DNA from: Lysobacterales bacterium
GTDB taxonomy: Bacteria > Pseudomonadota > Gammaproteobacteria > Xanthomonadales > SZUA-5
Reading direction: 5' to 3'
DNA: 58,662 bases
NCBI GenBank assembly: GCA_022844135.1
Contig: JALHMG010000036.1
Coordinates: 1 to 58,662, forward strand
Made by a program: the position numbers and the translations under genes
Shown here: positions 1 through 58,662 of the stretch, piece by piece
Layout: every line of letters starts with the position of its first letter
Numbering within the stretch: the stretch's first letter is position 1
Notes under the pieces: generated by a model
The model's input: only the letters and a program-made list of their open reading frames with translations
Told to the model about the DNA's origin: nothing
Database searches by the model: none

Positions 1-209
1 CGGTAGAAAAACTGCAAACCGCAGCGCTCGATTTTCACGAGGCTCCAGGAGCGCGTGTCGATGAGCCACGCGAAGTAGTTCTTGAAGTCCTCGACCGACA
101 ATCGATCTGGACAGCGATCAAAAAACGCCGCCACGCGCCGCACCGCTCGGGCATAACCATCGACGGTCTGAGGCGCTTTGCCTTGCAGCTTCAAAGCCCT
201 AACCCGCAT
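1..209 (-). CDS. Tyrosine recombinase/integrase, N-terminal fragment (runs off left edge)
   Basis: Only the first 69 or so codons are in the window. The protein starts MRVRALKLQGK and continues through PQTVDGYARAVRRVAAFF and a WSLVKIERCGLQFFY segment, which fits the SAM-like core-binding domain of phage-integrase-type recombinases, particularly the short ones that travel with IS91-like elements (family assignment from recognition, no search done). The catalytic Arg-His-Arg-Tyr domain would lie left of base 1. The ATG at 207-209 lies inside the 21-bp inverted repeat at 200-220, so gene and repeat appear to form one unit. No clear ribosome binding site is visible. The enzyme probably mobilises the adjacent repeat-bounded DNA, which is inference. 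Confidence 0.75.
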   Translation of the reverse strand, partial: MRVRALKLQGKAPQTVDGYARAVRRVAAFFDRCPDRLSVEDFKNYFAWLIDTRSWSLVKIERCGLQFFY

Positions 210-220
210 ATTTCATGAGG
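200..220. repeat. 21-bp inverted repeat, left copy
   Basis: The core aacccgcatatttcatgagg is the exact reverse complement of 733-752, and one further flanking base also pairs. The recombinase start codon lies inside it. The same core recurs in the palindrome at 14609-14677, so it is a dispersed sequence and probably the end or recombination site of the recombinase-associated element. Confidence 0.85.
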
Positions 221-342
221 TCGCGATGAAATGGCTTAGTTTCGTTGTTACAGCGTGGAAATCATCGAGTTGGTCGTACTGACAGAGTGTTCGCTGCCAT
301 TTCCTCGCTAACACGGCTGCGCTTCCTGCTTCGCTCCTCCGG

Positions 343-707
343 CCAGCGCATCCATGCGCTGGCGTTCGGCGGCGCGCCGCATGCGGCGCAAAATCCCGCC
401 TCACCCTCGCTCGTTCTTTGCGCCGGACTCTTCGTTGCTCGTCGTCCCAATGGGAGAGGGGCATCGTTTGCGCGCGCAGCGCGCGATGCTCCGAGCGCCC
501 GGCAGCTACGCTGACGGGCCGGGTCAACCATTCCGCCCGGTGCGGCGGCGCAGCCGCCGCCCGTTCGAGCGGGCGCGCCGCATGCGGCGCAAGCTTGCCC
601 GCTCTCACCCTCCTCGCGCCTCGATTCCGGCGCAAAGGTCCGGCCTGGCGGCGCAGCCGCCAGTCGTTCGAGAGGGCGCATCGCATGCGATGCAAGCTTG
701 CCCTCTC
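343..707. repeat. Three double-hairpin repeat units with covarying stems
   Basis: Each unit has a first hairpin, a cgttcg linker and a second larger palindrome. First hairpins: 343-362 (9-bp arms), 542-560 (8-bp arms, loop gca) and 646-662 (7-bp arms, loop gca). Second palindromes: 368-400, 567-604 and 670-707, each an outer stem around a 16-bp self-complementary core at 374-389, 575-590 and 678-693. Stem sequences differ between units but pairing is kept: outer gagcgggc/gcccgctc becomes gagagggc/gccctctc, and core gcgccgcatgcggcgc becomes gcatcgcatgcgatgc. Units two and three share aagctt between core and outer arm. A further GCA-loop hairpin sits at 461-489. The open frames crossing the block are explained by this repetition and are not annotated as genes. 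Confidence 0.85.
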
Positions 708-732
708 TCACCCTTCGCGATCTTCCGCGTTC

Positions 733-753
733 CCTCATGAAATATGCGGGTTA
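733..753. repeat. 21-bp inverted repeat, right copy
   Basis: This is the reverse complement of 200-220. The stretch just inside it, from about 714, reappears almost unchanged at 14634-14673 after leuB, including cgcgatcttccgcgttccct. Its outward-facing ATG at 744-746 opens a frame into the truncated rhodanese sequence. The repeat marks the right end of the element on this side. Confidence 0.85.
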
Positions 754-1022
754 AAGGCGCCATCAACTTGCCGTTCACCGATTTCACTGCGCAAACGCTT
801 GCGCAGCGCATCCCGTCTTCGCAAACGCGAGTGCTGATCTATTGCAACAACAACTTTCTCGATAGCCCACGCGCGTTCGCGACCAAAGCGCCGGCCGCAT
901 CGCTCAACCTGTCGACCTTCACCGCGCTGCGCAGTTACGGATATCGGAATGTTTACGAACTGGGCGAGTTGATTTCTGTGCACGAAACGCAGCTGGAGTT
1001 GGTCGGCACCGACCACCGATGA
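744..1022 (+). pseudogene. Rhodanese-like protein, 5'-truncated by the repeat element
   Basis: The reading frame gives VKGAINLPFTDFTA, then LIYCNNNFLDSP and YGYRNVYELGELI. This matches the second half of a single-domain rhodanese-like protein, including the active-site loop region that starts with Cys (YCNNNF). The expected signal peptide and first half, before the KGAINLP segment, are missing; the sequence meets the 21-bp repeat at 733-753 instead. The ATG at 744 belongs to the repeat, so the fragment could be translated from an imported start codon, but no ribosome binding site is visible. The missing half may lie left of the window. The gene ends 4 bp before the convergent adaptor gene. 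Confidence 0.7.
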
Positions 1023-1026
1023 CCGT

Positions 1027-2226
1027 TCAACGGGGCGGAGAGGTCCGCACCCGGCTGCCATCCTGAACGCGATCGTCCGGATGAACGACGATCCATTCGC
1101 CCGCATTCAGCCCAGCCAGGATTTCGGTCTCAACACCACTCGATCGTCCGATGGTGACGATGCGTTCGCGCGCCGCATCATTCTCGACAACGAACAACGC
1201 CCAATCCGCGCCGCGCCTGAACAATGCGGCATCCGGCACGACCAAGGCTTCGCCTTCGCTCAAGACAAACTCGGCTTCGACGCGATAGCCATCGCCAAGG
1301 CGCTCGTAGGCTTCTACTGGCGACACCAGTTCCGACCACACCAACACGCGCTGCTCTTCGACGCCGAGCGCCGAAATCTTGGTGGCGGCAACCGGCTCGA
1401 CGCGACGTACCCGCGCCAGCAGCGGCTCAGCCCCGCCCCAGCGATGCAGACGGACCGCCATGCCTTCCGCGACGCGAACCGCGTCGGCCGAGAGCAAATC
1501 GACCTCCACCTCCAGCGAACGCGGGTCGCCGATGTCGACGAGGCGCTCGCCCATCGCGATCGGGCCCTGACTTTCGCGCCAGCGATGCAACACCACACCC
1601 GGTACCGGTGCCGTGACCTCAACCAGGCGATCGCCGCGTTCGCCCTGGCGATCGAGCAGCGCGCGCGTCGACTGCGCCTGCGCCTGGGCGAGCTGCAATG
1701 CGTATTCGACGGCATCGCGTTCGTCGGCTGCGCGTTCGGCGGCCATACGAATCCGGTCGCCCTCCATCCCGGATACCGTGCCTTGCGTCAGCAAGGGTTT
1801 CACGCGGCGCCATTCGGCACTGGCCAGGTCCGCGGCCGATCGCGCGGCCTTGAGGCGCGCCCGCGCGGCGGACACTTCGGCATTTGCGGCTGCAAGCTCG
1901 CCCGCGAGGCGGTCTGCCGAAGCGCCGTCGAGCAAGGCCCCGGCGCTGGCGCTGATGGTCGCCAACAGCTGGCCCGCCGCAACGCTATCGCCGGGGCGCA
2001 GCTCGACCCGGCTCACAAAGCCGGCCACCGGCGCTGTGGTGCTGAATCGCCGCAACACGCGCAACCGTCCTTCCTCGCGCAAGCTCTCGATCAGCGCTTT
2101 GCGGGTTGCCTGCGCAATCTCCACCTGCACCGCCTCGGCGCGGAATCCGAAGAAAGCCAGCGCCAGCAGCGCCAGCAGCAGCGAGACCAGCAACGCCCTG
2201 GCAAATGGCGAACGCCAGCCGCTCAT
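1027..2226 (-). CDS. HlyD/RND-type efflux periplasmic adaptor (membrane fusion protein)
   Basis: A 399-residue protein with an N-terminal membrane anchor (about residues 9-28, LLVSLLLALLALAFFGF). A barrel-sandwich half follows (APVAGFVSRVELRPGDSVAAGQLLA), then a long alpha-helical hairpin rich in Ala, Arg and Glu, and the returning lipoyl half (VTAPVPGVVLHRW). The beta-barrel and membrane-proximal domains end the protein. It would bridge an inner-membrane transporter and an outer-membrane channel. The start was chosen at 2226 because its ATG overlaps the stop of the small membrane protein upstream (ATGA); the frame stays open much further but with implausible sequence. No transporter gene is attached at its 3' side, where it meets the truncated rhodanese. 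Confidence 0.88.
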   Translation of the reverse strand: MSGWRSPFARALLVSLLLALLALAFFGFRAEAVQVEIAQATRKALIESLREEGRLRVLRRFSTTAPVAGFVSRVELRPGDSVAAGQLLATISASAGALLDGASADRLAGELAAANAEVSAARARLKAARSAADLASAEWRRVKPLLTQGTVSGMEGDRIRMAAERAADERDAVEYALQLAQAQAQSTRALLDRQGERGDRLVEVTAPVPGVVLHRWRESQGPIAMGERLVDIGDPRSLEVEVDLLSADAVRVAEGMAVRLHRWGGAEPLLARVRRVEPVAATKISALGVEEQRVLVWSELVSPVEAYERLGDGYRVEAEFVLSEGEALVVPDAALFRRGADWALFVVENDAARERIVTIGRSSGVETEILAGLNAGEWIVVHPDDRVQDGSRVRTSPPR

Positions 2227-2504
2227 GGCTGATCCGATTTTGCGGCGGTTTGTTCGGCGAGTTTGGCCTTCAACGCCTCGACCTTCTTCGCCGCAGCTGC
2301 GCGCTTGGCCATCTCCGCCAGATACAGCTCGTTGCCCGAGCGCGAAACCGTCTCGACCCGCTCGCGAATGAAAAGGAACAACGTAACGAACGATCCGATT
2401 GCCACGCCAAGCGGTGCAAAGATGCCCCGAGCGGGATTGGTACTCATGAAGCTGCAAGACGCGAAGCACAGCAAGGTGAAGCCAAGAGCGATCCAGCGGG
2501 CCAT
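2223..2504 (-). CDS. Small two-helix membrane protein
   Basis: A 93-residue protein with two hydrophobic segments (about residues 4-20 and 30-46) followed by a charged tail rich in Ala, Lys and Glu that could form a coiled coil. I do not recognise the family. Its stop overlaps the start of the adaptor gene by four bases (ATGA), so the two are probably translated together, and it may be an accessory to that exporter. The ribosome binding site upstream is weak. Confidence 0.65.
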   Translation of the reverse strand: MARWIALGFTLLCFASCSFMSTNPARGIFAPLGVAIGSFVTLFLFIRERVETVSRSGNELYLAEMAKRAAAAKKVEALKAKLAEQTAAKSDQP

Positions 2505-2638
2505 GTTCTAGGGAATTGCGGAGATGTTGCCGCACTATATCCGCAACCGGTTTTGCATACCTGCGCAATAAGGATTTACACCCGTAGGCACTGCCAGTCG
2601 GGCTACGATGGCGGGCCACGCTCTCCAAGGATCGCCTC

Positions 2639-4687
2639 TTGCGTTCCAACCTGCATCCGCCCAACCTGCGCCAATGCGCGTTCGCGATATTGCTGCTGTG
2701 CCTGGCGCGCGTCGTTTGCGCACAGCCATCGCTGGACGATCCGTTGCGACCCTTGAGTTCAGAACTGAAGGCGATCCAGGCGCAACTGCACGCCGAACCC
2801 GAACGGGCCGAGTCGTGGGCGATTCCTCCCGGACACAACGCAGACGCGGTGATGCTGCGCGTTTTGCTCGCCAATGCTGAGCGCCGCCGCGCGCGGTTAC
2901 CGCAGGCGCTGAAGTTGCTCGCGGACGCCGACTCGATGGCCCGCGAGCTCGAATCCCCCGAGCCGCTATTGGCGACGCTGGAGACCTTGGCGGCTACCTA
3001 CCTCGATAACGTGCAATTCGAGGCCTGCGACGCTGCCATCGCCAGACTGCAGACGCTCGCGGAGCAACGCGGGCTGGCGGTATGGCATGGGCGCGCTCTG
3101 GGACTACGCGGCGGTTATTGGCGACGCCGCGGCGACTACGAAAAAGCGCTCGCCGCACATGTGGCCGCCCTGGACTTGCGCGAGCGCAGCGGCGATCGGT
3201 TCGGCGAGGTGGAGAGCATCAACGCCATCGCCTTGCTCAGGCGTCGCGGCGGCGAGTTGTATCAGGCGCTGGACGGCCACACCAAAGCCTTGCGCATCGC
3301 CACCGAGATCGGATACCGCAGCGCCAGCGCCGAAAGCCGCAGGCTGATCGCACGCATCTACAATGAGCTGGACGACTTCGAGCAAGCGGAGCGCTTCTAC
3401 ACTGCGGCGCTCGTCGACGCCGACCCGCACGACGAAGTGGCGCGCGCCGACATCCTGCTGGAGTTGGCCAGCGTCGTGGCGCAACAGGGCCGTCTCGATG
3501 AAGGCGAGCGCCTGGCGGACGATGCCATCGAGCTTGGCCAGCGCACACAAGGCGAAAACTACAGCGGGGTCGGCTACATGCGCCGGGCTCAGATCCTGTC
3601 GTTGCGCGGGAAATCCGCCGATGCGCTGCGCTGGATCGACGAGTCATTGCGCCTGGGCCGCAACGTCGATGGCGCCCGATCGATTCTGGTCAAGCGTGCG
3701 GCGCGTTTACGCACCTTGCAGGCACTCAAGCGCCACGGCGAGGCCGTCGACGAAGGCGAGTTCGTGCTGCGGATGGCGCGCGAGGTGGGCGATCGACTGG
3801 TTGAGCGCGATGCGCTGAAGCTTTATGCCGAAGCGCTGTCCGGCAGTGGCAAGCCGGAGGCCGCGTTCGAGGCGATGGCGCTCTACAGCCAGATCAACGC
3901 GGAAGTCGCCAGCAGCATGACCAGTCGGCGCATCGCCGATCTGGAATCGAGCTTGAAGCGCCGCGAACTGGAAAGCAATCTGGCGCTCGCGGAGAAGGAT
4001 CGCGATTTGAGCAAGCTGCAAAGCGAACGGCAACGCTGGATTTTATTCGGCGCTGCGGCACTCGGCGTTGCACTGATCGCGGCGCTGCTGACGTTGATCG
4101 CGCGCATCCGACGGGTGCGCGCGGTCAATCAACTGCTGCATCATCAATCTGAATTACTCAAGCGCGCCTCGGAAACCGATGCGCTCACGGGGCTGCCGAA
4201 TCGCCGCGGCGCGGTGCAGGCGTATCAGAACATGGCAACGGCAGGCGGCGAACGGCTGGTCGTTATGCTGCTGGACATCGACCACTTCAAGCGCATCAAC
4301 GACCGCTACGGCCACGCTGGCGGCGACGATGTCCTGAAAGAAATCGCGGATCGCTTGCGCCGCGTTACGCCGTCGTCGTTCTGCGCCGCACGTTGGGGTG
4401 GCGAGGAGTTTCTGCTGATCGGAGCGCTGTCGACAACCAACACCGAGACAACAACGCGGCAACTTGCCGATGCAGTACTCGATGCCATCCGCAGCGAACC
4501 CATGTCTGCTGCAGGATCGAGCTTGACCGTTACCACCAGTATCGGTGTCGCGATCAGCGATGCAGGCAGCGCGACCGGGAGCAAACGCTGGGAGTCTTTG
4601 CTGCAAGCGGCCGATGTCGCGCTGTATCAAGCCAAGGTCTCAGGGCGCGATCAGGTGGTTGTAGCCACCGGAACCGCCAAACCATGA
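2639..4687 (+). CDS. Diguanylate cyclase with periplasmic TPR sensor domain
   Basis: A 682-residue protein. The order is signal peptide (residues 1-28, ending VVCA), a TPR-rich extracytoplasmic region (about 40-420), a coiled coil, one transmembrane helix (about 466-488) and a GGDEF domain (about 510-680). The active-site loop reads WGGEEF near residue 587, and DIDHFKRIND and YGHAGGDDVL are present, so the cyclase looks active and should make cyclic di-GMP from GTP. The usual RxxD inhibitory site five residues before GGEEF is absent, so product inhibition at that site is not expected. The start codon is TTG with aagga about eight bases upstream; no in-frame ATG gives a signal peptide. The ligand sensed is unknown. 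Confidence 0.9.
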   Translation: MRSNLHPPNLRQCAFAILLLCLARVVCAQPSLDDPLRPLSSELKAIQAQLHAEPERAESWAIPPGHNADAVMLRVLLANAERRRARLPQALKLLADADSMARELESPEPLLATLETLAATYLDNVQFEACDAAIARLQTLAEQRGLAVWHGRALGLRGGYWRRRGDYEKALAAHVAALDLRERSGDRFGEVESINAIALLRRRGGELYQALDGHTKALRIATEIGYRSASAESRRLIARIYNELDDFEQAERFYTAALVDADPHDEVARADILLELASVVAQQGRLDEGERLADDAIELGQRTQGENYSGVGYMRRAQILSLRGKSADALRWIDESLRLGRNVDGARSILVKRAARLRTLQALKRHGEAVDEGEFVLRMAREVGDRLVERDALKLYAEALSGSGKPEAAFEAMALYSQINAEVASSMTSRRIADLESSLKRRELESNLALAEKDRDLSKLQSERQRWILFGAAALGVALIAALLTLIARIRRVRAVNQLLHHQSELLKRASETDALTGLPNRRGAVQAYQNMATAGGERLVVMLLDIDHFKRINDRYGHAGGDDVLKEIADRLRRVTPSSFCAARWGGEEFLLIGALSTTNTETTTRQLADAVLDAIRSEPMSAAGSSLTVTTSIGVAISDAGSATGSKRWESLLQAADVALYQAKVSGRDQVVVATGTAKP

Positions 4688-4723
4688 GGGCGCGCGCCAT
4701 ACAACGACACGCACTTGACGGCT

Positions 4724-5962
4724 TCACGCATCGCTACGGAGCGCCGCAATCGGATCCAACTCCGCTGCCTGACGCGCGGGATAGACGCCAAACAGCAACC
4801 CAATCGCAGCGCAGGAAACGACCGACGCGAGCACCGGCACTGGCGCCCAGCCGACATGCCAACCCGCAAGCCAGGCAATGGCGTACGCCAGCAGCATGCC
4901 GAACGCCAATCCCAGGAACGCGCCGACGCCGCAGATGACGCTGGTCTCGCGCATGAACTGTGCGACGACGTCTTTCTTGCGCGCGCCGACGGCGCGCAGC
5001 AGTCCGATTTCGCGACGGCGCTCGAGCACGTTGGCAAGCATGATGTTCATGATGCCGATGCCGCCGACCAGCAAACTCACGGCGGCGATCGCGCCCATCA
5101 CGAAGCGGAAGATGCGCTGCGTTTGCTGGTGCTGCTGGTAGAGCTGCGCCGGAACGATCAGGCTGTAGTCGTCTTGCCCGGCGTGGCGTTGGTCCATGAG
5201 TGCGGCGAGTACCCGCGCGCCGCCTTCGATGCGCGATGGGTCATCGAGCTTGACCAGAATCCGGTCGACCGGATCCTCCATCGGCTGAAAGCGCAGGCGC
5301 GATTGAGCGGTGGACAGCGGAATGAACACACGATTGCTATCCAAACCCAACTGCACGCCCTCGAAACGATCCTCCGACAGATCGCGGTCGGCGAGCACGC
5401 CGATGACTTCGAACCATGCGTGGTTGATCTTGACCCATTGACCGAGCGGATCGATGTCCGGGAACAGCGTGCGCGCCGCGGCATGTCCGAGAACGGCAAC
5501 AGCGGCGAACCTGGTCTCGTCTTCGCTGCTGAACGAGCGGCCCGCAGCCACCACGAGATTGCTCAGACCAAAGTAGTCCGCACTCACGCCGCTCGCTTGC
5601 GCATCGCCACTGCTGGCATCGCTAAAGGCCAGAAAGGTGCGCACGCGCTTTTCCGCCGCGAACGCAACGGCGCCTGGTACGACATCGAGTGCCGCGCGAG
5701 CATCGCCTACGGTCAAGCCTGGCGAACGCGCCCGCACCTCGCGCAGCGTTTCGGTGTCGAGCGTCCTGCCTTCGACGATCAGATTCGACAAACCCAGACC
5801 TTCGACCAGGCGAAGCGCCTCCTGGCGACTGCCCTCGCCTACGCCGAGCATTGCGACGATCGCGCCGACGCCGAAAATCATGCCCAGCAGCGTCAGCGCA
5901 GTGCGCAGCCGACGCCGCCAAAGCTCCTCGAAGGCTTCTTTCCAGACGCGCTGGCGGATCAT
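4724..5962 (-). CDS. MacB/FtsX-type ABC transporter permease
   Basis: A 412-residue permease with one N-terminal transmembrane helix (LRTALTLLGMIFGVGAIVAML), a large periplasmic MacB-like core domain and three C-terminal helices in an FtsX domain, including GGIGIMNIMLANVLERRREIG. This is the standard topology of MacB/LolCE-like permeases, which work by mechanotransmission rather than carrying a substrate through the membrane. It is last in a minus-strand operon of ATPase, two adaptors and permease, and its start overlaps the preceding adaptor stop (ATGA at 5959-5962). The substrate is unknown. No outer-membrane channel gene is adjacent, so a TolC-like protein from elsewhere would be needed. 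Confidence 0.92.
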   Translation of the reverse strand: MIRQRVWKEAFEELWRRRLRTALTLLGMIFGVGAIVAMLGVGEGSRQEALRLVEGLGLSNLIVEGRTLDTETLREVRARSPGLTVGDARAALDVVPGAVAFAAEKRVRTFLAFSDASSGDAQASGVSADYFGLSNLVVAAGRSFSSEDETRFAAVAVLGHAAARTLFPDIDPLGQWVKINHAWFEVIGVLADRDLSEDRFEGVQLGLDSNRVFIPLSTAQSRLRFQPMEDPVDRILVKLDDPSRIEGGARVLAALMDQRHAGQDDYSLIVPAQLYQQHQQTQRIFRFVMGAIAAVSLLVGGIGIMNIMLANVLERRREIGLLRAVGARKKDVVAQFMRETSVICGVGAFLGLAFGMLLAYAIAWLAGWHVGWAPVPVLASVVSCAAIGLLFGVYPARQAAELDPIAALRSDA

Positions 5963-7158
5963 CCTTTGCTGCCCTCTTTCGATGGCGTCAACAGCACCGC
6001 GTCGCCCGCCGACAAGCCCGAGGCAACCACCGAACGCGCCGCACCGCGCGCGCCGAGCTCAATAGCTACCCGCTCGACAGCGCCGCCACGCACGACGTCG
6101 ACAGAGGTTGTGCCATCGCGCACGATCAACGCCACATTCGGTACGGTCAAGGCGTTCTCGGCGCGGGCGTGATACAGCCGCGCTCGAACGCTGGCGCCCG
6201 GCACCAGTCCAAGCCGCGCCGCGTCTTCAGCCGGCACTGGCGCGCGCATCGTGACGTACTTGCTGGTATCGCCGCGGTTGCGCACCTGCGCAGCCTGCGA
6301 CACTTGGGACAAAGTCGTACGAATCACCGACTCCGGCCTGCCCAGGGGCGAAAGCTCGACTGCGGCGCCAATCGCCAAGCCTTCGGCATCGAGCTGCGGC
6401 ACGGCCAGCGTGACTTCCAATTTGCTGGGATCGGGCAGGCTGCCAAACTCGCGGCCTGCCCATAGGCTGCTGCCGACTTGCGGCTTCTCGCCACCCCAAT
6501 CGGACTCCAGCGCGAACACGCCATCGTTCGGTGCGCGCAATTCCAGAGCCTGCAAGTCCTCGTTGCGCTGCTTCACGCGGAACTCAGCACTGGCCTTGGC
6601 TGAATCGATCACCGCCACCTCTGCGGCGCCGCGTTCTGCAGACTGGTCCTGTTTCCAGGTCAGAAAATCGCGTTGTGTGCCGAGGTACTCAGCGTCCTGC
6701 ACCGCGTCGAGAACTTCGTTGCGCGCGAACATGTCGAGATCAGCGTCGGCATAGCGCTCGGCGATCCGCAGGTTCGTATCCACCTGGGCCAGCGAGGCAT
6801 CCAGACGCGCCCCGATCGTGCCTAGTTCCCCCTCTTTGCCGGCACGGGCCAGCAGCTGCCGGCGCACATCGATTTCCGCCTGCGTCAAATCGAGCTCGCT
6901 CTGACTGGCGCTGAAGCGCGCAACGATTTCACCGGCTTTCACGCGCGTTCCATCCGGCACCATCCACAGCAACTGCCGATTGGCGAACGTCGGCCCCGGC
7001 ACCAACAGCACAGTTGCCGCTGTGGACTTGAGTTCACCTTGGGCTTCAACGAACAACTCCGCATTGCGCGGCGCCAGCACCTCGACTGGTGCATCGACGC
7101 CATCGACGCCGCACGCGGCGAGGAAAAAGAGCAAAGATAGGTATGCGCTACGCTTCAC
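5959..7158 (-). CDS. HlyD-type adaptor lipoprotein of ABC exporter
   Basis: A 399-residue adaptor. The N-terminus MKRSAYLSLLFFLAAC is a lipoprotein signal with the lipidation Cys at residue 16. A barrel-sandwich entry (WMVPDGTRVKAGEIVARF), a helical hairpin and the return half (LRAPNDGVFALESDWGGEKPQVGSS) follow, then the beta-barrel domain. It overlaps both neighbours by four bases (7155-7158 and 5959-5962), so it is translationally coupled to the long adaptor upstream and the permease downstream. Two different adaptors in one ABC operon is unusual and could mean a mixed adaptor ring. Confidence 0.9.
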   Translation of the reverse strand: MKRSAYLSLLFFLAACGVDGVDAPVEVLAPRNAELFVEAQGELKSTAATVLLVPGPTFANRQLLWMVPDGTRVKAGEIVARFSASQSELDLTQAEIDVRRQLLARAGKEGELGTIGARLDASLAQVDTNLRIAERYADADLDMFARNEVLDAVQDAEYLGTQRDFLTWKQDQSAERGAAEVAVIDSAKASAEFRVKQRNEDLQALELRAPNDGVFALESDWGGEKPQVGSSLWAGREFGSLPDPSKLEVTLAVPQLDAEGLAIGAAVELSPLGRPESVIRTTLSQVSQAAQVRNRGDTSKYVTMRAPVPAEDAARLGLVPGASVRARLYHARAENALTVPNVALIVRDGTTSVDVVRGGAVERVAIELGARGAARSVVASGLSAGDAVLLTPSKEGSKG

Positions 7159-9068
7159 AGCATGCCCTCGACGCTGATTTCAACACGCACCGGCTGACCT
7201 GGGCGCAGGTTTGCACCACTGACGGCGACGACGGCATCGACGATGGGTTCTGGCTGGACGCGCGATCGCGAGCGCACCACGCGGCCGATATCGATAATCT
7301 CGCCGACCAGGTTGACGCCGGCGCCGCCCTCGCCGCGCACCGTGGCTCGCGCACCTTTCTTCAACTTGAGGAACTCGCGCTCGGGCACCAGCGCGCGCAC
7401 CGCAAGCGAGGTGGGATCGGGTATTTGCGCCACCGACTGTCCGCGAAAAACGCTCGAACCCGCTGCGAATTTCTCGCCTTGCCAACTGCTCATGTGGAGC
7501 ACGATGCCATCGCGCGAGGCGGCGACCGACATCGACTTTTGTGCTGTCAACAACATGTTGAGTTCGATCTCCAATTGTTTGATCTCGGATGCGATCAGCG
7601 CGCGATCCGCAGCGTGTTGCGCGCTCGCCGCCCGCTGCCGTTGTTGCTGGCGCTCATGGCGCGCGGCAGTACGCTGCTTGTCGACCACGAGCTTGGCGTA
7701 GTCGATGCGCCCAATCAGATTCTCTGGCTGCTCGGCTTTGCGCGCTGCTTTATCGCGCTCGGCACGCGCCGCTTCTAGATCCACGCCCTGCTGACGTTCG
7801 AGTTCTGCCAGTTCCAAAAGCAACCGCTCACGCTGGCTCTGCTTTTCCTTCAGGCTAGATTGGGCGGTGGTCACGCGTTGCACCAATCCTGAGCCATCGA
7901 ACACTGCCACTGGCTGACCGGCCTTGATCGGCGCGCCTTCCGGCGCCAGCTGTGTCAGCGTCAGTTGCCACATATCGTCGATCTGCGGCGGCGCGATTTC
8001 TGAGCTACGTTGGGCAAAAACCTCGCCATCGACACTAATGCTGCGCACGGTCGATGTGGAGGTCTCCAACAGGCTCCCCGGATCGGTTTCAACGCGCACA
8101 CTCATGCCGGGCATCAGCTCGTCGATCGTCTCTGGCATCGGGATATCAACCGTGATCCAGCGCCCGTCTCCCCATTCGCGCTTGCGATCCGGCGCAGCGG
8201 CGATACGCTCGATCGTCGCGTCCACACGACCTGGGAGCGCGTCGAATTTGAGTGTCACTTTTTGCCCGGCCTGCAGGCGATCGCGATCCGTTTCCGGGGC
8301 GTACGCGCGGACCACGAGGCGTCCGCCCTCGCCAATGATCCGACCCGCCTCGTTGCCGGGAAATACGCTGCTGCCCTCGACCGTGCGTTGGCCGCTGCGC
8401 GGGTCGGTGCCAGCCACGATCACGCCATCAATCTCGGCACGGACCTCGGCACCGCGCACCAACAGCTCGTGATACGACAACTGCGCCTGCAGCCGCTCAA
8501 CCTCCAAAGCGCCATCCTCACGACGGCGAACCACAGCCGCACTGGCGCTGGCCTGCTCCTTGGTGCGGACCTCAAAATCACGGCTCGCTCGCTCCAACTC
8601 GCCCTGATAGCGATCGAAATCGAGCGCGGAGACGTGCGCCTTGGGAATACCTGCGTCCAGCCTCGCGCGTTTCAGCGCCGCATCGGCATCGATCAGTGCG
8701 AGGTCCGCGTCGATCGCCGCGACGTCCAACGTCGCTAGTTCCTTGGCAAGGCGCGCCTGCAGCTGCTCGATTTGCGCCAGTAATTGCCGACGTTGCTGCT
8801 CGGATCCACCTGGGTCGATGGCGAGCACCACGTCGCCTTTTTTCACGCGCGTGCCGTCGGCGGCGAACTTTCGCAACACCACAGGGGATGAGTTCGACGG
8901 CGGCACAATCAGTGGCTGCGCATCGAGCGGGACGACCTCGCCAGTGAGCGCGAGGCGGGCGGCGGCTGCGGTCAGCGGTACGGAGGCGCTGAAGATGAAA
9001 AGCGCAACAGCAAGGAGGACGTGCGCATTGGGAAACGCCTGGCGGAAAGATGCCACGGCGAAAACCAT
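7155..9068 (-). CDS. Tandem-duplicated HlyD-type adaptor protein
   Basis: A 637-residue protein, about 1.5 times the usual adaptor length. After an N-terminal hydrophobic segment (VLLAVALFIFSASVPL) there are two adaptor-like halves. The first runs from GEVVPLDAQPLIVPPSNSS through a helical hairpin to about residue 330. The second starts near GEVFAQRSSEIAPPQID, has its own long helical hairpin and ends with DGIVLHMSSWQGEKFAAGSS plus a beta domain. The ATG at 9068 was chosen because the open frame upstream reads through a GTGCCCTC repeat array and has no protein character. It follows the ATPase gene after a gap and overlaps the lipoprotein adaptor downstream. Its function is presumably periplasmic bridging of the ABC pump. 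Confidence 0.87.
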   Translation of the reverse strand: MVFAVASFRQAFPNAHVLLAVALFIFSASVPLTAAAARLALTGEVVPLDAQPLIVPPSNSSPVVLRKFAADGTRVKKGDVVLAIDPGGSEQQRRQLLAQIEQLQARLAKELATLDVAAIDADLALIDADAALKRARLDAGIPKAHVSALDFDRYQGELERASRDFEVRTKEQASASAAVVRRREDGALEVERLQAQLSYHELLVRGAEVRAEIDGVIVAGTDPRSGQRTVEGSSVFPGNEAGRIIGEGGRLVVRAYAPETDRDRLQAGQKVTLKFDALPGRVDATIERIAAAPDRKREWGDGRWITVDIPMPETIDELMPGMSVRVETDPGSLLETSTSTVRSISVDGEVFAQRSSEIAPPQIDDMWQLTLTQLAPEGAPIKAGQPVAVFDGSGLVQRVTTAQSSLKEKQSQRERLLLELAELERQQGVDLEAARAERDKAARKAEQPENLIGRIDYAKLVVDKQRTAARHERQQQRQRAASAQHAADRALIASEIKQLEIELNMLLTAQKSMSVAASRDGIVLHMSSWQGEKFAAGSSVFRGQSVAQIPDPTSLAVRALVPEREFLKLKKGARATVRGEGGAGVNLVGEIIDIGRVVRSRSRVQPEPIVDAVVAVSGANLRPGQPVRVEISVEGML

Positions 9069-9101
9069 GGCTCGGGTAAACCAGCCACGTTTCGGTGTGC
9101 A

Positions 9102-9133
9102 CGTGCCCTCGCGCCCTCGTGCCCTCGCGCCCT
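9102..9133. repeat. Array of four 8-bp GTGCCCTC/GCGCCCTC units
   Basis: Four head-to-tail 8-bp units alternate GTGCCCTC and GCGCCCTC, followed by gctt. The array lies in the 134-bp gap between the ATPase and long adaptor genes. The same unit builds the inverted repeats at 21235-21440 and 22713-22864, where gct also follows the last unit. No inverted partner is visible within this gap. Confidence 0.9.
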
Positions 9134-9202
9134 CGCTTCTGGCGTCGATCGGCGCCCAAACGATGGTCTTTGCCATCCCCCGATTACACGTCGACACTGC
9201 CA

Positions 9203-9880
9203 TCACCGCCGTCCATCCTCTTCCACCCGTCCATCCTTCAACCGCACATGGCGCGGCGCACTGCGAGCGATGTCGGGGTCGTGAGTGACCAACACCACGG
9301 TCTGCCCTTGCGCATGCACCTCGCCGATCAGTCTCAGCACTTGTTCGGCGCTTTTCGAGTCGAGATTTCCGGTGGGCTCATCGGCGAGCAGCAGTTTGGG
9401 CTGCATCAGCAATGCACGTGCAATCGCCGCGCGTTGCATTTGCCCGCCCGACAACTCGCTCGGCCGGTGCGTGGCGCGATCGCTCAATCCCACGCGCGTC
9501 AGCAGCTCTTTGGCGCGCGCTTCCAGATCGATCTGCGATTGTGCAAATCGCAGCGGCAACAGGACGTTCTCCAGCACGGTCAGCCGCGGCAACAGATGGA
9601 ACGACTGGAACACAATGCCGATGTCCTGATTGCGGACACGGCTGATTTCGGTGTCGTCGAGCGTTGCCAGCTCAGTGCCACCGAGGCGATAGCGGCCCCG
9701 GCTGGGCCGGTCCAGACCACCCAGAATATTCAGCAGCGTCGATTTTCCGGAACCGGACGCCCCAGTGATCGCGACGAATTCGCCGCGTTCGATGGACAGA
9801 CTGACCCCGGCCAGCGCGCGCACCGGTTCGTCGCCTGCGCCGTACCAGCGCTCGACATCGGCAAGTTCGATCAGCGTCAT
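9203..9880 (-). CDS. MacB/LolD-type ABC transporter ATP-binding protein
   Basis: A 225-residue ATPase with Walker A GASGSGKST, a Q-loop in VFQSFHLLPRLTV, signature LSGGQMQRAAIARAL, Walker B LLLADEPTGNLD and switch His in VTHD. The LLADEPTGNLD form is typical of the LolD/MacB export subfamily. The start was taken at 9880 (MTLIELADVERW), where family similarity begins. It is first in the four-gene operon and powers the permease at 4724-5962. A 134-bp spacer with the GTGCCCTC array separates it from the next gene, unlike the overlaps elsewhere in the operon. Confidence 0.93.
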   Translation of the reverse strand: MTLIELADVERWYGAGDEPVRALAGVSLSIERGEFVAITGASGSGKSTLLNILGGLDRPSRGRYRLGGTELATLDDTEISRVRNQDIGIVFQSFHLLPRLTVLENVLLPLRFAQSQIDLEARAKELLTRVGLSDRATHRPSELSGGQMQRAAIARALLMQPKLLLADEPTGNLDSKSAEQVLRLIGEVHAQGQTVVLVTHDPDIARSAPRHVRLKDGRVEEDGRR

Positions 9881-9938
9881 GTCGTTGCCTGCCCGGAAAA
9901 CCCAGTTGCGATGGCGCAAGACATCGAAAGTTCCTGCC

Positions 9939-10550
9939 TCATATGCTCATCCAGCGCACATCCAAGGGGCAGTCGGCAACGACGGCGTAGCTGTGATCGC
10001 CGATGTCGCCGCTGCGGACCTGCAGCGTTGCGCGCCGCTGCGGAACGCGCGCCGTCGCGCCGTTTGCCATGACATGCACACCGCCCAACGCTGGCCACAG
10101 CCGCCAATCCAGTGCTTTGACCACCGCTTCGATCACGCAAAAGCGAATCCGCAATTCGCGGCGCTGCTCGTCCAGCGCAGCGCGTTCCCAGCGCACCAGC
10201 TCGGCTGCGCCGAACACGCGTTTGGCCAGCCGAGCCGGGTGCTGCATCCCGCGCGGCGCCATCACATCGACGCCCAGTCGGCGCACGTCCGCGATAGCGA
10301 GCAAACCAACATCATCGTCGTGACTCAAACTGAAGCTCCCCGACCAGCCGCTCACCATCGGCTTCCCGTTGGCGCTGCGTTCGATGCGAAGCTCGCTGGC
10401 GCTGCAGCCGCAACGCAGCGCAAGCACAGGCAACACATCGGCCCAAAGCAGCATCGAACGTTCGCGGAGACTGTCGCCGCGCAGCGCAAACTGCCAGACA
10501 TCGACGATGGCTGGAAGCTCGGAACGAGTCGGCGCATGATCTTTAGCCAC
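9939..10550 (-). CDS. 4'-phosphopantetheinyl transferase superfamily protein
   Basis: About 203 residues from a GTG at 10550; the frame is open further up without family-like sequence, so the start is uncertain. Recognisable motifs are NGKPMVSGWSGSFSLSHDDD (substrate and cofactor loop), LGVDVMAPR with the metal-binding Asp, and RFCVIEAVVKALDW, the counterpart of the F-x-x-K-E-A-x-x-K-A motif. The Lys before the Glu is replaced by Ile here. The enzyme moves phosphopantetheine from CoA to a carrier-protein serine. It is shorter than Sfp. No carrier protein, polyketide or peptide synthetase gene is in the window, so the partner is unknown. It lies 58 bp upstream of the ABC ATPase on the same strand. 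Confidence 0.7.
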   Translation of the reverse strand: MAKDHAPTRSELPAIVDVWQFALRGDSLRERSMLLWADVLPVLALRCGCSASELRIERSANGKPMVSGWSGSFSLSHDDDVGLLAIADVRRLGVDVMAPRGMQHPARLAKRVFGAAELVRWERAALDEQRRELRIRFCVIEAVVKALDWRLWPALGGVHVMANGATARVPQRRATLQVRSGDIGDHSYAVVADCPLDVRWMSI

Positions 10551-10733
10551 AGCATGTCGTTGAGCAGGTGATCGCTCGATGATGCCCGAACCCGAATCCT
10601 CATGAGACCTCGATAGAGTTCCACAGCGATGAATTGGCGCCGAGCGAGTTTCAAGCCATTCCGAGCGATCAGGACTTGCCATCGGCCAAAGAACTCGCCA
10701 AACATTTCGAGTCAATAGACGGAGCACGCACCC

Positions 10734-11186
10734 ATGAAGTTAGCAATGATGATCGTCGCCGGATTGGTCTTGGCAGTGGTGCTGCTTTTTGCCGCCCGCA
10801 GCTATATGTCGCGCAACAATCCGCCGGAATTGGGTTTGGTTGGCGGCGTATTGCGTGTCTGTGGCGAGCGTCCCAACTGCGTCGGCAGCGAAACCAGCAG
10901 CGGCGATCATCGGATCGAGCCGCTGGCCTACGTCGGCGACCGTGCCGCCACTGAAGCTGCCGTTTCCAAGGCGTTCGAAGCGATGGGCCTTAGCATCCAA
11001 CGTCGCCAGGGCGACTACTGGCATGCCATCGCTGTCAGTCGATTGTTTCGCTTCATCGATGATGTCGAATTGCGCTTCGACGACGGCGCCCGCTTGATTC
11101 ACATCCGATCGGCCTCGCGCGTTGGCCACTCGGATCTAGGGGTCAATCGCAAGCGCGTCGAAGCCTTGCGTGCGGCATTGAAGTAG
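10734..11186 (+). CDS. DUF1499 family membrane-anchored protein
   Basis: A 150-residue protein with one N-terminal transmembrane helix (about residues 2-22) and a domain with CGERPNCVGSE, GDHRIEPLAY and LIHIRSASRVGHSDLGVNRKRVE, which is the DUF1499 pattern (typically NCVSS...RSASRVGYSDFGVNR). The molecular function of DUF1499 is not established. ggag lies about ten bases before the ATG. It is three bases upstream of the histidine kinase gene on the same strand, so the two are probably co-transcribed. Confidence 0.88.
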   Translation: MKLAMMIVAGLVLAVVLLFAARSYMSRNNPPELGLVGGVLRVCGERPNCVGSETSSGDHRIEPLAYVGDRAATEAAVSKAFEAMGLSIQRRQGDYWHAIAVSRLFRFIDDVELRFDDGARLIHIRSASRVGHSDLGVNRKRVEALRAALK

Positions 11187-11188
11187 CC

Positions 11189-12229
11189 GTGTTCGGTCTG
11201 CCGCCGACCGCCGAATGGCTGCCGGAGTTCTGCCGCGCGCCGACGGTATTCGCGGTCATGCTGCTGGCCGAACTGGTGGTGCTGGTCGCCGTGCTTGCGC
11301 CGCACAGCGCGAGCGGCAGTTCGCTGTCGGCGATCACCACCGGCAGTGTACTGGCGCAATGGATCGCGTTGTCGAGCGTCGGCTCGTTGTGCGCATTGCG
11401 GCCGCGGCTGCTGATCCTGCCCGCGCCGGTGGCGCTCGGCGCGGTGCTCGGTGTGGTGCTGCTCACCGCTTTCGCGTTGAGCTGGCTGTCCATCACCTTC
11501 GATCGTGGCCTGGGCATGGACCTGGTGCCGGAGGGCGTAGCAACGCAGAGCTTTGTGCTTGGCTCGGTGGCATTGGCGCTGCTGATGAGCCTGATGGGCC
11601 TGCGCTATGGCTACATGCATGTGCAATGGCGTGCGCAAGTGGAAGCCAAAGCGCGCGCCGAAGTGGATGCTTTGACGGCGCGCATTCGCCCCCACTTTCT
11701 CTTCAACAGCATGAACACCGTCGCTGGACTCGTGCGCATCGACGCCGATCGCGCAGAGCAAGTTATTGAGGATTTGTCCGAGTTGTTTCGCGCTGCGCTT
11801 TCGGCCGGCGCTGAGCCGCATTCGCTGGAAAGAGAGCTGGAGCTTTGCGAGCGCTATCTCGACATTGAACAGCTGCGCATTGGCGAGCGCCTGCGCGTGC
11901 GTTGGCTCGTGGACGATGCGCTGCTCGACGAACACGTGCTGCCACTGCTCCTGCAGCCGCTGGTTGAGAACGCCGTCTACCATGGCATACAACCGCTGCC
12001 CGAGGGCGGAGAAGTGCTGATAGCCGTGCAGCGCGACGGACCCACACTGCAGCTTGCGGTCAGTAATCCGATGCCCGAGACACCCGCGCCGACGCGCGGT
12101 CACGGCGTCGCGCTCAAGAACATCGAGCAGCGGCTAGCCTTGGCCTTCGGCCCGCAAGCCCGTCTGACGGTGTCGCGAACACCGGGGCGTTATGCCGTTC
12201 GCATCGAACAACCGATGAGGGGACTATGA
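11189..12229 (+). CDS. LytS/AlgZ-type sensor histidine kinase
   Basis: A 346-residue membrane kinase from a GTG start. About four hydrophobic helices lie within residues 15-150, followed by the His_kinase domain (PF06580 type) with IRPHFLFNSMNTV, the phosphoacceptor being His169, and an ATPase domain with LLLQPLVENAVYHG and GHGVALKNIEQRL. This family phosphorylates LytTR-type regulators. Its stop overlaps the start of the response regulator (ATGA at 12226-12229), making a clear two-component pair. The GTG start sits three bases after the DUF1499 stop. The signal sensed is unknown. Confidence 0.93.
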   Translation: MFGLPPTAEWLPEFCRAPTVFAVMLLAELVVLVAVLAPHSASGSSLSAITTGSVLAQWIALSSVGSLCALRPRLLILPAPVALGAVLGVVLLTAFALSWLSITFDRGLGMDLVPEGVATQSFVLGSVALALLMSLMGLRYGYMHVQWRAQVEAKARAEVDALTARIRPHFLFNSMNTVAGLVRIDADRAEQVIEDLSELFRAALSAGAEPHSLERELELCERYLDIEQLRIGERLRVRWLVDDALLDEHVLPLLLQPLVENAVYHGIQPLPEGGEVLIAVQRDGPTLQLAVSNPMPETPAPTRGHGVALKNIEQRLALAFGPQARLTVSRTPGRYAVRIEQPMRGL

Positions 12230-12951
12230 GAGTGCTGGTTGTCGACGATGAGCCGCTGGCGCGCGCGCGTCTGGTGAAAATGCTCGCAGACATCGGCGGC
12301 ATCGAAGTGGTCGGCGAAGCTGGCGATGGATCGAGCGCGATGAGTGCGGTCGATCTGCATGCCCCCGACGTATTGCTGCTCGATATCCGTATGCCAGGCG
12401 TCGATGGCATGGAGGTCGCCAAACGCCTTAGCACGCGCGAGGATGCGCCGGCCATCATCTTCTGCACCGCGTACGATCAGCACGCGCTGGCGGCCTTCGA
12501 AGCCAAGGCCATCGACTATCTGCTCAAGCCCGTGCGCCGCGAGCGGCTGCTGGATGCACTCGAACGAGCGCGCCGCTACACCGGCGAAATCGCGGCGCCG
12601 CCGCCTGCCGACAAGTCGCAGCGCACGCACTTATGCGCCCGCGTTCGCGGCGATATGAAAATGGTGCCGATTACGTCGGTGGCGTACTTTCTGGCTGACG
12701 CCAAATACGTTGAGGTCCACTACGACGGTGGCGATGTATTGATCGAGGATTCTCTGGTCACGCTGGAGGAAGAATTCGGCGATCGTTTCGTACGCATCCA
12801 CCGCAACTGCCTCGTCGCCCGCGATCGCCTCGACTCGCTCGGCAAGAGCAGCAATGGCGAGCCCACCGTGCGCCTGCGCGGGCGCGGCGAGGCGCTGGAA
12901 GTCAGCCGGCGCAATCTGGCGCAGGTGCGGAAGTTAATACGTGGGAAATAG
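12226..12951 (+). CDS. LytTR-family response regulator
   Basis: A 241-residue regulator. The receiver domain (1-120) has acidic pocket VVDDEPLAR, phosphoacceptor Asp53 in LLLDIRMPG and the conserved Lys in YLLKPV. A linker leads to a LytTR DNA-binding domain (about 135-240) with VAYFLADAKYVEVHYDGG and RIHRNCLVAR. It is similar in form to AlgR. It is translationally coupled to the kinase just upstream. LytTR proteins bind paired imperfect direct repeats; no such target was pinned down here. Confidence 0.94.
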   Translation: MRVLVVDDEPLARARLVKMLADIGGIEVVGEAGDGSSAMSAVDLHAPDVLLLDIRMPGVDGMEVAKRLSTREDAPAIIFCTAYDQHALAAFEAKAIDYLLKPVRRERLLDALERARRYTGEIAAPPPADKSQRTHLCARVRGDMKMVPITSVAYFLADAKYVEVHYDGGDVLIEDSLVTLEEEFGDRFVRIHRNCLVARDRLDSLGKSSNGEPTVRLRGRGEALEVSRRNLAQVRKLIRGK

Positions 12952-12966
12952 TCTGATGTTCGTGCC

Positions 12967-12987
12967 AAAGTTTCCTGCGGAAACTTT
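12967..12987. terminator. Hairpin after the two-component genes
   Basis: A perfect 9-bp stem, aaagtttcc-tgc-ggaaacttt, starts 15 bp after the regulator stop. It lacks a following T run on the plus strand, so it is a possible transcript end or stabilising hairpin rather than a canonical terminator. The rest of the gap to 13196 shows nothing I can assign. Confidence 0.4.
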
Positions 12988-13196
12988 GACCCGGCTGCAA
13001 GCAGGTCAGGCCCGCGGAGCGAAAACGCGGTCTTCGCTGCGCGTGTCGGTACGTCCCTGATGCCGACTGTCTGACGAGGCGCCCGCCGGGCGGCACCCAG
13101 CGGCGCGTCGCTTTGGGATGGCGCCCGCGTTCGTTTTCCCTCTGCAGCGTCATTCCGACATCGAACGACGTCACTTTCCACACCGGAGCTGGTCCT

Positions 13197-13370
13197 TTGA
13201 AAACCCCGGTTGCTTTCGGATTGATGCTTCTTGGCCCCGTATGGTTTGCACTGGCATGGTCCAGTCTTTCTCGCGGCGATCAAGGCCTCGCGTTGGTCCA
13301 AACACTTGCAGGCATTGCCTTTTTCGCGCGGGGAATCGTCGAATGGCGCAAACTACGGGCGAACGAATGA
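13197..13370 (+). CDS. Small hydrophobic protein, TTG start
   Basis: A 57-residue frame, MKTPVAFGLMLLGPVWFALAW and onward, contains one strong hydrophobic helix and a second weaker one (LVQTLAGIAFFARGIVEW). The TTG at 13197 has ggag about eight bases upstream, and the residues before it in the open frame are not protein-like. I do not recognise the family. It stands alone between the two-component genes and leuB. Small size and a rare start codon keep confidence moderate. Confidence 0.5.
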   Translation: MKTPVAFGLMLLGPVWFALAWSSLSRGDQGLALVQTLAGIAFFARGIVEWRKLRANE

Positions 13371-13558
13371 AGCCCGGTGCATGAGCGCTTGACTCGAGCA
13401 TTCTGCGGGCCAGAACGCGGCGTCTTGATCGCCGAGTAAACAATTTGCCTCGCACGCGGCGATGCGCCGTATGCAATCTTGGGCACGCTGCTGCCGGGTT
13501 GGCTTATTGGAATCGATCTCGCTAGCCTTCGCGGCTCTCTGGTTAGAGTTGTGGTCTT

Positions 13559-14611
13559 ATGCATATGCGGATTGCGGTGTTGCCGGGAGATGGAATTGGG
13601 CCGGAAGTCACCGCTGCAGCCCTGCAAGTCCTGGAGCGTGTGGCGCAGCGCTTTGGCCACTCGGTCGATGTGCATGAAGCGCTGATTGGTGGTGCGGCGA
13701 TCGATGCCACGGGATCGCCGCTGCCCGACGAAACGCTGGCGCCGTGTCGCGATAGCGACGCGATCCTGCTGGGTGCCGTCGGCGGGCCGAAATGGAGCGA
13801 TCCGGGAGCGACGGTTCGACCTGAGCAAGGATTGCTGCGCTTGCGCTCGGAGCTGGGTTTGTTCGCGAACCTGCGCCCGGTGACCGTGCATCCGGCGTTG
13901 GTCGATCTGGTGCCGCTGAAAGCCGAACGTCTGCAAGGCGTGGACTTGCTGGTAGTGCGCGAACTCACCGGCGGCATCTACTTCGGCGAGAAACGCCGTG
14001 AGGGCGATGTGGCGATCGATGGCTGTCGCTATAGCGTTCTCGAGATCGAACGCGTCGTGCGCTTGGCGGCGCAACTCGCGCGCGGGCGAACTCGGCGCGT
14101 CACGCAAGTCGATAAGGCGAATGTGCTGGAGACCTCGCGCTTGTGGCGCGAAGTCACCACGCGCGTAATGCGCGAGGAATTTCCGGATGTGGCCATCGAG
14201 CACCAACTGGTGGATTCGATGGCGATGCACTTGATCAGCAAACCCAGCGCCTTCGACGTAATCGTTACCGAGAACTTGTTCGGCGACATCCTGACCGACG
14301 AAGCTGCGGTGCTCGCTGGCTCGCTCGGCCTGCTGCCCAGCGCCTCAATCGGCGCCAGCGGCCCCGGTGTCTACGAGCCGATCCACGGCAGCGCGCCGGA
14401 TATCGCCGGTCGCAATATCGCCAATCCCATCGGCACGATCCTGAGCGTCGCAATGATGCTGCGCTGGAGCTTCAAGCTGGAGGCTGAAGCTGCAGCCATC
14501 GAAAAGGCAGTATCGGACGTGCTGCACAGCGGCGCACGGACAGCCGACCTGTCGCGGGAGAACTCGCTTGGGACCGATGCGATGGCGGGGCTGATTGCCG
14601 CGCAGATCTAG
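13559..14611 (+). CDS. leuB: 3-isopropylmalate dehydrogenase
   Basis: A 350-residue NAD-dependent decarboxylating dehydrogenase of leucine synthesis that converts 3-isopropylmalate to 2-oxoisocaproate. Visible hallmarks are LPGDGIGPEV near the N-terminus, LGAVGGPKW, RPEQGLLRLRSELGLFANLRP, ELTGGIYFGEKR, DKANVLETSRLWRE, VDSMAMHLI, TENLFGDILTDEAA and EPIHGSAPDIAG. The length matches the family. A second ATG two codons on could also serve. leuC and leuD are not in the window, so this is a solitary leuB. Its TAG stop is part of the palindromic repeat that follows. Confidence 0.97.
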   Translation: MHMRIAVLPGDGIGPEVTAAALQVLERVAQRFGHSVDVHEALIGGAAIDATGSPLPDETLAPCRDSDAILLGAVGGPKWSDPGATVRPEQGLLRLRSELGLFANLRPVTVHPALVDLVPLKAERLQGVDLLVVRELTGGIYFGEKRREGDVAIDGCRYSVLEIERVVRLAAQLARGRTRRVTQVDKANVLETSRLWREVTTRVMREEFPDVAIEHQLVDSMAMHLISKPSAFDVIVTENLFGDILTDEAAVLAGSLGLLPSASIGASGPGVYEPIHGSAPDIAGRNIANPIGTILSVAMMLRWSFKLEAEAAAIEKAVSDVLHSGARTADLSRENSLGTDAMAGLIAAQI

Positions 14612-14677
14612 CCCGCATATTTCATGAGGGAAGCCCTTCGCGATCTTCCGCGTTCCCTCATGAAATATCCGGGCTAG
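14609..14677. repeat. 69-bp palindromic element related to the 200-753 repeat ends
   Basis: The sequence reads tagcccgcatatttcatgag, a short centre, then the inverted arm ending atatccgggcta; arms are 23 bp with one mismatch (c opposite c). About 40 bases of its right part, cccttcgcgatcttccgcgt and onward, match 714-750. It looks like a minimal, recombinase-free copy of the element at the left of the window. The leuB stop lies in its first three bases. The hairpin may also act as a transcript end between convergent leuB and trmJ. Bases 14678-14767 carry two words shared with 24215-24289 but no gene. Confidence 0.85.
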
Positions 14678-14767
14678 AGCGGTCATCGGCAAAGACGAAA
14701 AATCTAGCCCCCGTCCCCTGCCCCCTGCCCCGTAGCTGAACTTAATCGCAGGATAGTTCTGGCCGGA

Positions 14768-15517
14768 TCAATTACGTTGACCTCTGCCGCGCACCGCAAT
14801 CTCGGTCTCCGTCAGAATCCCGCGCAAGATGTTGACCTCGCGCTCGTCCGGCATTGCGCGCTGATACAGGCGGCGCAAGCGGCGCATGATCTTGGTCGAC
14901 ACGCGATCGCCCAGAAATCCGATCAGATCAAGGACGCGTTCGAGGTGCTCGAAAAATCGCTCCAGATCCTCGACCGACGCCGGTACGTGCGGCTCCTCGG
15001 TTTCGACGGGCTCGCCGCGCGACAAGGCTTCCATGCGTAGCTCATAACTCAGCACCTGCACCGCAGCCGCGAGATTGAGCGAGCTGTATTCGGGGTTGGC
15101 GGGAATGGTCACGAGAAACTGGCACAACTCCAGCTCCTCATTGGTCAGTCCCGTACGCTCGGTGCCGTGCACGAAAGCCACCTTGCCATTGACGGCCGCA
15201 TCGATCGCAAGTTTCGCGGCACTGCGTGCGTCGAGCTCTTGCGTGCGAATGCTGCGTTTGCGCGCGCTGCAGCCGAATACGACGGAGGCGCCGGCCAGGG
15301 CCTGCTCCAGCGTCGGCACGATGCGCGCCGCTTCGAGCACATCTTCGGCACCCGACGCCAGTGCGTTCGCCTCGGAATCCGGGTAGATCTGCGGGTGCAC
15401 CAGCGTCAGGTTCGACAGGCCCATGGTCTTCAGCGCGCGCGCGGCTGAGCCGATGTTGCCCGGATGCGAGGTGTGCACCAGCACAGTCGTGATATTGGCG
15501 AGCAGGTTCAAACTCAT
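14768..15517 (-). CDS. trmJ: tRNA (cytidine/uridine-2'-O-)-methyltransferase TrmJ
   Basis: A 249-residue SPOUT-class methyltransferase that 2'-O-methylates the tRNA anticodon loop at position 32 using S-adenosylmethionine. Hallmarks: LVHTSHPGNIGSAARALKTMG near the N-terminus, AFVHGTERTGLTNEEL, and the C-terminal knot LVTIPANPEYSSLNLAAAVQ, followed by the TrmJ-specific helical extension. The length fits the E. coli enzyme. Its start overlaps the upstream 5'-nucleotidase stop by four bases (ATGA at 15514-15517). Confidence 0.95.
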   Translation of the reverse strand: MSLNLLANITTVLVHTSHPGNIGSAARALKTMGLSNLTLVHPQIYPDSEANALASGAEDVLEAARIVPTLEQALAGASVVFGCSARKRSIRTQELDARSAAKLAIDAAVNGKVAFVHGTERTGLTNEELELCQFLVTIPANPEYSSLNLAAAVQVLSYELRMEALSRGEPVETEEPHVPASVEDLERFFEHLERVLDLIGFLGDRVSTKIMRRLRRLYQRAMPDEREVNILRGILTETEIAVRGRGQRN

Positions 15518-16461
15518 CGGGGATTGGCGACTCCATGCGGCACGTGGCCGGTGGGAACATAGCGCGACGCGTTCTCAGCATTGCGGCGTTGATCGTCGAA
15601 AAAGATATCCGCGCCAAAAGCGGCGAGGAACGGTCCTTTGTCGCGACCGCCCAGAAACAGCGCTTCGTCCAGGCGCACGCCCCATTCTCGCAAGGTCAGG
15701 ATCACACGTTTGTGCGCGGGCGCCGAACGCGCGGTCACCAGCGCCGTGCGGATCGGCGAATCCTCGGCGGGAAACGCAGCCTGGATGCGATGCAGCGCAT
15801 GCAGCACGGTGCGAAACGGCCCGCCGCTCAGAGGCTCCTGTGCCAGCGCCTTCTCAGACTCGTGAAAGCGATCCAGTCCTTCCTCGTGACTGACGCGTTC
15901 GGCCTCATCCGAGAACAGCACGGCGTCGCCATCGAAGGCGATGCGCAGCTCCGGATGTGCGCTGCCGCTGGATTTCGACGGCAGGATGCTGGCGGCCGCA
16001 TAACCGGCGTCGAGTGCCTGGCGAACATCGTCGGCGTGCGCCGACAGGAACAGGTTGGCTGCAAACGGCTCGATGTACTGATACGGTGGCGCACCATTGG
16101 TGAACGCCGCGCGGGCGATATCCAGGCCATAGTGTTCGATGGAGTTGAAGATGCGCAGGCCCGAGTTGCCGCTGTTGCGCGATAGCAGGATCACTTCCAC
16201 TTTCGGCGTATCCGGCGCCAGGCGATTCAGTCGCAGCAGCTTTTGCACCAGCACGAAGGCGATGCCGGGCTGCAAGATGTCGTTTTCGTGCGCCAGCTGA
16301 TAGGCCTGATAGGCATCCAGGCCATCGCGTTCGAACAACGCATGTTCGTCCGATAAGTCGAACAGCGCGCGCGAAGAAATGGCGACAACAAGACGGTCGT
16401 TCATCGGAGTCATGGCTGCGATCTTCGCATTTTGCTCTCGCGCTTTGCACAAAGCGTTCAT
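15514..16461 (-). CDS. Cytosolic 5'-nucleotidase (NT5C1/PF06189-like)
   Basis: A 315-residue protein with VAISSRALFDLSDEHALFE, VILLSRNSGNSGLRIFNSIE, LRIAFDGDAVLFSDEAE with the DGD and DEAE acidic motif, and a C-terminal FLGGRDKGPFLAAFGADIFFDD. These fit bacterial 5'-nucleotidases that dephosphorylate nucleoside monophosphates. The start at 16461 has gagga about nine bases upstream; starts at 16413 and 16401 are possible and would avoid closeness to the divergent gene. It is coupled to trmJ by an ATGA overlap. Confidence 0.88.
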   Translation of the reverse strand: MNALCKAREQNAKIAAMTPMNDRLVVAISSRALFDLSDEHALFERDGLDAYQAYQLAHENDILQPGIAFVLVQKLLRLNRLAPDTPKVEVILLSRNSGNSGLRIFNSIEHYGLDIARAAFTNGAPPYQYIEPFAANLFLSAHADDVRQALDAGYAAASILPSKSSGSAHPELRIAFDGDAVLFSDEAERVSHEEGLDRFHESEKALAQEPLSGGPFRTVLHALHRIQAAFPAEDSPIRTALVTARSAPAHKRVILTLREWGVRLDEALFLGGRDKGPFLAAFGADIFFDDQRRNAENASRYVPTGHVPHGVANPR

Positions 16462-16503
16462 TTCCGGGCATCCTCAATCATCGCACGCTTCGGACGCACG
16501 ACC

Positions 16504-19293
16504 TTGGGCATCTGGTGGCTGTTCGGCTTAGGCCTGTTCATTATCCTGTTCGACGAAAACCTTGGCGCCGTGGTCGTCTGGGGGCTGGCTGCCATTGTGC
16601 TCTGGATGTCTGGCCGCCAGCGCGAGCGCATCGACGCGATGGACCGGCAGTTGCACCAGAACCGGGTTGAGATCGCGGCGCTGGAGGCGCGACTGGCGCG
16701 CGTTCGGGCGACACCGCCCGCTGACGCTGCGCCCACTGCTGCCGCCAGCGACAACGCGTCGGCCCAGGCAGCACCCACAGCCAGACCCGACCGGCAAATG
16801 CTCGACGAGCGTGGCTATCCGATCGATGTCCCTGAGGACGCGGCTCCGCGGCCTGCCGACATCGCGCGTGGACCAGCGCGCTTTGAGGCGCGCGAGCCGA
16901 CTCAGGTTCCACCAACTTCGACGCCGAGACCTGCGCCCGCCGTCGCGCGGGCACCTGTCGATCGCGACGCGCTGCCTCCGCCCTTGCCGCCAGAGGACGT
17001 CGGTCCACGCAAACGAGTGTTCGATCCGCCGCCGCTGCGAACCCAGGACGACGCCGTGGGCCGCACCGCGGGCGCGTTGGTGCGCTTTTTCACCGAGGGC
17101 AACGCGCCGGTCAAAGTGGGCGTGTTGCTGGTGCTGGCCGGCATTGGCGCCTTGCTGAAGTACGCTGTCGATCAAGATTGGATCAGCTTTCCACCAACCT
17201 TACGTCTGGCGGCTATCGCAGCCGCCGCGATCGCGGCCTTTGTTTTCGGCTGGCGCCAGAGGGCCACAAAACCGACGTTCTCGTTGACACTTCAAGGCGG
17301 CGCGATCGGCACGCTGTATCTCGTGGTCTACGCTGCGCTGCGGCTGTACCAACTGATTTCGCCAACAACCGCCTTGCTGTTGATGACACTGCTGGCGGGC
17401 GCGGGGCTCATCATCGCGGTCCGGCAATCGGCGCAATTGATTGCAGTGTTCGCGTCGATCGGTGGCTTCGCCGCGCCCATTCTGGCGTCCACCGGCTCGG
17501 GCAACTACGTCGCGTTGTTCAGTTTCTACGCCGTGCTTAACGCGTTCATTTTTGCCGCCGCGTGGATGCGCGCCTGGCGAGCGCTAAACTTGGTCGGCTT
17601 CGTCGCTACTTTTGGCGTGGGCTTGATCTGGGGCGCCCAGTACTACGCACCTGAGCACTTCCGCAACGTCGAGCCCTTCCTGATTCTGTTTTTTCTGTTT
17701 TACGTCGGTGTCGGCTTTTTGTACGCGCTCAAAAAACCCTCTGAGCGCGGCTTGTGGGTCGACGGCACGCTGGTTTTCGGCACGCCGCTGATTGCCTTCG
17801 GCCTGCAATCGGCCTTGCTCGATGGCAACGATCTGCAGCTCGCCTGGAGCGCACTGTTTGTGGCTGCGGTGCATGGTGCGTTAGCGCTGTCGCTGCTCCG
17901 CAAGGAAGGCGCCGAAACGCTGGCCAACAGCTATTTGCTGATCGCCGGCGGCTTCGCCACGGTGGCGGTACCGCTGGCGCTCGGCGCAAAGTGGACGCAG
18001 GGCGTGTGGGCGCTGGAAGGCCTGGCCTTCATCTGGCTGGGCCTGACGCAGCGCAGCGCTGCGCTGCGCGCGATGGGTGGGCTGCTGATGTTCGCCGCCG
18101 GCATCGCATGGCTGTATTTCTACGCCGAGCACAGCGGCGTCGACGACGCCACCGCACGCCTCACCGGCGCCTTGCTCATCGTCGGCAGCGCCTGGATCGG
18201 CACCTGGCTGCTCGATCGCGAGCGTGCCTCGCGGCTGGCGCCGATCCTGTTTATCTTCGGCGCCATCGGATACGCAATCGCCAGCCTCGATCAGATCGAT
18301 GCGCACGCCAACTCCGAGCAGGTGCACTGGGTGGCCCTGCCGTTGGCGCTGCTGATGTTGATCGGCGCGGTCAGCAAGGCGCTCGCCGACTTTTCCAGAA
18401 TGTGTTGGCTAGGCGCGGCTGCCATGGCCGCGGCACTGCCGCTGGCGGCGATGGCGACGGTGGCCCACGACGGCGCGATGAGCGGCAACGCCTGGGCGGT
18501 GTGGATCGCATTCTTCGTTGTTGCGCTCGGCACGCTGCGGACACTAGGCGCGATTCCGCTAGCGCACGCCTCCTGGATCGCCGCGCTCGCATGGCTGGTC
18601 GCGCATGCCGGATACACCAGAGCCGGCGAGGACATCCAACTGTCGGCCGCGATTGTCATGCTGGCGCTGCCGTGGCTGATCGGTGCGCTGCTCGGTTGGC
18701 GCCTGCCACACGTCCTGGCCTGGCCGATGCCACCAGAAAATCGTGTGCAAACACTGGCTACGCCGATGGTCCTGGCGCTCGGCGCGTGGCTGTTTCTCAG
18801 TATCTTCAGTGCCGGGCAATCGCCAACGCTGCCGACAGCGCCGATTTTCAATCCGCTGGAGTTGATGCAGATCGCAGTACTGTTCGTGTTGTGGAAGCTG
18901 AGCGGCGATCTCGACGATCCACGCGCTCTGCGGCAACTCCTGATCGGCGTCGCCTTCGTATTGATCACCGCAGCCACGCTGCGTGGCGTGCATCACCTGG
19001 CCGATCTGCCGTGGTCGATCACGCTCTTTGGCGATCGCATCTCGCAGGCGTCGTTGTCGATCGTCTGGACCGTGCTCGGCATCGGCGCAATGATCGTCGG
19101 CGCGCGCACCTTGCGCCGTCCGCTGTGGATCGCAGGCGTCACGCTCGCAGGCATTGTGGTCGTCAAGCTGCTGATCGTCGATCGCCAGTACCTGGGCGAT
19201 CTGCCGGGCATCGTCGCGTTCCTGGGCGTTGGCATGCTGCTGGCGGTCGTCGGCTATTACGCGCCAGCGCCGCCGAATGAGCGGGCGCAATAG
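16504..19293 (+). CDS. DUF2339 large polytopic membrane protein
   Basis: About 929 residues. An N-terminal double hydrophobic segment (WWLFGLGLFIILFDENLGAVVVWGL) and a coiled region are followed by a Pro/Ala-rich linker (to about residue 190), then more than twenty transmembrane helices to the C-terminus. The segment ALVRFFTEGNAPVKVGVLLVLAGIGALLKYAVDQ and the multi-helix body are typical of DUF2339. Its function is not established. The start is uncertain: TTG at 16504 keeps the first helix and clears the divergent nucleotidase start; TTG at 16432 would overlap that gene and has no ribosome site; ATG at 16606 would lose the helix. Confidence 0.88.
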   Translation: MGIWWLFGLGLFIILFDENLGAVVVWGLAAIVLWMSGRQRERIDAMDRQLHQNRVEIAALEARLARVRATPPADAAPTAAASDNASAQAAPTARPDRQMLDERGYPIDVPEDAAPRPADIARGPARFEAREPTQVPPTSTPRPAPAVARAPVDRDALPPPLPPEDVGPRKRVFDPPPLRTQDDAVGRTAGALVRFFTEGNAPVKVGVLLVLAGIGALLKYAVDQDWISFPPTLRLAAIAAAAIAAFVFGWRQRATKPTFSLTLQGGAIGTLYLVVYAALRLYQLISPTTALLLMTLLAGAGLIIAVRQSAQLIAVFASIGGFAAPILASTGSGNYVALFSFYAVLNAFIFAAAWMRAWRALNLVGFVATFGVGLIWGAQYYAPEHFRNVEPFLILFFLFYVGVGFLYALKKPSERGLWVDGTLVFGTPLIAFGLQSALLDGNDLQLAWSALFVAAVHGALALSLLRKEGAETLANSYLLIAGGFATVAVPLALGAKWTQGVWALEGLAFIWLGLTQRSAALRAMGGLLMFAAGIAWLYFYAEHSGVDDATARLTGALLIVGSAWIGTWLLDRERASRLAPILFIFGAIGYAIASLDQIDAHANSEQVHWVALPLALLMLIGAVSKALADFSRMCWLGAAAMAAALPLAAMATVAHDGAMSGNAWAVWIAFFVVALGTLRTLGAIPLAHASWIAALAWLVAHAGYTRAGEDIQLSAAIVMLALPWLIGALLGWRLPHVLAWPMPPENRVQTLATPMVLALGAWLFLSIFSAGQSPTLPTAPIFNPLELMQIAVLFVLWKLSGDLDDPRALRQLLIGVAFVLITAATLRGVHHLADLPWSITLFGDRISQASLSIVWTVLGIGAMIVGARTLRRPLWIAGVTLAGIVVVKLLIVDRQYLGDLPGIVAFLGVGMLLAVVGYYAPAPPNERAQ

Positions 19294-19309
19294 CGAAAAG
19301 TTCGCAACG

Positions 19310-19327
19310 GGCGCGATGAATCGCGCC
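19310..19327. terminator. Hairpin between convergent DUF2339 gene and potI
   Basis: An inverted repeat ggcgcga-tgaa-tcgcgcc lies 17 bp after the DUF2339 stop, between two convergent genes. There is no strong T run on either side, so it is a weak candidate for a two-way transcript end. Confidence 0.4.
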
Positions 19328-19363
19328 TCTGTCAGACTCGCGGCGCATTTGCCTGATCAGAAA

Positions 19364-20170
19364 TCAACTCGCCGCGACCCGGCTCCGATGCAACATCCAC
19401 CCGACCACGGTGATCACTGCGGTGACAAAAACAATGATCAACGTCGCCAGCGCGTTGACTTCGGGCGTCAGCCCCAGGCGAACCTTGGAATAGACCTCGA
19501 TCGGTAACGTGGTGGAGTTTGGTCCAGACACGAAGCTGGCGATGATCAGATCGTCCAGCGACAGCGTGAATGCCAACAGCCATCCGGCAATCAAGGCCGG
19601 CGCGATGATCGGCAAGGTGACCAGGAAGAACACTTTCCAGGGGCGTGCGCCCAAATCCATCGCCGCTTCTTCGAGGCTGTCGTCGAGCTGCGCGAGGCGC
19701 GATTGCACGATGATGGTGACGTAGCTGGTGCACAGCGTGATGTGAGCGATGGTGATCGTGGTCATGCCGCGCCCGTCGGGCCAGCCGATCAATTGCTGCA
19801 TCGATACAAACAGCAGCAGCGACGACAGGCCCAGCATCACTTCGGGCATCACCAGCGGCGCACTGGTCATGATCGATAGCAGCGTACGTCCGCGAAATCG
19901 CCCCAGGCGCGATAGCGCTAAGCCGGCGAGCGTGCCCAAAGTCACGGCAAACGTTGCGGCTACGGTCGCAACGATGAAACTCTTCTGCGCCGCATCGAGC
20001 AGCGCCTCGTTCTGGAACAGCTCGCCGTACCACTTGGTCGAGAAACCCGCCCAAACCGTGACCAGTCGCGATTCGTTGAAGCTGTAGACGATCAGCGACA
20101 GGATCGGGAAGTACAGGAAGGCGTAGCCGAAGGCCATTGCCGTGTACAACGCATACGGCCGATTCCTCAT
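19364..20170 (-). CDS. potI: Polyamine ABC transporter permease PotI
   Basis: A 268-residue inner-membrane permease with six hydrophobic helices and the BPD_transp_1 coupling motif EEAAMDLGARPWKVFFLVTLP. The segments FSLDD-like LAFTLSLDDLIIASFVSGPNSTTLP and YSFNESRLVTVWAGFSTKWY match PotC/PotI, the second permease of spermidine/putrescine transporters. The start at 20170 (MRNRPYAL) overlaps the potH stop (ATGA at 20167-20170). It is last in the pot operon. Confidence 0.95.
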   Translation of the reverse strand: MRNRPYALYTAMAFGYAFLYFPILSLIVYSFNESRLVTVWAGFSTKWYGELFQNEALLDAAQKSFIVATVAATFAVTLGTLAGLALSRLGRFRGRTLLSIMTSAPLVMPEVMLGLSSLLLFVSMQQLIGWPDGRGMTTITIAHITLCTSYVTIIVQSRLAQLDDSLEEAAMDLGARPWKVFFLVTLPIIAPALIAGWLLAFTLSLDDLIIASFVSGPNSTTLPIEVYSKVRLGLTPEVNALATLIIVFVTAVITVVGWMLHRSRVAAS

Positions 20171-21159
20171 CGCCTCGGCTCCGGCGAGTTTTTCGCCTGA
20201 ACGTATTCGAAGATCAACGTCGGCACCACAATCAGCATCAGCAGCGCGACCGCGATCGCCGACGCCAGCGGCCAATCGGTGTTGGTGAAGAACTCGCTCC
20301 ACAACACGCGGCCGATCATCAGCGAATCGGGGCCACCGAGCAGCTCAGGAATCACGAATTCGCCCACGGCCGGTATGAACACCAGCATCGATCCGGCGAT
20401 CACGCCCGGCATCGACAACGGCAAGGTCACGCGGAAAAACGCCGCCATCGGTCGGCAGCCCAGGTCCGCGGCGGCCTCCAGCAGCAAAGGATCGAGCTTG
20501 ACCAGATTGGCCACCAGCGGCAACACCATGAACGGCAAGTAAGCGTAGACGATGCCGATGTACACGGCGATATCGGTGTGCAGTATTTCCAGCGGTTCCT
20601 GGATCAGCCCCAGCGCCATCAGCGTGTTGTTGAGCACACCATTGCCTTTCAGGATGCCGATCCACGCATAGGTGCGCAGCAATGACGAGGTCCAGAACGG
20701 CAGCACCACGAGCAATAGCAGCGGCAGGCGCCACTTTGAACTGGCGCGCGCTATGCCATAGGCGATCGGGTAGCCGACGAGGAGCGCGAGCACCGTCGAA
20801 ATCGCTGCTGTCTTGAGCGAATTGACGTAGGCATAACAATACAACGAACTCGCCGGATCGCTGCAATCGGCAATCAGCGTGGCGTAGTTCGCAAGGTTGA
20901 AGCGCAGCGACAGGATCTGATCCTCGCCCCAACTCACCAGCGCCGAAAACGGCGGCTGCTCATAACTTGCTTCCGCGAAACTGATCTTCAGCAAGATCAG
21001 CAATGGCAGCAGAAAAAACACCGCCAGCCACACCAGCGGCACGCCAACCACAATCGCCCTTCCCCGCTGATGATGAATCTCCCGCCGCCAGCTGCCGAGC
21101 CACGCGAACATGCGGCGGAAGACGTCGAACCAGAGTTGGGTCCAGGAGAAGGTTTGCAT
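20167..21159 (-). CDS. potH: Polyamine ABC transporter permease PotH
   Basis: A 330-residue permease with a hydrophilic N-terminal arm, a first helix (IVVGVPLVWLAVFFLLPLLILL) and five more helices. The coupling motif is LEAAADLGCRPMAAFFRVTLPLSMPG. FVIPELLGGPDSLMIGRVLWSEFF is typical of PotB/PotH. It forms the heterodimeric channel with PotI for putrescine-type polyamines. A 322-bp gap containing a long inverted repeat separates it from potG upstream, while it is tightly coupled to potI downstream. Confidence 0.95.
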   Translation of the reverse strand: MQTFSWTQLWFDVFRRMFAWLGSWRREIHHQRGRAIVVGVPLVWLAVFFLLPLLILLKISFAEASYEQPPFSALVSWGEDQILSLRFNLANYATLIADCSDPASSLYCYAYVNSLKTAAISTVLALLVGYPIAYGIARASSKWRLPLLLLVVLPFWTSSLLRTYAWIGILKGNGVLNNTLMALGLIQEPLEILHTDIAVYIGIVYAYLPFMVLPLVANLVKLDPLLLEAAADLGCRPMAAFFRVTLPLSMPGVIAGSMLVFIPAVGEFVIPELLGGPDSLMIGRVLWSEFFTNTDWPLASAIAVALLMLIVVPTLIFEYVQAKNSPEPRR

Positions 21160-21234
21160 GGCTACGCTGCTCCAGAACGACCAGGCGCATCAGCCACGGC
21201 GTTCATCGAGTCGACAGGCAACCGAGCTGCTTGG

Positions 21235-21440
21235 AGCGAGGGCACGAGGGCACGAGGGCACGACGGCACGTGCTTCGTTCGAGTGCCAGCACATTGAAAA
21301 GTTTTCGAATCACTGCGCCCGAACCGAATCCGTGACCGTGCTGCGAGTTTGCTCCCGATCGAGAGTTCGCACACATCGCAATATGCGGGCAATCGAACGG
21401 AGCACGTGCCCTCGTGCCCTCGTGCCCTCGTGCCCTCGCT
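21235..21440. repeat. Long inverted repeat built of 8-bp units, between potG and potH
   Basis: The left arm 21235-21274 has agc, three GAGGGCAC units, one GACGGCAC and gtgct. The right arm 21401-21440 has agcac, four GTGCCCTC units and gct. The 40-bp arms pair with a single mismatch. Pairing continues inward, with mismatches, through tcgttcga and tcgaacgg. The loop is about 126 bases. The element fills most of the 322-bp gap inside the pot operon, and no coding sequence was recognised in that gap. Confidence 0.9.
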
Positions 21441-21481
21441 TTTGACAACGTGCATTTGCGAAACCCAGATCGAAAAACAAA

Positions 21482-22624
21482 TCACCCCAACAGCAAAACC
21501 CCATCCTCCGAATCCCAGCTCACGTACACCTCATCCTCCCACCGGTAATGCGGGCGCTCGTAGCGCTGCTCGTGCGTGATCTGCACGCGCACCGTGCGAC
21601 CGAGCGGCGTGAGCAGATGGTAGATCGACACGTCGCCCAGGTAGGCGATGTCGACCACCTTGCCGTGCACCCAGTTCGGTCGTTCGACGGGGCGCTCATC
21701 GTGCACGCTGAGCTTCTCCGGACGAATGGCGACCGCGACCGAGGTGCCGAGCGGCAGTGGATCCAGATGGTCCATCACGAAGGTGTTTTCGAAGCCGTCA
21801 GCCTGAATGCGCACCTCACCATCCAACTGCTCTATCACGCGACCATCGATGATGTTCACCGAACCAATAAACTCGGCAACGAAACGGTTTGCAGGGAACT
21901 CGTACAAATTGGCCGGCGTGTTGACCTGCACAATGCGACCCGCGTCCATCACCGCCACACGCGTCGACATCGTCATCGCTTCTTCCTGGTCGTGCGTGAC
22001 GGTGATGAAGGTGGTGCCGACGCGCTCCTGAATGGTCATCAGCTCGAACTGCGTGTGCTCCCGCAGTTTCTTGTCGAGCGCGCCCAAGGGCTCGTCGAGC
22101 AACAGAAGCTTGGGCTGCTTGGCCAGCGAACGCGCCAGCGCCACGCGCTGACGTTGCCCGCCGGATAACTGATCCGGCCGCCGCGCGCGCAGCTCGCGCA
22201 TTTTCACCAGATCCAACATCGCATCGACGCGCTCGGCGATCTGCGCTTTGGGCATGCGATCTTGCTTCAAACCAAACGCGATGTTTTGCTCCACGGTCAT
22301 ATGCGGAAACAGCGCATAGCTCTGGAACATCATGTTCACGGGCCGCTCGTACGGCGGCATATCGGTGACATCCACCCCATCGATAAGGATGCGCCCGCTA
22401 TTCGGGATTTCCAGGCCGGCCAGAATCCGCAGCAAGGTCGATTTGCCGCAGCCCGAGCCGCCCAGCAAGGAAAAGAACTCGCCCTGATAGACATCGCAGG
22501 ACACGTCGTCGACGGCGTAGGTGTTGCCAAAAGTTTTCGTGATGTTCTGGATGCGCAGAAACGGCCGCGCGTTGGCGTCTTGCCAGGGTTCGAGCGCGGC
22601 CGGGCGGCGGGAGGCTTGGGCCAT
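21482..22624 (-). CDS. potG: Polyamine ABC transporter ATPase PotG
   Basis: A 380-residue ATPase with Walker A GGSGCGKST, Q-loop MMFQSYALFPHMTV, signature LSGGQRQRVALARSL, Walker B LLLDEPLGALD and switch His in VTHDQEEAM. A C-terminal TOBE domain follows, with VAIRPEKLSVHDERP. The fusion of TOBE and the order with potF, potH and potI identify it as PotG/PotA-type. It drives polyamine import. Large gaps of about 320 bp with inverted repeats lie on both sides, so its expression relative to neighbours may be adjusted by RNA structure. Confidence 0.94.
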   Translation of the reverse strand: MAQASRRPAALEPWQDANARPFLRIQNITKTFGNTYAVDDVSCDVYQGEFFSLLGGSGCGKSTLLRILAGLEIPNSGRILIDGVDVTDMPPYERPVNMMFQSYALFPHMTVEQNIAFGLKQDRMPKAQIAERVDAMLDLVKMRELRARRPDQLSGGQRQRVALARSLAKQPKLLLLDEPLGALDKKLREHTQFELMTIQERVGTTFITVTHDQEEAMTMSTRVAVMDAGRIVQVNTPANLYEFPANRFVAEFIGSVNIIDGRVIEQLDGEVRIQADGFENTFVMDHLDPLPLGTSVAVAIRPEKLSVHDERPVERPNWVHGKVVDIAYLGDVSIYHLLTPLGRTVRVQITHEQRYERPHYRWEDEVYVSWDSEDGVLLLG

Positions 22625-22712
22625 TAGCGGGGCCTCGCCTTAGAGCCGCTGCAGATCGAAAGGCCCGGCTTGAGATCGTCGATGAAACTACGTTCGAGCT
22701 GACGAGAGAAAC

Positions 22713-22864
22713 AGCGAGGGCACGAGGGCACGAGGGCACGAGGGCACGTGCGACTCGAAACCTCTCTCAACCCTCGGCTCGCTCGTTTATTGAGATGATC
22801 GAAAATGCACCAATGTTGCAGTGTACACATGCCCTCGTGCCCTCGTGCCCGCGTGCCCTCGCTT
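22713..22864. repeat. Long inverted repeat built of 8-bp units, between potF and potG
   Basis: Four GAGGGCAC units (22716-22747) face four units of the form GTGCCCTC (22829-22860; first unit ATGCCCTC and third GTGCCCGC). Arms of about 36 bases pair with a few mismatches around a loop of about 80 bases. The copy is clearly related to 21235-21440 but has a different loop. The flanking gap 22625-22945 shows no coding sequence. Confidence 0.9.
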
Positions 22865-22945
22865 ATCGCCGCGGGAACACGACGGTGTTCCGGCATTGAT
22901 TGGGTCGAGTACTCAGCGCAACAAAAATCGCCAGAAAACACGCTC

Positions 22946-24028
22946 TCACCGCCCCGTCTTGATCTTCGTCCAAGCCCGCACCCGCGGGCGCTGCTCGGCG
23001 TTGCTGGGCAAGGTGTCGTCGATCAATTTTGCAGCCACCGCTGGCGGCGGATAAATGCCGGGGTCGTTGCGAATCTCCGGATCGACGCTGGGCGTGGCGG
23101 CCTGATTGGCGTTCGCGTAGGTCACGTAGTTGCTGATGCTGGCGATCACCGCCGGGCGCATCAGGTAGTCGAGGAAGGCGTGCGCTTCAGCAACGTTTTT
23201 GGCGTCCTTGGGAATCGCTGCACTATCGACCCAGCGAATCGCGCCTTCTTTGGGAATCGCGTACGCAACTTTGACGCCGTTCTCGGCTTCATCGGCACGA
23301 TCGCGGGCTTGCAACACATCGCCTGAGTAGCCCATCGCGATGCAAATATCGCCATTGGCCAGATCGTCGATGTAGCGGCTCGATGAGAAATAGCGAATGA
23401 AGGGCCGAATCGGCTGATAGAGGTTGGTGACCGCAGTCAAATCCGCGGCGCTGCCGCTCTTGGGTGCTTTACCGAGATAAATCAGGCCAGCGCCCAGGCC
23501 TTCGACTTCATCGTCCAGCAAAGCGATGCCGCAGGCCGACAGTTTCTTGGCAATCGCGGGATCGAACAGCACATTCCAGGAATCGACCTTAAAGTCCTTG
23601 CCCATCACCTGCGCCACTTTCTCGACGTTGTAGCCGATGCCCGTGGTGCCCCACATGTACGGCATCAGATGAGCGTTGCCGGGATCGATCGATGTCAGAC
23701 CCTTGAGCACGTCGGGGTAGAGGTTTTTCCAGTTCGGCAGCTTGGACTTATCCAGTGGCAGATAGAGCCCGGCGGCGATATGTCGCGCGGCGAACGGACG
23801 TGCCGATGGAAACACCAGGTCATAGCCGCTCTTTCCGGCAAGCAACTTGGCCGACAGCACCTCGTTGTTGTCGTACACATCGTAGACCACCTTGATGCCA
23901 GTCTCCTGGGTGAACGAGCGCAAGGCGTCTTCGGTGATGTAGTCCGACCAGTTGTAGACGTTGACCTGCTTCTGCGCCACCGCCACCGACGATATGAGCC
24001 CCAACGCTGCCGCCAGCCATGCCTTCAT
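22946..24028 (-). CDS. potF: Periplasmic putrescine/spermidine-binding protein PotF
   Basis: A 360-residue solute-binding protein. The signal peptide is MKAWLAAALGLISSVAVAQ. Family hallmarks are VNVYNWSDYITEDALRSFTQETGIKVVYDVYDNNEVL, YDLVFPSA, MWGTTGIGYN, IAMGYSGDVLQA and AEAHAFLDYLMRP. It captures polyamines in the periplasm and delivers them to PotGHI. The start at 24028 has ggag about eight bases upstream; the open frame extends 15 codons further without support. It is first in the operon, with a candidate promoter at 24094-24121. Confidence 0.95.
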   Translation of the reverse strand: MKAWLAAALGLISSVAVAQKQVNVYNWSDYITEDALRSFTQETGIKVVYDVYDNNEVLSAKLLAGKSGYDLVFPSARPFAARHIAAGLYLPLDKSKLPNWKNLYPDVLKGLTSIDPGNAHLMPYMWGTTGIGYNVEKVAQVMGKDFKVDSWNVLFDPAIAKKLSACGIALLDDEVEGLGAGLIYLGKAPKSGSAADLTAVTNLYQPIRPFIRYFSSSRYIDDLANGDICIAMGYSGDVLQARDRADEAENGVKVAYAIPKEGAIRWVDSAAIPKDAKNVAEAHAFLDYLMRPAVIASISNYVTYANANQAATPSVDPEIRNDPGIYPPPAVAAKLIDDTLPSNAEQRPRVRAWTKIKTGR

Positions 24029-24093
24029 TCCGATCGCTCCGTCACTAAACCAGTGCATTCGATCATGCGACAAGCGATGCCCGCTGAAAAGCC

Positions 24094-24121
24094 GTTACAC
24101 TCCCCACTTTCGAAACGGCAA
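24094..24121 (-). promoter_or_regulatory. Candidate sigma-70-type promoter for the pot operon
   Basis: On the minus strand TTGCCG (24116-24121) is followed after 16 bases by TGTAAC (24094-24099), about 65 bp before the potF start. The match is reasonable but the call rests on sequence alone. The remaining gap to 24311 carries the two short words also found at 14678-14771. Confidence 0.35.
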
Positions 24122-24311
24122 GATGTATTCGGCAACTGAAGCAGGGGCAAGAGGCGGGTGGCGGAGGCCGAACGTGCCTGGTCGCATCGAATCTTGCGCC
24201 TCTGCCAGGGCTCAAGCGGTCATCGGCACAAGCGAACGGTGCGGCCGCGTCTCCCGTCGCAAGCTGCTGGATAATGCTGGCCGGATCAACACGCGATAAC
24301 AGAGTGCAATT

Positions 24312-25724
24312 ATGGACGGCTCGACCCCCGATCTTTTGCTGGCAGAACTCAAGCGTCTGCAGGCGGCCCATGCGCGCGGCGCGCCGCCATACGTCGATCG
24401 CGTAGCGGACCTCAAGCGCTTGCGCGCGGCGGTGAAGGCCAAGGCTGAGGACATCGTTGCCGCCACCAGCGCCGATTTTGGGCGTCGCTCGCGCCACGAA
24501 ACGCTGCTCAGCGATGTCATGACCGTGCTGCACGACATCGACTACACGCTGAAGAATCTGAAGCGCTGGATGAAGCCCAGGCGGGTGGCGACGGGTTGGC
24601 AATTCCTGCCGGGCCGCTCCGAGATTCGCTATCAGCCAGTGGGTGTCGTCGGCATCATCTCGCCGTGGAACTATCCGGTGAATCTGGCGCTGATGCCGCT
24701 GGTAGCCGCGCTGGCAGCGGGCAATCGGGCCATGATCAAACCCTCCGAATTGACGCCGCGCACCTCGGATTTGCTCAAATCGCTGCTGGCGGATGTGTTC
24801 CCGAGCGATAAGGTGAGTGTTGTCTTGGGTGGCCCAGAGATCGCAGCGCAGTTCTCCGCCCTGCCTTTCGATCATTTGTTCTTCACCGGCTCCACGGCAG
24901 TTGGCCGCATCGTGATGCAGGCGGCGGCGAAGAACCTGACGCCTGTCACGCTGGAGCTGGGCGGCAAATCGCCGGCGATCATTGCGCCCGACTATCCCGT
25001 CGCCACGGCGGCAGCGCGCCTGGTGGCCGGAAAGTTTTTGAATGCCGGACAAACCTGCATCGCGCCCGACTACATTCTGGCGCCGAGCGAGCAGATTCCG
25101 GCGCTGACGGCCGCTATCGAGAAAGAACTGCGCGAACGCTATCCGTCTCTGCAATCGAGCGCCGACTACACGACCGTCGCGACCGATCGTCATTTCGCCC
25201 GGCTGCAGAATATGGTGGCTGAGGCGCAAGCCGGAGGCGCGCAAATCATCGAAGTCAATCCGGCCAAGGAAACGCTCGATCCCGCCAGGCGCATCCTGCC
25301 GCCGACGCTGGTGCTGAATCCGCCCGCGCAATCGAAGTTGATGAGCGAAGAGATCTTTGGCCCGATTCTGCCGATCTTGCCGTACCGCTCGCTCGACGAG
25401 GCTATTCGCTACGTCAACGAGCACGACCGGCCGCTGGCCTTGTACCACTTCGATCTCGACAGCGAGCGCACCCGGCGCGTACTCGACAGCACCATCGCCG
25501 GCGGCGTCACCGTCAACGATTGCGTGCTGCACATCGCGCAATCGGCGCTGCCCTTCGGCGGCATCGGACCGTCCGGCATCGGCCACTATCACGGGCACCA
25601 TGGCTTCCTGACGTTTTCCAAGCAAAAGCCGGTGTTTTATCAGGCGCGCTTTTCATCGCTATCGTTGCTCAAACCGCCGTACCGCGGATTTGCCGATAAG
25701 CTGATCGCGTTTTTGACGCGCTGA
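24312..25724 (+). CDS. Aldehyde dehydrogenase, coniferyl-aldehyde-dehydrogenase-like
   Basis: A 470-residue NAD(P)-dependent aldehyde dehydrogenase. The Rossmann region has GVVGIISPWNYPVNLALMPL and IKPSELTP, the coenzyme loop is FFTGSTAVGR, the general base is Glu near residue 216 in LELGGKSP, and the nucleophile is Cys near 248 in NAGQTCIAPDY. The C-terminal HGHHGFLTFSKQKPVFYQ resembles CalB-type and short-chain fatty aldehyde dehydrogenases. The natural substrate cannot be fixed from sequence. It is divergent from the polyamine uptake operon, so a role in oxidising amine-derived aldehydes is possible but only inferred. Confidence 0.92.
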   Translation: MDGSTPDLLLAELKRLQAAHARGAPPYVDRVADLKRLRAAVKAKAEDIVAATSADFGRRSRHETLLSDVMTVLHDIDYTLKNLKRWMKPRRVATGWQFLPGRSEIRYQPVGVVGIISPWNYPVNLALMPLVAALAAGNRAMIKPSELTPRTSDLLKSLLADVFPSDKVSVVLGGPEIAAQFSALPFDHLFFTGSTAVGRIVMQAAAKNLTPVTLELGGKSPAIIAPDYPVATAAARLVAGKFLNAGQTCIAPDYILAPSEQIPALTAAIEKELRERYPSLQSSADYTTVATDRHFARLQNMVAEAQAGGAQIIEVNPAKETLDPARRILPPTLVLNPPAQSKLMSEEIFGPILPILPYRSLDEAIRYVNEHDRPLALYHFDLDSERTRRVLDSTIAGGVTVNDCVLHIAQSALPFGGIGPSGIGHYHGHHGFLTFSKQKPVFYQARFSSLSLLKPPYRGFADKLIAFLTR

Positions 25725-25728
25725 GGCC

Positions 25729-25825
25729 GGTTCTTGGTTGTCGGTTGTCGGTTCTCGGTAATCGCATCGAAGGTAGGATTCTGTAGGTTGCGTCCCCTCA
25801 AACCGAGAACCGACAACCAAGAACC
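25729..25825. repeat. Inverted repeat between aldehyde dehydrogenase and TauE genes
   Basis: The left arm 25729-25759 reads ggttcttggttgtcggt then ggttctcggt, with a 7-base duplication (tgtcggt) relative to the right arm. The right arm 25802-25825 is accgagaaccgacaaccaag followed by aacc. Together they form a stem of about 24 bp with one bulge. It occupies nearly all of the 112-bp gap and ends 11 bp before the TauE start codon. Confidence 0.88.
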
Positions 25826-25836
25826 AGCAACCTCCA

Positions 25837-26616
25837 ATGCCTGACTTACTCATCCTTATGTCCCTCGGCGCCCTGGCCGGCCTGCTTGCCGGCCTGCTAG
25901 GCGTGGGCGGCGGACTGGTCATCGTGCCGGTGCTGGCGGCGTGGTTGCCGAGCAAGGGCGTGCCGCCTGAGCAGGCACTGCATGCGGCGGTTGCCACATC
26001 GCTGGCGAGCATCGTGTTCACGGGCGCGGCAAGCGCGTATTCGCACTATCGGCGCGGCGGCGTGGACATCCGTTCGCTGGCGTGGCTATTGCCCGGTTTG
26101 CTGCTAGGCAGCGGCGGCGGCGCGCTGGTGATTGCCGGCGTGCCGCGCGTGGCGCTTGCGTTGATCGTGGCGGCCTTCTGCTTTTTCGCGGCGTGGCAAA
26201 TGACGCGGCCTATCGGTCATGCCGGGAGCGCAAACCGCCGTTGGCTACTGCCCAGCGGCCTGGGAATCGGTGTGTTGTCGAGCGCGGTGGGCATCGGCGG
26301 CGGATCGCTCACGGTGCCGCTGTTGCATCGTCTCGGTGCGCCACTGACGCGTGCGATCGGCACCTCGTCCGCCGCCGGGATTCCCATCGCACTCGCCGGC
26401 ACCATCGGCTATGCGATGGCGACCACGCCGGCCGGGTTGTCGGCATGGGCTCTGGGACTGGTCGATCTCAAAATTGCCGCCGCTATCGGCTCGATCAGCA
26501 TACTCATGGCACCGCTCGGTGCAAGCCTCGCGCACCGTTGGCCGGTCGCGCGCCTGAAACGATTCTTCGCCGGATGGCTGATGCTCGTGGGTGTTGCGCT
26601 GCTGATTCGGGGTTAG
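25837..26616 (+). CDS. TauE/SafE family sulfite/sulfonate exporter-type membrane protein
   Basis: A 259-residue membrane protein with seven to eight hydrophobic helices in two similar halves. Each half has the family's glycine-rich motif: AGLLAGLLGVGGGLVIVPVLAAWLP near the N-terminus and SAVGIGGGSLTVPLLHRLGAPLTRAIGTSSAAGIP in the second half. The family is linked to export of sulfite or organosulfur anions, but substrates are usually unproven. It starts 11 bp after the inverted repeat, and no good ribosome site is visible. Confidence 0.9.
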   Translation: MPDLLILMSLGALAGLLAGLLGVGGGLVIVPVLAAWLPSKGVPPEQALHAAVATSLASIVFTGAASAYSHYRRGGVDIRSLAWLLPGLLLGSGGGALVIAGVPRVALALIVAAFCFFAAWQMTRPIGHAGSANRRWLLPSGLGIGVLSSAVGIGGGSLTVPLLHRLGAPLTRAIGTSSAAGIPIALAGTIGYAMATTPAGLSAWALGLVDLKIAAAIGSISILMAPLGASLAHRWPVARLKRFFAGWLMLVGVALLIRG

Positions 26617-26643
26617 TGACGCAGCATTTCGAGGCGTTGCGCC

Positions 26644-27045
26644 CTAATGGCTCTGCGCCGCTTTTGCGCTTACCCGATGTCGGACCGATGCAGCAATTGG
26701 CCACCAGTTCTCAGGATCTGGTTCGCTCATACACATCCAATACGCCACTTCTTCAGCATGTTCGTCAGTTGCAACGAGAACGTCGATGATCTCATCTTGC
26801 AACACATGCGCATCTCCGTTGCTCGCGAAATCGTTCAATCCTTCAAATAGAAAGCAACAAAGCACGGCGCGTTCATCCGCGCTCAACTCGCCCTCCAAGT
26901 AGAGCTGGAAATACTGCGGGATTTCCTCGGCTCGACATGCGGTGTACTCTGGATCCTGATCCGATTCCCAGACTCGTTCGGTCGGATCGATTCCAAGCCG
27001 TGGCAATACGGTAAGGATGGCAGCCTTGGCTTTGTTGAACGGCAT
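26644..27045 (-). CDS. Hypothetical acidic protein
   Basis: A 133-residue soluble protein, strongly acidic, with several Cys and Trp (AVLCCFLFEGLNDFASNGDAH, VAYWMCMSEPDPENWWPIA). I do not recognise the family. Base composition looks less GC-rich than its neighbours, which may indicate acquisition. It is convergent to the TauE gene with 27 bp between. The 90 bp between it and darP upstream hold nothing obvious. The protein-like composition supports a real gene. Confidence 0.65.
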   Translation of the reverse strand: MPFNKAKAAILTVLPRLGIDPTERVWESDQDPEYTACRAEEIPQYFQLYLEGELSADERAVLCCFLFEGLNDFASNGDAHVLQDEIIDVLVATDEHAEEVAYWMCMSEPDPENWWPIAASVRHRVSAKAAQSH

Positions 27046-27135
27046 GGCAACTGGTCACTTGGCGATGTGAAAAGGCGTTGGGATGAGGCCTGTAGCGTCT
27101 TGATCCGAACCCACTGCTCGCGCACTCAGGCTTAC

Positions 27136-27672
27136 TCAAACATCGGCCGCCTCCGACTCCCCGCCCCCGCGAATCAATTCCTTGACCGCCTGAAACAGCG
27201 CCCGCTGCGCACTCGGCGCCCGGTTTTCTTTGATCTCGATCTGCGCCTGGCGAATCAGCTGGCGGATGTGACTGCGATCTGCGCTCGGGTACGAGCCCAG
27301 CAACGCGTTCAACGCCTCGTCGCCTTCCTCGATCAGACGCCGCCGCCAATCTTCCATCAGATGCAGCTCGGCCGTCTCTTTGCGCCGCACTTCCAATGGC
27401 TGATCGACGGCATCGCGGATCGGCTCTAAATCATCGATCTTGCGCATTTTCTTGGCGAGAAAATGCACCTGCCGTTTGTGCGCGATGTGCGAGGTAATGC
27501 GCTGCGCCTCGATCACCGCCTCAAGAATCGCCTCATCGAGCGGTACTTTCTTGAGCTGCGAGGGTGTCATCGCGACCAGTTTTTCCGCCAACTCCAAGAC
27601 ATCCAGGGCCTCGCGGCGACGTTGGCTGCGCGAAGGTTCGCGATCAAAAAGCTCGTCGTCGTCATGTTGCAT
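27136..27672 (-). CDS. darP: Ribosome biogenesis factor DarP (YjgA/DUF615)
   Basis: A 178-residue, highly charged protein with SRSQRRREALDVLELAEKLV, LPLDE-like KVPLDEAILEAVIEAQRITSHIAHKRQVHFLAKKMRKID and HLMEDWRRRLIEEGDEALNALL, matching the YjgA/DarP family. DarP helps late assembly of the 50S subunit. Divergent pairing with pmbA, as here (39 bp apart), is common in gammaproteobacteria. Confidence 0.94.
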   Translation of the reverse strand: MQHDDDELFDREPSRSQRRREALDVLELAEKLVAMTPSQLKKVPLDEAILEAVIEAQRITSHIAHKRQVHFLAKKMRKIDDLEPIRDAVDQPLEVRRKETAELHLMEDWRRRLIEEGDEALNALLGSYPSADRSHIRQLIRQAQIEIKENRAPSAQRALFQAVKELIRGGGESEAADV

Positions 27673-27711
27673 CGCGTAGCCTTGGCAGCACCGAAGCTGT
27701 GAACAATAGCG

Positions 27712-29094
27712 ATGAATGCGTTGCTTGCCGAACCTTCTTTAGCACCACCCACCCGCGAACTCGATCGCCTCGCTGGTGTGGCCGAAGAAACCATCCGCCA
27801 ATGCCGCACCCGTGGCGCCGATGCAGTGGAGGTGCACTTATCGGTGGAGCAAGGCCTGGCGGTCAATGTGCGGCTGGGCGATGTCGAGACCTTGGAACAC
27901 ACCAAAGATCGCGGCTTGTCGCTCACCGTGTATGTCGGCGGCCGAAAAGGCTCTGCGAGCACGGCCGATCTGAAGCCCGAGTCGTTGAAGATCACCATCG
28001 AGCAAGCCATCGCCATCGCGCGCCACACCGAGGTCGACAGCGCCGCAGGTCTGGCCGCGGCCGAGGACATGGCCAAGGCTTTTCCGGACCTGGACCTGTG
28101 GCATCCCTCTGCGGTCAGCGCCGACGATGCGATCGAGCTGGCGCTGCGCTGCGAAGCGGCCGCGCTGGAAGACAAGCGCATCCGCAATAGCGAAGGCGCG
28201 GGCGTATCGATCTCGCGTGGCTTCGGCATTTATGCCAACAGCCATGGCTTCATCGGCCGCGAAATGGGCACACGGCATTCGCTGCAGTGCTCAGTGCTCG
28301 CCGGCCCCGACGAGGCCATGCAGCGCGACTACCACTATTCGCTGGGCCGCGGTTTCGATGAATTGATGGATGCCGCCGAACTCGGGCGCGAAACCGCACG
28401 CCGCACGATTGCGCGCATCGGCGCGCGAACGCTCGCATCGCAGAAGACCCCGGTGATCTTGAGCGCGGAGCTCGCACGCGGTTTCTTCGGCCATCTGGTC
28501 AGTGCGGTCAGCGGCGGCGCTTTGTACCGTAAGGCGAGCTTCTTGCTGGACGCCGTGGGCCAGCAGGTGTTTCCATCCTGGATGCACATCGCCGAAGCGC
28601 CGCATTTGCTGCGTGGATTGGGATCGGCGGCCTTCGATGACGATGGCCTCGCGACGCGCGCGCAAGATTTGATCCGCGATGGATTGTTGACGCGCTATGT
28701 GTTGTCGACGTACTCGGCGCGCAAGCTGGGTTTGACCTCTACCGCGAATGCCGGCGGCGTGCACAACCTCATCGTCACGCCCAACGCGGGCGCACTCGAC
28801 GAGCTGTTTCGCGCCATGGGCCGCGGCTTGTATGTCACCGAGCTGCTGGGCCAGGGCGTGAGCCTGATCACCGGCGATTACTCGCGCGGCGCCGCGGGCT
28901 ATTGGATCGAAAACGGCCAGATCGCTTATCCGGTGCACGAGATCACCATCGCCGGCACTTTGCGCTCGATGTTCGCCGACCTGATTGCAGTCGGCTCGGA
29001 TATCGACCTGCGCGGCAATGTGCGTACCGGTCCGGTATGGCTCGCCGAGATGAGCATCGCCGGCGAAGGCTTCGATGAGCAGGACGACGAATGA
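27712..29094 (+). CDS. pmbA: Metalloprotease PmbA/TldE
   Basis: A 460-residue member of the TldD/TldE (PmbA) family. It has GADAVEVHLSVEQGLAVNVRLGDVETLEHTKDRGLSLTVYVGGRKGSAST, AEDMAKAFPDLD, and C-terminal STANAGGVHNLIV and ENGQIAYPVHEITIAG. TldD and PmbA form a heterodimeric protease that processes microcin B17 and CcdA in E. coli; PmbA lacks the metal-binding HExxH motif found in TldD. The stop overlaps the next gene's start (ATGA at 29091-29094). Confidence 0.95.
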   Translation: MNALLAEPSLAPPTRELDRLAGVAEETIRQCRTRGADAVEVHLSVEQGLAVNVRLGDVETLEHTKDRGLSLTVYVGGRKGSASTADLKPESLKITIEQAIAIARHTEVDSAAGLAAAEDMAKAFPDLDLWHPSAVSADDAIELALRCEAAALEDKRIRNSEGAGVSISRGFGIYANSHGFIGREMGTRHSLQCSVLAGPDEAMQRDYHYSLGRGFDELMDAAELGRETARRTIARIGARTLASQKTPVILSAELARGFFGHLVSAVSGGALYRKASFLLDAVGQQVFPSWMHIAEAPHLLRGLGSAAFDDDGLATRAQDLIRDGLLTRYVLSTYSARKLGLTSTANAGGVHNLIVTPNAGALDELFRAMGRGLYVTELLGQGVSLITGDYSRGAAGYWIENGQIAYPVHEITIAGTLRSMFADLIAVGSDIDLRGNVRTGPVWLAEMSIAGEGFDEQDDE

Positions 29095-30035
29095 GCCGCT
29101 GCCGTCTTGTCATCCACGGCGGCGCCGGCGTCATCGATCGCGCCTCGTTGACCGCCGAACGCGAGGCTGAGTTTCGCCGCGCCTTGCATGCCATCGCCGC
29201 AGATGCCTATGCGCGCCTGCAGACGGGCGCAACGGCCATCGATGTCGTCGAGAACGCGGTCATGGCACTGGAGGATTTCCCGCTGTTCAACGCCGGCCAT
29301 GGCGCCGTGTTGAACGCCGACGGCGTCGCCGAACTCGATGCCTCGATTATGGACGGCGCCACGCGCGCTGCCGGCGCCATCGCCGCCGCGCGTACGCCGC
29401 GCAACCCGATTCAGTTGGCGCGCGCCGTGATGGACCGCACCGAGCACGTGCTGCTCGCCGGCGCCGGCACCGATCGCCTCGCTGCCGAGCTCGGCTTGCC
29501 GCAGGTTGGACCGGACTATTACGTCACCGCCGAGCGCGCCGAGCAGCAACGCCTCGCCGCGCGTTTGGGCAAGGTCACGCTCGATCACGACGCGGTGTTC
29601 AATGCGCCCTCGCCCAGCGACAAAACCGGCACGGTGGGCGCCGTCGCGCGCGATGCGCACGGGCATCTGGCGGCAGCCACTTCGACCGGCGGCATGACCA
29701 ACAAACGCGTCGGCCGCTGCGGCGATACGCCCATCATCGGCGCCGGCACCTGGGCCGACGATGCCACCTGCGCGGTGTCGGCCACCGGCCACGGCGAATA
29801 CTTCATCCGCTCCGCGCTGGCGTACGACGTCCACGCGCGCATCGCCTACGGCGCCCAGTTGCTGATGGACGCCGGTCGGGCGGCATTGGCACGCGTCCAA
29901 TCGCTCGGCGGCACTGGCGGGCTGATCGCCATCGACGCGGGCGGAAACATCGCGATGCCTTACAACAGCGAAGGCATGTATCGCGCCTGGGTGGGCAGCG
30001 ACGGCGCGGTGAACGTGGCGATTTACGCGAACTGA
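29091..30035 (+). CDS. iaaA: Isoaspartyl peptidase/plant-type L-asparaginase
   Basis: A 314-residue Ntn-hydrolase. It starts with LVIHGGAGVIDR, has NAGHGAVLNADGVAELDASIMDG, and the autoprocessing site DKTGTVGAVARDAHG with Thr181 as the predicted nucleophile after cleavage. TSTGGMTNKRVGRCGDTPIIGAGTWAD completes the substrate site. It removes isoaspartyl residues from damaged peptides and can hydrolyse asparagine. It is coupled to pmbA by an ATGA overlap and overlaps the convergent folC by 13 bp. Confidence 0.94.
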   Translation: MSRCRLVIHGGAGVIDRASLTAEREAEFRRALHAIAADAYARLQTGATAIDVVENAVMALEDFPLFNAGHGAVLNADGVAELDASIMDGATRAAGAIAAARTPRNPIQLARAVMDRTEHVLLAGAGTDRLAAELGLPQVGPDYYVTAERAEQQRLAARLGKVTLDHDAVFNAPSPSDKTGTVGAVARDAHGHLAAATSTGGMTNKRVGRCGDTPIIGAGTWADDATCAVSATGHGEYFIRSALAYDVHARIAYGAQLLMDAGRAALARVQSLGGTGGLIAIDAGGNIAMPYNSEGMYRAWVGSDGAVNVAIYAN

Positions 30036-31309
30036 GCCACAGTGTGGAAGGAGCCGAAGATCACAATTCGGCCGTCCGCGCGCGCCAGTCGGTCGGCCTG
30101 TTCCAGAGCAGCGTCAGCGTTGGCCGCCGGAGTTGCCGCAATACCCAGATTCTGTAGACGCAACGCCAGTTCTTCGGCGCCGACCGCACGCGGATCAGGT
30201 CGCAGCTCGACCGTGATCCAATGCGCGAACGCGCTCTGCAATGGCAGGGCAATGCCGGCCAGATCCTTATCCGCCAATGCTGCGAACACGGCAATCGTGG
30301 TCCTCGCTGGCTGCGTCGCCAGCCATGCCGCCAGCGTCCGCGCCGACTCCGGATTGTGCGCAACGTCTGCCCAAGTCTCCACCACCCTATCCAGCCGCTG
30401 CAAACGCCCGGCGAGCTTGACGTTGATCAGGCCACTGGCGATGGCTTCGTGGGTAACGGGCAGCCGACCTCTGAGCAGTTGCGTGGTCATCACCGCGCAA
30501 GCCGCGTTGCGCAACTGGCAAGGCGCACGCAACGCAGGCAACGGTAGCGGCGCTAAAGCAAAAGCGCCGAGTGCAACTCGGCGTTCCGAAGAGCGAGCGC
30601 TCGACGCGTCAGAACCAACACCGAATCGCCATCCCTCCCCTTCGACCTCAGCCCAAAACTCGCGGCCCACAGCAAACACCTCCGCGCCAACCTGCCCAGC
30701 CACCGCCAGCACCGTCGCCGGCACGTGTGGCTCGCCAATCACAGCGGGTTTTCCCGCGCGAAAGATATGCGCTTTTTCCCAACCGATCTGCTCGCGCGTG
30801 TCGCCCAGATACGCCTGATGATCGAGATCGACGCTGGTCAGAATCGACGCATCGCCATCGATCAGATTCACCGCGTCGAGCCGCCCGCCCAGGCCAATCT
30901 CCAGCATCGCCACGTCCAGCCCAGCACCCGCCAGATGCACAAAGGCCGCCAGCGTGCCGAACTCGAAGTACGTCAGCGACACCGCGCCACGTGCCGCCTC
31001 CACGCGCTCGAACGCGGCCACCAGAGCCGGATCCGGAATCGGCTCGCCGTCCACCGCCACGCGCTCGTGGTAGCGATGGATGTGCGGCGAAGTGTACGTG
31101 CCCACCCGATAACCCGCCGCGCGATAGATCGCCGCCAGCATCGCCACCGTCGAACCCTTGCCATTGGTGCCACCCACCACCACGCACACCGGCGCCGGCC
31201 GCGGCGCGCCCAGCGCCTCCCAGACGGCACGCACGCGATCCAGGCCCATATCGATCGCCGTCGGATGCCGCGACTCCAGAATGGCCAACCACTGCGCCGA
31301 GGTTTGCAC
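30023..31309 (-). CDS. folC: Bifunctional folylpolyglutamate synthase/dihydrofolate synthase
   Basis: A 428-residue Mur-ligase-fold enzyme that adds glutamate to dihydropteroate and folates. Visible are the P-loop VVGGTNGKGST, TSPHIHRYHERVAVDG, FEFGTLAAFVHLA, LEIGLGGRLDAVNLID, TSVDLDHQAYLGDTREQIGWEKAHIFR and the C-terminal ligase part with AHNPESARTLAAWL. An odd stretch, GSDASSARSSERRVALGAFA near residues 235-255, lengthens the usual loop and is encoded by back-to-back palindromes (30565-30610). It is convergent with iaaA. The gap to 31425 holds no gene. Confidence 0.95.
   Translation of the reverse strand: MQTSAQWLAILESRHPTAIDMGLDRVRAVWEALGAPRPAPVCVVVGGTNGKGSTVAMLAAIYRAAGYRVGTYTSPHIHRYHERVAVDGEPIPDPALVAAFERVEAARGAVSLTYFEFGTLAAFVHLAGAGLDVAMLEIGLGGRLDAVNLIDGDASILTSVDLDHQAYLGDTREQIGWEKAHIFRAGKPAVIGEPHVPATVLAVAGQVGAEVFAVGREFWAEVEGEGWRFGVGSDASSARSSERRVALGAFALAPLPLPALRAPCQLRNAACAVMTTQLLRGRLPVTHEAIASGLINVKLAGRLQRLDRVVETWADVAHNPESARTLAAWLATQPARTTIAVFAALADKDLAGIALPLQSAFAHWITVELRPDPRAVGAEELALRLQNLGIAATPAANADAALEQADRLARADGRIVIFGSFHTVAQFA
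30565..30610. repeat. Tandem palindromes inside folC, possible in-frame repeat insertion
   Basis: cgccgagt-gca-actcggcg (30565-30583) is followed by ttccga, the perfect palindrome cgagcgctcg (30594-30603) and gacgcgtc (30603-30610). The arrangement of a GCA-loop hairpin, a short linker and a second palindrome resembles the repeat units at 343-707. It encodes the extra, low-complexity loop of FolC. That it is an inserted repeat is inference. Confidence 0.5.
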
Positions 31310-31425
31310 GCGAAACGCCGCTCAATTGGGGTACGGTTTGGAGCATAACTTCATCGAGTTCCCGTCATGGGCAACGGTATCTCGACACGGCAACCCGGCA
31401 ACAACCGCATGTTCCAGGGGCTTGG

Positions 31426-32100
31426 TCAGCTCACGGCGGCCAGCTGCTGTATTCCGACCCAGAACAACCAGCCGCCAAGACCGGCAGCAAGCAGCGGCAG
31501 TCCCCGTGCCAAGGTCCAGGCGATTGCGCGCTGAAGCGACGCGAATGCGCTTGCCACGCGCGTGGCCCAGAACGCGCGCAGGACCACCAGCACCAGCATC
31601 GGCGATACGTAGAGCACGTTGTAAAGCACAAGCCATCCGGCCTGCGCCAGCGGCGATCCGCCGTCGCTGGCGACCATGCTGGCGGCGGCAAAATAGGGCA
31701 GCGCGGTGGGCACATCGGTAACGGTAGCGAAAACGGCAAAGCCGATCGTGGCGCCGATGCTCAGCGCCTGCGGTGGCATTACAGGCGTGCGACGGCGCGC
31801 CGAACGCCACAACCAGATCGCACCGCCAAAGCAGACCAACCCGAGGCCGATCGCACCGGCTGCCAGCGCCATGTCTGGCAGCATCGGGCGGAGGCCGACG
31901 AAGAACGCCGCGGCCCCGGTCGCCAGCAGAACGCCAGCGGCCAGGTAAGTCGCGAACGTGGCCAGCAGGAACGCGATCGATCGCGGCATTGGCTTTGGCG
32001 TGCCCAGCAGGTAGGCCTGGGCCGCGATCGTGAACGGATTCAGCGCATCGATGAGCGCCAGCGCCACCAGCCGCAGGATGAATTCGATGTCCACGGTCAT
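31426..32100 (-). CDS. GAP/LysE-like small integral membrane transporter
   Basis: A 224-residue protein with six hydrophobic helices. It starts MTVDIEFILRLVALALIDALNPF and has TYLAAGVLLATGAAAFF and GATIGFAVFATVTDVPTALPYF, resembling the GAP (Sap/LysE-like) transporter family. The start at 32100 overlaps the stop of the outer-membrane factor gene (ATGA at 32097-32100), so it is the last gene of the RND operon. The substrate is unknown; an accessory export function is inferred from position. Confidence 0.8.
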   Translation of the reverse strand: MTVDIEFILRLVALALIDALNPFTIAAQAYLLGTPKPMPRSIAFLLATFATYLAAGVLLATGAAAFFVGLRPMLPDMALAAGAIGLGLVCFGGAIWLWRSARRRTPVMPPQALSIGATIGFAVFATVTDVPTALPYFAAASMVASDGGSPLAQAGWLVLYNVLYVSPMLVLVVLRAFWATRVASAFASLQRAIAWTLARGLPLLAAGLGGWLFWVGIQQLAAVS

Positions 32101-33545
32101 TCTCTGGAGTAGATCGTCGGTGCATCGAGTCCGTCGTCGCGCCACCCTGCGCCGAGGGCGAGATGGACGTTGATCCAGGCATGCGTGGTGGCCATCGCGC
32201 CCTCGAAGGCTGCCGCGTCTGCGAGTAACCGTTCGACCTCTGCGCGGCCGACGTCGAGTGGGCTCGCGAGACCGCGCTCCTGCCGCGTGCGCAGGGCTGC
32301 CGCTGCACGCTGCGCCGCCGCGGCGGACCGGGCAGCGCTGGCCGCTGCGGCGCGCTCGGCCGCCCAGCCGTCGATGGCAGCGTCGGCTTCCTCGAGCGCC
32401 TGAAGCGTGGCCTGCTCCCACGCCGCGAGCGCGGCCTCGGCCGTCGCCTCGCTGGCGGCGATTGCGGCGCGGGTACGCGCCAGATCGAAGATGCCCCATT
32501 CGAGCGACGGTCCGGCGGCGAAACGCGTGGCGCCGACATCGTCCAGAGCGCTCGTCGGTCCGGCATGGCCCGCGTCGCCCAGCAGTACGATCCTCGGATA
32601 GAGCGCCGCAGTCGCCACGCCAATCCGCGCCACCGCGGCGTGCAGGCGCTGCTCGGCGGCGCCAACGTCGGGGCGCTGGCGCAACATCTGCAGGGGATCG
32701 CCGATGTTTAACGAGGGCGGTGCCATCAATGGCATGCGGCGCCATTGCGCTATCAGGCCGGTGCCGTATTGCGGCGTCTCTCCGGTCAGCACCGCGAGAC
32801 GTCGAGCAGCGTTGCGGGTCTGCGCTGCGAGCTGCGGCAGGCCGGCGCGCTGCGCTTCCAGCGCGGCGATTGCCTGATCGACGGTGTCGCGCGGCACCGC
32901 GCCGAGCACGTGCGCGCGCTGCAAGCGATCAGCGATCGCAACCAGAGCGTCGACCCGCTCCGCCTGGCGCGCCTCGCGCCCGACCGAGGCCTGCAGATCG
33001 ACGTAGGCGCGCACTGTTCCCGCCACTACTGCTGCCTCGACCTGGCGCCGCAGCCAGAGTGCTTCTGTGGCATCGGCCTGGGCTGCGGATCGTTGCGCTT
33101 CCAGGGCGCCGAATACATCGATCTCCCAAGCCACGCTCAGCCCGACATCCGCGATCCGCTGCGTTTCGAACAGCGTTGGGGCACCGTCCATCGCTGGCTG
33201 CGCCAATGCGGACTGGCGTAGACGCTGCAGGCTGGCGCCCAGGTTGCCTCCGGGCGCGCGGTTGGCGTTGGCTTCTGCCTTGAGCGCCCAGGCTGCTCGC
33301 AGGTTGGCTGAGGCAACGGACAATTCGCGGTTGTGCGCCAGCGCGTCCGCGACCAGCGCGTCCAACGCCGGATCGCCGAACTGCTTCCACCAATCGAGCT
33401 GGGTCGGCAGCGGCGAGGCGCCGTCCGTCGCCGTGAATGCCGCTGGCGTCTCGATCGTTACCGGCTGCAGCCTGTTGCTGGTCGTGGTGCAAGCGCACAG
33501 CGCCAAGGTGGCGAATGCGATCGCCAGCGCCCGAAACGTTTTCAT
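32097..33545 (-). CDS. RND efflux outer-membrane factor lipoprotein (NodT/OprM family)
   Basis: A 482-residue TolC-like channel. The lipoprotein signal ends LALCAC with lipidation at Cys19. QLDWWKQFGDPALDALVADALAHNRELSVASANLRAA and the long alpha-helical repeats, including LRQRPDVGAAEQRLHAAVARIGVATAALYP, are typical of the NodT subgroup, where a PDV-AAE motif is diagnostic. It overlaps the RND pump stop by four bases at the 5' side and the GAP-like gene at the 3' side, so all three genes are coupled. Confidence 0.94.
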   Translation of the reverse strand: MKTFRALAIAFATLALCACTTTSNRLQPVTIETPAAFTATDGASPLPTQLDWWKQFGDPALDALVADALAHNRELSVASANLRAAWALKAEANANRAPGGNLGASLQRLRQSALAQPAMDGAPTLFETQRIADVGLSVAWEIDVFGALEAQRSAAQADATEALWLRRQVEAAVVAGTVRAYVDLQASVGREARQAERVDALVAIADRLQRAHVLGAVPRDTVDQAIAALEAQRAGLPQLAAQTRNAARRLAVLTGETPQYGTGLIAQWRRMPLMAPPSLNIGDPLQMLRQRPDVGAAEQRLHAAVARIGVATAALYPRIVLLGDAGHAGPTSALDDVGATRFAAGPSLEWGIFDLARTRAAIAASEATAEAALAAWEQATLQALEEADAAIDGWAAERAAAASAARSAAAAQRAAAALRTRQERGLASPLDVGRAEVERLLADAAAFEGAMATTHAWINVHLALGAGWRDDGLDAPTIYSRE

Positions 33546-36500
33546 GGATGAGACTCCAGCAACTTGGGATTCAAATCGGCCTGCGGCAGCGCGTCGCGCC
33601 GGAACAGCAGCGCGTAGAGGGCCGGGATCAGTACCAGGGTGATCAAGGTGCCCAGCGCGAGACCGCCGATCATGGCTGCCGCCATCGGACGCCACAGTTC
33701 GCCGCCGAAAATAAACAACGGCAGCAGGCCGGCGACGCAGGTAAGCTTGGTCATCACGATCGGGCGCAGGCGCACAGCGGCGGCGGCAGCGATCGCCTCG
33801 GTCCGGTCTTTGCCCGCGGCCCGTTCTTCGACGATGCGCTCCAGAAGCAGCACCGCGTTGTTGACGATGATGCCGGCTAACGCCAACAGGCCCAGCGTGG
33901 CCGTGTAACTCATCGGCTGTCCTGTGGCCGCCAGACCGCAGGTGGCACCGATCAGCACAAACGGCATCGAGGCGAGGATGATGAATGTCTTGCGCAGACT
34001 GCCGAACTGCCACAGGAACAGCGCGGCCATGCCGAGAATCGCCAGCGGGAAGTAAGTGACGAGTCCGGCGTTCGCCTCGACGCTTTCCTCGATTTCGCCG
34101 CCGAGTTGCACGGCATGCTCAGCGGGCAGCCCGAGCCCGTCGATGGTTGCCGCCATTGCGTCGACGATCGCCTGCGCCGTCATCTCCGGGTGGCGCGCAG
34201 AGACTGTGATCACCGGGCTCTGGTTGCGTCTGATGAGCACGCTCGGCTGGTCGGCGATTTGCACACGCGCGATCTGGCCCAGCGGCACAGCGCCGCGTAC
34301 GCCAACGATCGGCATGGTCTGCAGGCGTTCCGGCCCGAGGCGTTCTTGCGCCGGGGCGCGCAGCAGCACCGGCACCTGGATGTCGCCCTGCCGCATGACC
34401 GTAGCCTGGGCGCCGCCATAGGCCGCCTCAAGCGCCCGGGCGATATCGGCAGTGGTCACCCCGGCGCTCTGCGCGCGAATCGGATCGACGTCGACCGACA
34501 GGCGCAGAATGCGATCCTCGGCGTCGTCCTTGACATCGACCATGCCGGGAACTGCGATCAGCGCTTTGCGCAGCCGACTCGATGCAGCCTGCAGTGCAGC
34601 CCGATCAGGGCCGGTGAGCCGAAATACCGCGGTGCCCGCCTCAGACACGCCGAGCGAGAAGCGCTTGGGCTCGATGCGCGCTGCAGGAAACTGGGTGGAC
34701 AGGTCGGCGCGAAGCTGTTCGACGGTTGCGTCGAGGTCGGCACCCGGATCGAGGTTGACCACCGCATAGGCACGGTGTGCCGCAGGCGTGGGCGGATTCA
34801 GGCTCAAGATGAAGCGCGGACCGCCGTCGCCCACATAGACTACGTTGCCGCGCAATTGTGGGTGGGCTTCACGGTCGGCCAGGCGCGCCGACAGGCGCTG
34901 AGCGAGGGCCAGCGTCTCCCGCGAGGATGCGCCGGCGGGCAGCTCCACAGGAATCTGCAGCTGCTTACGGGCCGATGGCGACAACAGTTCGGTCGGCAGC
35001 AATGCAGATGCTGCGATCGCCGCAACCAGCAGAGCAAACATGGCGGCGGCGACGGCGGCCGGGTGGCGCAAGATCAGGCGCACCTTGACCACGTACCAAT
35101 CGCGCACTTTCGCGATCAGCCCATGATCTTCATGGCCAGGGGCGGCCTTGCCCGCGAACATCCGCGCGGTGACCGCGGTAAAGGTCAATGCGAGAAATAG
35201 CGATAACAACAGCGTGGCTGCCAGCACGATGGCCAGGCTGCGCATGTACTCGGCCGTTTCGCTGGCGCCAGCCACCAAAGGTGCGAAGGCAAAGATGATC
35301 GCCAACGACGAAACCAGCAGTGGGCCGGCCATGGTCTCGCCAGCGGCGCGCGCCGCAGCATCGGGCTCCTCGCCTTCGCCGACGCGGCGCTGGTAGTCCT
35401 CCACCACTACGATGGCGTTGTCGACGAACAATCCCAGCGAAATGATGATCGCGCCTATCGACACGGTGTGTAGTTCGATTCCGGCGACGCGCATCACGAC
35501 CAGCGTACCCAGCACGGTCAGAGGCACGATCAATCCCGTCACCATGCCTGCGCGCCAGCCCAGGAACACCACCACCACCAGCATGACGATGACGATGGTC
35601 TCGACGAAGATCTGGCCGACCCTGGTGAGATCCTCGGCGACCACTTCGCTCTGATCGGTCACTGCGTCCAGACGCATTCCCGCAGGCAAGTCGGCCTGAA
35701 TCGCGGCTGCAGCGTCGCGCAATGTGGCCACGAACTGGTTGACGTTGAGTCCGGCCCGCATCGAAGCGGCAAGCACGATCGCCGGCTTGCCCTCATAAAT
35801 GGCAGCGACCTGCGGCGGGTCCTGAGCCATCTGGCGAATCTCGCCCAACGCGGCGAGAGCAATCGCCGTGCCGTCGGCGAGAGAAAACTGGACGGTTGCG
35901 AGGGCTGCCACGTCGGGCACATCGCCGGTGGGTTCGAGCGCGAGCACACGGCCATCGGTCTCGATCTCGCCCGAAGGCGCGATCACGTTGCGCTCGGCCA
36001 GCGTTGTCGCAACGGCCTCGATCGATAGCCCATGCGCCGCCAGCCGAGCAGGCGACAGCTCGACGTAAACCCGCTCCTCGCGCACCCCGTGCAACGAAAT
36101 CTGCTCCACGCCGGGCTGGGTCTGCAGGCGCCCGCGCACCCGTCGCGCCCAGTCCCGCAACTGGCCGGCGGAATAGCCCTCGCCAGTGAGCGCCAGCGTG
36201 AATACCGAGACCCGGCCAAACTCATCGTTGACGATCGGGCCGATCGTGCCCACGGGCAATACGCTGGCGGCGTCGCTGGCCTTGGCGCGCAAACGCTGCC
36301 ACACCGCCGGCAGCCGTTCGGGCGACGTGTCCGGGTGCAGCGCGACGTAGATATAGGTGGCGCCCGGTCGGACCACCGTGTCGATGGTCTTGACCTCAGC
36401 GATCTCGCGAACGCGTTCTTCGATCGGGCGCGCGACAAGTTGCTCGACGCGCTCTGAGGACGCGCCTGGAAAATACGCCTCCACGGTGGCGATGCGGGTT

Positions 36501-36622
36501 GGTACCGTGGGTTCCTCGGTGGCGGGGAACCCAAACAGACTGACGATGCCGGCGATCATCAGTCCTGCTGCGGCGGCCAGGGTGAATCGCGCGCGTTTGA
36601 GTGCGGTTGCGGTGATGGACAT
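33542..36622 (-). CDS. RND efflux pump inner-membrane subunit (AcrB/MexB superfamily)
   Basis: About 1026 residues with the RND layout: one N-terminal helix, a large porter loop (VEAYFPGASSERVEQLVARPIEERV), a helix bundle containing FVDNAIVVVEDYQRR with the proton-relay Asp, a second large loop, and a C-terminal bundle with LGLLALAGIIVNNAVLLLERI. It exports small molecules with proton influx. The ATG at 36622 was chosen because ggag lies seven bases upstream; the ATG two codons earlier would leave only one base. Sequence features are nearer the HAE1-like than the metal-efflux branch, but the drug spectrum cannot be read from sequence. Confidence 0.95.
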   Translation of the reverse strand: MSITATALKRARFTLAAAAGLMIAGIVSLFGFPATEEPTVPTRIATVEAYFPGASSERVEQLVARPIEERVREIAEVKTIDTVVRPGATYIYVALHPDTSPERLPAVWQRLRAKASDAASVLPVGTIGPIVNDEFGRVSVFTLALTGEGYSAGQLRDWARRVRGRLQTQPGVEQISLHGVREERVYVELSPARLAAHGLSIEAVATTLAERNVIAPSGEIETDGRVLALEPTGDVPDVAALATVQFSLADGTAIALAALGEIRQMAQDPPQVAAIYEGKPAIVLAASMRAGLNVNQFVATLRDAAAAIQADLPAGMRLDAVTDQSEVVAEDLTRVGQIFVETIVIVMLVVVVFLGWRAGMVTGLIVPLTVLGTLVVMRVAGIELHTVSIGAIIISLGLFVDNAIVVVEDYQRRVGEGEEPDAAARAAGETMAGPLLVSSLAIIFAFAPLVAGASETAEYMRSLAIVLAATLLLSLFLALTFTAVTARMFAGKAAPGHEDHGLIAKVRDWYVVKVRLILRHPAAVAAAMFALLVAAIAASALLPTELLSPSARKQLQIPVELPAGASSRETLALAQRLSARLADREAHPQLRGNVVYVGDGGPRFILSLNPPTPAAHRAYAVVNLDPGADLDATVEQLRADLSTQFPAARIEPKRFSLGVSEAGTAVFRLTGPDRAALQAASSRLRKALIAVPGMVDVKDDAEDRILRLSVDVDPIRAQSAGVTTADIARALEAAYGGAQATVMRQGDIQVPVLLRAPAQERLGPERLQTMPIVGVRGAVPLGQIARVQIADQPSVLIRRNQSPVITVSARHPEMTAQAIVDAMAATIDGLGLPAEHAVQLGGEIEESVEANAGLVTYFPLAILGMAALFLWQFGSLRKTFIILASMPFVLIGATCGLAATGQPMSYTATLGLLALAGIIVNNAVLLLERIVEERAAGKDRTEAIAAAAAVRLRPIVMTKLTCVAGLLPLFIFGGELWRPMAAAMIGGLALGTLITLVLIPALYALLFRRDALPQADLNPKLLESHP

Positions 36623-36650
36623 GGTCATTCTCCGATGGCGACGGCTGCGC

Positions 36651-37730
36651 TCAGCGCACGGCGACAGGTCGCACCCGCGTACCAGCGGAAAGGAACGCGC
36701 CTCCCGCGGCCACCACGCGGTCGCCGGGTTCGGTCGATCCCGTTACCAGCGCGCCAGCGTCGGTGACCGCCAGCAGCTCGATCGCAACTTCGCGCACATG
36801 GTTGTCGTCGTCCACCTGCAGCAAGTGCCGCAACCCATCGCGACCGCTGAGCACCGCGCCCAGCGGCACCATCGCATCCGCAACTTGGCACGAAGCGGTG
36901 CTGAACACCACCTCGACCGGCGTGCCGGCGCTCGGGGCGTTCGAAAGGATTTCCAGCCGCGCGTCGCGCGCCCCCGCGGTGCCAGCGCGCGCGCTGACGC
37001 CCAGGACGCGCGCCTCGCCCTCGCCACCGTTGAACCAGAACCGCACCTGGGCGCCGGGCGCCACAGCGGCCGAAGCCGGCACCAGCACTGCGATATCCCG
37101 AGGACCGGAGCTTTCGATCTCGATCAGTGCCTCGCCAGCGGCGACGGACTGCGATAGTTCGACGTGGCGAACTGCGATGACGCCGTCGATTGGGGCGCGA
37201 ACCATTGCATCGCGCAAAGCGCGCCGGCTGATTTCAGCGCTCGCGCGGGCAGCATCGAGTGATTTCTGCGCACTCGCAGCTTCCGCCGCAAGTGCATCGC
37301 GGTCGGCAGCGCTGGCCACACCGGCCTCCACCAGTCCTCGCGTGCGCGCCAGCGCAGCCTCGCGTTCCGCAGCTGCGGCAGCCGAGCGAGCGACCTCCGC
37401 CTCGGCCGCGATTAACTGGAGCCTGAGTGGTTCACGATCGATGGTGACCAGTAACGCGCCGCGACGGACGCGGGCGCCCACGTCGGCGTGCAAACGGACG
37501 ATGCGCCCTGCGGCCTCCGACGTAACCACATGCGGATGGCGGCCGCGCACCAACCCGGTGGCGCGCAGCGCCGGATCAATAGGCGCGGATGCCGTGGCGA
37601 CGAGCGCAATCGGCTCGATCGGTGCCGCCCGTGGCGTTTCGCTTGCGCAGCCTGTCATGGTCGACACCATCGCCGCATAGAGGGCTGCTGCGAAAACGAT
37701 ACGCTTGTAGTTAAGTGAGGGCTCACTCAT
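36651..37730 (-). CDS. RND efflux periplasmic adaptor lipoprotein
   Basis: A 359-residue adaptor. The N-terminus has a lipobox TMTGC with Cys28. The barrel-sandwich entry is LHADVGARVRRGALLVTI, followed by an Ala/Glu/Arg helical hairpin and the return VRAPIDGVIAVRHVELSQSVAAGEAL, then beta-barrel and membrane-proximal domains. It links the RND pump at 33542-36622 with the outer-membrane factor. A palindrome, agtgag-gg-ctcact (37714-37727), sits on codons 2-6 and may be an operator or a mere coincidence. TetR lies 53 bp upstream on the same strand. Confidence 0.93.
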   Translation of the reverse strand: MSEPSLNYKRIVFAAALYAAMVSTMTGCASETPRAAPIEPIALVATASAPIDPALRATGLVRGRHPHVVTSEAAGRIVRLHADVGARVRRGALLVTIDREPLRLQLIAAEAEVARSAAAAAEREAALARTRGLVEAGVASAADRDALAAEAASAQKSLDAARASAEISRRALRDAMVRAPIDGVIAVRHVELSQSVAAGEALIEIESSGPRDIAVLVPASAAVAPGAQVRFWFNGGEGEARVLGVSARAGTAGARDARLEILSNAPSAGTPVEVVFSTASCQVADAMVPLGAVLSGRDGLRHLLQVDDDNHVREVAIELLAVTDAGALVTGSTEPGDRVVAAGGAFLSAGTRVRPVAVR

Positions 37731-37783
37731 ACATTAATGCTCCTTTTGGTTCGGGCGCAGGGCCCGCAGATCAATGGGAAGGG

Positions 37784-38422
37784 TCAGGGTCGGGAGCGGG
37801 CGCCTATCGCTCGCCGGACGAGATCGATCGAGCCGCGGACAAAAGTCTGTGGGTCAGCGTTGGGCAGCGACAAACGACTGAACGCACCATCGAGAAACGC
37901 ATTGATGTACTCGGCAACCGCCACGGGGTCGAGCTGAGCGTCGATGCTGCCTTGCGCCTGGCTGCGTCGGATCACCTGCGCGAGGGCGCGAATGATCCGC
38001 CGCTCGGCGGCGAGAAACACCTCGGCGATGCCGGCATCGCGCGCAGCTTCGGCAAGGATTTCCAAACGCAAGTGCGCAATCTGTGGTGTTTTGGCATCGC
38101 GCACCATCTCCATCGCCACTTGTTCCAGCCCGTCCAGCAGATCCGCAGCGCGGCCGGCTTGTTCGATCAGATTCAGGTCGGCATCCAGTTCATGCTCGAT
38201 CAGTGCGATCACCAGATCGTGCTTGGTCGGAAAGTACTGGTACAGCCCAGCGACGCTGATGCCCGCTTCGTTGCTGATCTCTGCCGTGCTCGATGCGTGG
38301 AAGCCGCGGCGCACGAAACAGCGCCGCGCCGCTTCGAGAATCTGCTGACTGCGCTCGGCGCGCGCCTCGGAGTTCACGGGACGGCCGCGTCGGGTCGATG
38401 TTGAGCGTCGAGTGTTCTTCAT
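37784..38422 (-). CDS. TetR family transcriptional regulator
   Basis: A 212-residue regulator with a basic N-terminal arm, a helix-turn-helix (about residues 25-70: ILEAARRCFVRRGFHASSTAEISNEAGISVAGLYQYFPTKHDLV) and a helical ligand domain. It leads the RND efflux operon and most likely represses it, with derepression by the pump's substrate, as in AcrR/MexR-type systems. A palindrome lies nine bases upstream of its start, which fits autoregulation. Confidence 0.93.
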   Translation of the reverse strand: MKNTRRSTSTRRGRPVNSEARAERSQQILEAARRCFVRRGFHASSTAEISNEAGISVAGLYQYFPTKHDLVIALIEHELDADLNLIEQAGRAADLLDGLEQVAMEMVRDAKTPQIAHLRLEILAEAARDAGIAEVFLAAERRIIRALAQVIRRSQAQGSIDAQLDPVAVAEYINAFLDGAFSRLSLPNADPQTFVRGSIDLVRRAIGARSRP

Positions 38423-38430
38423 GGCGCATA

Positions 38431-38448
38431 TTAGTAAGTGCTCCCTAA
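38431..38448. promoter_or_regulatory. Candidate TetR operator
   Basis: An 18-bp inverted repeat, TTAGTAAG-TG-CTCCCTAA, has half-sites of the form TTAGNNAG. It lies nine bases upstream of the TetR start in an AT-richer patch that probably contains the promoter. Binding by this TetR is inferred from position and symmetry. Confidence 0.5.
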
Positions 38449-38462
38449 CATAAAGTCAAGAG

Positions 38463-38891
38463 CCGCCGTGCGCTAGTGTGGTGTCCCAAAAATAACTGGA
38501 AGAAATGTCCGATGGATTTCGGCCCGAGGCAAGCAAGTCCGTGGTGAAGCTGGGTACAGGCGACTCAGCGTCACGCGCAAGGTCAGTTAACGACGCCGTC
38601 CCCGCCGCAGCAGAAACTGCGCGTATCGATGTAGACAAGATGGGAACAATTGATCGCGCGTGGATTCAACCTTTCGTGGCTGCAACTCGCACGCTGAACC
38701 GTCCATCTGCGGCGAGCACGGTGTTCCCTGTTTGTATACGCCGGACCAGATCGAATGGGGCCACGTGAACGCATGGCGTCCGGCGTCCGTTTCGCTGTCT
38801 GTTTGCCTCGGACTTACGCGAAGCGCACCGCCGCCACACCGGCGCACGCCGCCATCGTTGTCCTGATAACTGCCGGGCCAGCAACCGCCGG
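38463..38891. other. 429-bp stretch without a recognised gene
   Basis: Several overlapping frames are open here on both strands, but none has protein-like composition, a ribosome site or a family I recognise. It separates the TetR/RND block from the kinase modules. It could hold a decayed mobile sequence, but no inverted ends were found. Confidence 0.4.
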
Positions 38892-39326
38892 TCAGAACGA
38901 TGCAATGCACTCGGCGAGCATTTGTGCGCTGGCGAAAGAATGGCCGTTGATGGTCCATCGCGCCACGACCTGTTGGGCTCCGTTGGCGCAAGGAACGAAC
39001 AGCGAATGGCCGGTCGGGTTTAGCGGATGCGTGCCCAGCTGGTTACTGACGGCGTACTCGTAGTGCGCGCCTAAATGCGAATAACGCAGTTCGCACCAAT
39101 GGCCGCCTGTTGTCTCTGTGCACTGGAGGACGTCGATGAGGCCGGGCGCCGCGCAGATCTCGCAGACTTCCTCTGGCTGATCCGGAAACGGAACGGCGCC
39201 CGGCACGGCGATCAGCGGCACGGTGCCGGCAGGACAGTGCAGCGGGCCACCCTGCACATGGCAGTCCTCGGTGGCATGGACAGCGCTGCCGAGCAACATC
39301 GACAGCGACAGGACCAGGTGCTTCAT
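38892..39326 (-). CDS. Secreted cysteine-rich protein
   Basis: A 144-residue protein with signal peptide MKHLVLSLSMLLGSAVHA and eight cysteines in the mature part (for example EDCHVQGGPLHCPAG, CEICAAPG), suggesting disulfide bonds in the periplasm or outside. I do not recognise the family. The start at 39326 has a clear ggag in ctggagtgaaccc. It lies 64 bp downstream of the first kinase gene on the same strand and is probably part of the ECF-kinase transcription unit, perhaps as an effector or target. Confidence 0.75.
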   Translation of the reverse strand: MKHLVLSLSMLLGSAVHATEDCHVQGGPLHCPAGTVPLIAVPGAVPFPDQPEEVCEICAAPGLIDVLQCTETTGGHWCELRYSHLGAHYEYAVSNQLGTHPLNPTGHSLFVPCANGAQQVVARWTINGHSFASAQMLAECIASF

Positions 39327-39390
39327 GGGTTCACTCCAGATAGTTTGATGGGCAGCAACATAGCGACGGCTTCTGCGGGCCGATAGCAGT

Positions 39391-41928
39391 TCAGCGGGAT
39401 GAATCCGAGGTTGGTGCTGTGTTGGAGGTAGACGCGGAATCTGGAGCTGCCGTCGGCCAATCCTCCCGACGAAAGGTGCAATCCTGTCGCGACGCACATG
39501 AGGCGTCGGCCAGCAGCGCCGCATAACGACCTGCATTGGTGCGATTCCCTTCTTGAGCGATCAAGCGTCCGTCGGCTTCTTCCAGCAGCGCCAGGGCCGC
39601 GCGGTGCTCGCCACGATCGAGCAGCGATTGTGCCAGGAACAAGCGGATGGCCATCGTCGTGTCGTGCTGCGCACCTGGCCCCGCCAGCGCATCGCGCAGC
39701 GCTTCGCTCAGCATCGTGCCGGCGCTCACGGACTGCGGATCCTGTTCACGGAGCGCTTGCGCCAGATTGATTCGGACGCGCAGCGTGTTGATATGGCTGG
39801 GCCCGGTGCTATCCAGCCATAGCCGCAGGCTGCGTTCCTGTTCGCGAATCGATTCCTCGATGCGGCCAGCATGCTTCAAGGTGAGCGCCAGACTGTTCGC
39901 GGCGCGCGCCGCCAGCGTGTTGTCCTCGCCATACCAGGCGCGGATGTTCTGATCCAGTGTGCGCGCCATCTGCAACGCTTCATCGGCGCGCCGCAGACGG
40001 ACCAGCACATCGATCCGGCGCAAGCGGGTCAACGCCAGCGCCGGGTGATCGGCGGGCAGGCTGGCGGACTGCCACTCGATACAACGATCGAGGATCCGCA
40101 ATGCCTCCTCGTAACGGCCGGACAGGCGCCACGCATCGGCCAATTGCCAACGCAATCCGGTGGCGCGGCGATCGCGCGCATCATTCGTCGCGGTCAACTC
40201 GAGCATGGGCTGCAACACCGCGATGGCCTGCTTCGGCTGCAGCATCTGGTTGTACCAGCGCCCGCGCAGCAGCGCCCACGCCGGGTCCTGCCGAACGCGA
40301 TTGGCGTGTAGATCGAGCAAGCGCCCGGCGGCCGCCAGATCGCCGGCCTCCAAGCGAGTTTCCACTTGCAGGCGCTCGAGTTCCGGCAGCATGCCGGCGG
40401 CATCGGGGTCCTGGCGCACAGCGGCCATCGCGCGATCGACACGCGCCAGCGCCTCGCCCGGTTGACCGATGGCCAGGTGTACCTCGGCCAGCATCTGATT
40501 GAGCTCGGCCTGCAGAACCGGGTGCGCGGCGAACTCGGAATCGAGACGCGGCGTCGCCGCACGCAGAATGTCGCGCGCAGTGACCGTGGCGCCGGCGGTT
40601 TGACCGGGATCGGCGGCAAGGAAGGCGTCGCGCAACACTTGCAGCGCCGCCTGCGCGCGATCGCGCTCGGCCGCCAAGGCGGCTGCGTGCAGCACGGCCG
40701 TGACCGCAAAGCCGATCAGCAAAGCCGCCAGGGCTGCGCCTAAGGAAACCACAAGCCGATGACGCTGCAGGAAGCGCCATACGCGATACGTAGTCGCGCC
40801 GCCACGGGCACGCACCGGACGCTGCTCCAGATAGGCGTTTAGATCGTCGATCAGCGCTGCCATGCTGGCATAGCGCTCGCCAGGCTCTTTGCGCAGACAG
40901 CCTTGCACGATGGCCTCAAGATCGCGATCCAGGCGGCGTATCAGCTCCGCCTTCCCGGCATAGCTGCGGGCACGCGCGAGCTCTGGCCCCGCCTGCGCGG
41001 CGCGTGCGCGCATGGGGGGCGGAATGCTGTCGCGCACCCGGCGTTCGGCCTCTGCCGCTGAGCACCCTTCGACATCGATGGGCAAGGAACCGGAGAGCAG
41101 CTCGTACATCAACGCGCCGAAGCCGTAAACGTCGACCGCGACTGTCATCGGCCCGCCCAGATGTTGCTCTGGTGCGGCATAGGCGGGGGTGAGACGTCGA
41201 TCTTGAGTAGCGGTGGCGAGGCTGGATTCGTCCAGCCAGCGTGCAATCCCGAAGTCGAGCAGCTTGACCTTGCCGTGACGGTCGATCATCACGTTCTCTG
41301 GCTTGAGATCACGATGCAGGATCAGATTGGCGTGGGCGTGCGCAATCGCCTGCGCGGCTTCGATAAGCAATCGTATTCGCGCCGGAACATCCAATTGCTG
41401 GGTATCGCACCAGCTGCGTATCGATGCACCCTCGATGCGCTCCATGACCACAAAGGGAACGCCTTCCGGTGTCAAGCCGCTGTCCAGCCACCGACAAATT
41501 CCCGGATGGACGCAACGCCGCAAGCTATCGACTTCGCGCTGAAAGCGATCTCGAGCTGCCGCATCCTGCGGCGCACGCTGCATCAACTTGAGCGCCAACG
41601 GATGGCCGGGTTGGTCGACCGCTTCGGCTGCGAATACGATCCCCATGCCGCCACGTCCGATCTCCGCGCTCAGCCGGTATGCACCGATCTGAGCGGGTTT
41701 TGTGTCAGGCACCAGGATGGCGGTCAAGGCAGTAGCGGCGGCCTGTTCGAGCGCGTTGTCGCTGACCTCGTGCTGGTGCCAGAGCCGATGCAATTGAGTG
41801 GCAAGCTCAGGATGGGTTGCCGCCAGTTGTTCAAGATGCGCCTTGCGTGCCGGCGCATCCATGTCGAGCAGGCGATCGAATTCGACCGCCAGACTGGCGA
41901 GTGCCGGGATGGATGGCGATGCGACCAT
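39391..41928 (-). CDS. Transmembrane Ser/Thr protein kinase with TPR domain (module 1)
   Basis: An 845-residue Hanks-type kinase. The order is a helical N-terminal region (1-80, with FDRLLDMDAPARKAHLEQL), a kinase domain (about 82-370) with GRGGMG at 91-96, the ATP Lys near 114, HRD at 205-207 and DFG at 225-227, a transmembrane helix (about 392-416), and a TPR-rich extracytoplasmic region to the end. All catalytic motifs are intact. Its start overlaps the sigma factor stop (TAATG), so sigma and kinase are coupled. By analogy with PknT-EcfP of Vibrio parahaemolyticus, it probably phosphorylates and activates that sigma factor. No anti-sigma gene is present. Confidence 0.93.
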   Translation of the reverse strand: MVASPSIPALASLAVEFDRLLDMDAPARKAHLEQLAATHPELATQLHRLWHQHEVSDNALEQAAATALTAILVPDTKPAQIGAYRLSAEIGRGGMGIVFAAEAVDQPGHPLALKLMQRAPQDAAARDRFQREVDSLRRCVHPGICRWLDSGLTPEGVPFVVMERIEGASIRSWCDTQQLDVPARIRLLIEAAQAIAHAHANLILHRDLKPENVMIDRHGKVKLLDFGIARWLDESSLATATQDRRLTPAYAAPEQHLGGPMTVAVDVYGFGALMYELLSGSLPIDVEGCSAAEAERRVRDSIPPPMRARAAQAGPELARARSYAGKAELIRRLDRDLEAIVQGCLRKEPGERYASMAALIDDLNAYLEQRPVRARGGATTYRVWRFLQRHRLVVSLGAALAALLIGFAVTAVLHAAALAAERDRAQAALQVLRDAFLAADPGQTAGATVTARDILRAATPRLDSEFAAHPVLQAELNQMLAEVHLAIGQPGEALARVDRAMAAVRQDPDAAGMLPELERLQVETRLEAGDLAAAGRLLDLHANRVRQDPAWALLRGRWYNQMLQPKQAIAVLQPMLELTATNDARDRRATGLRWQLADAWRLSGRYEEALRILDRCIEWQSASLPADHPALALTRLRRIDVLVRLRRADEALQMARTLDQNIRAWYGEDNTLAARAANSLALTLKHAGRIEESIREQERSLRLWLDSTGPSHINTLRVRINLAQALREQDPQSVSAGTMLSEALRDALAGPGAQHDTTMAIRLFLAQSLLDRGEHRAALALLEEADGRLIAQEGNRTNAGRYAALLADASCASRQDCTFRREDWPTAAPDSASTSNTAPTSDSSR

Positions 41929-42512
41929 TATCCTGCGCTCGATTCGCCCTGCAAGGCCAGGCGCTCGCGCAGAAAGGCACGTGCGAACTGCCAGTGACGA
42001 CCGATACTGCGCACCGAAATGCCGGTGAGCCCGGCAATCGCCTCGGCCTCCAGGCCGCAGTAAAGCTTAAGCTCGACGATGCGGGCGATCTCCGGCAGCG
42101 ATCGTTCGAGTTCGCTTAGCGCCTGCTCCAGCGCCAGCCAATCGATGCTGTCGCCCACTTGCGGATGCTCGTCGCAAGCAAGGCTGTCAAGTTCGACGAG
42201 ATCGAGATCGCCGCCGCGTTTTTGCGCCAGACGCTCGCGTTGGTAATCGACGATGACCCGGCGCATCAGCAGCGCCACCAGAGCGAAGAAGTGCTGCCGG
42301 TTGGCAAAGCCATCGAGCTGCTGATCGAGCAAACGCAAATATGCCTCGTGGGCGACTTCGGTGGCGCGCAGGGTCATGCGACCTGCCTGCTGACGCAGCT
42401 GCTGTCGCGCGATTGCCCGCAACTGCGGATAAACAGCTTCCACCAAACTTGCGCTCGGCGCATCGCCGCTGCTGCGCCAGCGCCTTAGTTCCTCGGTAAT
42501 GGACATCACCAC
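41928..42512 (-). CDS. ECF-type RNA polymerase sigma factor (kinase-linked, module 1)
   Basis: A 194-residue sigma factor with region 2 (VYPQLRAIARQQLR, RQHFFALVALLMRRVIVDYQRERLAQKRGGD) and region 4 (LPEIARIVELKLYCGLEAEAIAGLTGISVRSIGRHWQFARAFLRERL). It resembles the TIGR02999/ECF43-like group. Where normal ECF factors have an acidic DAED-like segment before the QETF helix, this one reads TLRATEVAHEAYLRL, with Thr47 and Thr51. In EcfP, phosphorylation of a threonine at that region supplies the missing charge. Start may be 42512 or 42506. It is coupled to the kinase gene downstream and divergent from a secreted-protein gene. Confidence 0.92.
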   Translation of the reverse strand: MVMSITEELRRWRSSGDAPSASLVEAVYPQLRAIARQQLRQQAGRMTLRATEVAHEAYLRLLDQQLDGFANRQHFFALVALLMRRVIVDYQRERLAQKRGGDLDLVELDSLACDEHPQVGDSIDWLALEQALSELERSLPEIARIVELKLYCGLEAEAIAGLTGISVRSIGRHWQFARAFLRERLALQGESSAG

Positions 42513-42790
42513 TCCCTGGCGTTGCTCATAGACGCATTCTCGTCGGGTCTACTCGGGCATCCGCTCGCCGCTGTGCGATTTGAGAGCGGCGAGATCGCCT
42601 GGCTGCCTCAGGGCCAACCTTCGCGCCGCAAGCAGCCGCAAACCGCGTGGCCGACAGTCGATTCGGATTCCGCGTAGCTGATTGGAACCCATCGGACCGA
42701 CCGCAAGCAGAAGGTCGGCCAATGGATTTTCTGCGCCGCCGCTCAGCGCGGCGCCTTGATTCCCTCGTCCTTTTCCGGAGCAATGATTCC

Positions 42791-43603
42791 ATGTCCAAAA
42801 CTATCCTGACAGCAACACTGGCCACTTTGATCGGACTTCCCTTCATTCCCGCCGGCGCCAGCTTGGCCGCCAACCCCGAAATTCCAGAGGCATTCAAAAC
42901 GCTCGCGCCGGATGTGAGCCAGTGGGAAGCGCTGAGCAACGGCTATTACAGCGGTCGAGGCAATAACGGCGAACTGGTCAGTGTTTATTTGGGTGAGCCG
43001 GGCAAGCGCATGGCACTGCACGAGTTGCGCAAGGCCCTGCAGGTGGCCGAAGGGCGCGCCGAGTTGGCGCCGCACGATAAGGTGCAAGAGGCGCAGAACT
43101 CGGTCGCAGCCCTGCGCCAGCAAATTGCCGAGATCGAGGCGCTGCCATCGACTGCAGGCGACGAAAAGCTGCTCGTCACTCAGAATGTTTCATTCACGAC
43201 CGGCTTGATCTGCGCACAGCAGTACTCGCTCAATTCGACCTTTATGGCTCGCGTTGCCAGCGTCGACACGCCGCGCGCTCGGGCTTCGTTGAACTGGTTC
43301 AACATCGGCCCCATCGGTCCGCTGCCGGCCTACGTGTATCGGTCGGTCGTGGCAACCGTCGAGTCCAGCACCAACAACGATTCGGCGAACAATATTTGGG
43401 AAGACGTGTCAGCAGAAGCCGTGACGATGACCTTTGGCGGCAGCTGCAACTACACCACGTATCACTACCTGCAGTCGCAATGCACCGATGGCCACAAGCC
43501 GACGTTCCTGTCGCTGACGCGGCAGCAAACGTGCGCCAATGTGCTGAACGGCGTGCTGCCCAGCGAATCATTTGGCTCAGGCGGCAACGATTTGGCGAAA
43601 TGA
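42791..43603 (+). CDS. Secreted protein of unknown function
   Basis: A 270-residue protein with signal peptide MSKTILTATLATLIGLPFIPAGASLA. The mature part has a short helical stretch (ELRKALQVAEGRAELAPHDK) and a likely beta-rich second half with four Cys (ICAQQY, GGSCNYTTYHYLQSQCTDG, TCANVL) and many Ser, Thr and Asn. I do not recognise the family. cggag lies 11 bases before the ATG at 42791; the frame stays open upstream without signal-peptide logic. It is divergent from the module 1 sigma gene across 278 bp, so it is a plausible target of that sigma factor. Confidence 0.8.
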   Translation: MSKTILTATLATLIGLPFIPAGASLAANPEIPEAFKTLAPDVSQWEALSNGYYSGRGNNGELVSVYLGEPGKRMALHELRKALQVAEGRAELAPHDKVQEAQNSVAALRQQIAEIEALPSTAGDEKLLVTQNVSFTTGLICAQQYSLNSTFMARVASVDTPRARASLNWFNIGPIGPLPAYVYRSVVATVESSTNNDSANNIWEDVSAEAVTMTFGGSCNYTTYHYLQSQCTDGHKPTFLSLTRQQTCANVLNGVLPSESFGSGGNDLAK

Positions 43604-43650
43604 TCGCCCTTGCCGGACTGGGCATCGAGCGTGTCTGGCAATGATGCGTC

Positions 43651-43682
43651 GAGATCAGCGCGGCTGGCGCCGCGCTGATCTC
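43651..43682. terminator. Perfect 14-bp hairpin between convergent genes
   Basis: gagatcagcgcggc-tggc-gccgcgctgatctc has a 14-bp perfect stem and a four-base loop. It lies 48 bp after the secreted-protein stop and about 157 bp beyond the convergent kinase 2 stop. There is no T tract, so it may end or stabilise transcripts without being a canonical terminator. The rest of 43604-43838 holds no gene. Confidence 0.6.
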
Positions 43683-43838
43683 ATTGAGATCCAGATCAAG
43701 CCTTCGGCTCGATCCAGTTGTTGCATTCCGCCAAGCCAGATCCGTCTGAACGTGACTGCCCAGCACTAACGCGGTTTCCCGTTGCCCCAGGGGCGCCCCT
43801 GGCGGCTGAATCCCGCCCATGAACCGCACTGCCAATCA

Positions 43839-46775
43839 CTACCGCATCGAATCAATCAACGCCGTCGCGGCGTGGATTCTTGGGCTGTCGCCATCTTCGG
43901 TGACGCGAAGTTCGGCGATGGCGATGGTCAGCAGCTCGCGGGCGCGCGGCACATTGCCCGATTGGGCCAGACATTGCGCCAGCGCGATCCGTGCGGCAGG
44001 CGTGCGCTGGTCGCTGCCATCGGGATCGGCGGCCAGCGCCAGTTCGAGCGCCTCGTTTGCGCTGGCGATGGCGGCCGGCAACTGTCCGATCTGGCGCAGC
44101 GCGTCGGCCTGGCGCGTGAGCACCTCGCTCTCTCGAAGAGGTTGCGGCTGCGATCGCGAACGCAGCCCTTCGAGAGCCAGGCCAGACAGGTCCAGCACCG
44201 CCTGGTGCTCGCCCTCGCCAGCGAGCAATACGCTCACTGGGATGGCGAGATCGATCAGCATCGGCGCCTGCTGCCGCTGACGGATCAACGATTGGGCAAG
44301 CGTCAGCGCAAGTTCGCGGGCAAGATCCTGTTCGCCGACCTGGGCGCGAATTCGCATCAGCTGTACGCCCTTGGCCAAGGTGGTGAGCGCTTCCGGACCG
44401 GAGACGCGCTGCGAGGCCGAGTACGCGGCGGCCGAATCGGCCAAGGCGTCGGGATACTGCGCCAGCCTGGCCAATACCGAACCACGATTGCCGAGCGCGG
44501 CCAGCGCGTAGGGGTGATCGGATTGACCGATGGCTTCGAAATGCGCCACCGATTCGCGATAACTGGCGAGCGCATCGTGCTCGCGTCCGGCGGCCGAATA
44601 GCGCCCGCCCAGTGCATTGAGATAACCGCCCAGGAGAACGCTTTTGCTGCCGATCCTGCGCTGCAGGTCGACCGCTTCCTTGGCGTGTTCGATGGCGGCT
44701 TCGTGCTGCCCAAGATCGCCCTCGATTCGCGCCAGCAGGGACAGCGCGTCGATGCGGATCGGGTGCGAGGGCGGTAGCCACTGCTCGGCTTCGGCGAGCG
44801 CGGTTTCCAGCCCGATTCGGGCGCCATCGATATCGCCCACCTTGAGTTGCAGCGGCGCCAGTTGAATGCGCGCTTTCGGCAATCGATATCCGCAGGCGAC
44901 CGGTGCTGTCGCGCAGATGGCGATGGTCTCTTCCGCAACGTCTCTCGCCGCGCCGATGTCGTCGCTCTCGCGCAGCACATTGGTGTATTGGAACAAGACA
45001 TCGACCGCCTCCGGCATCGCCTCGACGCGACGCGCGAACGACGCCGCGCGCGCCCCCAACGCCACGGCCGTTTGTCGATCGCCGCGTTGGCGAGCGATCT
45101 CGCTGAGCAGGCTCAGCGCCCGCGCCGTGGCCATCGGCCGATCCGCTGCGGTGCCGATTTCCAGTGCGCGCTTGGCGGCGCTTTCGGCTGCCGCCAGTTC
45201 GCCCAGTTGCAACTGCGCGAGCGCAAGAAAGGTCAAGCGATCGCCCGCGCGACGCTCGCTGCCGGGCAAGCTCACCGTGTCTTCCCAGGCCAGCTGCTCC
45301 ACCGCCCCTTTCGCGTCACCCAGTCGACCTAAAATGGTGCCGATCGTCAGTGCCGCTTCGGCCCGCGCTTCGGGCTGTTCGGCATAACCAGACGCCAGGC
45401 GTTGCGCGCCCGCGGAGACGATATCGAGCGCCGACAGTTTGAAGCCCTCGCGCATCGGATCGGCAGCGTCGAACAGCGACAGCAAAAAGGCGTGCGCGGC
45501 TTCCGCTCGTTCGGCTTCCAGACGCGCCTTCTCGGCCGCTCGCCAGGAGACGATGCTGGTGGCGATCAGCGCGAACAATACGACGCCGGCCGCGGCGGAG
45601 GCCGCCCGATGCCGGCTCAGGAAGCGACCGAACACATAGTGCCAGGCGTTACCGCGGGTGCGAACCGGATGCCCGGACAAATAGCGGCGCAGATCGTCGA
45701 GCAGAGCGTCGACACTGCCAAAACGGCGATCAGTTTCGCGGGCGAGCGCCCGCAGCGCGATAGCGTCCAGATCGCCGCGCAGCCCGCGCGAATCGACGCG
45801 GCCGCTGAGTTCGCGCGTCTCGCGCACAACAACACTGGGAGGACGACAGGGCTCATCGCTCAAGACACGGGCGCAGGCCATGGGCGCGCTATCGCCAGCG
45901 CGCGCGTACGGCCGTTGGCCGGACAACAGTTCGTAGAGGACGGTGCCGAGTCCGTAGACATCGGTCAGCGTGCTGGCCGGCTGGCCGCGCAGTTGTTCGG
46001 GCGAGGCGTACTGCGGGGTCATCGGCCCGTCGATTGTCACCGCGAGCACGCTGTGCGATGCCTCACCCAGAAACTTGGCGATGCCGAAGTCCAGCAGTTT
46101 CACCGTGCCGGTGGTATCGACCAGTACGTTGCCCGGCTTGATATCGCGATGCACCACCGAGTGTTGATGTGCGAACTGCACGGCTTCGCACAGTTGCGCG
46201 AATAGCCGCACGCGTTCCTCAATGCCGCTCTTGCGTTGAGCGCACCATTCGAGCAACGGAACCCCGTCGATACGTTCCATCACCAGCCACGGCGTGCCGT
46301 CGGCCTCAGCGCCGGCGTCGAGGAATGCGGCGATGTTGCGGTGCTGCAGGCGCAACAGAATGCTGCGCTCCATGGCGAATCTCGCGAGCGCCGAGCTTCG
46401 ATCCACGCCGCCGCGAATGCGCTTCAGCGCCGCTCGTTGCCACGAACCCTCGAACTCGCGCTCGACTTCATACACCACACCCATGCCGCCTCGCCCAAGA
46501 ACGCCGCGGACGATCCACGGGCCGAACTGCGCGGGATCGGGATTCGCGTCCTCCGCCGTGCCGATCGGTTGCGTCACATCGGCATACGCTTGCGCCACGG
46601 CGGCCGCCAGATCCAGCGGCTGCGCGTCCGCCGCCAGCATCGCGCGAAGTTCCCGCACCAATTCCGGATCGGCGTCTAGATCGCGCAGATAAGCCTCGCG
46701 ACCGGCCGCATCGAGATCGAGCAGCGCATCGAAGTGTTCGCCGATGTTTGCCAGCCGGGCTGCGCTAATGTCCAT
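43839..46775 (-). CDS. Transmembrane Ser/Thr protein kinase with TPR domain (module 2)
   Basis: A 978-residue Hanks-type kinase with the same plan as the 39391-41928 protein: N-terminal helical region (FDALLDLDAAGREAYLRDL), kinase domain with GRGGMG at 94-99, Lys near 118, HRD at 209-211 and DFG at 229-231, a transmembrane helix in the AAGVVLFALIATSIVSW region, then a long TPR array. The two kinases share the N-terminal pattern but are otherwise well diverged, so the duplication is not recent. It lies 62 bp downstream of the second ECF sigma gene. It likely senses an extracytoplasmic state through the TPRs and phosphorylates that sigma factor (inference). Confidence 0.93.
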   Translation of the reverse strand: MDISAARLANIGEHFDALLDLDAAGREAYLRDLDADPELVRELRAMLAADAQPLDLAAAVAQAYADVTQPIGTAEDANPDPAQFGPWIVRGVLGRGGMGVVYEVEREFEGSWQRAALKRIRGGVDRSSALARFAMERSILLRLQHRNIAAFLDAGAEADGTPWLVMERIDGVPLLEWCAQRKSGIEERVRLFAQLCEAVQFAHQHSVVHRDIKPGNVLVDTTGTVKLLDFGIAKFLGEASHSVLAVTIDGPMTPQYASPEQLRGQPASTLTDVYGLGTVLYELLSGQRPYARAGDSAPMACARVLSDEPCRPPSVVVRETRELSGRVDSRGLRGDLDAIALRALARETDRRFGSVDALLDDLRRYLSGHPVRTRGNAWHYVFGRFLSRHRAASAAAGVVLFALIATSIVSWRAAEKARLEAERAEAAHAFLLSLFDAADPMREGFKLSALDIVSAGAQRLASGYAEQPEARAEAALTIGTILGRLGDAKGAVEQLAWEDTVSLPGSERRAGDRLTFLALAQLQLGELAAAESAAKRALEIGTAADRPMATARALSLLSEIARQRGDRQTAVALGARAASFARRVEAMPEAVDVLFQYTNVLRESDDIGAARDVAEETIAICATAPVACGYRLPKARIQLAPLQLKVGDIDGARIGLETALAEAEQWLPPSHPIRIDALSLLARIEGDLGQHEAAIEHAKEAVDLQRRIGSKSVLLGGYLNALGGRYSAAGREHDALASYRESVAHFEAIGQSDHPYALAALGNRGSVLARLAQYPDALADSAAAYSASQRVSGPEALTTLAKGVQLMRIRAQVGEQDLARELALTLAQSLIRQRQQAPMLIDLAIPVSVLLAGEGEHQAVLDLSGLALEGLRSRSQPQPLRESEVLTRQADALRQIGQLPAAIASANEALELALAADPDGSDQRTPAARIALAQCLAQSGNVPRARELLTIAIAELRVTEDGDSPRIHAATALIDSMR

Positions 46776-46837
46776 GGGCAGACCTCAAATAGTCCCCTTC
46801 TCGACGCTGGGGGAGAAACACTGACAATCGGCTGGCC

Positions 46838-47350
46838 TCACGGCGACGCCAGGCCATCCATTCGTGCGATCAGGAATGCCCGCGCCTTGCGCCAATCGCG
46901 AAAAATGGTGCGCTCGGTCAGCTGATGCAGGTTCGCGATCTCGGTAAAGCTCATGCCGCCGAACACATGCTGCTCCACGATCTCCGCCTGGCGGCGATCG
47001 AGCGCGGCGAGCTGTACCAGCAAGTCATCGACCAGCACGATGTCGATCGGTTGGCCGTCGAACTGCAGCTCCGGTGATGACGGCGGCGCCAACGCGGTCG
47101 CGCCGTGTTTTTCGCTGAACCGGCGGCGCGCTCGATCGACCAGCAATTGGCGCATCGTGCGCGCCACCAGGGCGCGGAGATGCTCCGGCGCCATCGCATG
47201 CCGCGCCGCGTGCTGCGCGAGCTTGACGTAGGCCTCATGCGCCAGAGCGGTGGTATTGAGCGTCTCGTGCATCGCAAAGGGCTTGAGCGCGCGTCGAGCG
47301 AGCTGCTTGAGCTCGCGATAGACCAATGCCTGCAGTGTGGCGTCCGTCAT
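46838..47350 (-). CDS. ECF-type RNA polymerase sigma factor (kinase-linked, module 2)
   Basis: A 170-residue sigma factor. Region 2 has YRELKQLARRALKPF, HLRALVARTMRQLLVDRARRRF, and region 4 has LDRRQAEIVEQHVFGGMSFTEIANLHQLTERTIFRDWRKARAFL. The DAED-like acidic segment is replaced by TLNTTALAHEAYVKL with Thr30, Thr33 and Thr34, the same deviation as in module 1. Start 47350 (MTDATLQ) was preferred because ggg lies about seven bases upstream; 47356 is also possible. It is divergent from the delta-60 repeat secreted protein gene 133 bp away, a candidate target. Confidence 0.9.
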   Translation of the reverse strand: MTDATLQALVYRELKQLARRALKPFAMHETLNTTALAHEAYVKLAQHAARHAMAPEHLRALVARTMRQLLVDRARRRFSEKHGATALAPPSSPELQFDGQPIDIVLVDDLLVQLAALDRRQAEIVEQHVFGGMSFTEIANLHQLTERTIFRDWRKARAFLIARMDGLASP

Positions 47351-47483
47351 TTGCATCCCGTGCGTGGCGCTCGCCTGGCGGCGATCATCATATCGGAGCG
47401 ACCGCGCCGTCCGAACGGCGATGTCAGTATTCGGCGCCCGATTACGAGAGCGGACAGTACCCCTCACGGCACGGTCCCCGATC

Positions 47484-48908
47484 ATGATCATTCGTTTTTG
47501 CGTAGGCCTTTGGTTCGCGTTTTGCGTTGCGACGGCGATGGCCAACGATGGCAGTTTCGATATCCAGTTCGGCCCGAATGCCAACGGGATCCACGATTTC
47601 TCCCTGCAGTTCGACACCCTGCCCGGCTCGGTCGGCATCGGCCGGAAAGTCGTTGAAGTACCGGGACGCACGATATTCGAAGCACCGCGCTATTGGGTCA
47701 TGACCGCATACAACCCGGACCCGATCACCGGCGTGGCGAGAGCGGTCGCAACCGCGCGATTCACCAACAGCGGCCTGCTGGACACCACCTATGGCTCCTT
47801 CGGCATCGGCAAAGCGGTCACGGCGGTGAGCATGGATTCGGTGGTGCATTTCGCCTACACGCGCTGGCAGCGTAACGTTGGCCCGACGGTCACCGTATTC
47901 GATCGCATCTTCGTTCTCGGCAGCGATCAGTTCAATGGCAGCCCACGCTTGCGCTTGTGCAGCATCACCCCAACCGCCCAGCTCGATCCAAATTTTGCGG
48001 CCGGCGGTTGCGCCGGCTATCGATTCGAAGACTTCGGCGGAACCACCGGCGGCACGGTCTACGGCTTGCACGCCATCGGCGAGCTGCTTTACGTTGTCGC
48101 CGACCGCCGCGGCGCCAGCGGCGAGCGCTCGGTGGGCGTGCTCCGTGTCAACGCCGAGAACGGCACGATCGATACCAGCTACGGATTCGCGGGTTATGCC
48201 AGCGTGAGTTTTCCCGGCACCGGCCTGGCATTTTTCGCGCGCTCGACGCTGGACCCAAGCGGCCGGCTGGTGGTCCTCGGCGATTGGACCCGCGACGGCG
48301 TGAAGACCTTCGGCATCGCCCGGCTGACCAGCACCGGCGTTACCGACGGCAGCTTCTGCGCCGATGCATCGAGCTGCGGCAACAGCGCCGGCTTCCAGCA
48401 TCTGCTGACCGCCGCACAGATCGGCGTCGCCAACAACAGCCTTGCGAGCGCGATCGTCGCGGCGACAAACCGGATTTTCGTCGCCGTGCAGGACTCGGCC
48501 ACGTTCGGCAACGGCCATATCGTCGCACTAAGAGAAGAAGGTCCGCTCGCAGCCGAATTCGGACCGGGTGGATTTCGCTCGGTGACGACCACCAATCCGG
48601 CGCTGACCACCGAGATCAAGAGCCTGTACGCCACACCCGGCGGACGAGTGCTGCTGGGCGGCGTTGCCGAACTCAACGGCGGCACGCCGCAAGACAACCG
48701 GATGTTGGTCTCGCGACTCGATCGCCGCGGCGCGTGCGACTACGACTTCTGCCCGCGACTCGATGGGCTCGACACACCACGGATATTCGACATCACCGTC
48801 GATGCCGCCGGCCGCCCGCTGCTGCTGACCGACAGCCTCGCCAACGGCCGCGTCCGACTGATTCGCCTCGGCGTCCAGCAAGACCTGCTCAGCAACGGGT
48901 TCGAATAG
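47484..48908 (+). CDS. Secreted delta-60 repeat (beta-propeller-like) protein
   Basis: A 474-residue protein with signal peptide MIIRFCVGLWFAFCVATAMA. Delta-60-type repeats are visible: FTNSGLLDTTYGSFGIGKAV, PTAQLDPNFAAGGCAGY, NGTIDTSYGFAGYASVSF and STGVTDGSFCADAS. The C-terminus ends LLSNGFE, a short tail I associate with secreted proteins of Xanthomonadales relatives (recall, not searched). The start at 47484 was selected for the signal peptide. It is divergent from the module 2 sigma gene. Confidence 0.85.
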   Translation: MIIRFCVGLWFAFCVATAMANDGSFDIQFGPNANGIHDFSLQFDTLPGSVGIGRKVVEVPGRTIFEAPRYWVMTAYNPDPITGVARAVATARFTNSGLLDTTYGSFGIGKAVTAVSMDSVVHFAYTRWQRNVGPTVTVFDRIFVLGSDQFNGSPRLRLCSITPTAQLDPNFAAGGCAGYRFEDFGGTTGGTVYGLHAIGELLYVVADRRGASGERSVGVLRVNAENGTIDTSYGFAGYASVSFPGTGLAFFARSTLDPSGRLVVLGDWTRDGVKTFGIARLTSTGVTDGSFCADASSCGNSAGFQHLLTAAQIGVANNSLASAIVAATNRIFVAVQDSATFGNGHIVALREEGPLAAEFGPGGFRSVTTTNPALTTEIKSLYATPGGRVLLGGVAELNGGTPQDNRMLVSRLDRRGACDYDFCPRLDGLDTPRIFDITVDAAGRPLLLTDSLANGRVRLIRLGVQQDLLSNGFE

Positions 48909-49034
48909 CGTTGCGGCCACAGCATCGACATGCGTGATCGACCGCCGGAGGACCGTCGGATTGGCGCGCGTGTCAAGGAACTTCCGCCACATGGCGGCGT
49001 TCCCCTCGGCTAACGGGCGATTCGGCGTCGAACG

Positions 49035-49976
49035 TCAGGAAGCTCGCCCTTCGTAGGCAGCAAGAATCAAGGCTTTTGCGGCATCCAGATCGGCCTGTGA
49101 TGTCAGTGTCAGCTCCAGGTCGCCAGTTCCCCAATGCCCCTGTTCACTGACGTCCCTTCCGTTTGCGGGCAATGGAACGATCTTTGTTGGGTCCAAGTGC
49201 AGGTACAGCAATAGTCGATTCCGCTGTGGAACCACCGTAGCAAAGTTCTTCAAGCGTTTGAAAGCCGCGTACAGCTTCAGCTCCTTACGTTGCACATCAT
49301 CTCCGAGCGATAGCACATAGCCGTCAAGCGAGGCGATCAGCTCAGAGAGATGCTTTGGCAACAATGGCAGCCAATCCGCGTAACTGCGATTTGCCGAGCC
49401 CGACTCGACAAGTTGCTCTGTCGCTGGCGCCTTGGGCGGCTTTGCCGCTTTGCTGGTGGCAGGACGTCCAGTGCTGGTTGCGTTCGCCAGCTCCAACAAG
49501 AGCAGTTCCTCGCCAAAGCGGCGGTACCGAATCAGTTCGATATTGCGATTGATCTGCTGCACCGCGTGCGCGTCGTACTTGGTGAAGTCCGCGGCAATGC
49601 AGACAAGGCGCGGCGACGACCAGTCGATAGCGTCGGCCGCAGGCTTACCCAGTTGATCCATCACCAGCAGTTTGAATTCCGCCTGGTGGTCCATCAGCCA
49701 GTCGAGGTAAAACAGGCCCTGGTTGATGACGTTCTCGCCCACCGAGCGCTTGTATTCCAGAATCACCGGACAGTTGTTCTCGTCCAGGCCCAGCGAGTCG
49801 ATGCGACCCGCATGGGTTTTGCCGGTGGAGTACTCGGTGGCCAGAAAGCGAATGCCAAGCAGCGTATCGAGGTTGGCCTCGATCAGCGTCTGCAGCGGCT
49901 TCTCCAAATCGGAGGCATCGCCCTGGAGTTCGGTCGCTTCGCCAGCGGTGAGGCGGAAAAGTTTGATGTCACTCAT
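49035..49976 (-). CDS. PD-(D/E)XK nuclease-like protein with C-terminal DUF5655-like domain
   Basis: A 313-residue protein. The N-terminal half has a restriction-endonuclease fold signature, GRIDSLGLDENNCPVILEYKRS, giving Asp60, Glu74 and Lys76, resembling NucS/DUF91-type nuclease cores. The C-terminal half (WLPLLPKHLSELIASLDGYVLSLGDDVQRKELKLYAAFKRLKNFATV) resembles DUF5655. Such proteins are often found near restriction systems. It is the last gene of the hsd operon, four bases after the RhuM-like fragment stop. A defence or repair role is inferred. Confidence 0.8.
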   Translation of the reverse strand: MSDIKLFRLTAGEATELQGDASDLEKPLQTLIEANLDTLLGIRFLATEYSTGKTHAGRIDSLGLDENNCPVILEYKRSVGENVINQGLFYLDWLMDHQAEFKLLVMDQLGKPAADAIDWSSPRLVCIAADFTKYDAHAVQQINRNIELIRYRRFGEELLLLELANATSTGRPATSKAAKPPKAPATEQLVESGSANRSYADWLPLLPKHLSELIASLDGYVLSLGDDVQRKELKLYAAFKRLKNFATVVPQRNRLLLYLHLDPTKIVPLPANGRDVSEQGHWGTGDLELTLTSQADLDAAKALILAAYEGRAS

Positions 49977-49979
49977 GTG

Positions 49980-50198
49980 TCAGTACCTAAGCCAGTTCCA
50001 TCGTTCAAAGCACGTCTTTGCGCCGCTGTCCCCATTCGCCGAGATGGAGAGACAACAGCACGGTCTGGGTCTCCACATCGCAGAGAGTGCGGCGCTGCCA
50101 CCGCCGGTTGGCGCGACAACTGTCAGGTACTCGGCTGCCGAGGAGAGGATGATGGAAACCTCGGTTTTCTTGGGCGGGAGTAGCTTGCGTGGGCTCAT
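49980..50198 (-). pseudogene. RhuM-like protein, N-terminal remnant with frame damage
   Basis: A 72-codon frame starts at an ATG overlapping the DUF1016 nuclease stop (50195-50198). Its first third, SIILSSAAEYLTVVAPTGGG, resembles the beginning of RhuM-family proteins that often accompany type I systems. The sequence then loses protein character, while a different frame shows LCDVETQTVLLSLHLGEW, as if part of the middle were deleted and the frame shifted. A full RhuM would be some 330 residues. The family call is from recall and is uncertain. Confidence 0.45.
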
Positions 50199-51250
50199 TC
50201 GGCAAAGTCTTCCAGCTCGCTCTCGATCTGCTCGATGCTGGGCAGGCTGGATTGCAGTTCGGCCGGCAACGATTCCAGCAGCTTGTATTCGGCGATGCCC
50301 ATGGGCTGCGACTTGTCGCTCAAGGCATATTCGGCCACCACTTTATTTTTGCTCTTGCACAGCAGCAGGCCGATGGTCGGGTTATCGAGTTCGTGTTTTA
50401 CCTGCTTGTCCACGGCAGTCAGGTAGAAACCCAACTGTCCCAGATGTTCGGGCTTGAACTTGCCGCCTTTCAGTTCAATCACCACATAGCAGCGCAGCTT
50501 GAGGTGATAGAAGAGCAGATCGATGAAGAACTCATCGCCACCCACATCCAGCAACACCTGCCGTCCAACGAATGCAAAGCCCGCCCCCAGTTCCAGCAGG
50601 AACTCAGTCACATGTTTTACCAGCGCGCCTTCAATTTCACGCTCTTGGGCTTTTTCGCCCAGGCTAAGAAAATCGAAACGGTATGGGTCTTTCAGTGATT
50701 CGCGCGCCAGATCGGACTGCGCTTTGGGCAGACTGGCGGGAAAGTTGGTGACTGCCGTGCCGCTGCGCTCCAGCAAACGGGCTTCGATCTGCACCACTAG
50801 CACATTGCGCGACCAGCTGTGTTCGATGGCCTTGGCAGCGTACCAGCGGCGGGTTTCGGGGCCGGGCAGGCGGTCCAGCAGCACCACGTTGTGCCCCCAT
50901 GGCAATAGTGCAACAGCCTGTTGCACAAACTCGGCGTCCGGCCAGGCTTCGGCGAAGGCCCGCATGTACTTGAGATTGCGCGGCGAAAACCCTTTCATCT
51001 CAGGGAAGGCCGTGCGCAAGTCATGCGCCAGCCGCTCGATCACCTTCGCGCCCCAGCCTTGTTCTGCCTGCCGCGCCAGAATGTCGCGGCCGATCTGCCA
51101 GTACAGCATCACCAGCTCGCGATTCACCGCCAGCGCCGCGCGCTGCTGGGCGCTGTGGATGCGGGCTTTCAGGTCCAACAACCAGTCGGCATAGCCGGCG
51201 GGAACGGGGGCGAGGGAGGCCGCCGGTTTGTACTTACCTTGGTCGCTCAT
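50195..51250 (-). CDS. DUF1016/YhcG-type PD-(D/E)XK nuclease
   Basis: A 351-residue protein. The N-terminal DUF1016_N domain has AVNRELVMLYWQIGRDILARQAEQGWGAKVIERLAHDLRTAFPEMKGFSPRNLKYMRAFAE, and the C-terminal nuclease domain has GGDEFFIDLLFYHLKLRCYVVIELKGGKF, giving Asp244, Glu259 and Lys261 as the likely metal-site residues. These proteins occur often inside type I restriction loci, though their role there is not settled. The start at 51250 overlaps the hsdS stop (ATGA), and its own stop overlaps the RhuM-like start. Confidence 0.92.
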   Translation of the reverse strand: MSDQGKYKPAASLAPVPAGYADWLLDLKARIHSAQQRAALAVNRELVMLYWQIGRDILARQAEQGWGAKVIERLAHDLRTAFPEMKGFSPRNLKYMRAFAEAWPDAEFVQQAVALLPWGHNVVLLDRLPGPETRRWYAAKAIEHSWSRNVLVVQIEARLLERSGTAVTNFPASLPKAQSDLARESLKDPYRFDFLSLGEKAQEREIEGALVKHVTEFLLELGAGFAFVGRQVLLDVGGDEFFIDLLFYHLKLRCYVVIELKGGKFKPEHLGQLGFYLTAVDKQVKHELDNPTIGLLLCKSKNKVVAEYALSDKSQPMGIAEYKLLESLPAELQSSLPSIEQIESELEDFAE

Positions 51251-52701
51251 GGCATGCGCTCCCGATAAGCCAGTGCAGCAGCCTCGGAATCCTCGATGGC
51301 GGTTTCCTTGAGTGCGCGGGGTGGGCGGCTGGCGCGGGGCGAGCGGGGCCGGCTGGATGCTGCTATTGCGCTGCGCTCGGTAGCGATTCGGGCCAGCAGT
51401 GCGCTGGCGGGCTCGTCCTTTGGATCTTGCGGGACGAGTTCGCCGCGGAAGGCTTTGGCGAGCGCGCATGGAGTGGACCGGTCGATCGAGTCACGGGCGG
51501 CCCTGATGCGGCGCTCAAGCCGCTCCGCCAACTCGAACAGCTCGCCTACTCGTCGCGCGATCTCAACTTGCTCGGGAAGCGGCGGCACAGGAAGCAGCAT
51601 CGTACGGAAGCGCTCTAAGCTGATCTTCTGTTGAGCAACGCCGGCGGTAATTTCACCAATGCGTTTGCGTCCCAGGGGGCTTTCGATCGCGTAACCCACA
51701 AAGCTGGTATTGGCGATGCGCGGGTCAACTCGCATGCACACCACGTCTGCGGTCATGATCGCCGGGGGACGATCGAGCGGATATATGGCTGTGTCGCCCG
51801 GTGGGTCGCCCATCTTCGTGATTAGGAGATCTCCGGGGCGCACGGCATGCGCCCTAAGCTCCGCCGCCTTTTCCTGGGTCACGTACTTCGTGCCTGCATT
51901 CCCGAACTTGCGCGCGCGAATCTCTCGAACGAAGACTAGCGGGACGCCTTCGCCACGATAGTCAGCCACCTTTAAATTGCTGCCAAAGGGCCCGATGGCG
52001 AGTGCATATCGCTCGTCAGGACAGAACTGCTCGATTGACCTCTCTTCCCACTCCGCGTCTACGCCGTCTCGCCACTCGCGGGTCAGTTCGCCGCTGGTGG
52101 CGGCGGCGAGGACGGACTGGCGGAAGCGCTTGAGAATGCCGGGGACGCGGTCGAGGCGCTCGCGGCAGGCGTCGACGCGCGCGAGCACGGCGTCGAGCTT
52201 GTCGGCGATGCGCTTCTGCTCGGGGAGTGGGGCGAGAGGAATGGGCAGGCGTTTGAGATCTGCGTCGGAGATCCCAATCTGGCCTGCCGAGGTCTTGAGC
52301 TTGTCGGCAATAAAATCACGTGCCTCTGGTACGTGCACAGCTCGTTCGACAAACGCTGCGTCCGCGACCGTTCGATCGACACGAACACGGATGAGCTTGT
52401 CTGGATAGACCATTTCTCGCGAGAGTCTTCGTACCCGCGCGCAGACCCCGACGAGGTCGCGATTCCCGTTGTATCGCGTAAATAGAAGGTCGCCTTCTAC
52501 GAGGCGATTGGTGTAGGCACCTTGAAAGTCGTAGGGAAGATGGCGAGTGTCTTCGACGTCCAGCCTCATCGGCCGAACCGCCGAAATACGTAGGATGGGA
52601 AGGCCGTCGTCGCGATCAGGCTTGGCGGAAACGCCGTTGCGTACCTCGGTGACGATGTCACCGAGAGTTGTAAGTGCCCACCCCGGAGGAAGCTCGCTCA
52701 C
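51247..52701 (-). CDS. hsdS: Type I restriction enzyme specificity subunit
   Basis: A 484-residue specificity subunit with two target-recognition domains. The first starts LPPGWALTTLGDIVTEVRNG and ends in the conserved LPIPLAPLPEQKRIADKLDAVLARVDACRERL helix. The second ends with LLPVPPLPEQVEIARRVGELFELAERLERRI. Each domain reads half of a bipartite DNA site and the paired helices set the spacer. The site itself cannot be read from sequence. It is coupled to hsdM and to the DUF1016 gene by ATGA overlaps. Stretches coding the recognition domains look lower in GC than neighbours, as usual for exchanged domains. Confidence 0.95.
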   Translation of the reverse strand: MSELPPGWALTTLGDIVTEVRNGVSAKPDRDDGLPILRISAVRPMRLDVEDTRHLPYDFQGAYTNRLVEGDLLFTRYNGNRDLVGVCARVRRLSREMVYPDKLIRVRVDRTVADAAFVERAVHVPEARDFIADKLKTSAGQIGISDADLKRLPIPLAPLPEQKRIADKLDAVLARVDACRERLDRVPGILKRFRQSVLAAATSGELTREWRDGVDAEWEERSIEQFCPDERYALAIGPFGSNLKVADYRGEGVPLVFVREIRARKFGNAGTKYVTQEKAAELRAHAVRPGDLLITKMGDPPGDTAIYPLDRPPAIMTADVVCMRVDPRIANTSFVGYAIESPLGRKRIGEITAGVAQQKISLERFRTMLLPVPPLPEQVEIARRVGELFELAERLERRIRAARDSIDRSTPCALAKAFRGELVPQDPKDEPASALLARIATERSAIAASSRPRSPRASRPPRALKETAIEDSEAAALAYRERMP

Positions 52702-54167
52702 TGCGCGACCTCCTCATCAACGTCCTCGCCCAGCTCCGCAAGAATTCCACGCAGCTCCTCAAACGCCCCCTCAAGCTCCATCATCGCCGCGCGCGCCAAC
52801 GCTGCCGGCTCCGGCAGCTCGTCGCGGCCACCGTCGCTGTCATCCTTGAGCCAGGCTATGTCGAGGCTCTCGCCGCGCTCGGCGATCCATTCGCGGGTGA
52901 ACTTGCGGAAGCGGCCCTGCTCGCCGGTGTCCTGGCGTTTGGCGAGGCTCGTTGGGCTGCCTAGCGGGTCCTGGCCGAAGGCGGCCTCAAACTCGGCGAA
53001 GTGCTCGCGCGTGAGCACCGTGCGCTTGCCGAATTGCGGCATGTTCGCGCGCAGATCAAAGACCCAGACCTCTTTGGTGTTGCCCTTGTCCTTCTCGCCG
53101 CGCGTGAAAAACAGCACGTTGGTCTTCACACCCTGGGCGTAAAAAATGCCGGTGGGCAGGCGCAGGATGGTGTGCAGGTTGCACTTGTCCATCAGATCGG
53201 CGCGGATCTGCTTGCCGACGTTGCCTTCGAAGAGCACGTTGTCGGGCAGTACCACTGAGGCGCGGCCGCCTGGCTTCAGGCCGCGGTAGATGTGCTGCAG
53301 AAAAGCGAACTGCTTGTTGCTGGTTGGGAAGGTGAAATCGGTGCGCGTCGGCAGGCCGCCGCCTTTTTTGGTGCCGAAGGGCGGGTTCGTGAGGATGAGG
53401 CTCGCCTTCGGCAGCGCCTCGCCCTCCGGCGAAAGCGTGTCGCCGTAGCGAATGCCAGCGCCGTTGGGGTCCGAGTCGAGCCCATGCAGCATCAGGTTCA
53501 TGAGCGCGAGACGGTGCGTATCCTGCACGTGCTCCATGCCATAGAAAGTGCCGCGCCGATACTTGCGCTGCTGCGCCTCGGTCCAAGCGTCCGAATCGCT
53601 GTGCGCGCGCAGGTACTGATTGGCGGCGATCAAGAAGCCGCCGGTGCCTGCGGCCGGGTCCTGAATCACGTCGTCCAGCGTTGGCTGCATCAGCGCAACC
53701 ATCGATTCGATCAGCCGGCGCGGCGTGAAGTACTGCCCGGCGCCAGACTTCTTTTCGTTGGCGTTTTTCTCCAGCAGGCCCTCGTAGAGATCGCCCAGAC
53801 CCTCGGTTTTCGCGCTGTACCAATCGAGCTTGTCGATCTCAGCCACGAGGGTCGAGAGCGTGGCCGGTTTCTTGATGAACGAGCTGGCGTTGCCGAAAAT
53901 TTCCTGGACCAGCGTGGAACCATGGACGCCCAGGTGGATCAGCGCGAACTTGTAATGTTCGAGGCGATCCGGCGCAGCCCGCTTTTCGAGATCGTCCCAG
54001 CGGTAGCCTTTGGGGATTTGATCCTCGGTCCCGGTCTCCTTCGCCATCTTGAGAAACAGCAGGTAGGTCAGTTCGGTGACGTATTGGTGAAACGTCACGC
54101 CGTCGTCCTTGAGGATGTTGCAGAGGTTCCAGAGCTTCTGGACGATGTCGTGGGTGAGTTGGCTCAT
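52698..54167 (-). CDS. hsdM: Type I restriction-modification DNA methyltransferase subunit
   Basis: A 489-residue N6-adenine methyltransferase. It has the HsdM_N helical domain (MSQLTHDIVQKLWNLCNILKDDGVTF), the SAM motif DPAAGTGGFL near residue 168, and the catalytic NPPF motif near residue 258 (LTNPPFGTKKGG). GAGQYFTPRRLIESMV is the usual family signature. It methylates host DNA together with HsdS. It follows hsdR by 13 bp and overlaps hsdS by four. Confidence 0.96.
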   Translation of the reverse strand: MSQLTHDIVQKLWNLCNILKDDGVTFHQYVTELTYLLFLKMAKETGTEDQIPKGYRWDDLEKRAAPDRLEHYKFALIHLGVHGSTLVQEIFGNASSFIKKPATLSTLVAEIDKLDWYSAKTEGLGDLYEGLLEKNANEKKSGAGQYFTPRRLIESMVALMQPTLDDVIQDPAAGTGGFLIAANQYLRAHSDSDAWTEAQQRKYRRGTFYGMEHVQDTHRLALMNLMLHGLDSDPNGAGIRYGDTLSPEGEALPKASLILTNPPFGTKKGGGLPTRTDFTFPTSNKQFAFLQHIYRGLKPGGRASVVLPDNVLFEGNVGKQIRADLMDKCNLHTILRLPTGIFYAQGVKTNVLFFTRGEKDKGNTKEVWVFDLRANMPQFGKRTVLTREHFAEFEAAFGQDPLGSPTSLAKRQDTGEQGRFRKFTREWIAERGESLDIAWLKDDSDGGRDELPEPAALARAAMMELEGAFEELRGILAELGEDVDEEVAQ

Positions 54168-54180
54168 GCGATCTCGTGAC

Positions 54181-57100
54181 TCAGGCCGCAGGCGGCCATA
54201 GTGCTTCGTTGAAGGTGGCCAGCACGTTTGTCAGCTCACCGGAAAAGAGTTTGTCCAGTCGCGTAAACCCACCACCCTCGCGACGGAAAATCAAATCCGG
54301 ATCGTCGAGCGCCGCGCGGTCGACGATCAGATTAGCCTTGGTTTGTGCGGCGATTTTTTGCAGCCACTGGCGTTGCGGCGTGGTCCAGGCTTTGCTCGCG
54401 AGCATCGTCTGCAACGCGCGGTCAACGCGCTGCTCGTAAGGGATCAGTGCATCGCCGATGGCGGCTTTGCGAATATAGCCAACGATGCGCGCGGCGATGT
54501 CCTGATTGGTGAGTTCGCGCCAAGCTGTGCTGAGGCGCGCTTCGGAAAAGCCGTTGCGGTCCAGCTCCAGCGCCAGCTCGCGCAGTTGCTGGCGCGTCAG
54601 CTCGCGCGGGCGGGTGAGCACGGTGATCAGAGCCGGCAGCGAATTGCTGTGGCTGGTCACGAATTCGGTGAAGGCTTTGAGGTAATCCTCGGGCTTGCTG
54701 GCGCTGCCGTAGCCACGCTCAGTGCCCAGCAAAGTATCGGCATGCGTGGAGACAAAGATGGGCGCGCCGCGGGTGCCGCTGGGGCGATCCAGAATTTCGC
54801 CGAGGCCGGGATGCCGCGTGGCCCACTCGGAGAGTTGCGGTAGCGAGAGCTGGCGCAAAAATGCGATCAACGCATCCGGCTGCATGCCGGTGCAGGTTTC
54901 AACATCTGCCCGCTGCTGCTCGCTCAAGAAGCGCTTCTTGCGCTGCAATTTGGCGATCAACTGATCGCGCACCAGGGCGCGTTCTGCGTCGGTCGCGACC
55001 TCACGCAATTCGCGACACAACTGCGTGAAACTGATCGAGGGATCGACGACCACCGGCCGCATGGCGGTGAAGTCCTGGAGCGCCTCGTAGATGCGCACCG
55101 CATCGAAAACGCGAAAGGCTTCCTTGCCGATCTCTGGGCACAAACGCGTGGCGCGGCCGAGCATCTGATCGAACAGGATGCGGCTGTTGACCCGGCGCAA
55201 AAACACCAGGTTGCAGATTTCCGGCACATCGACCCCGGTCGTGAGCAAATCCACGGTGACCGCCACATTGGGCAGCTTCTCGTTCTTGTAACGGCGAATC
55301 AACTGCAAAGGCTGATCGGCGCCGCCCGTGATCTTCCTCACCGCATCGTCGTCAACGCTGCCGTAGCGCGCCGCGAAGGCGGTCTTGAGCATGGCGACCA
55401 CAAGATCGGCATGCGCATCGTTGACGCAGAAAACCAGGCTCTTCTGCGGCGAAGAGGGATCGAGTTCGTTCGCGAGGTAGTCGCACACCACGCGGTTGAA
55501 GGATTCGGTGATGACTTTGCGATTGAAGTCGTCGATGTCGATGCAGATCTGGTCGGGCGTCTTGAAGAGGTCGATCTGCTGCCGCTCTGGATCGTAGACC
55601 GCCACCTCTTCGCCGACCTGCCAGACGATGCCCTCTTGCGCCAGTTTGGTCTGGATTTGCACCGGCGGTTCGTGATCGACCAGGAATCCGTCGATGACCG
55701 CCTCGCGATAGCCGTAGCTGTAGATCGGCGCGCCAAATATGCGCGAGGTGTGCAAAGCCGGTGTCGCGGTGAGCCCGATCTTTACCGCATCGAACCAATC
55801 GAGCACGCGGCGATAGCTGGAAATGTAGTCATCGAAACTGCGAAAGCCGAGTTCGGTTTCCGACAGTTCTCGATCCAGCAGATAACCCCGGTGGCACTCG
55901 TCGACGACGATGCAATCGTACTGATCGACCGAGGGCACGACGGCATCGTCGGCCGGATAGAGCACGCGCTTGACCATCCCCTGCACAGTGGCCACATGCA
56001 CTTTGGTGTCGGAATCCGGAAGCTGCTCGTCCAGCTCCTTCACACCAAAGACATCGGCAAAGGTTTGCAGCGACTCCATCCGTGTGTCCTTGAAGGCGTT
56101 GGTCGCCTGTTCGCCAAGCGCTGAGCGGTCGACCAGGAACAGAACGCGGCGGAACCGCTGAGCCTTGAGCAATCGATAAATGAGCGCGATGCAGGTCTTG
56201 GTCTTGCCGGTGCCGGTGGCCATCGCCAGCAGGATTTCCCGTTGGCCACGTTCAATGGCGGACTCGACAGCTTGAATGGCCGCCTGCTGATAGTGCCGCA
56301 GCGGAAATCCGTAGCTGAAGGGCTGATGCCGCAGATTCTCGTGCGCGGCAGCCTGATTGCGCTTGAGCAGCTCGCGAAGCCCATCTGGCGTGTACCAACC
56401 GTCTAGCGCATGCCCGAGGTTTTCCGAACACCGCAGGTCGCAAAACCATACGCCGCTGCGCGTCGCAACCTGGCGGAGGTAGGGCCTTGCATTTGAAGAG
56501 AACGCAAATGGAATCCGAAATTCGCCCCAGGGCCCACCGGGAGACATCTGCCCGGCGTCCATTTGAAACGTGCGGCTGTAACGTTTGGCCTGCTGGAGCG
56601 CCCCAGAGACGTCGATGTGTTTGCGCTTAGCTTCAACGGTCGCGACCGGCGATAACCCGATAAACAGCACGTAGTCCGCCGGTCCACTGGCGGTTGGCCA
56701 CTCGGCGATGGCTTGATTCCGATTTGCTGCCGGCCGCGCGCCTCTGGCGTAGGTCAACCGTTCGGAATCAACCATCCAACCAGCCATCGCCAGCTGTTTG
56801 TCGATCAACTTTCGCGTGTCCGCTTCGCTGAGCTGAATGTGGCTGGCGGCCGAGTGAGCTGCGGAGACGATGTCGGCAATCGCTTTGGGCGCCGTGGCGG
56901 CTGCCCGGTCCTGCAGGATCTGCAGCCGCTTTTTTAGGTCGGCTTTTTCGGCCTCTGCCTCTGCTGCCATTGCCTCCCAGAAAGCGCGATCGTCCTCGGC
57001 TTTCGTGGCGTGCGATTGCAGTTGCTCCAGCGCTCGCGTTTTCTCGTCGTGCCGATCTCGATAGGCGTTCAACTCGCTTCGCATCAGGTCGAGCTCTGCG

Positions 57101-57552
57101 CGAAGTTCCGCACTTTCGTCCAATGGCGATGCTGGTGGCTGGAATGGACCCGACTTGAACGCAGCATCCTTGAAGGTGCGATGGAACCAAACGCTCAGCT
57201 GCCAGGAAACCCGGAGCGCGAGCAGCGCATCTTTGTGGCTACCCAGAAGCTGGTGGTTGGCGCGATTGCCGACGGTTCTCACTTCATGGAATAGCGCAGC
57301 GACCTCGCGCGGGACCACGCCCTGATCCTGGAGTCGGCGCAGCAGATCGATTTGCCTCTCGTCGTGATCCGCGTAAAGGCCGACCCTCGTTGCCATCAAC
57401 TGCGCCAGCAGCTCAGTGAGCTGCCGCAGTTTCAGCAGACAAGTGTTCGGATCCTCCGCAAAGTATCTCTCGGCCAACATACCCAGGCGTACGAGCTGAG
57501 CGTCATGCGCCTTCAGGTGAGAAAAGTTACTGGGCCTTTCGGGCGACGCCAT
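54181..57552 (-). CDS. hsdR: Type I restriction enzyme motor/endonuclease subunit
   Basis: A 1123-residue subunit. The N-terminus carries a DUF4145-like domain (LLKLRQLTELLAQLMATRVGLY, EVRTVGNRANHQLLGS) and a coiled coil. A PD-(D/E)XK endonuclease follows, with VEAKRKH near residue 305, and then the SF2 helicase motor with ATGTGKTKT near 447, VVDECHRG near 550 and GLTATPAL. The C-terminal EcoEI_R-like domain ends the protein. It translocates and cuts unmodified DNA with HsdM and HsdS. It is the first gene of the operon, an order (R-M-S) that fits some type I subfamilies. Confidence 0.95.
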   Translation of the reverse strand: MASPERPSNFSHLKAHDAQLVRLGMLAERYFAEDPNTCLLKLRQLTELLAQLMATRVGLYADHDERQIDLLRRLQDQGVVPREVAALFHEVRTVGNRANHQLLGSHKDALLALRVSWQLSVWFHRTFKDAAFKSGPFQPPASPLDESAELRAELDLMRSELNAYRDRHDEKTRALEQLQSHATKAEDDRAFWEAMAAEAEAEKADLKKRLQILQDRAAATAPKAIADIVSAAHSAASHIQLSEADTRKLIDKQLAMAGWMVDSERLTYARGARPAANRNQAIAEWPTASGPADYVLFIGLSPVATVEAKRKHIDVSGALQQAKRYSRTFQMDAGQMSPGGPWGEFRIPFAFSSNARPYLRQVATRSGVWFCDLRCSENLGHALDGWYTPDGLRELLKRNQAAAHENLRHQPFSYGFPLRHYQQAAIQAVESAIERGQREILLAMATGTGKTKTCIALIYRLLKAQRFRRVLFLVDRSALGEQATNAFKDTRMESLQTFADVFGVKELDEQLPDSDTKVHVATVQGMVKRVLYPADDAVVPSVDQYDCIVVDECHRGYLLDRELSETELGFRSFDDYISSYRRVLDWFDAVKIGLTATPALHTSRIFGAPIYSYGYREAVIDGFLVDHEPPVQIQTKLAQEGIVWQVGEEVAVYDPERQQIDLFKTPDQICIDIDDFNRKVITESFNRVVCDYLANELDPSSPQKSLVFCVNDAHADLVVAMLKTAFAARYGSVDDDAVRKITGGADQPLQLIRRYKNEKLPNVAVTVDLLTTGVDVPEICNLVFLRRVNSRILFDQMLGRATRLCPEIGKEAFRVFDAVRIYEALQDFTAMRPVVVDPSISFTQLCRELREVATDAERALVRDQLIAKLQRKKRFLSEQQRADVETCTGMQPDALIAFLRQLSLPQLSEWATRHPGLGEILDRPSGTRGAPIFVSTHADTLLGTERGYGSASKPEDYLKAFTEFVTSHSNSLPALITVLTRPRELTRQQLRELALELDRNGFSEARLSTAWRELTNQDIAARIVGYIRKAAIGDALIPYEQRVDRALQTMLASKAWTTPQRQWLQKIAAQTKANLIVDRAALDDPDLIFRREGGGFTRLDKLFSGELTNVLATFNEALWPPAA

Positions 57553-57656
57553 GAATCTGCCTTGATCGTGCAGCTCACATCTGTGAGGCCGACGCTACCA
57601 CCATGTCATTCATTCGCAAACGTCGCAAGAATTGGCAAAGGACTACGGCAAGGGCT

Positions 57657-57842
57657 TCAATCCACCCGGCCAGGCCACAGCGCGTCGAAAAGCTCGGCCT
57701 TGGTTTGCACCACTTGCGGATGCTGCAGGAAGTGCAACAGCATCAGGAAAAGCGAGCGCGACAAGGGAATCGTCTCGCCGTTGCGCGTCAGCGTTGCCGC
57801 CGCCTCGTCCACCACGCACGTCCCAAAGCGCCAACAAAACAT
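57657..57842 (-). pseudogene. Winged-helix regulator (ToxR/CadC/OmpR-type) N-terminal fragment
   Basis: About 61 residues, MFCWRFGTCVVDEAAATLTR through LSRSLFLMLLHFLQHPQVVQTKAELFDALWPGRVD, match the first two-thirds of a Trans_reg_C winged helix. The domain normally continues after WPGRV with the recognition helix, and here it stops at once, so the gene is cut off. The frame extends upstream to 57986 without family-like sequence. Immediately beyond the break (57610-57655, plus strand) another frame reads LAKDYGKGF, DUF1016-like. This suggests a recombination junction at the edge of the restriction island. Confidence 0.6.
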
Positions 57843-58302
57843 GGGAGCGTCGTCTACCGATGAACGCGAAATGCGCATAGCCGCGAAGGCGCCAGTCTCG
57901 GAATCCAACGCCGCAAGATACCCTCGCGCCGCGTCGATACTCCAGGGCGCGCTCACCGACGACGTGCACGACCGCACAGCCAGCACCGCCGCCCGGCGGC
58001 TCCGACCATGCCCGCAGTCCGGGGTCGAATCAGGTCAGATCGGCTCCTGCGGATCGCCTTAAAAACATCTCAGCAAGTTCATTCAAGCCAACCAGCGCGG
58101 TTCGGAGCACATTGACTCGAACACCGACTGGAAGCAACCGCTTCCCGGGTTCAACTGCCAAGGGCACAGGAATGAACAAGAGCGCAGCAACGTCAAGACT
58201 GTTGCAGGCCATAGCGGCCTCGCGATCGGTGCCCTGCCAGAAACCGCACAACAATCATGGATCGCGTCGTTTGCCACTGCTACCAATCGCAGGACCACAG
58301 TC
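57843..58302. other. 460-bp stretch without a confident gene
   Basis: Short frames are open on both strands, including one on the minus strand at 58030-58254 with some protein-like sequence (VNVLRTALVGLNELAEMF), but no ribosome site or recognised family supports them. Upstream promoter signals for the gene at 58303 should lie here; none is clear. Confidence 0.35.
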
Positions 58303-58656
58303 ATGAATTTTCGCGCAAACAGCTTTTTCGCATATTTCAAATATTTCGTGATCGGGGTCGGGTTTGTGATTACGCCGCTTCCGGCAAGCGCTGCAAATTA
58401 CGACAAGAGCGGTGCCTGGAAAGTGACCGCGATCGGTAGCCAAAGCGGGACGTTCTTCGCTTTGTCCAGTCCCGCCACCTTCAATTGCCAATGGGGATAC
58501 TTTTACATCAGTGGCACTGAAGCCCAGCAGGAATCTATGCACAATTTGGTTATGTCCGCCGCCCTGGCCGGAAAAACCGTGACCCGTATTGTCTACGATC
58601 AGGCGAGCAGTGGCGGATTGTGCAACGTGAGCTTGCTCATTGTACAAATGAATTAA
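58303..58656 (+). CDS. Small secreted protein of unknown function
   Basis: A 117-residue protein with a signal peptide (hydrophobic core FVIGVGFVITPLPASA, cleavage near ASA-ANYD). The mature part, ANYDKSGAWKVTAIGSQSG onward, is Ser/Ala/Thr-rich and has two Cys (FNCQWGYF, GLCNVSLL) that could pair. I do not recognise the family. aggac lies some ten bases before the ATG. Base composition is less GC-rich than most of the window. Confidence 0.65.
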   Translation: MNFRANSFFAYFKYFVIGVGFVITPLPASAANYDKSGAWKVTAIGSQSGTFFALSSPATFNCQWGYFYISGTEAQQESMHNLVMSAALAGKTVTRIVYDQASSGGLCNVSLLIVQMN

Positions 58657-58662
58657 GGAGCT

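Follow-up and report, generated by a model that had tools for sequence, protein, structure and literature searches.

The window analysed here, a 58,662-nucleotide stretch of DNA from a Lysobacterales bacterium, carries two adjacent modules, each consisting of a gene for an ECF43-type sigma factor (S1 or S2) and a gene for a membrane Ser/Thr kinase (K1 or K2). We put at roughly 75% the probability that each module works as an ECF43-type sensor switch, with S2 serving a one-gene target and its module exchanged as a unit. Under this explanation the TPR part of each kinase, presumably periplasmic, would sense an envelope or extracellular cue, while the cytoplasmic kinase domain would autophosphorylate and then phosphorylate the adjacent sigma factor at a Thr in region 2.2 (T34 of S2, T49 of S1). 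The added charge would allow the sigma factor to bind core RNA polymerase, a step that is published for EcfP and in part for EcfK and is presumed here for S1 and S2. S2 would then act mainly on a propeller gene at 47484, via a TGTCAG-type element at 47420, and the two modules would owe their adjacency to the coming together of units that had evolved separately.

The preliminary description placed a sigma factor gene and then a membrane kinase gene, twice, between 39391 and 47350, and its coordinates and gene order proved correct. The features of the locus are as follows:

39391..41928, minus strand: K1, 845-aa membrane Ser/Thr kinase (PF00069 and TPR_12 from Pfam, motifs, hydropathy)
41928..42506, minus strand: S1, 192-aa ECF43-type sigma factor (TIGR02999 at 162 bits, alignments)
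42791..43603, plus strand: gene for a 270-aa protein, divergent from S1 (signal-peptide-like start if begun at 42791)
43839..46775, minus strand: K2, 978-aa membrane Ser/Thr kinase, TPRs in its C-terminal part (Pfam, motifs, best PDB match 9EED)
46838..47350, minus strand: S2, 170-aa ECF43-type sigma factor (TIGR02999 at 132.5 bits, alignments)
47420..47433, plus strand: GATGTCAGTATTCG, candidate promoter element (-35 type) for the proposed S2 target (51-64 bases ahead of the ATG)
47484..48908, plus strand: 474-aa secreted-type propeller gene, proposed S2 target (PF17164 match, all-beta model)
43839..48914, no strand assigned: K2, S2 and propeller gene, 5.08 kb shared unit (97.2% identity to the congener)

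An ATG at 47356 offers an alternative start for S2. Gene calls and Pfam/NCBIfam searches found no anti-sigma gene between 39391 and 47350, in agreement with the earlier claim; besides the sigma factor and kinase genes, only one gene was called in this interval, a secreted-type frame at about 42791-43603, whose product has no Pfam or NCBIfam match.

Both sigma factors score above the curated cut-off (126.15 bits) of TIGR02999, which we take to represent ECF43 sigma factors, and both match PF07638 in Pfam. Each of them shows sequence features of ECF43: the family score, a region 2.2 Thr, an adjacent Hanks-type kinase gene and no anti-sigma gene found. The comparison with PknT-EcfP drawn at the outset was apt and named the right family; as the mechanism is already published for ECF43 (EcfP and EcfK), the S1 and S2 modules add new members to a class already described. 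In the published accounts, PknS phosphorylates EcfK at T51 and at linker residues, and the equivalent Thr of EcfP is phosphorylated (PMC13147305, PMC8999054).

Region 2.2 of S1 reads TLRATEVAHEAY, with T49 in a RATE motif and E50 directly after it, while that of S2 reads TLNTTALAHEAY, where the aligned residue is T34 in an NTTA motif. The idea that Thr replaces the acidic segment thus holds for both proteins in so far as each carries the Thr, but S1 keeps E50 and is not charge-free. The Thr is no chance feature, as 23 of the 25 such sigma factors of the same genome carry it; it is also present in 104 of 108 distinct sampled sigma factors, and an acidic residue lies next to the site in 35 of the 108. 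By the 55-residue T51-T106 spacing, which one family member reproduces, EcfK T106 aligns within a poorly conserved linker with Glu in S1 and with Pro in S2, so both lack the phosphorylatable Ser/Thr of EcfK two-site activation; S, T, D or E occupies this position in 74 of the 108. The preliminary description treated S1 and S2 alike, but at the site itself S1 is of the EcfK type (RATE, with its Glu) and S2 of the EcfP type (NTTA), and the two may differ in kinase dependence. S2, which has neither an acidic residue at the site nor a second switch, would be inactive without K2, as in EcfP, whereas S1, with Glu beside the Thr and again at the linker position that serves EcfK as its second switch, would be EcfK-like or leakier.

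Carried further, the same residues raise the somewhat unlikely alternative that S1 is largely constitutive, with its Glu residues (that of RATE and that at the T106 position) supplying the charge and K1 only tuning S1 or serving another substrate. EcfK T51A is still functional in X. citri according to PMC13147305, which fits such a scheme. In the S1 clade (14 sigma factors, support 0.90), five members have no assigned kinase (L047, L055, L057, L058 and L059, the loci of L057 and L058 being cut by contig ends), and two S1-clade sigma factors lie in longer loci of 7.7 and 8.4 kb (L193 and L194) that contain no K1-like kinase, suggesting that S1 need not depend on K1. On the other hand, S1 has kept the Thr, and its gene shares one base with that of K1. 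An acidic residue after the Thr also fails as a mark of kinase-less sigma factors, being not significantly commoner among those with no assigned kinase (11 of 25 versus 24 of 83; Fisher p 0.22), although kinase absence is uncertain for most of these 25 given flanks of about 1.5 kb or a contig end.

The kinases are as predicted in their catalytic parts: K1 and K2 both have an intact glycine loop, ALK lysine, HRDxKP, DFG and TPxYxxPE. Pfam places TPRs at the C-terminus of both, in agreement with the earlier description; this part is presumably periplasmic, and hydropathy places a single hydrophobic segment near residue 390 in each protein. K1 consists of an N-terminal extension of about 83 residues, a kinase domain (84-359) and the TPR C-terminal part; its single-sequence structure model was poor (mean pLDDT 49) and was not used. 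The features of PknS-type receptor kinases are present (Hanks motifs, one transmembrane segment, TPR C-terminus and N-terminal extension, with topology taken from hydropathy), and the best PDB match of both K1 and K2 is 9EED, named as the PknS structure in PMC13147305.

The modules had been described as diverged, raising the question of insulation or cross-talk between them. This question stands but was framed too narrowly, as 25 such sigma factors share the genome. S1 and S2 are 32% identical, and when the other own sigma factors are ranked by tree distance from either one, its neighbour comes last (24th of 24); being mutual most distant own-genome relatives, they confirm the divergence and rule out tandem duplication of one module. 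With at most 20 candidates scored per genome, matches at E <= 1e-36 occur in 112 of 150 genomes, and several genomes besides this one reach that ceiling. A search for named S2 relatives by two peptide patterns confirmed 3 of 325 stretches; L170, 42% identical, comes from a Deltaproteobacteria MAG.

For 20 of the 25 sigma factors a kinase gene lies directly downstream on the same strand, and distances between sigma factors correlate with those between their kinases both among the own pairs (r 0.58, n=21, p 0.0002; r 0.35, n=20, p 0.0002 without one tandem copy) and across 81 distinct pairs (r 0.56, p 0.001), a set from which 8 of 89 pairs had been removed (duplicate loci L168/L113 and L169/L115). 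This correlation supports inheritance of sigma factors and kinases in pairs, as a set. For single modules the profiles are less telling: with the duplicates still included, 13 of the 21 own sigma factors had their true kinase in first place, but the S2 profile value fell from 0.915 with orthologue duplicates to 0.18 after their removal, and the distance profile does not single out the own kinase, which ranks 5th of 21 for S1 and 9th for S2, leaving the insulation of S1 and S2 unproved. These ranks are compatible with a small network in which the adjacent K1 and K2 converge on both S1 and S2, as are the shared Thr motif and the membership of both kinases in one family, with kinase domains 40% identical and PknS the nearest solved relative of each. 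We nevertheless regard such convergence as improbable, given the distance between S1 and S2, the retention of the S2 unit in a congener where the best S1 match is only 47% identical, and the lack of any other copy of the exact S2 element in the genome.

Three whole genomes each contain the pattern of this element, GATGTCAG-NN-TTCG, a single time, upstream of the propeller gene or its homologue, and the reversed-pattern control gave 0 occurrences in the three; as the pattern was derived from these same loci, which represent two independent lineages (G000 and G001 counting as one), the finding is one of uniqueness. Its match score was reached by 4 of 1000 shuffles and by 0 of 277 other upstream regions, and at least four control upstream regions reach 13 of 16 matches versus 14 at the element. 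In G031 the propeller gene lies downstream of the kinase gene, and the element still precedes the propeller gene. We consider the TGTCAG-type element at 47420 a candidate single-target promoter, represented by its -35-type part only, and most likely S2 turns on mainly one gene, the propeller gene at 47484. Autoregulation of S2 via the same element was rejected, no second exact copy being present in any of the three genomes.

The unit containing this gene appears to have moved recently. The 5.1 kb K2-S2-propeller segment has its 97.2% identical counterpart in a different neighbourhood of the congener, and its genes differ at 41/586, 8/95 and 15/285 fourfold sites (5-8%), as against 46-62% for nine other window genes, some of which (those matching L135) may be paralogues rather than orthologues. 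This gap indicates recent exchange between related species, and from these comparisons the S2 module appears to have travelled as a compact package with its probable target gene.

The 474-aa propeller protein carries a delta-60/DUF5122 repeat and an NGFE C-terminus, matching PF17164 above and TIGR02608 below the respective cut-offs; its model is all-beta (mean pLDDT 72, pTM 0.79), with weak fold matches in the PDB (TM up to 0.6). Protein binding is common for both TPR and propeller domains, and the retention of the propeller gene beside S2 and K2 in the congener (G001) and in G031 could also mean that the secreted neighbours act with the TPR domains, as ligands or sensor partners, instead of being sigma targets. 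We hold this to be unlikely, since the single-copy element precedes the propeller gene in all three genomes, the rearranged order of G031 included. For the propeller gene, the roles of ligand and sigma target are mutually compatible.

By position alone, the gene at 42791-43603 is a possible S1 target; the gene caller picked 42722 as its start. A search of 299 genomes of the order at E <= 1e-4 returned its own copy alone, and the best S1 match across 40 relatives is 52% identical, which together make footprinting of an S1 promoter unfeasible. An NGFE-type C-terminus recurs in several module neighbours. A link between ECF43 modules and such proteins was not borne out, as 7 of the 76 pattern sites in the genome fall within 6 kb of any of the 25 sigma factors versus about 4 expected (counted by eye, with an approximate expectation), and a literature search for a GFE C-terminal signal gave no paper.

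More tentatively, and with considerable doubt, the ECF43 modules of this order could be self-contained, exchangeable circuits of kinase, sigma factor, one target and private promoter that move as units, about 25 to a cell, where a separate kinase interface and a separate promoter for each would let them work in parallel. If so, the window would show two neighbouring units that come from far-apart branches, and one-target cassettes of this kind would be useful as orthogonal switches. The literature examined holds no settled account of natural kinase-sigma insulation in ECF43, and searches linking ECF-kinase modules to horizontal transfer, orthogonality or Lysobacter gave nothing on topic. A genome with 25 such sigma factors, two distant ones adjacent and one with a single candidate promoter, provides a test set for kinase-sigma and sigma-promoter specificity, and S1 and S2 make a natural pair for comparing a pre-charged with an uncharged sigma factor.

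Among known systems, EcfK-PknS of Xanthomonas citri, also ECF43, comes from the same wider group (Xanthomonadales/Lysobacterales). PknS resembles K1 as a membrane Hanks kinase with an 83-residue N-terminal extension and TPRs (833 versus 845 aa), and EcfK (QATE) shares with S1 (RATE) the Glu beside the Thr; in place of the linker T106 of EcfK, S1 carries Glu and S2 carries Pro, and EcfK controls a type VI secretion cluster, whereas the neighbours here are single secreted-type genes. EcfP-PknT of Vibrio parahaemolyticus (ECF43), compared by motif, is closer to S2-K2: neither STTA nor NTTA includes acidic residues, the kinase adjoins the sigma factor and there is no anti-sigma, but its output is polymyxin resistance, while S2 appears to serve mainly the adjacent secreted propeller gene. 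ECF41 sigma factors resemble S2 with its candidate element in using a TGTC-type -35 element and, according to PMC3426412, have the neighbouring gene as sole target; their control lies in a fused C-terminal domain with no kinase, whereas little sequence follows region 4 in S1 and S2.

The window, one entire contig of a 5.34 Mb genome in 75 contigs, carries two real sigma factor-kinase modules, as the preliminary description had it: the gene positions agree, and both sigma factors, S1 and S2, exceed the cut-off of the family model TIGR02999. The adjoining kinases, K1 and K2, likewise proved intact, with complete catalytic motifs, one hydrophobic segment each and TPRs. The genes concerned are:

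39391-41928, minus strand: K1, kinase gene, into which the S1 gene runs
41928-42506, minus strand: S1, sigma factor gene
42791-43603, plus strand: gene for a secreted-type protein (the gene caller prefers a start at 42722, which gives no signal peptide)
43839-46775, minus strand: K2, kinase gene, downstream of S2
46838-47350, minus strand: S2, sigma factor gene
47484-48908, plus strand: propeller gene, for a secreted-type protein

Outside the modules, the stretch beside a TetR-like gene contains a dispersed, roughly 62-base repeat (about 38471-38533), of which the congener G001 has many copies.

S1-K1 and S2-K2 are ECF43 arrangements and instances of a published mechanism. In excerpts of PMC8999054, the DAED motif is stated to be missing from all ECF43 members, activation by the neighbouring kinase is supposed, and the EcfP phosphosite is the second Thr of STTA. 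Excerpts of PMC13147305 report that Xanthomonas citri PknS phosphorylates EcfK at T51, in the motif QATE, and at four linker residues including T106, that EcfK T51A is still functional, and that PDB 9EED is the PknS kinase domain. This entry is the top PDB sequence match of both K1 (E 1.8e-41) and K2 (E 6.1e-47), and K1 shares the PknS layout (845 aa versus 833 aa, N-terminal extension of about 83).

Among 108 distinct aligned sigma factors, picked by best hits rather than as a random sample, 104 carry Thr at the region 2.2 site and 2 carry Ser, with Arg and Ala in 1 each. The proposal that Thr replaces the acidic segment stands for S2 (NTTA) and for S1 as far as the Thr itself, but is incomplete for S1, where Glu follows directly (RATE). 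Such an acidic residue is found in 35 of the 108 and in 9 of 25 own-genome sigma factors, S1 included. At the position aligned with T106, which was set by a 55-residue spacing from the Thr also seen in one family member, the residue is Glu in S1 (LVELDSL), Pro in S2 (APPSSPE) and Gln in the S2 orthologue of the related genome G031 (VPQEWAE); Ser, Thr, Asp or Glu stands there in 74/108. Because of these residues, S1 is negatively charged already near both EcfK sites, while S2 seems to depend on a single site, as is apparent for EcfP. Given the functional EcfK T51A, some leakiness of S1 is plausible by analogy.

Two other sigma factors are natural tests of removing the switch. One, in the own genome (contig C5:29081-29635, L042 7582-8136, minus strand), carries Arg where the phospho-Thr would be (NTRA) and has no assigned kinase, an opposite-strand kinase gene lying two genes away. 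The other (L179 4866-5470, G001) is the orthologue, at 92% protein identity, of the own C24:43419 sigma factor, which does have an adjoining kinase; beside the G001 copy, no kinase frame of at least 180 aa was found within L179 3500-10001. Separately, an ECF43-type sigma factor with Ala at the site (QPAA; L080 1408-2040) precedes a kinase with HCD for HRD, and an S1-clade sigma factor (RSTE; contig C13:96405-97380, L047) is followed by an apparently broken or truncated kinase gene.

The profile search gave 25 own-genome matches above the TIGR02999 cut-off and 65 PF00069 matches, some genes having two. A kinase lies directly downstream on the same strand of 20 of the 25; one has a divergent kinase, two have a same-strand upstream kinase (in one case from another module), and two have none within the distance limits used. 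Since other sigma factors also stand about 3-6 kb apart on own contigs C22, C24 and C8, and matches occur in 112 of 150 genomes of the order, the window is not set apart by the number of such sigma factors or by their adjacency. The unusual feature is the tree distance between the neighbours: in the tree of 108, S1 and S2 are mutually the most distant own-genome relatives (rank 24/24 each way), with identities of 32% between them and 40% between the K1 and K2 kinase domains.

As to whether the modules are insulated or cross-talk, sigma and kinase distances correlate across 21 own pairs (r 0.58, p 0.0002; r 0.35, p 0.0002 when one member of a near-identical tandem pair of modules is dropped), as expected from joint inheritance, which is no proof of specificity. 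By distance profile, the own kinase ranks 5/21 for S1 and 9/21 for S2. The best hint that the S2 unit may work alone is its retention in G001, which lacks a close S1 relative (best match 47%) and in which the DNA of the S1-divergent gene (42791-43603) was not found.

There, 43839-48914 (K2, S2 and the propeller gene) matches contig C8 of G001 at 97.2% identity over 5085 bp, the similarity ending at the K2 stop codon and 6 bases past the propeller gene, with differing flanks on either side. Fourfold-degenerate differences are few (K2 41/586, S2 8/95, propeller gene 15/285; 4 of 130 intergenic bases also differ), against 46-62% in nine other window genes (19.4-31.3 kb), namely those with a counterpart, possibly paralogous in some cases, in the G001 loci compared. 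We therefore read the unit as probably recently exchanged horizontally. A second own module (C22:890-7256, L049; secreted NGFE protein, sigma factor, kinase) shares 95.0% identity with G001 across 6380 bp; eight more reach 69-88% and the rest match weakly or not at all, in a partial comparison with 16 G001 loci (two contiguous), G001 having at least 20 such sigma factors.

Adjoining the unit in G001 is a gene (L114 191-2323) whose product, which we take to be FG-GAP-like, ends in NGFE; it is 98% identical to an own-genome gene elsewhere (C41:40394-42475). The propeller protein tail (48894-48908) fits [N/D/S/G]GFE, a pattern that occurs 76 times in the own genome, compared with 2 occurrences of the reversed control pattern, and many tailed proteins near ECF43 modules begin with a signal-peptide-like stretch. 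The tail is perhaps a C-terminal signal; a literature search for one gave no match.

The propeller homologue in G031 is 36-38% identical, and its gene lies downstream of the kinase. The two upstream regions have in common GCGATGTCAG-NN-TTCG, 14/16 identical, at 66 (propeller gene) and 62 bases (G031) from the start. This match was reached in 4/1000 shuffled-sequence trials and by 0/277 other upstream regions, at least four of which reached 13/16. The 12-base core has exactly one copy each in the own genome, G001 and G031 by a search for exact copies, which leaves room for weaker sites elsewhere; its uniqueness, not its presence, is the result, because the pattern was derived from these same loci. 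We infer that this candidate promoter element would place the propeller gene under S2 control.

New here are the contrast between a pre-charged S1 and an uncharged S2 and two findings that each rest on few genomes: a sensor-sigma-target unit that was probably exchanged recently, and a candidate promoter element present in one copy per genome. The latter resembles the ECF41 case, for which excerpts of PMC3426412 give TGTC at -35 and a neighbouring gene as sole target.
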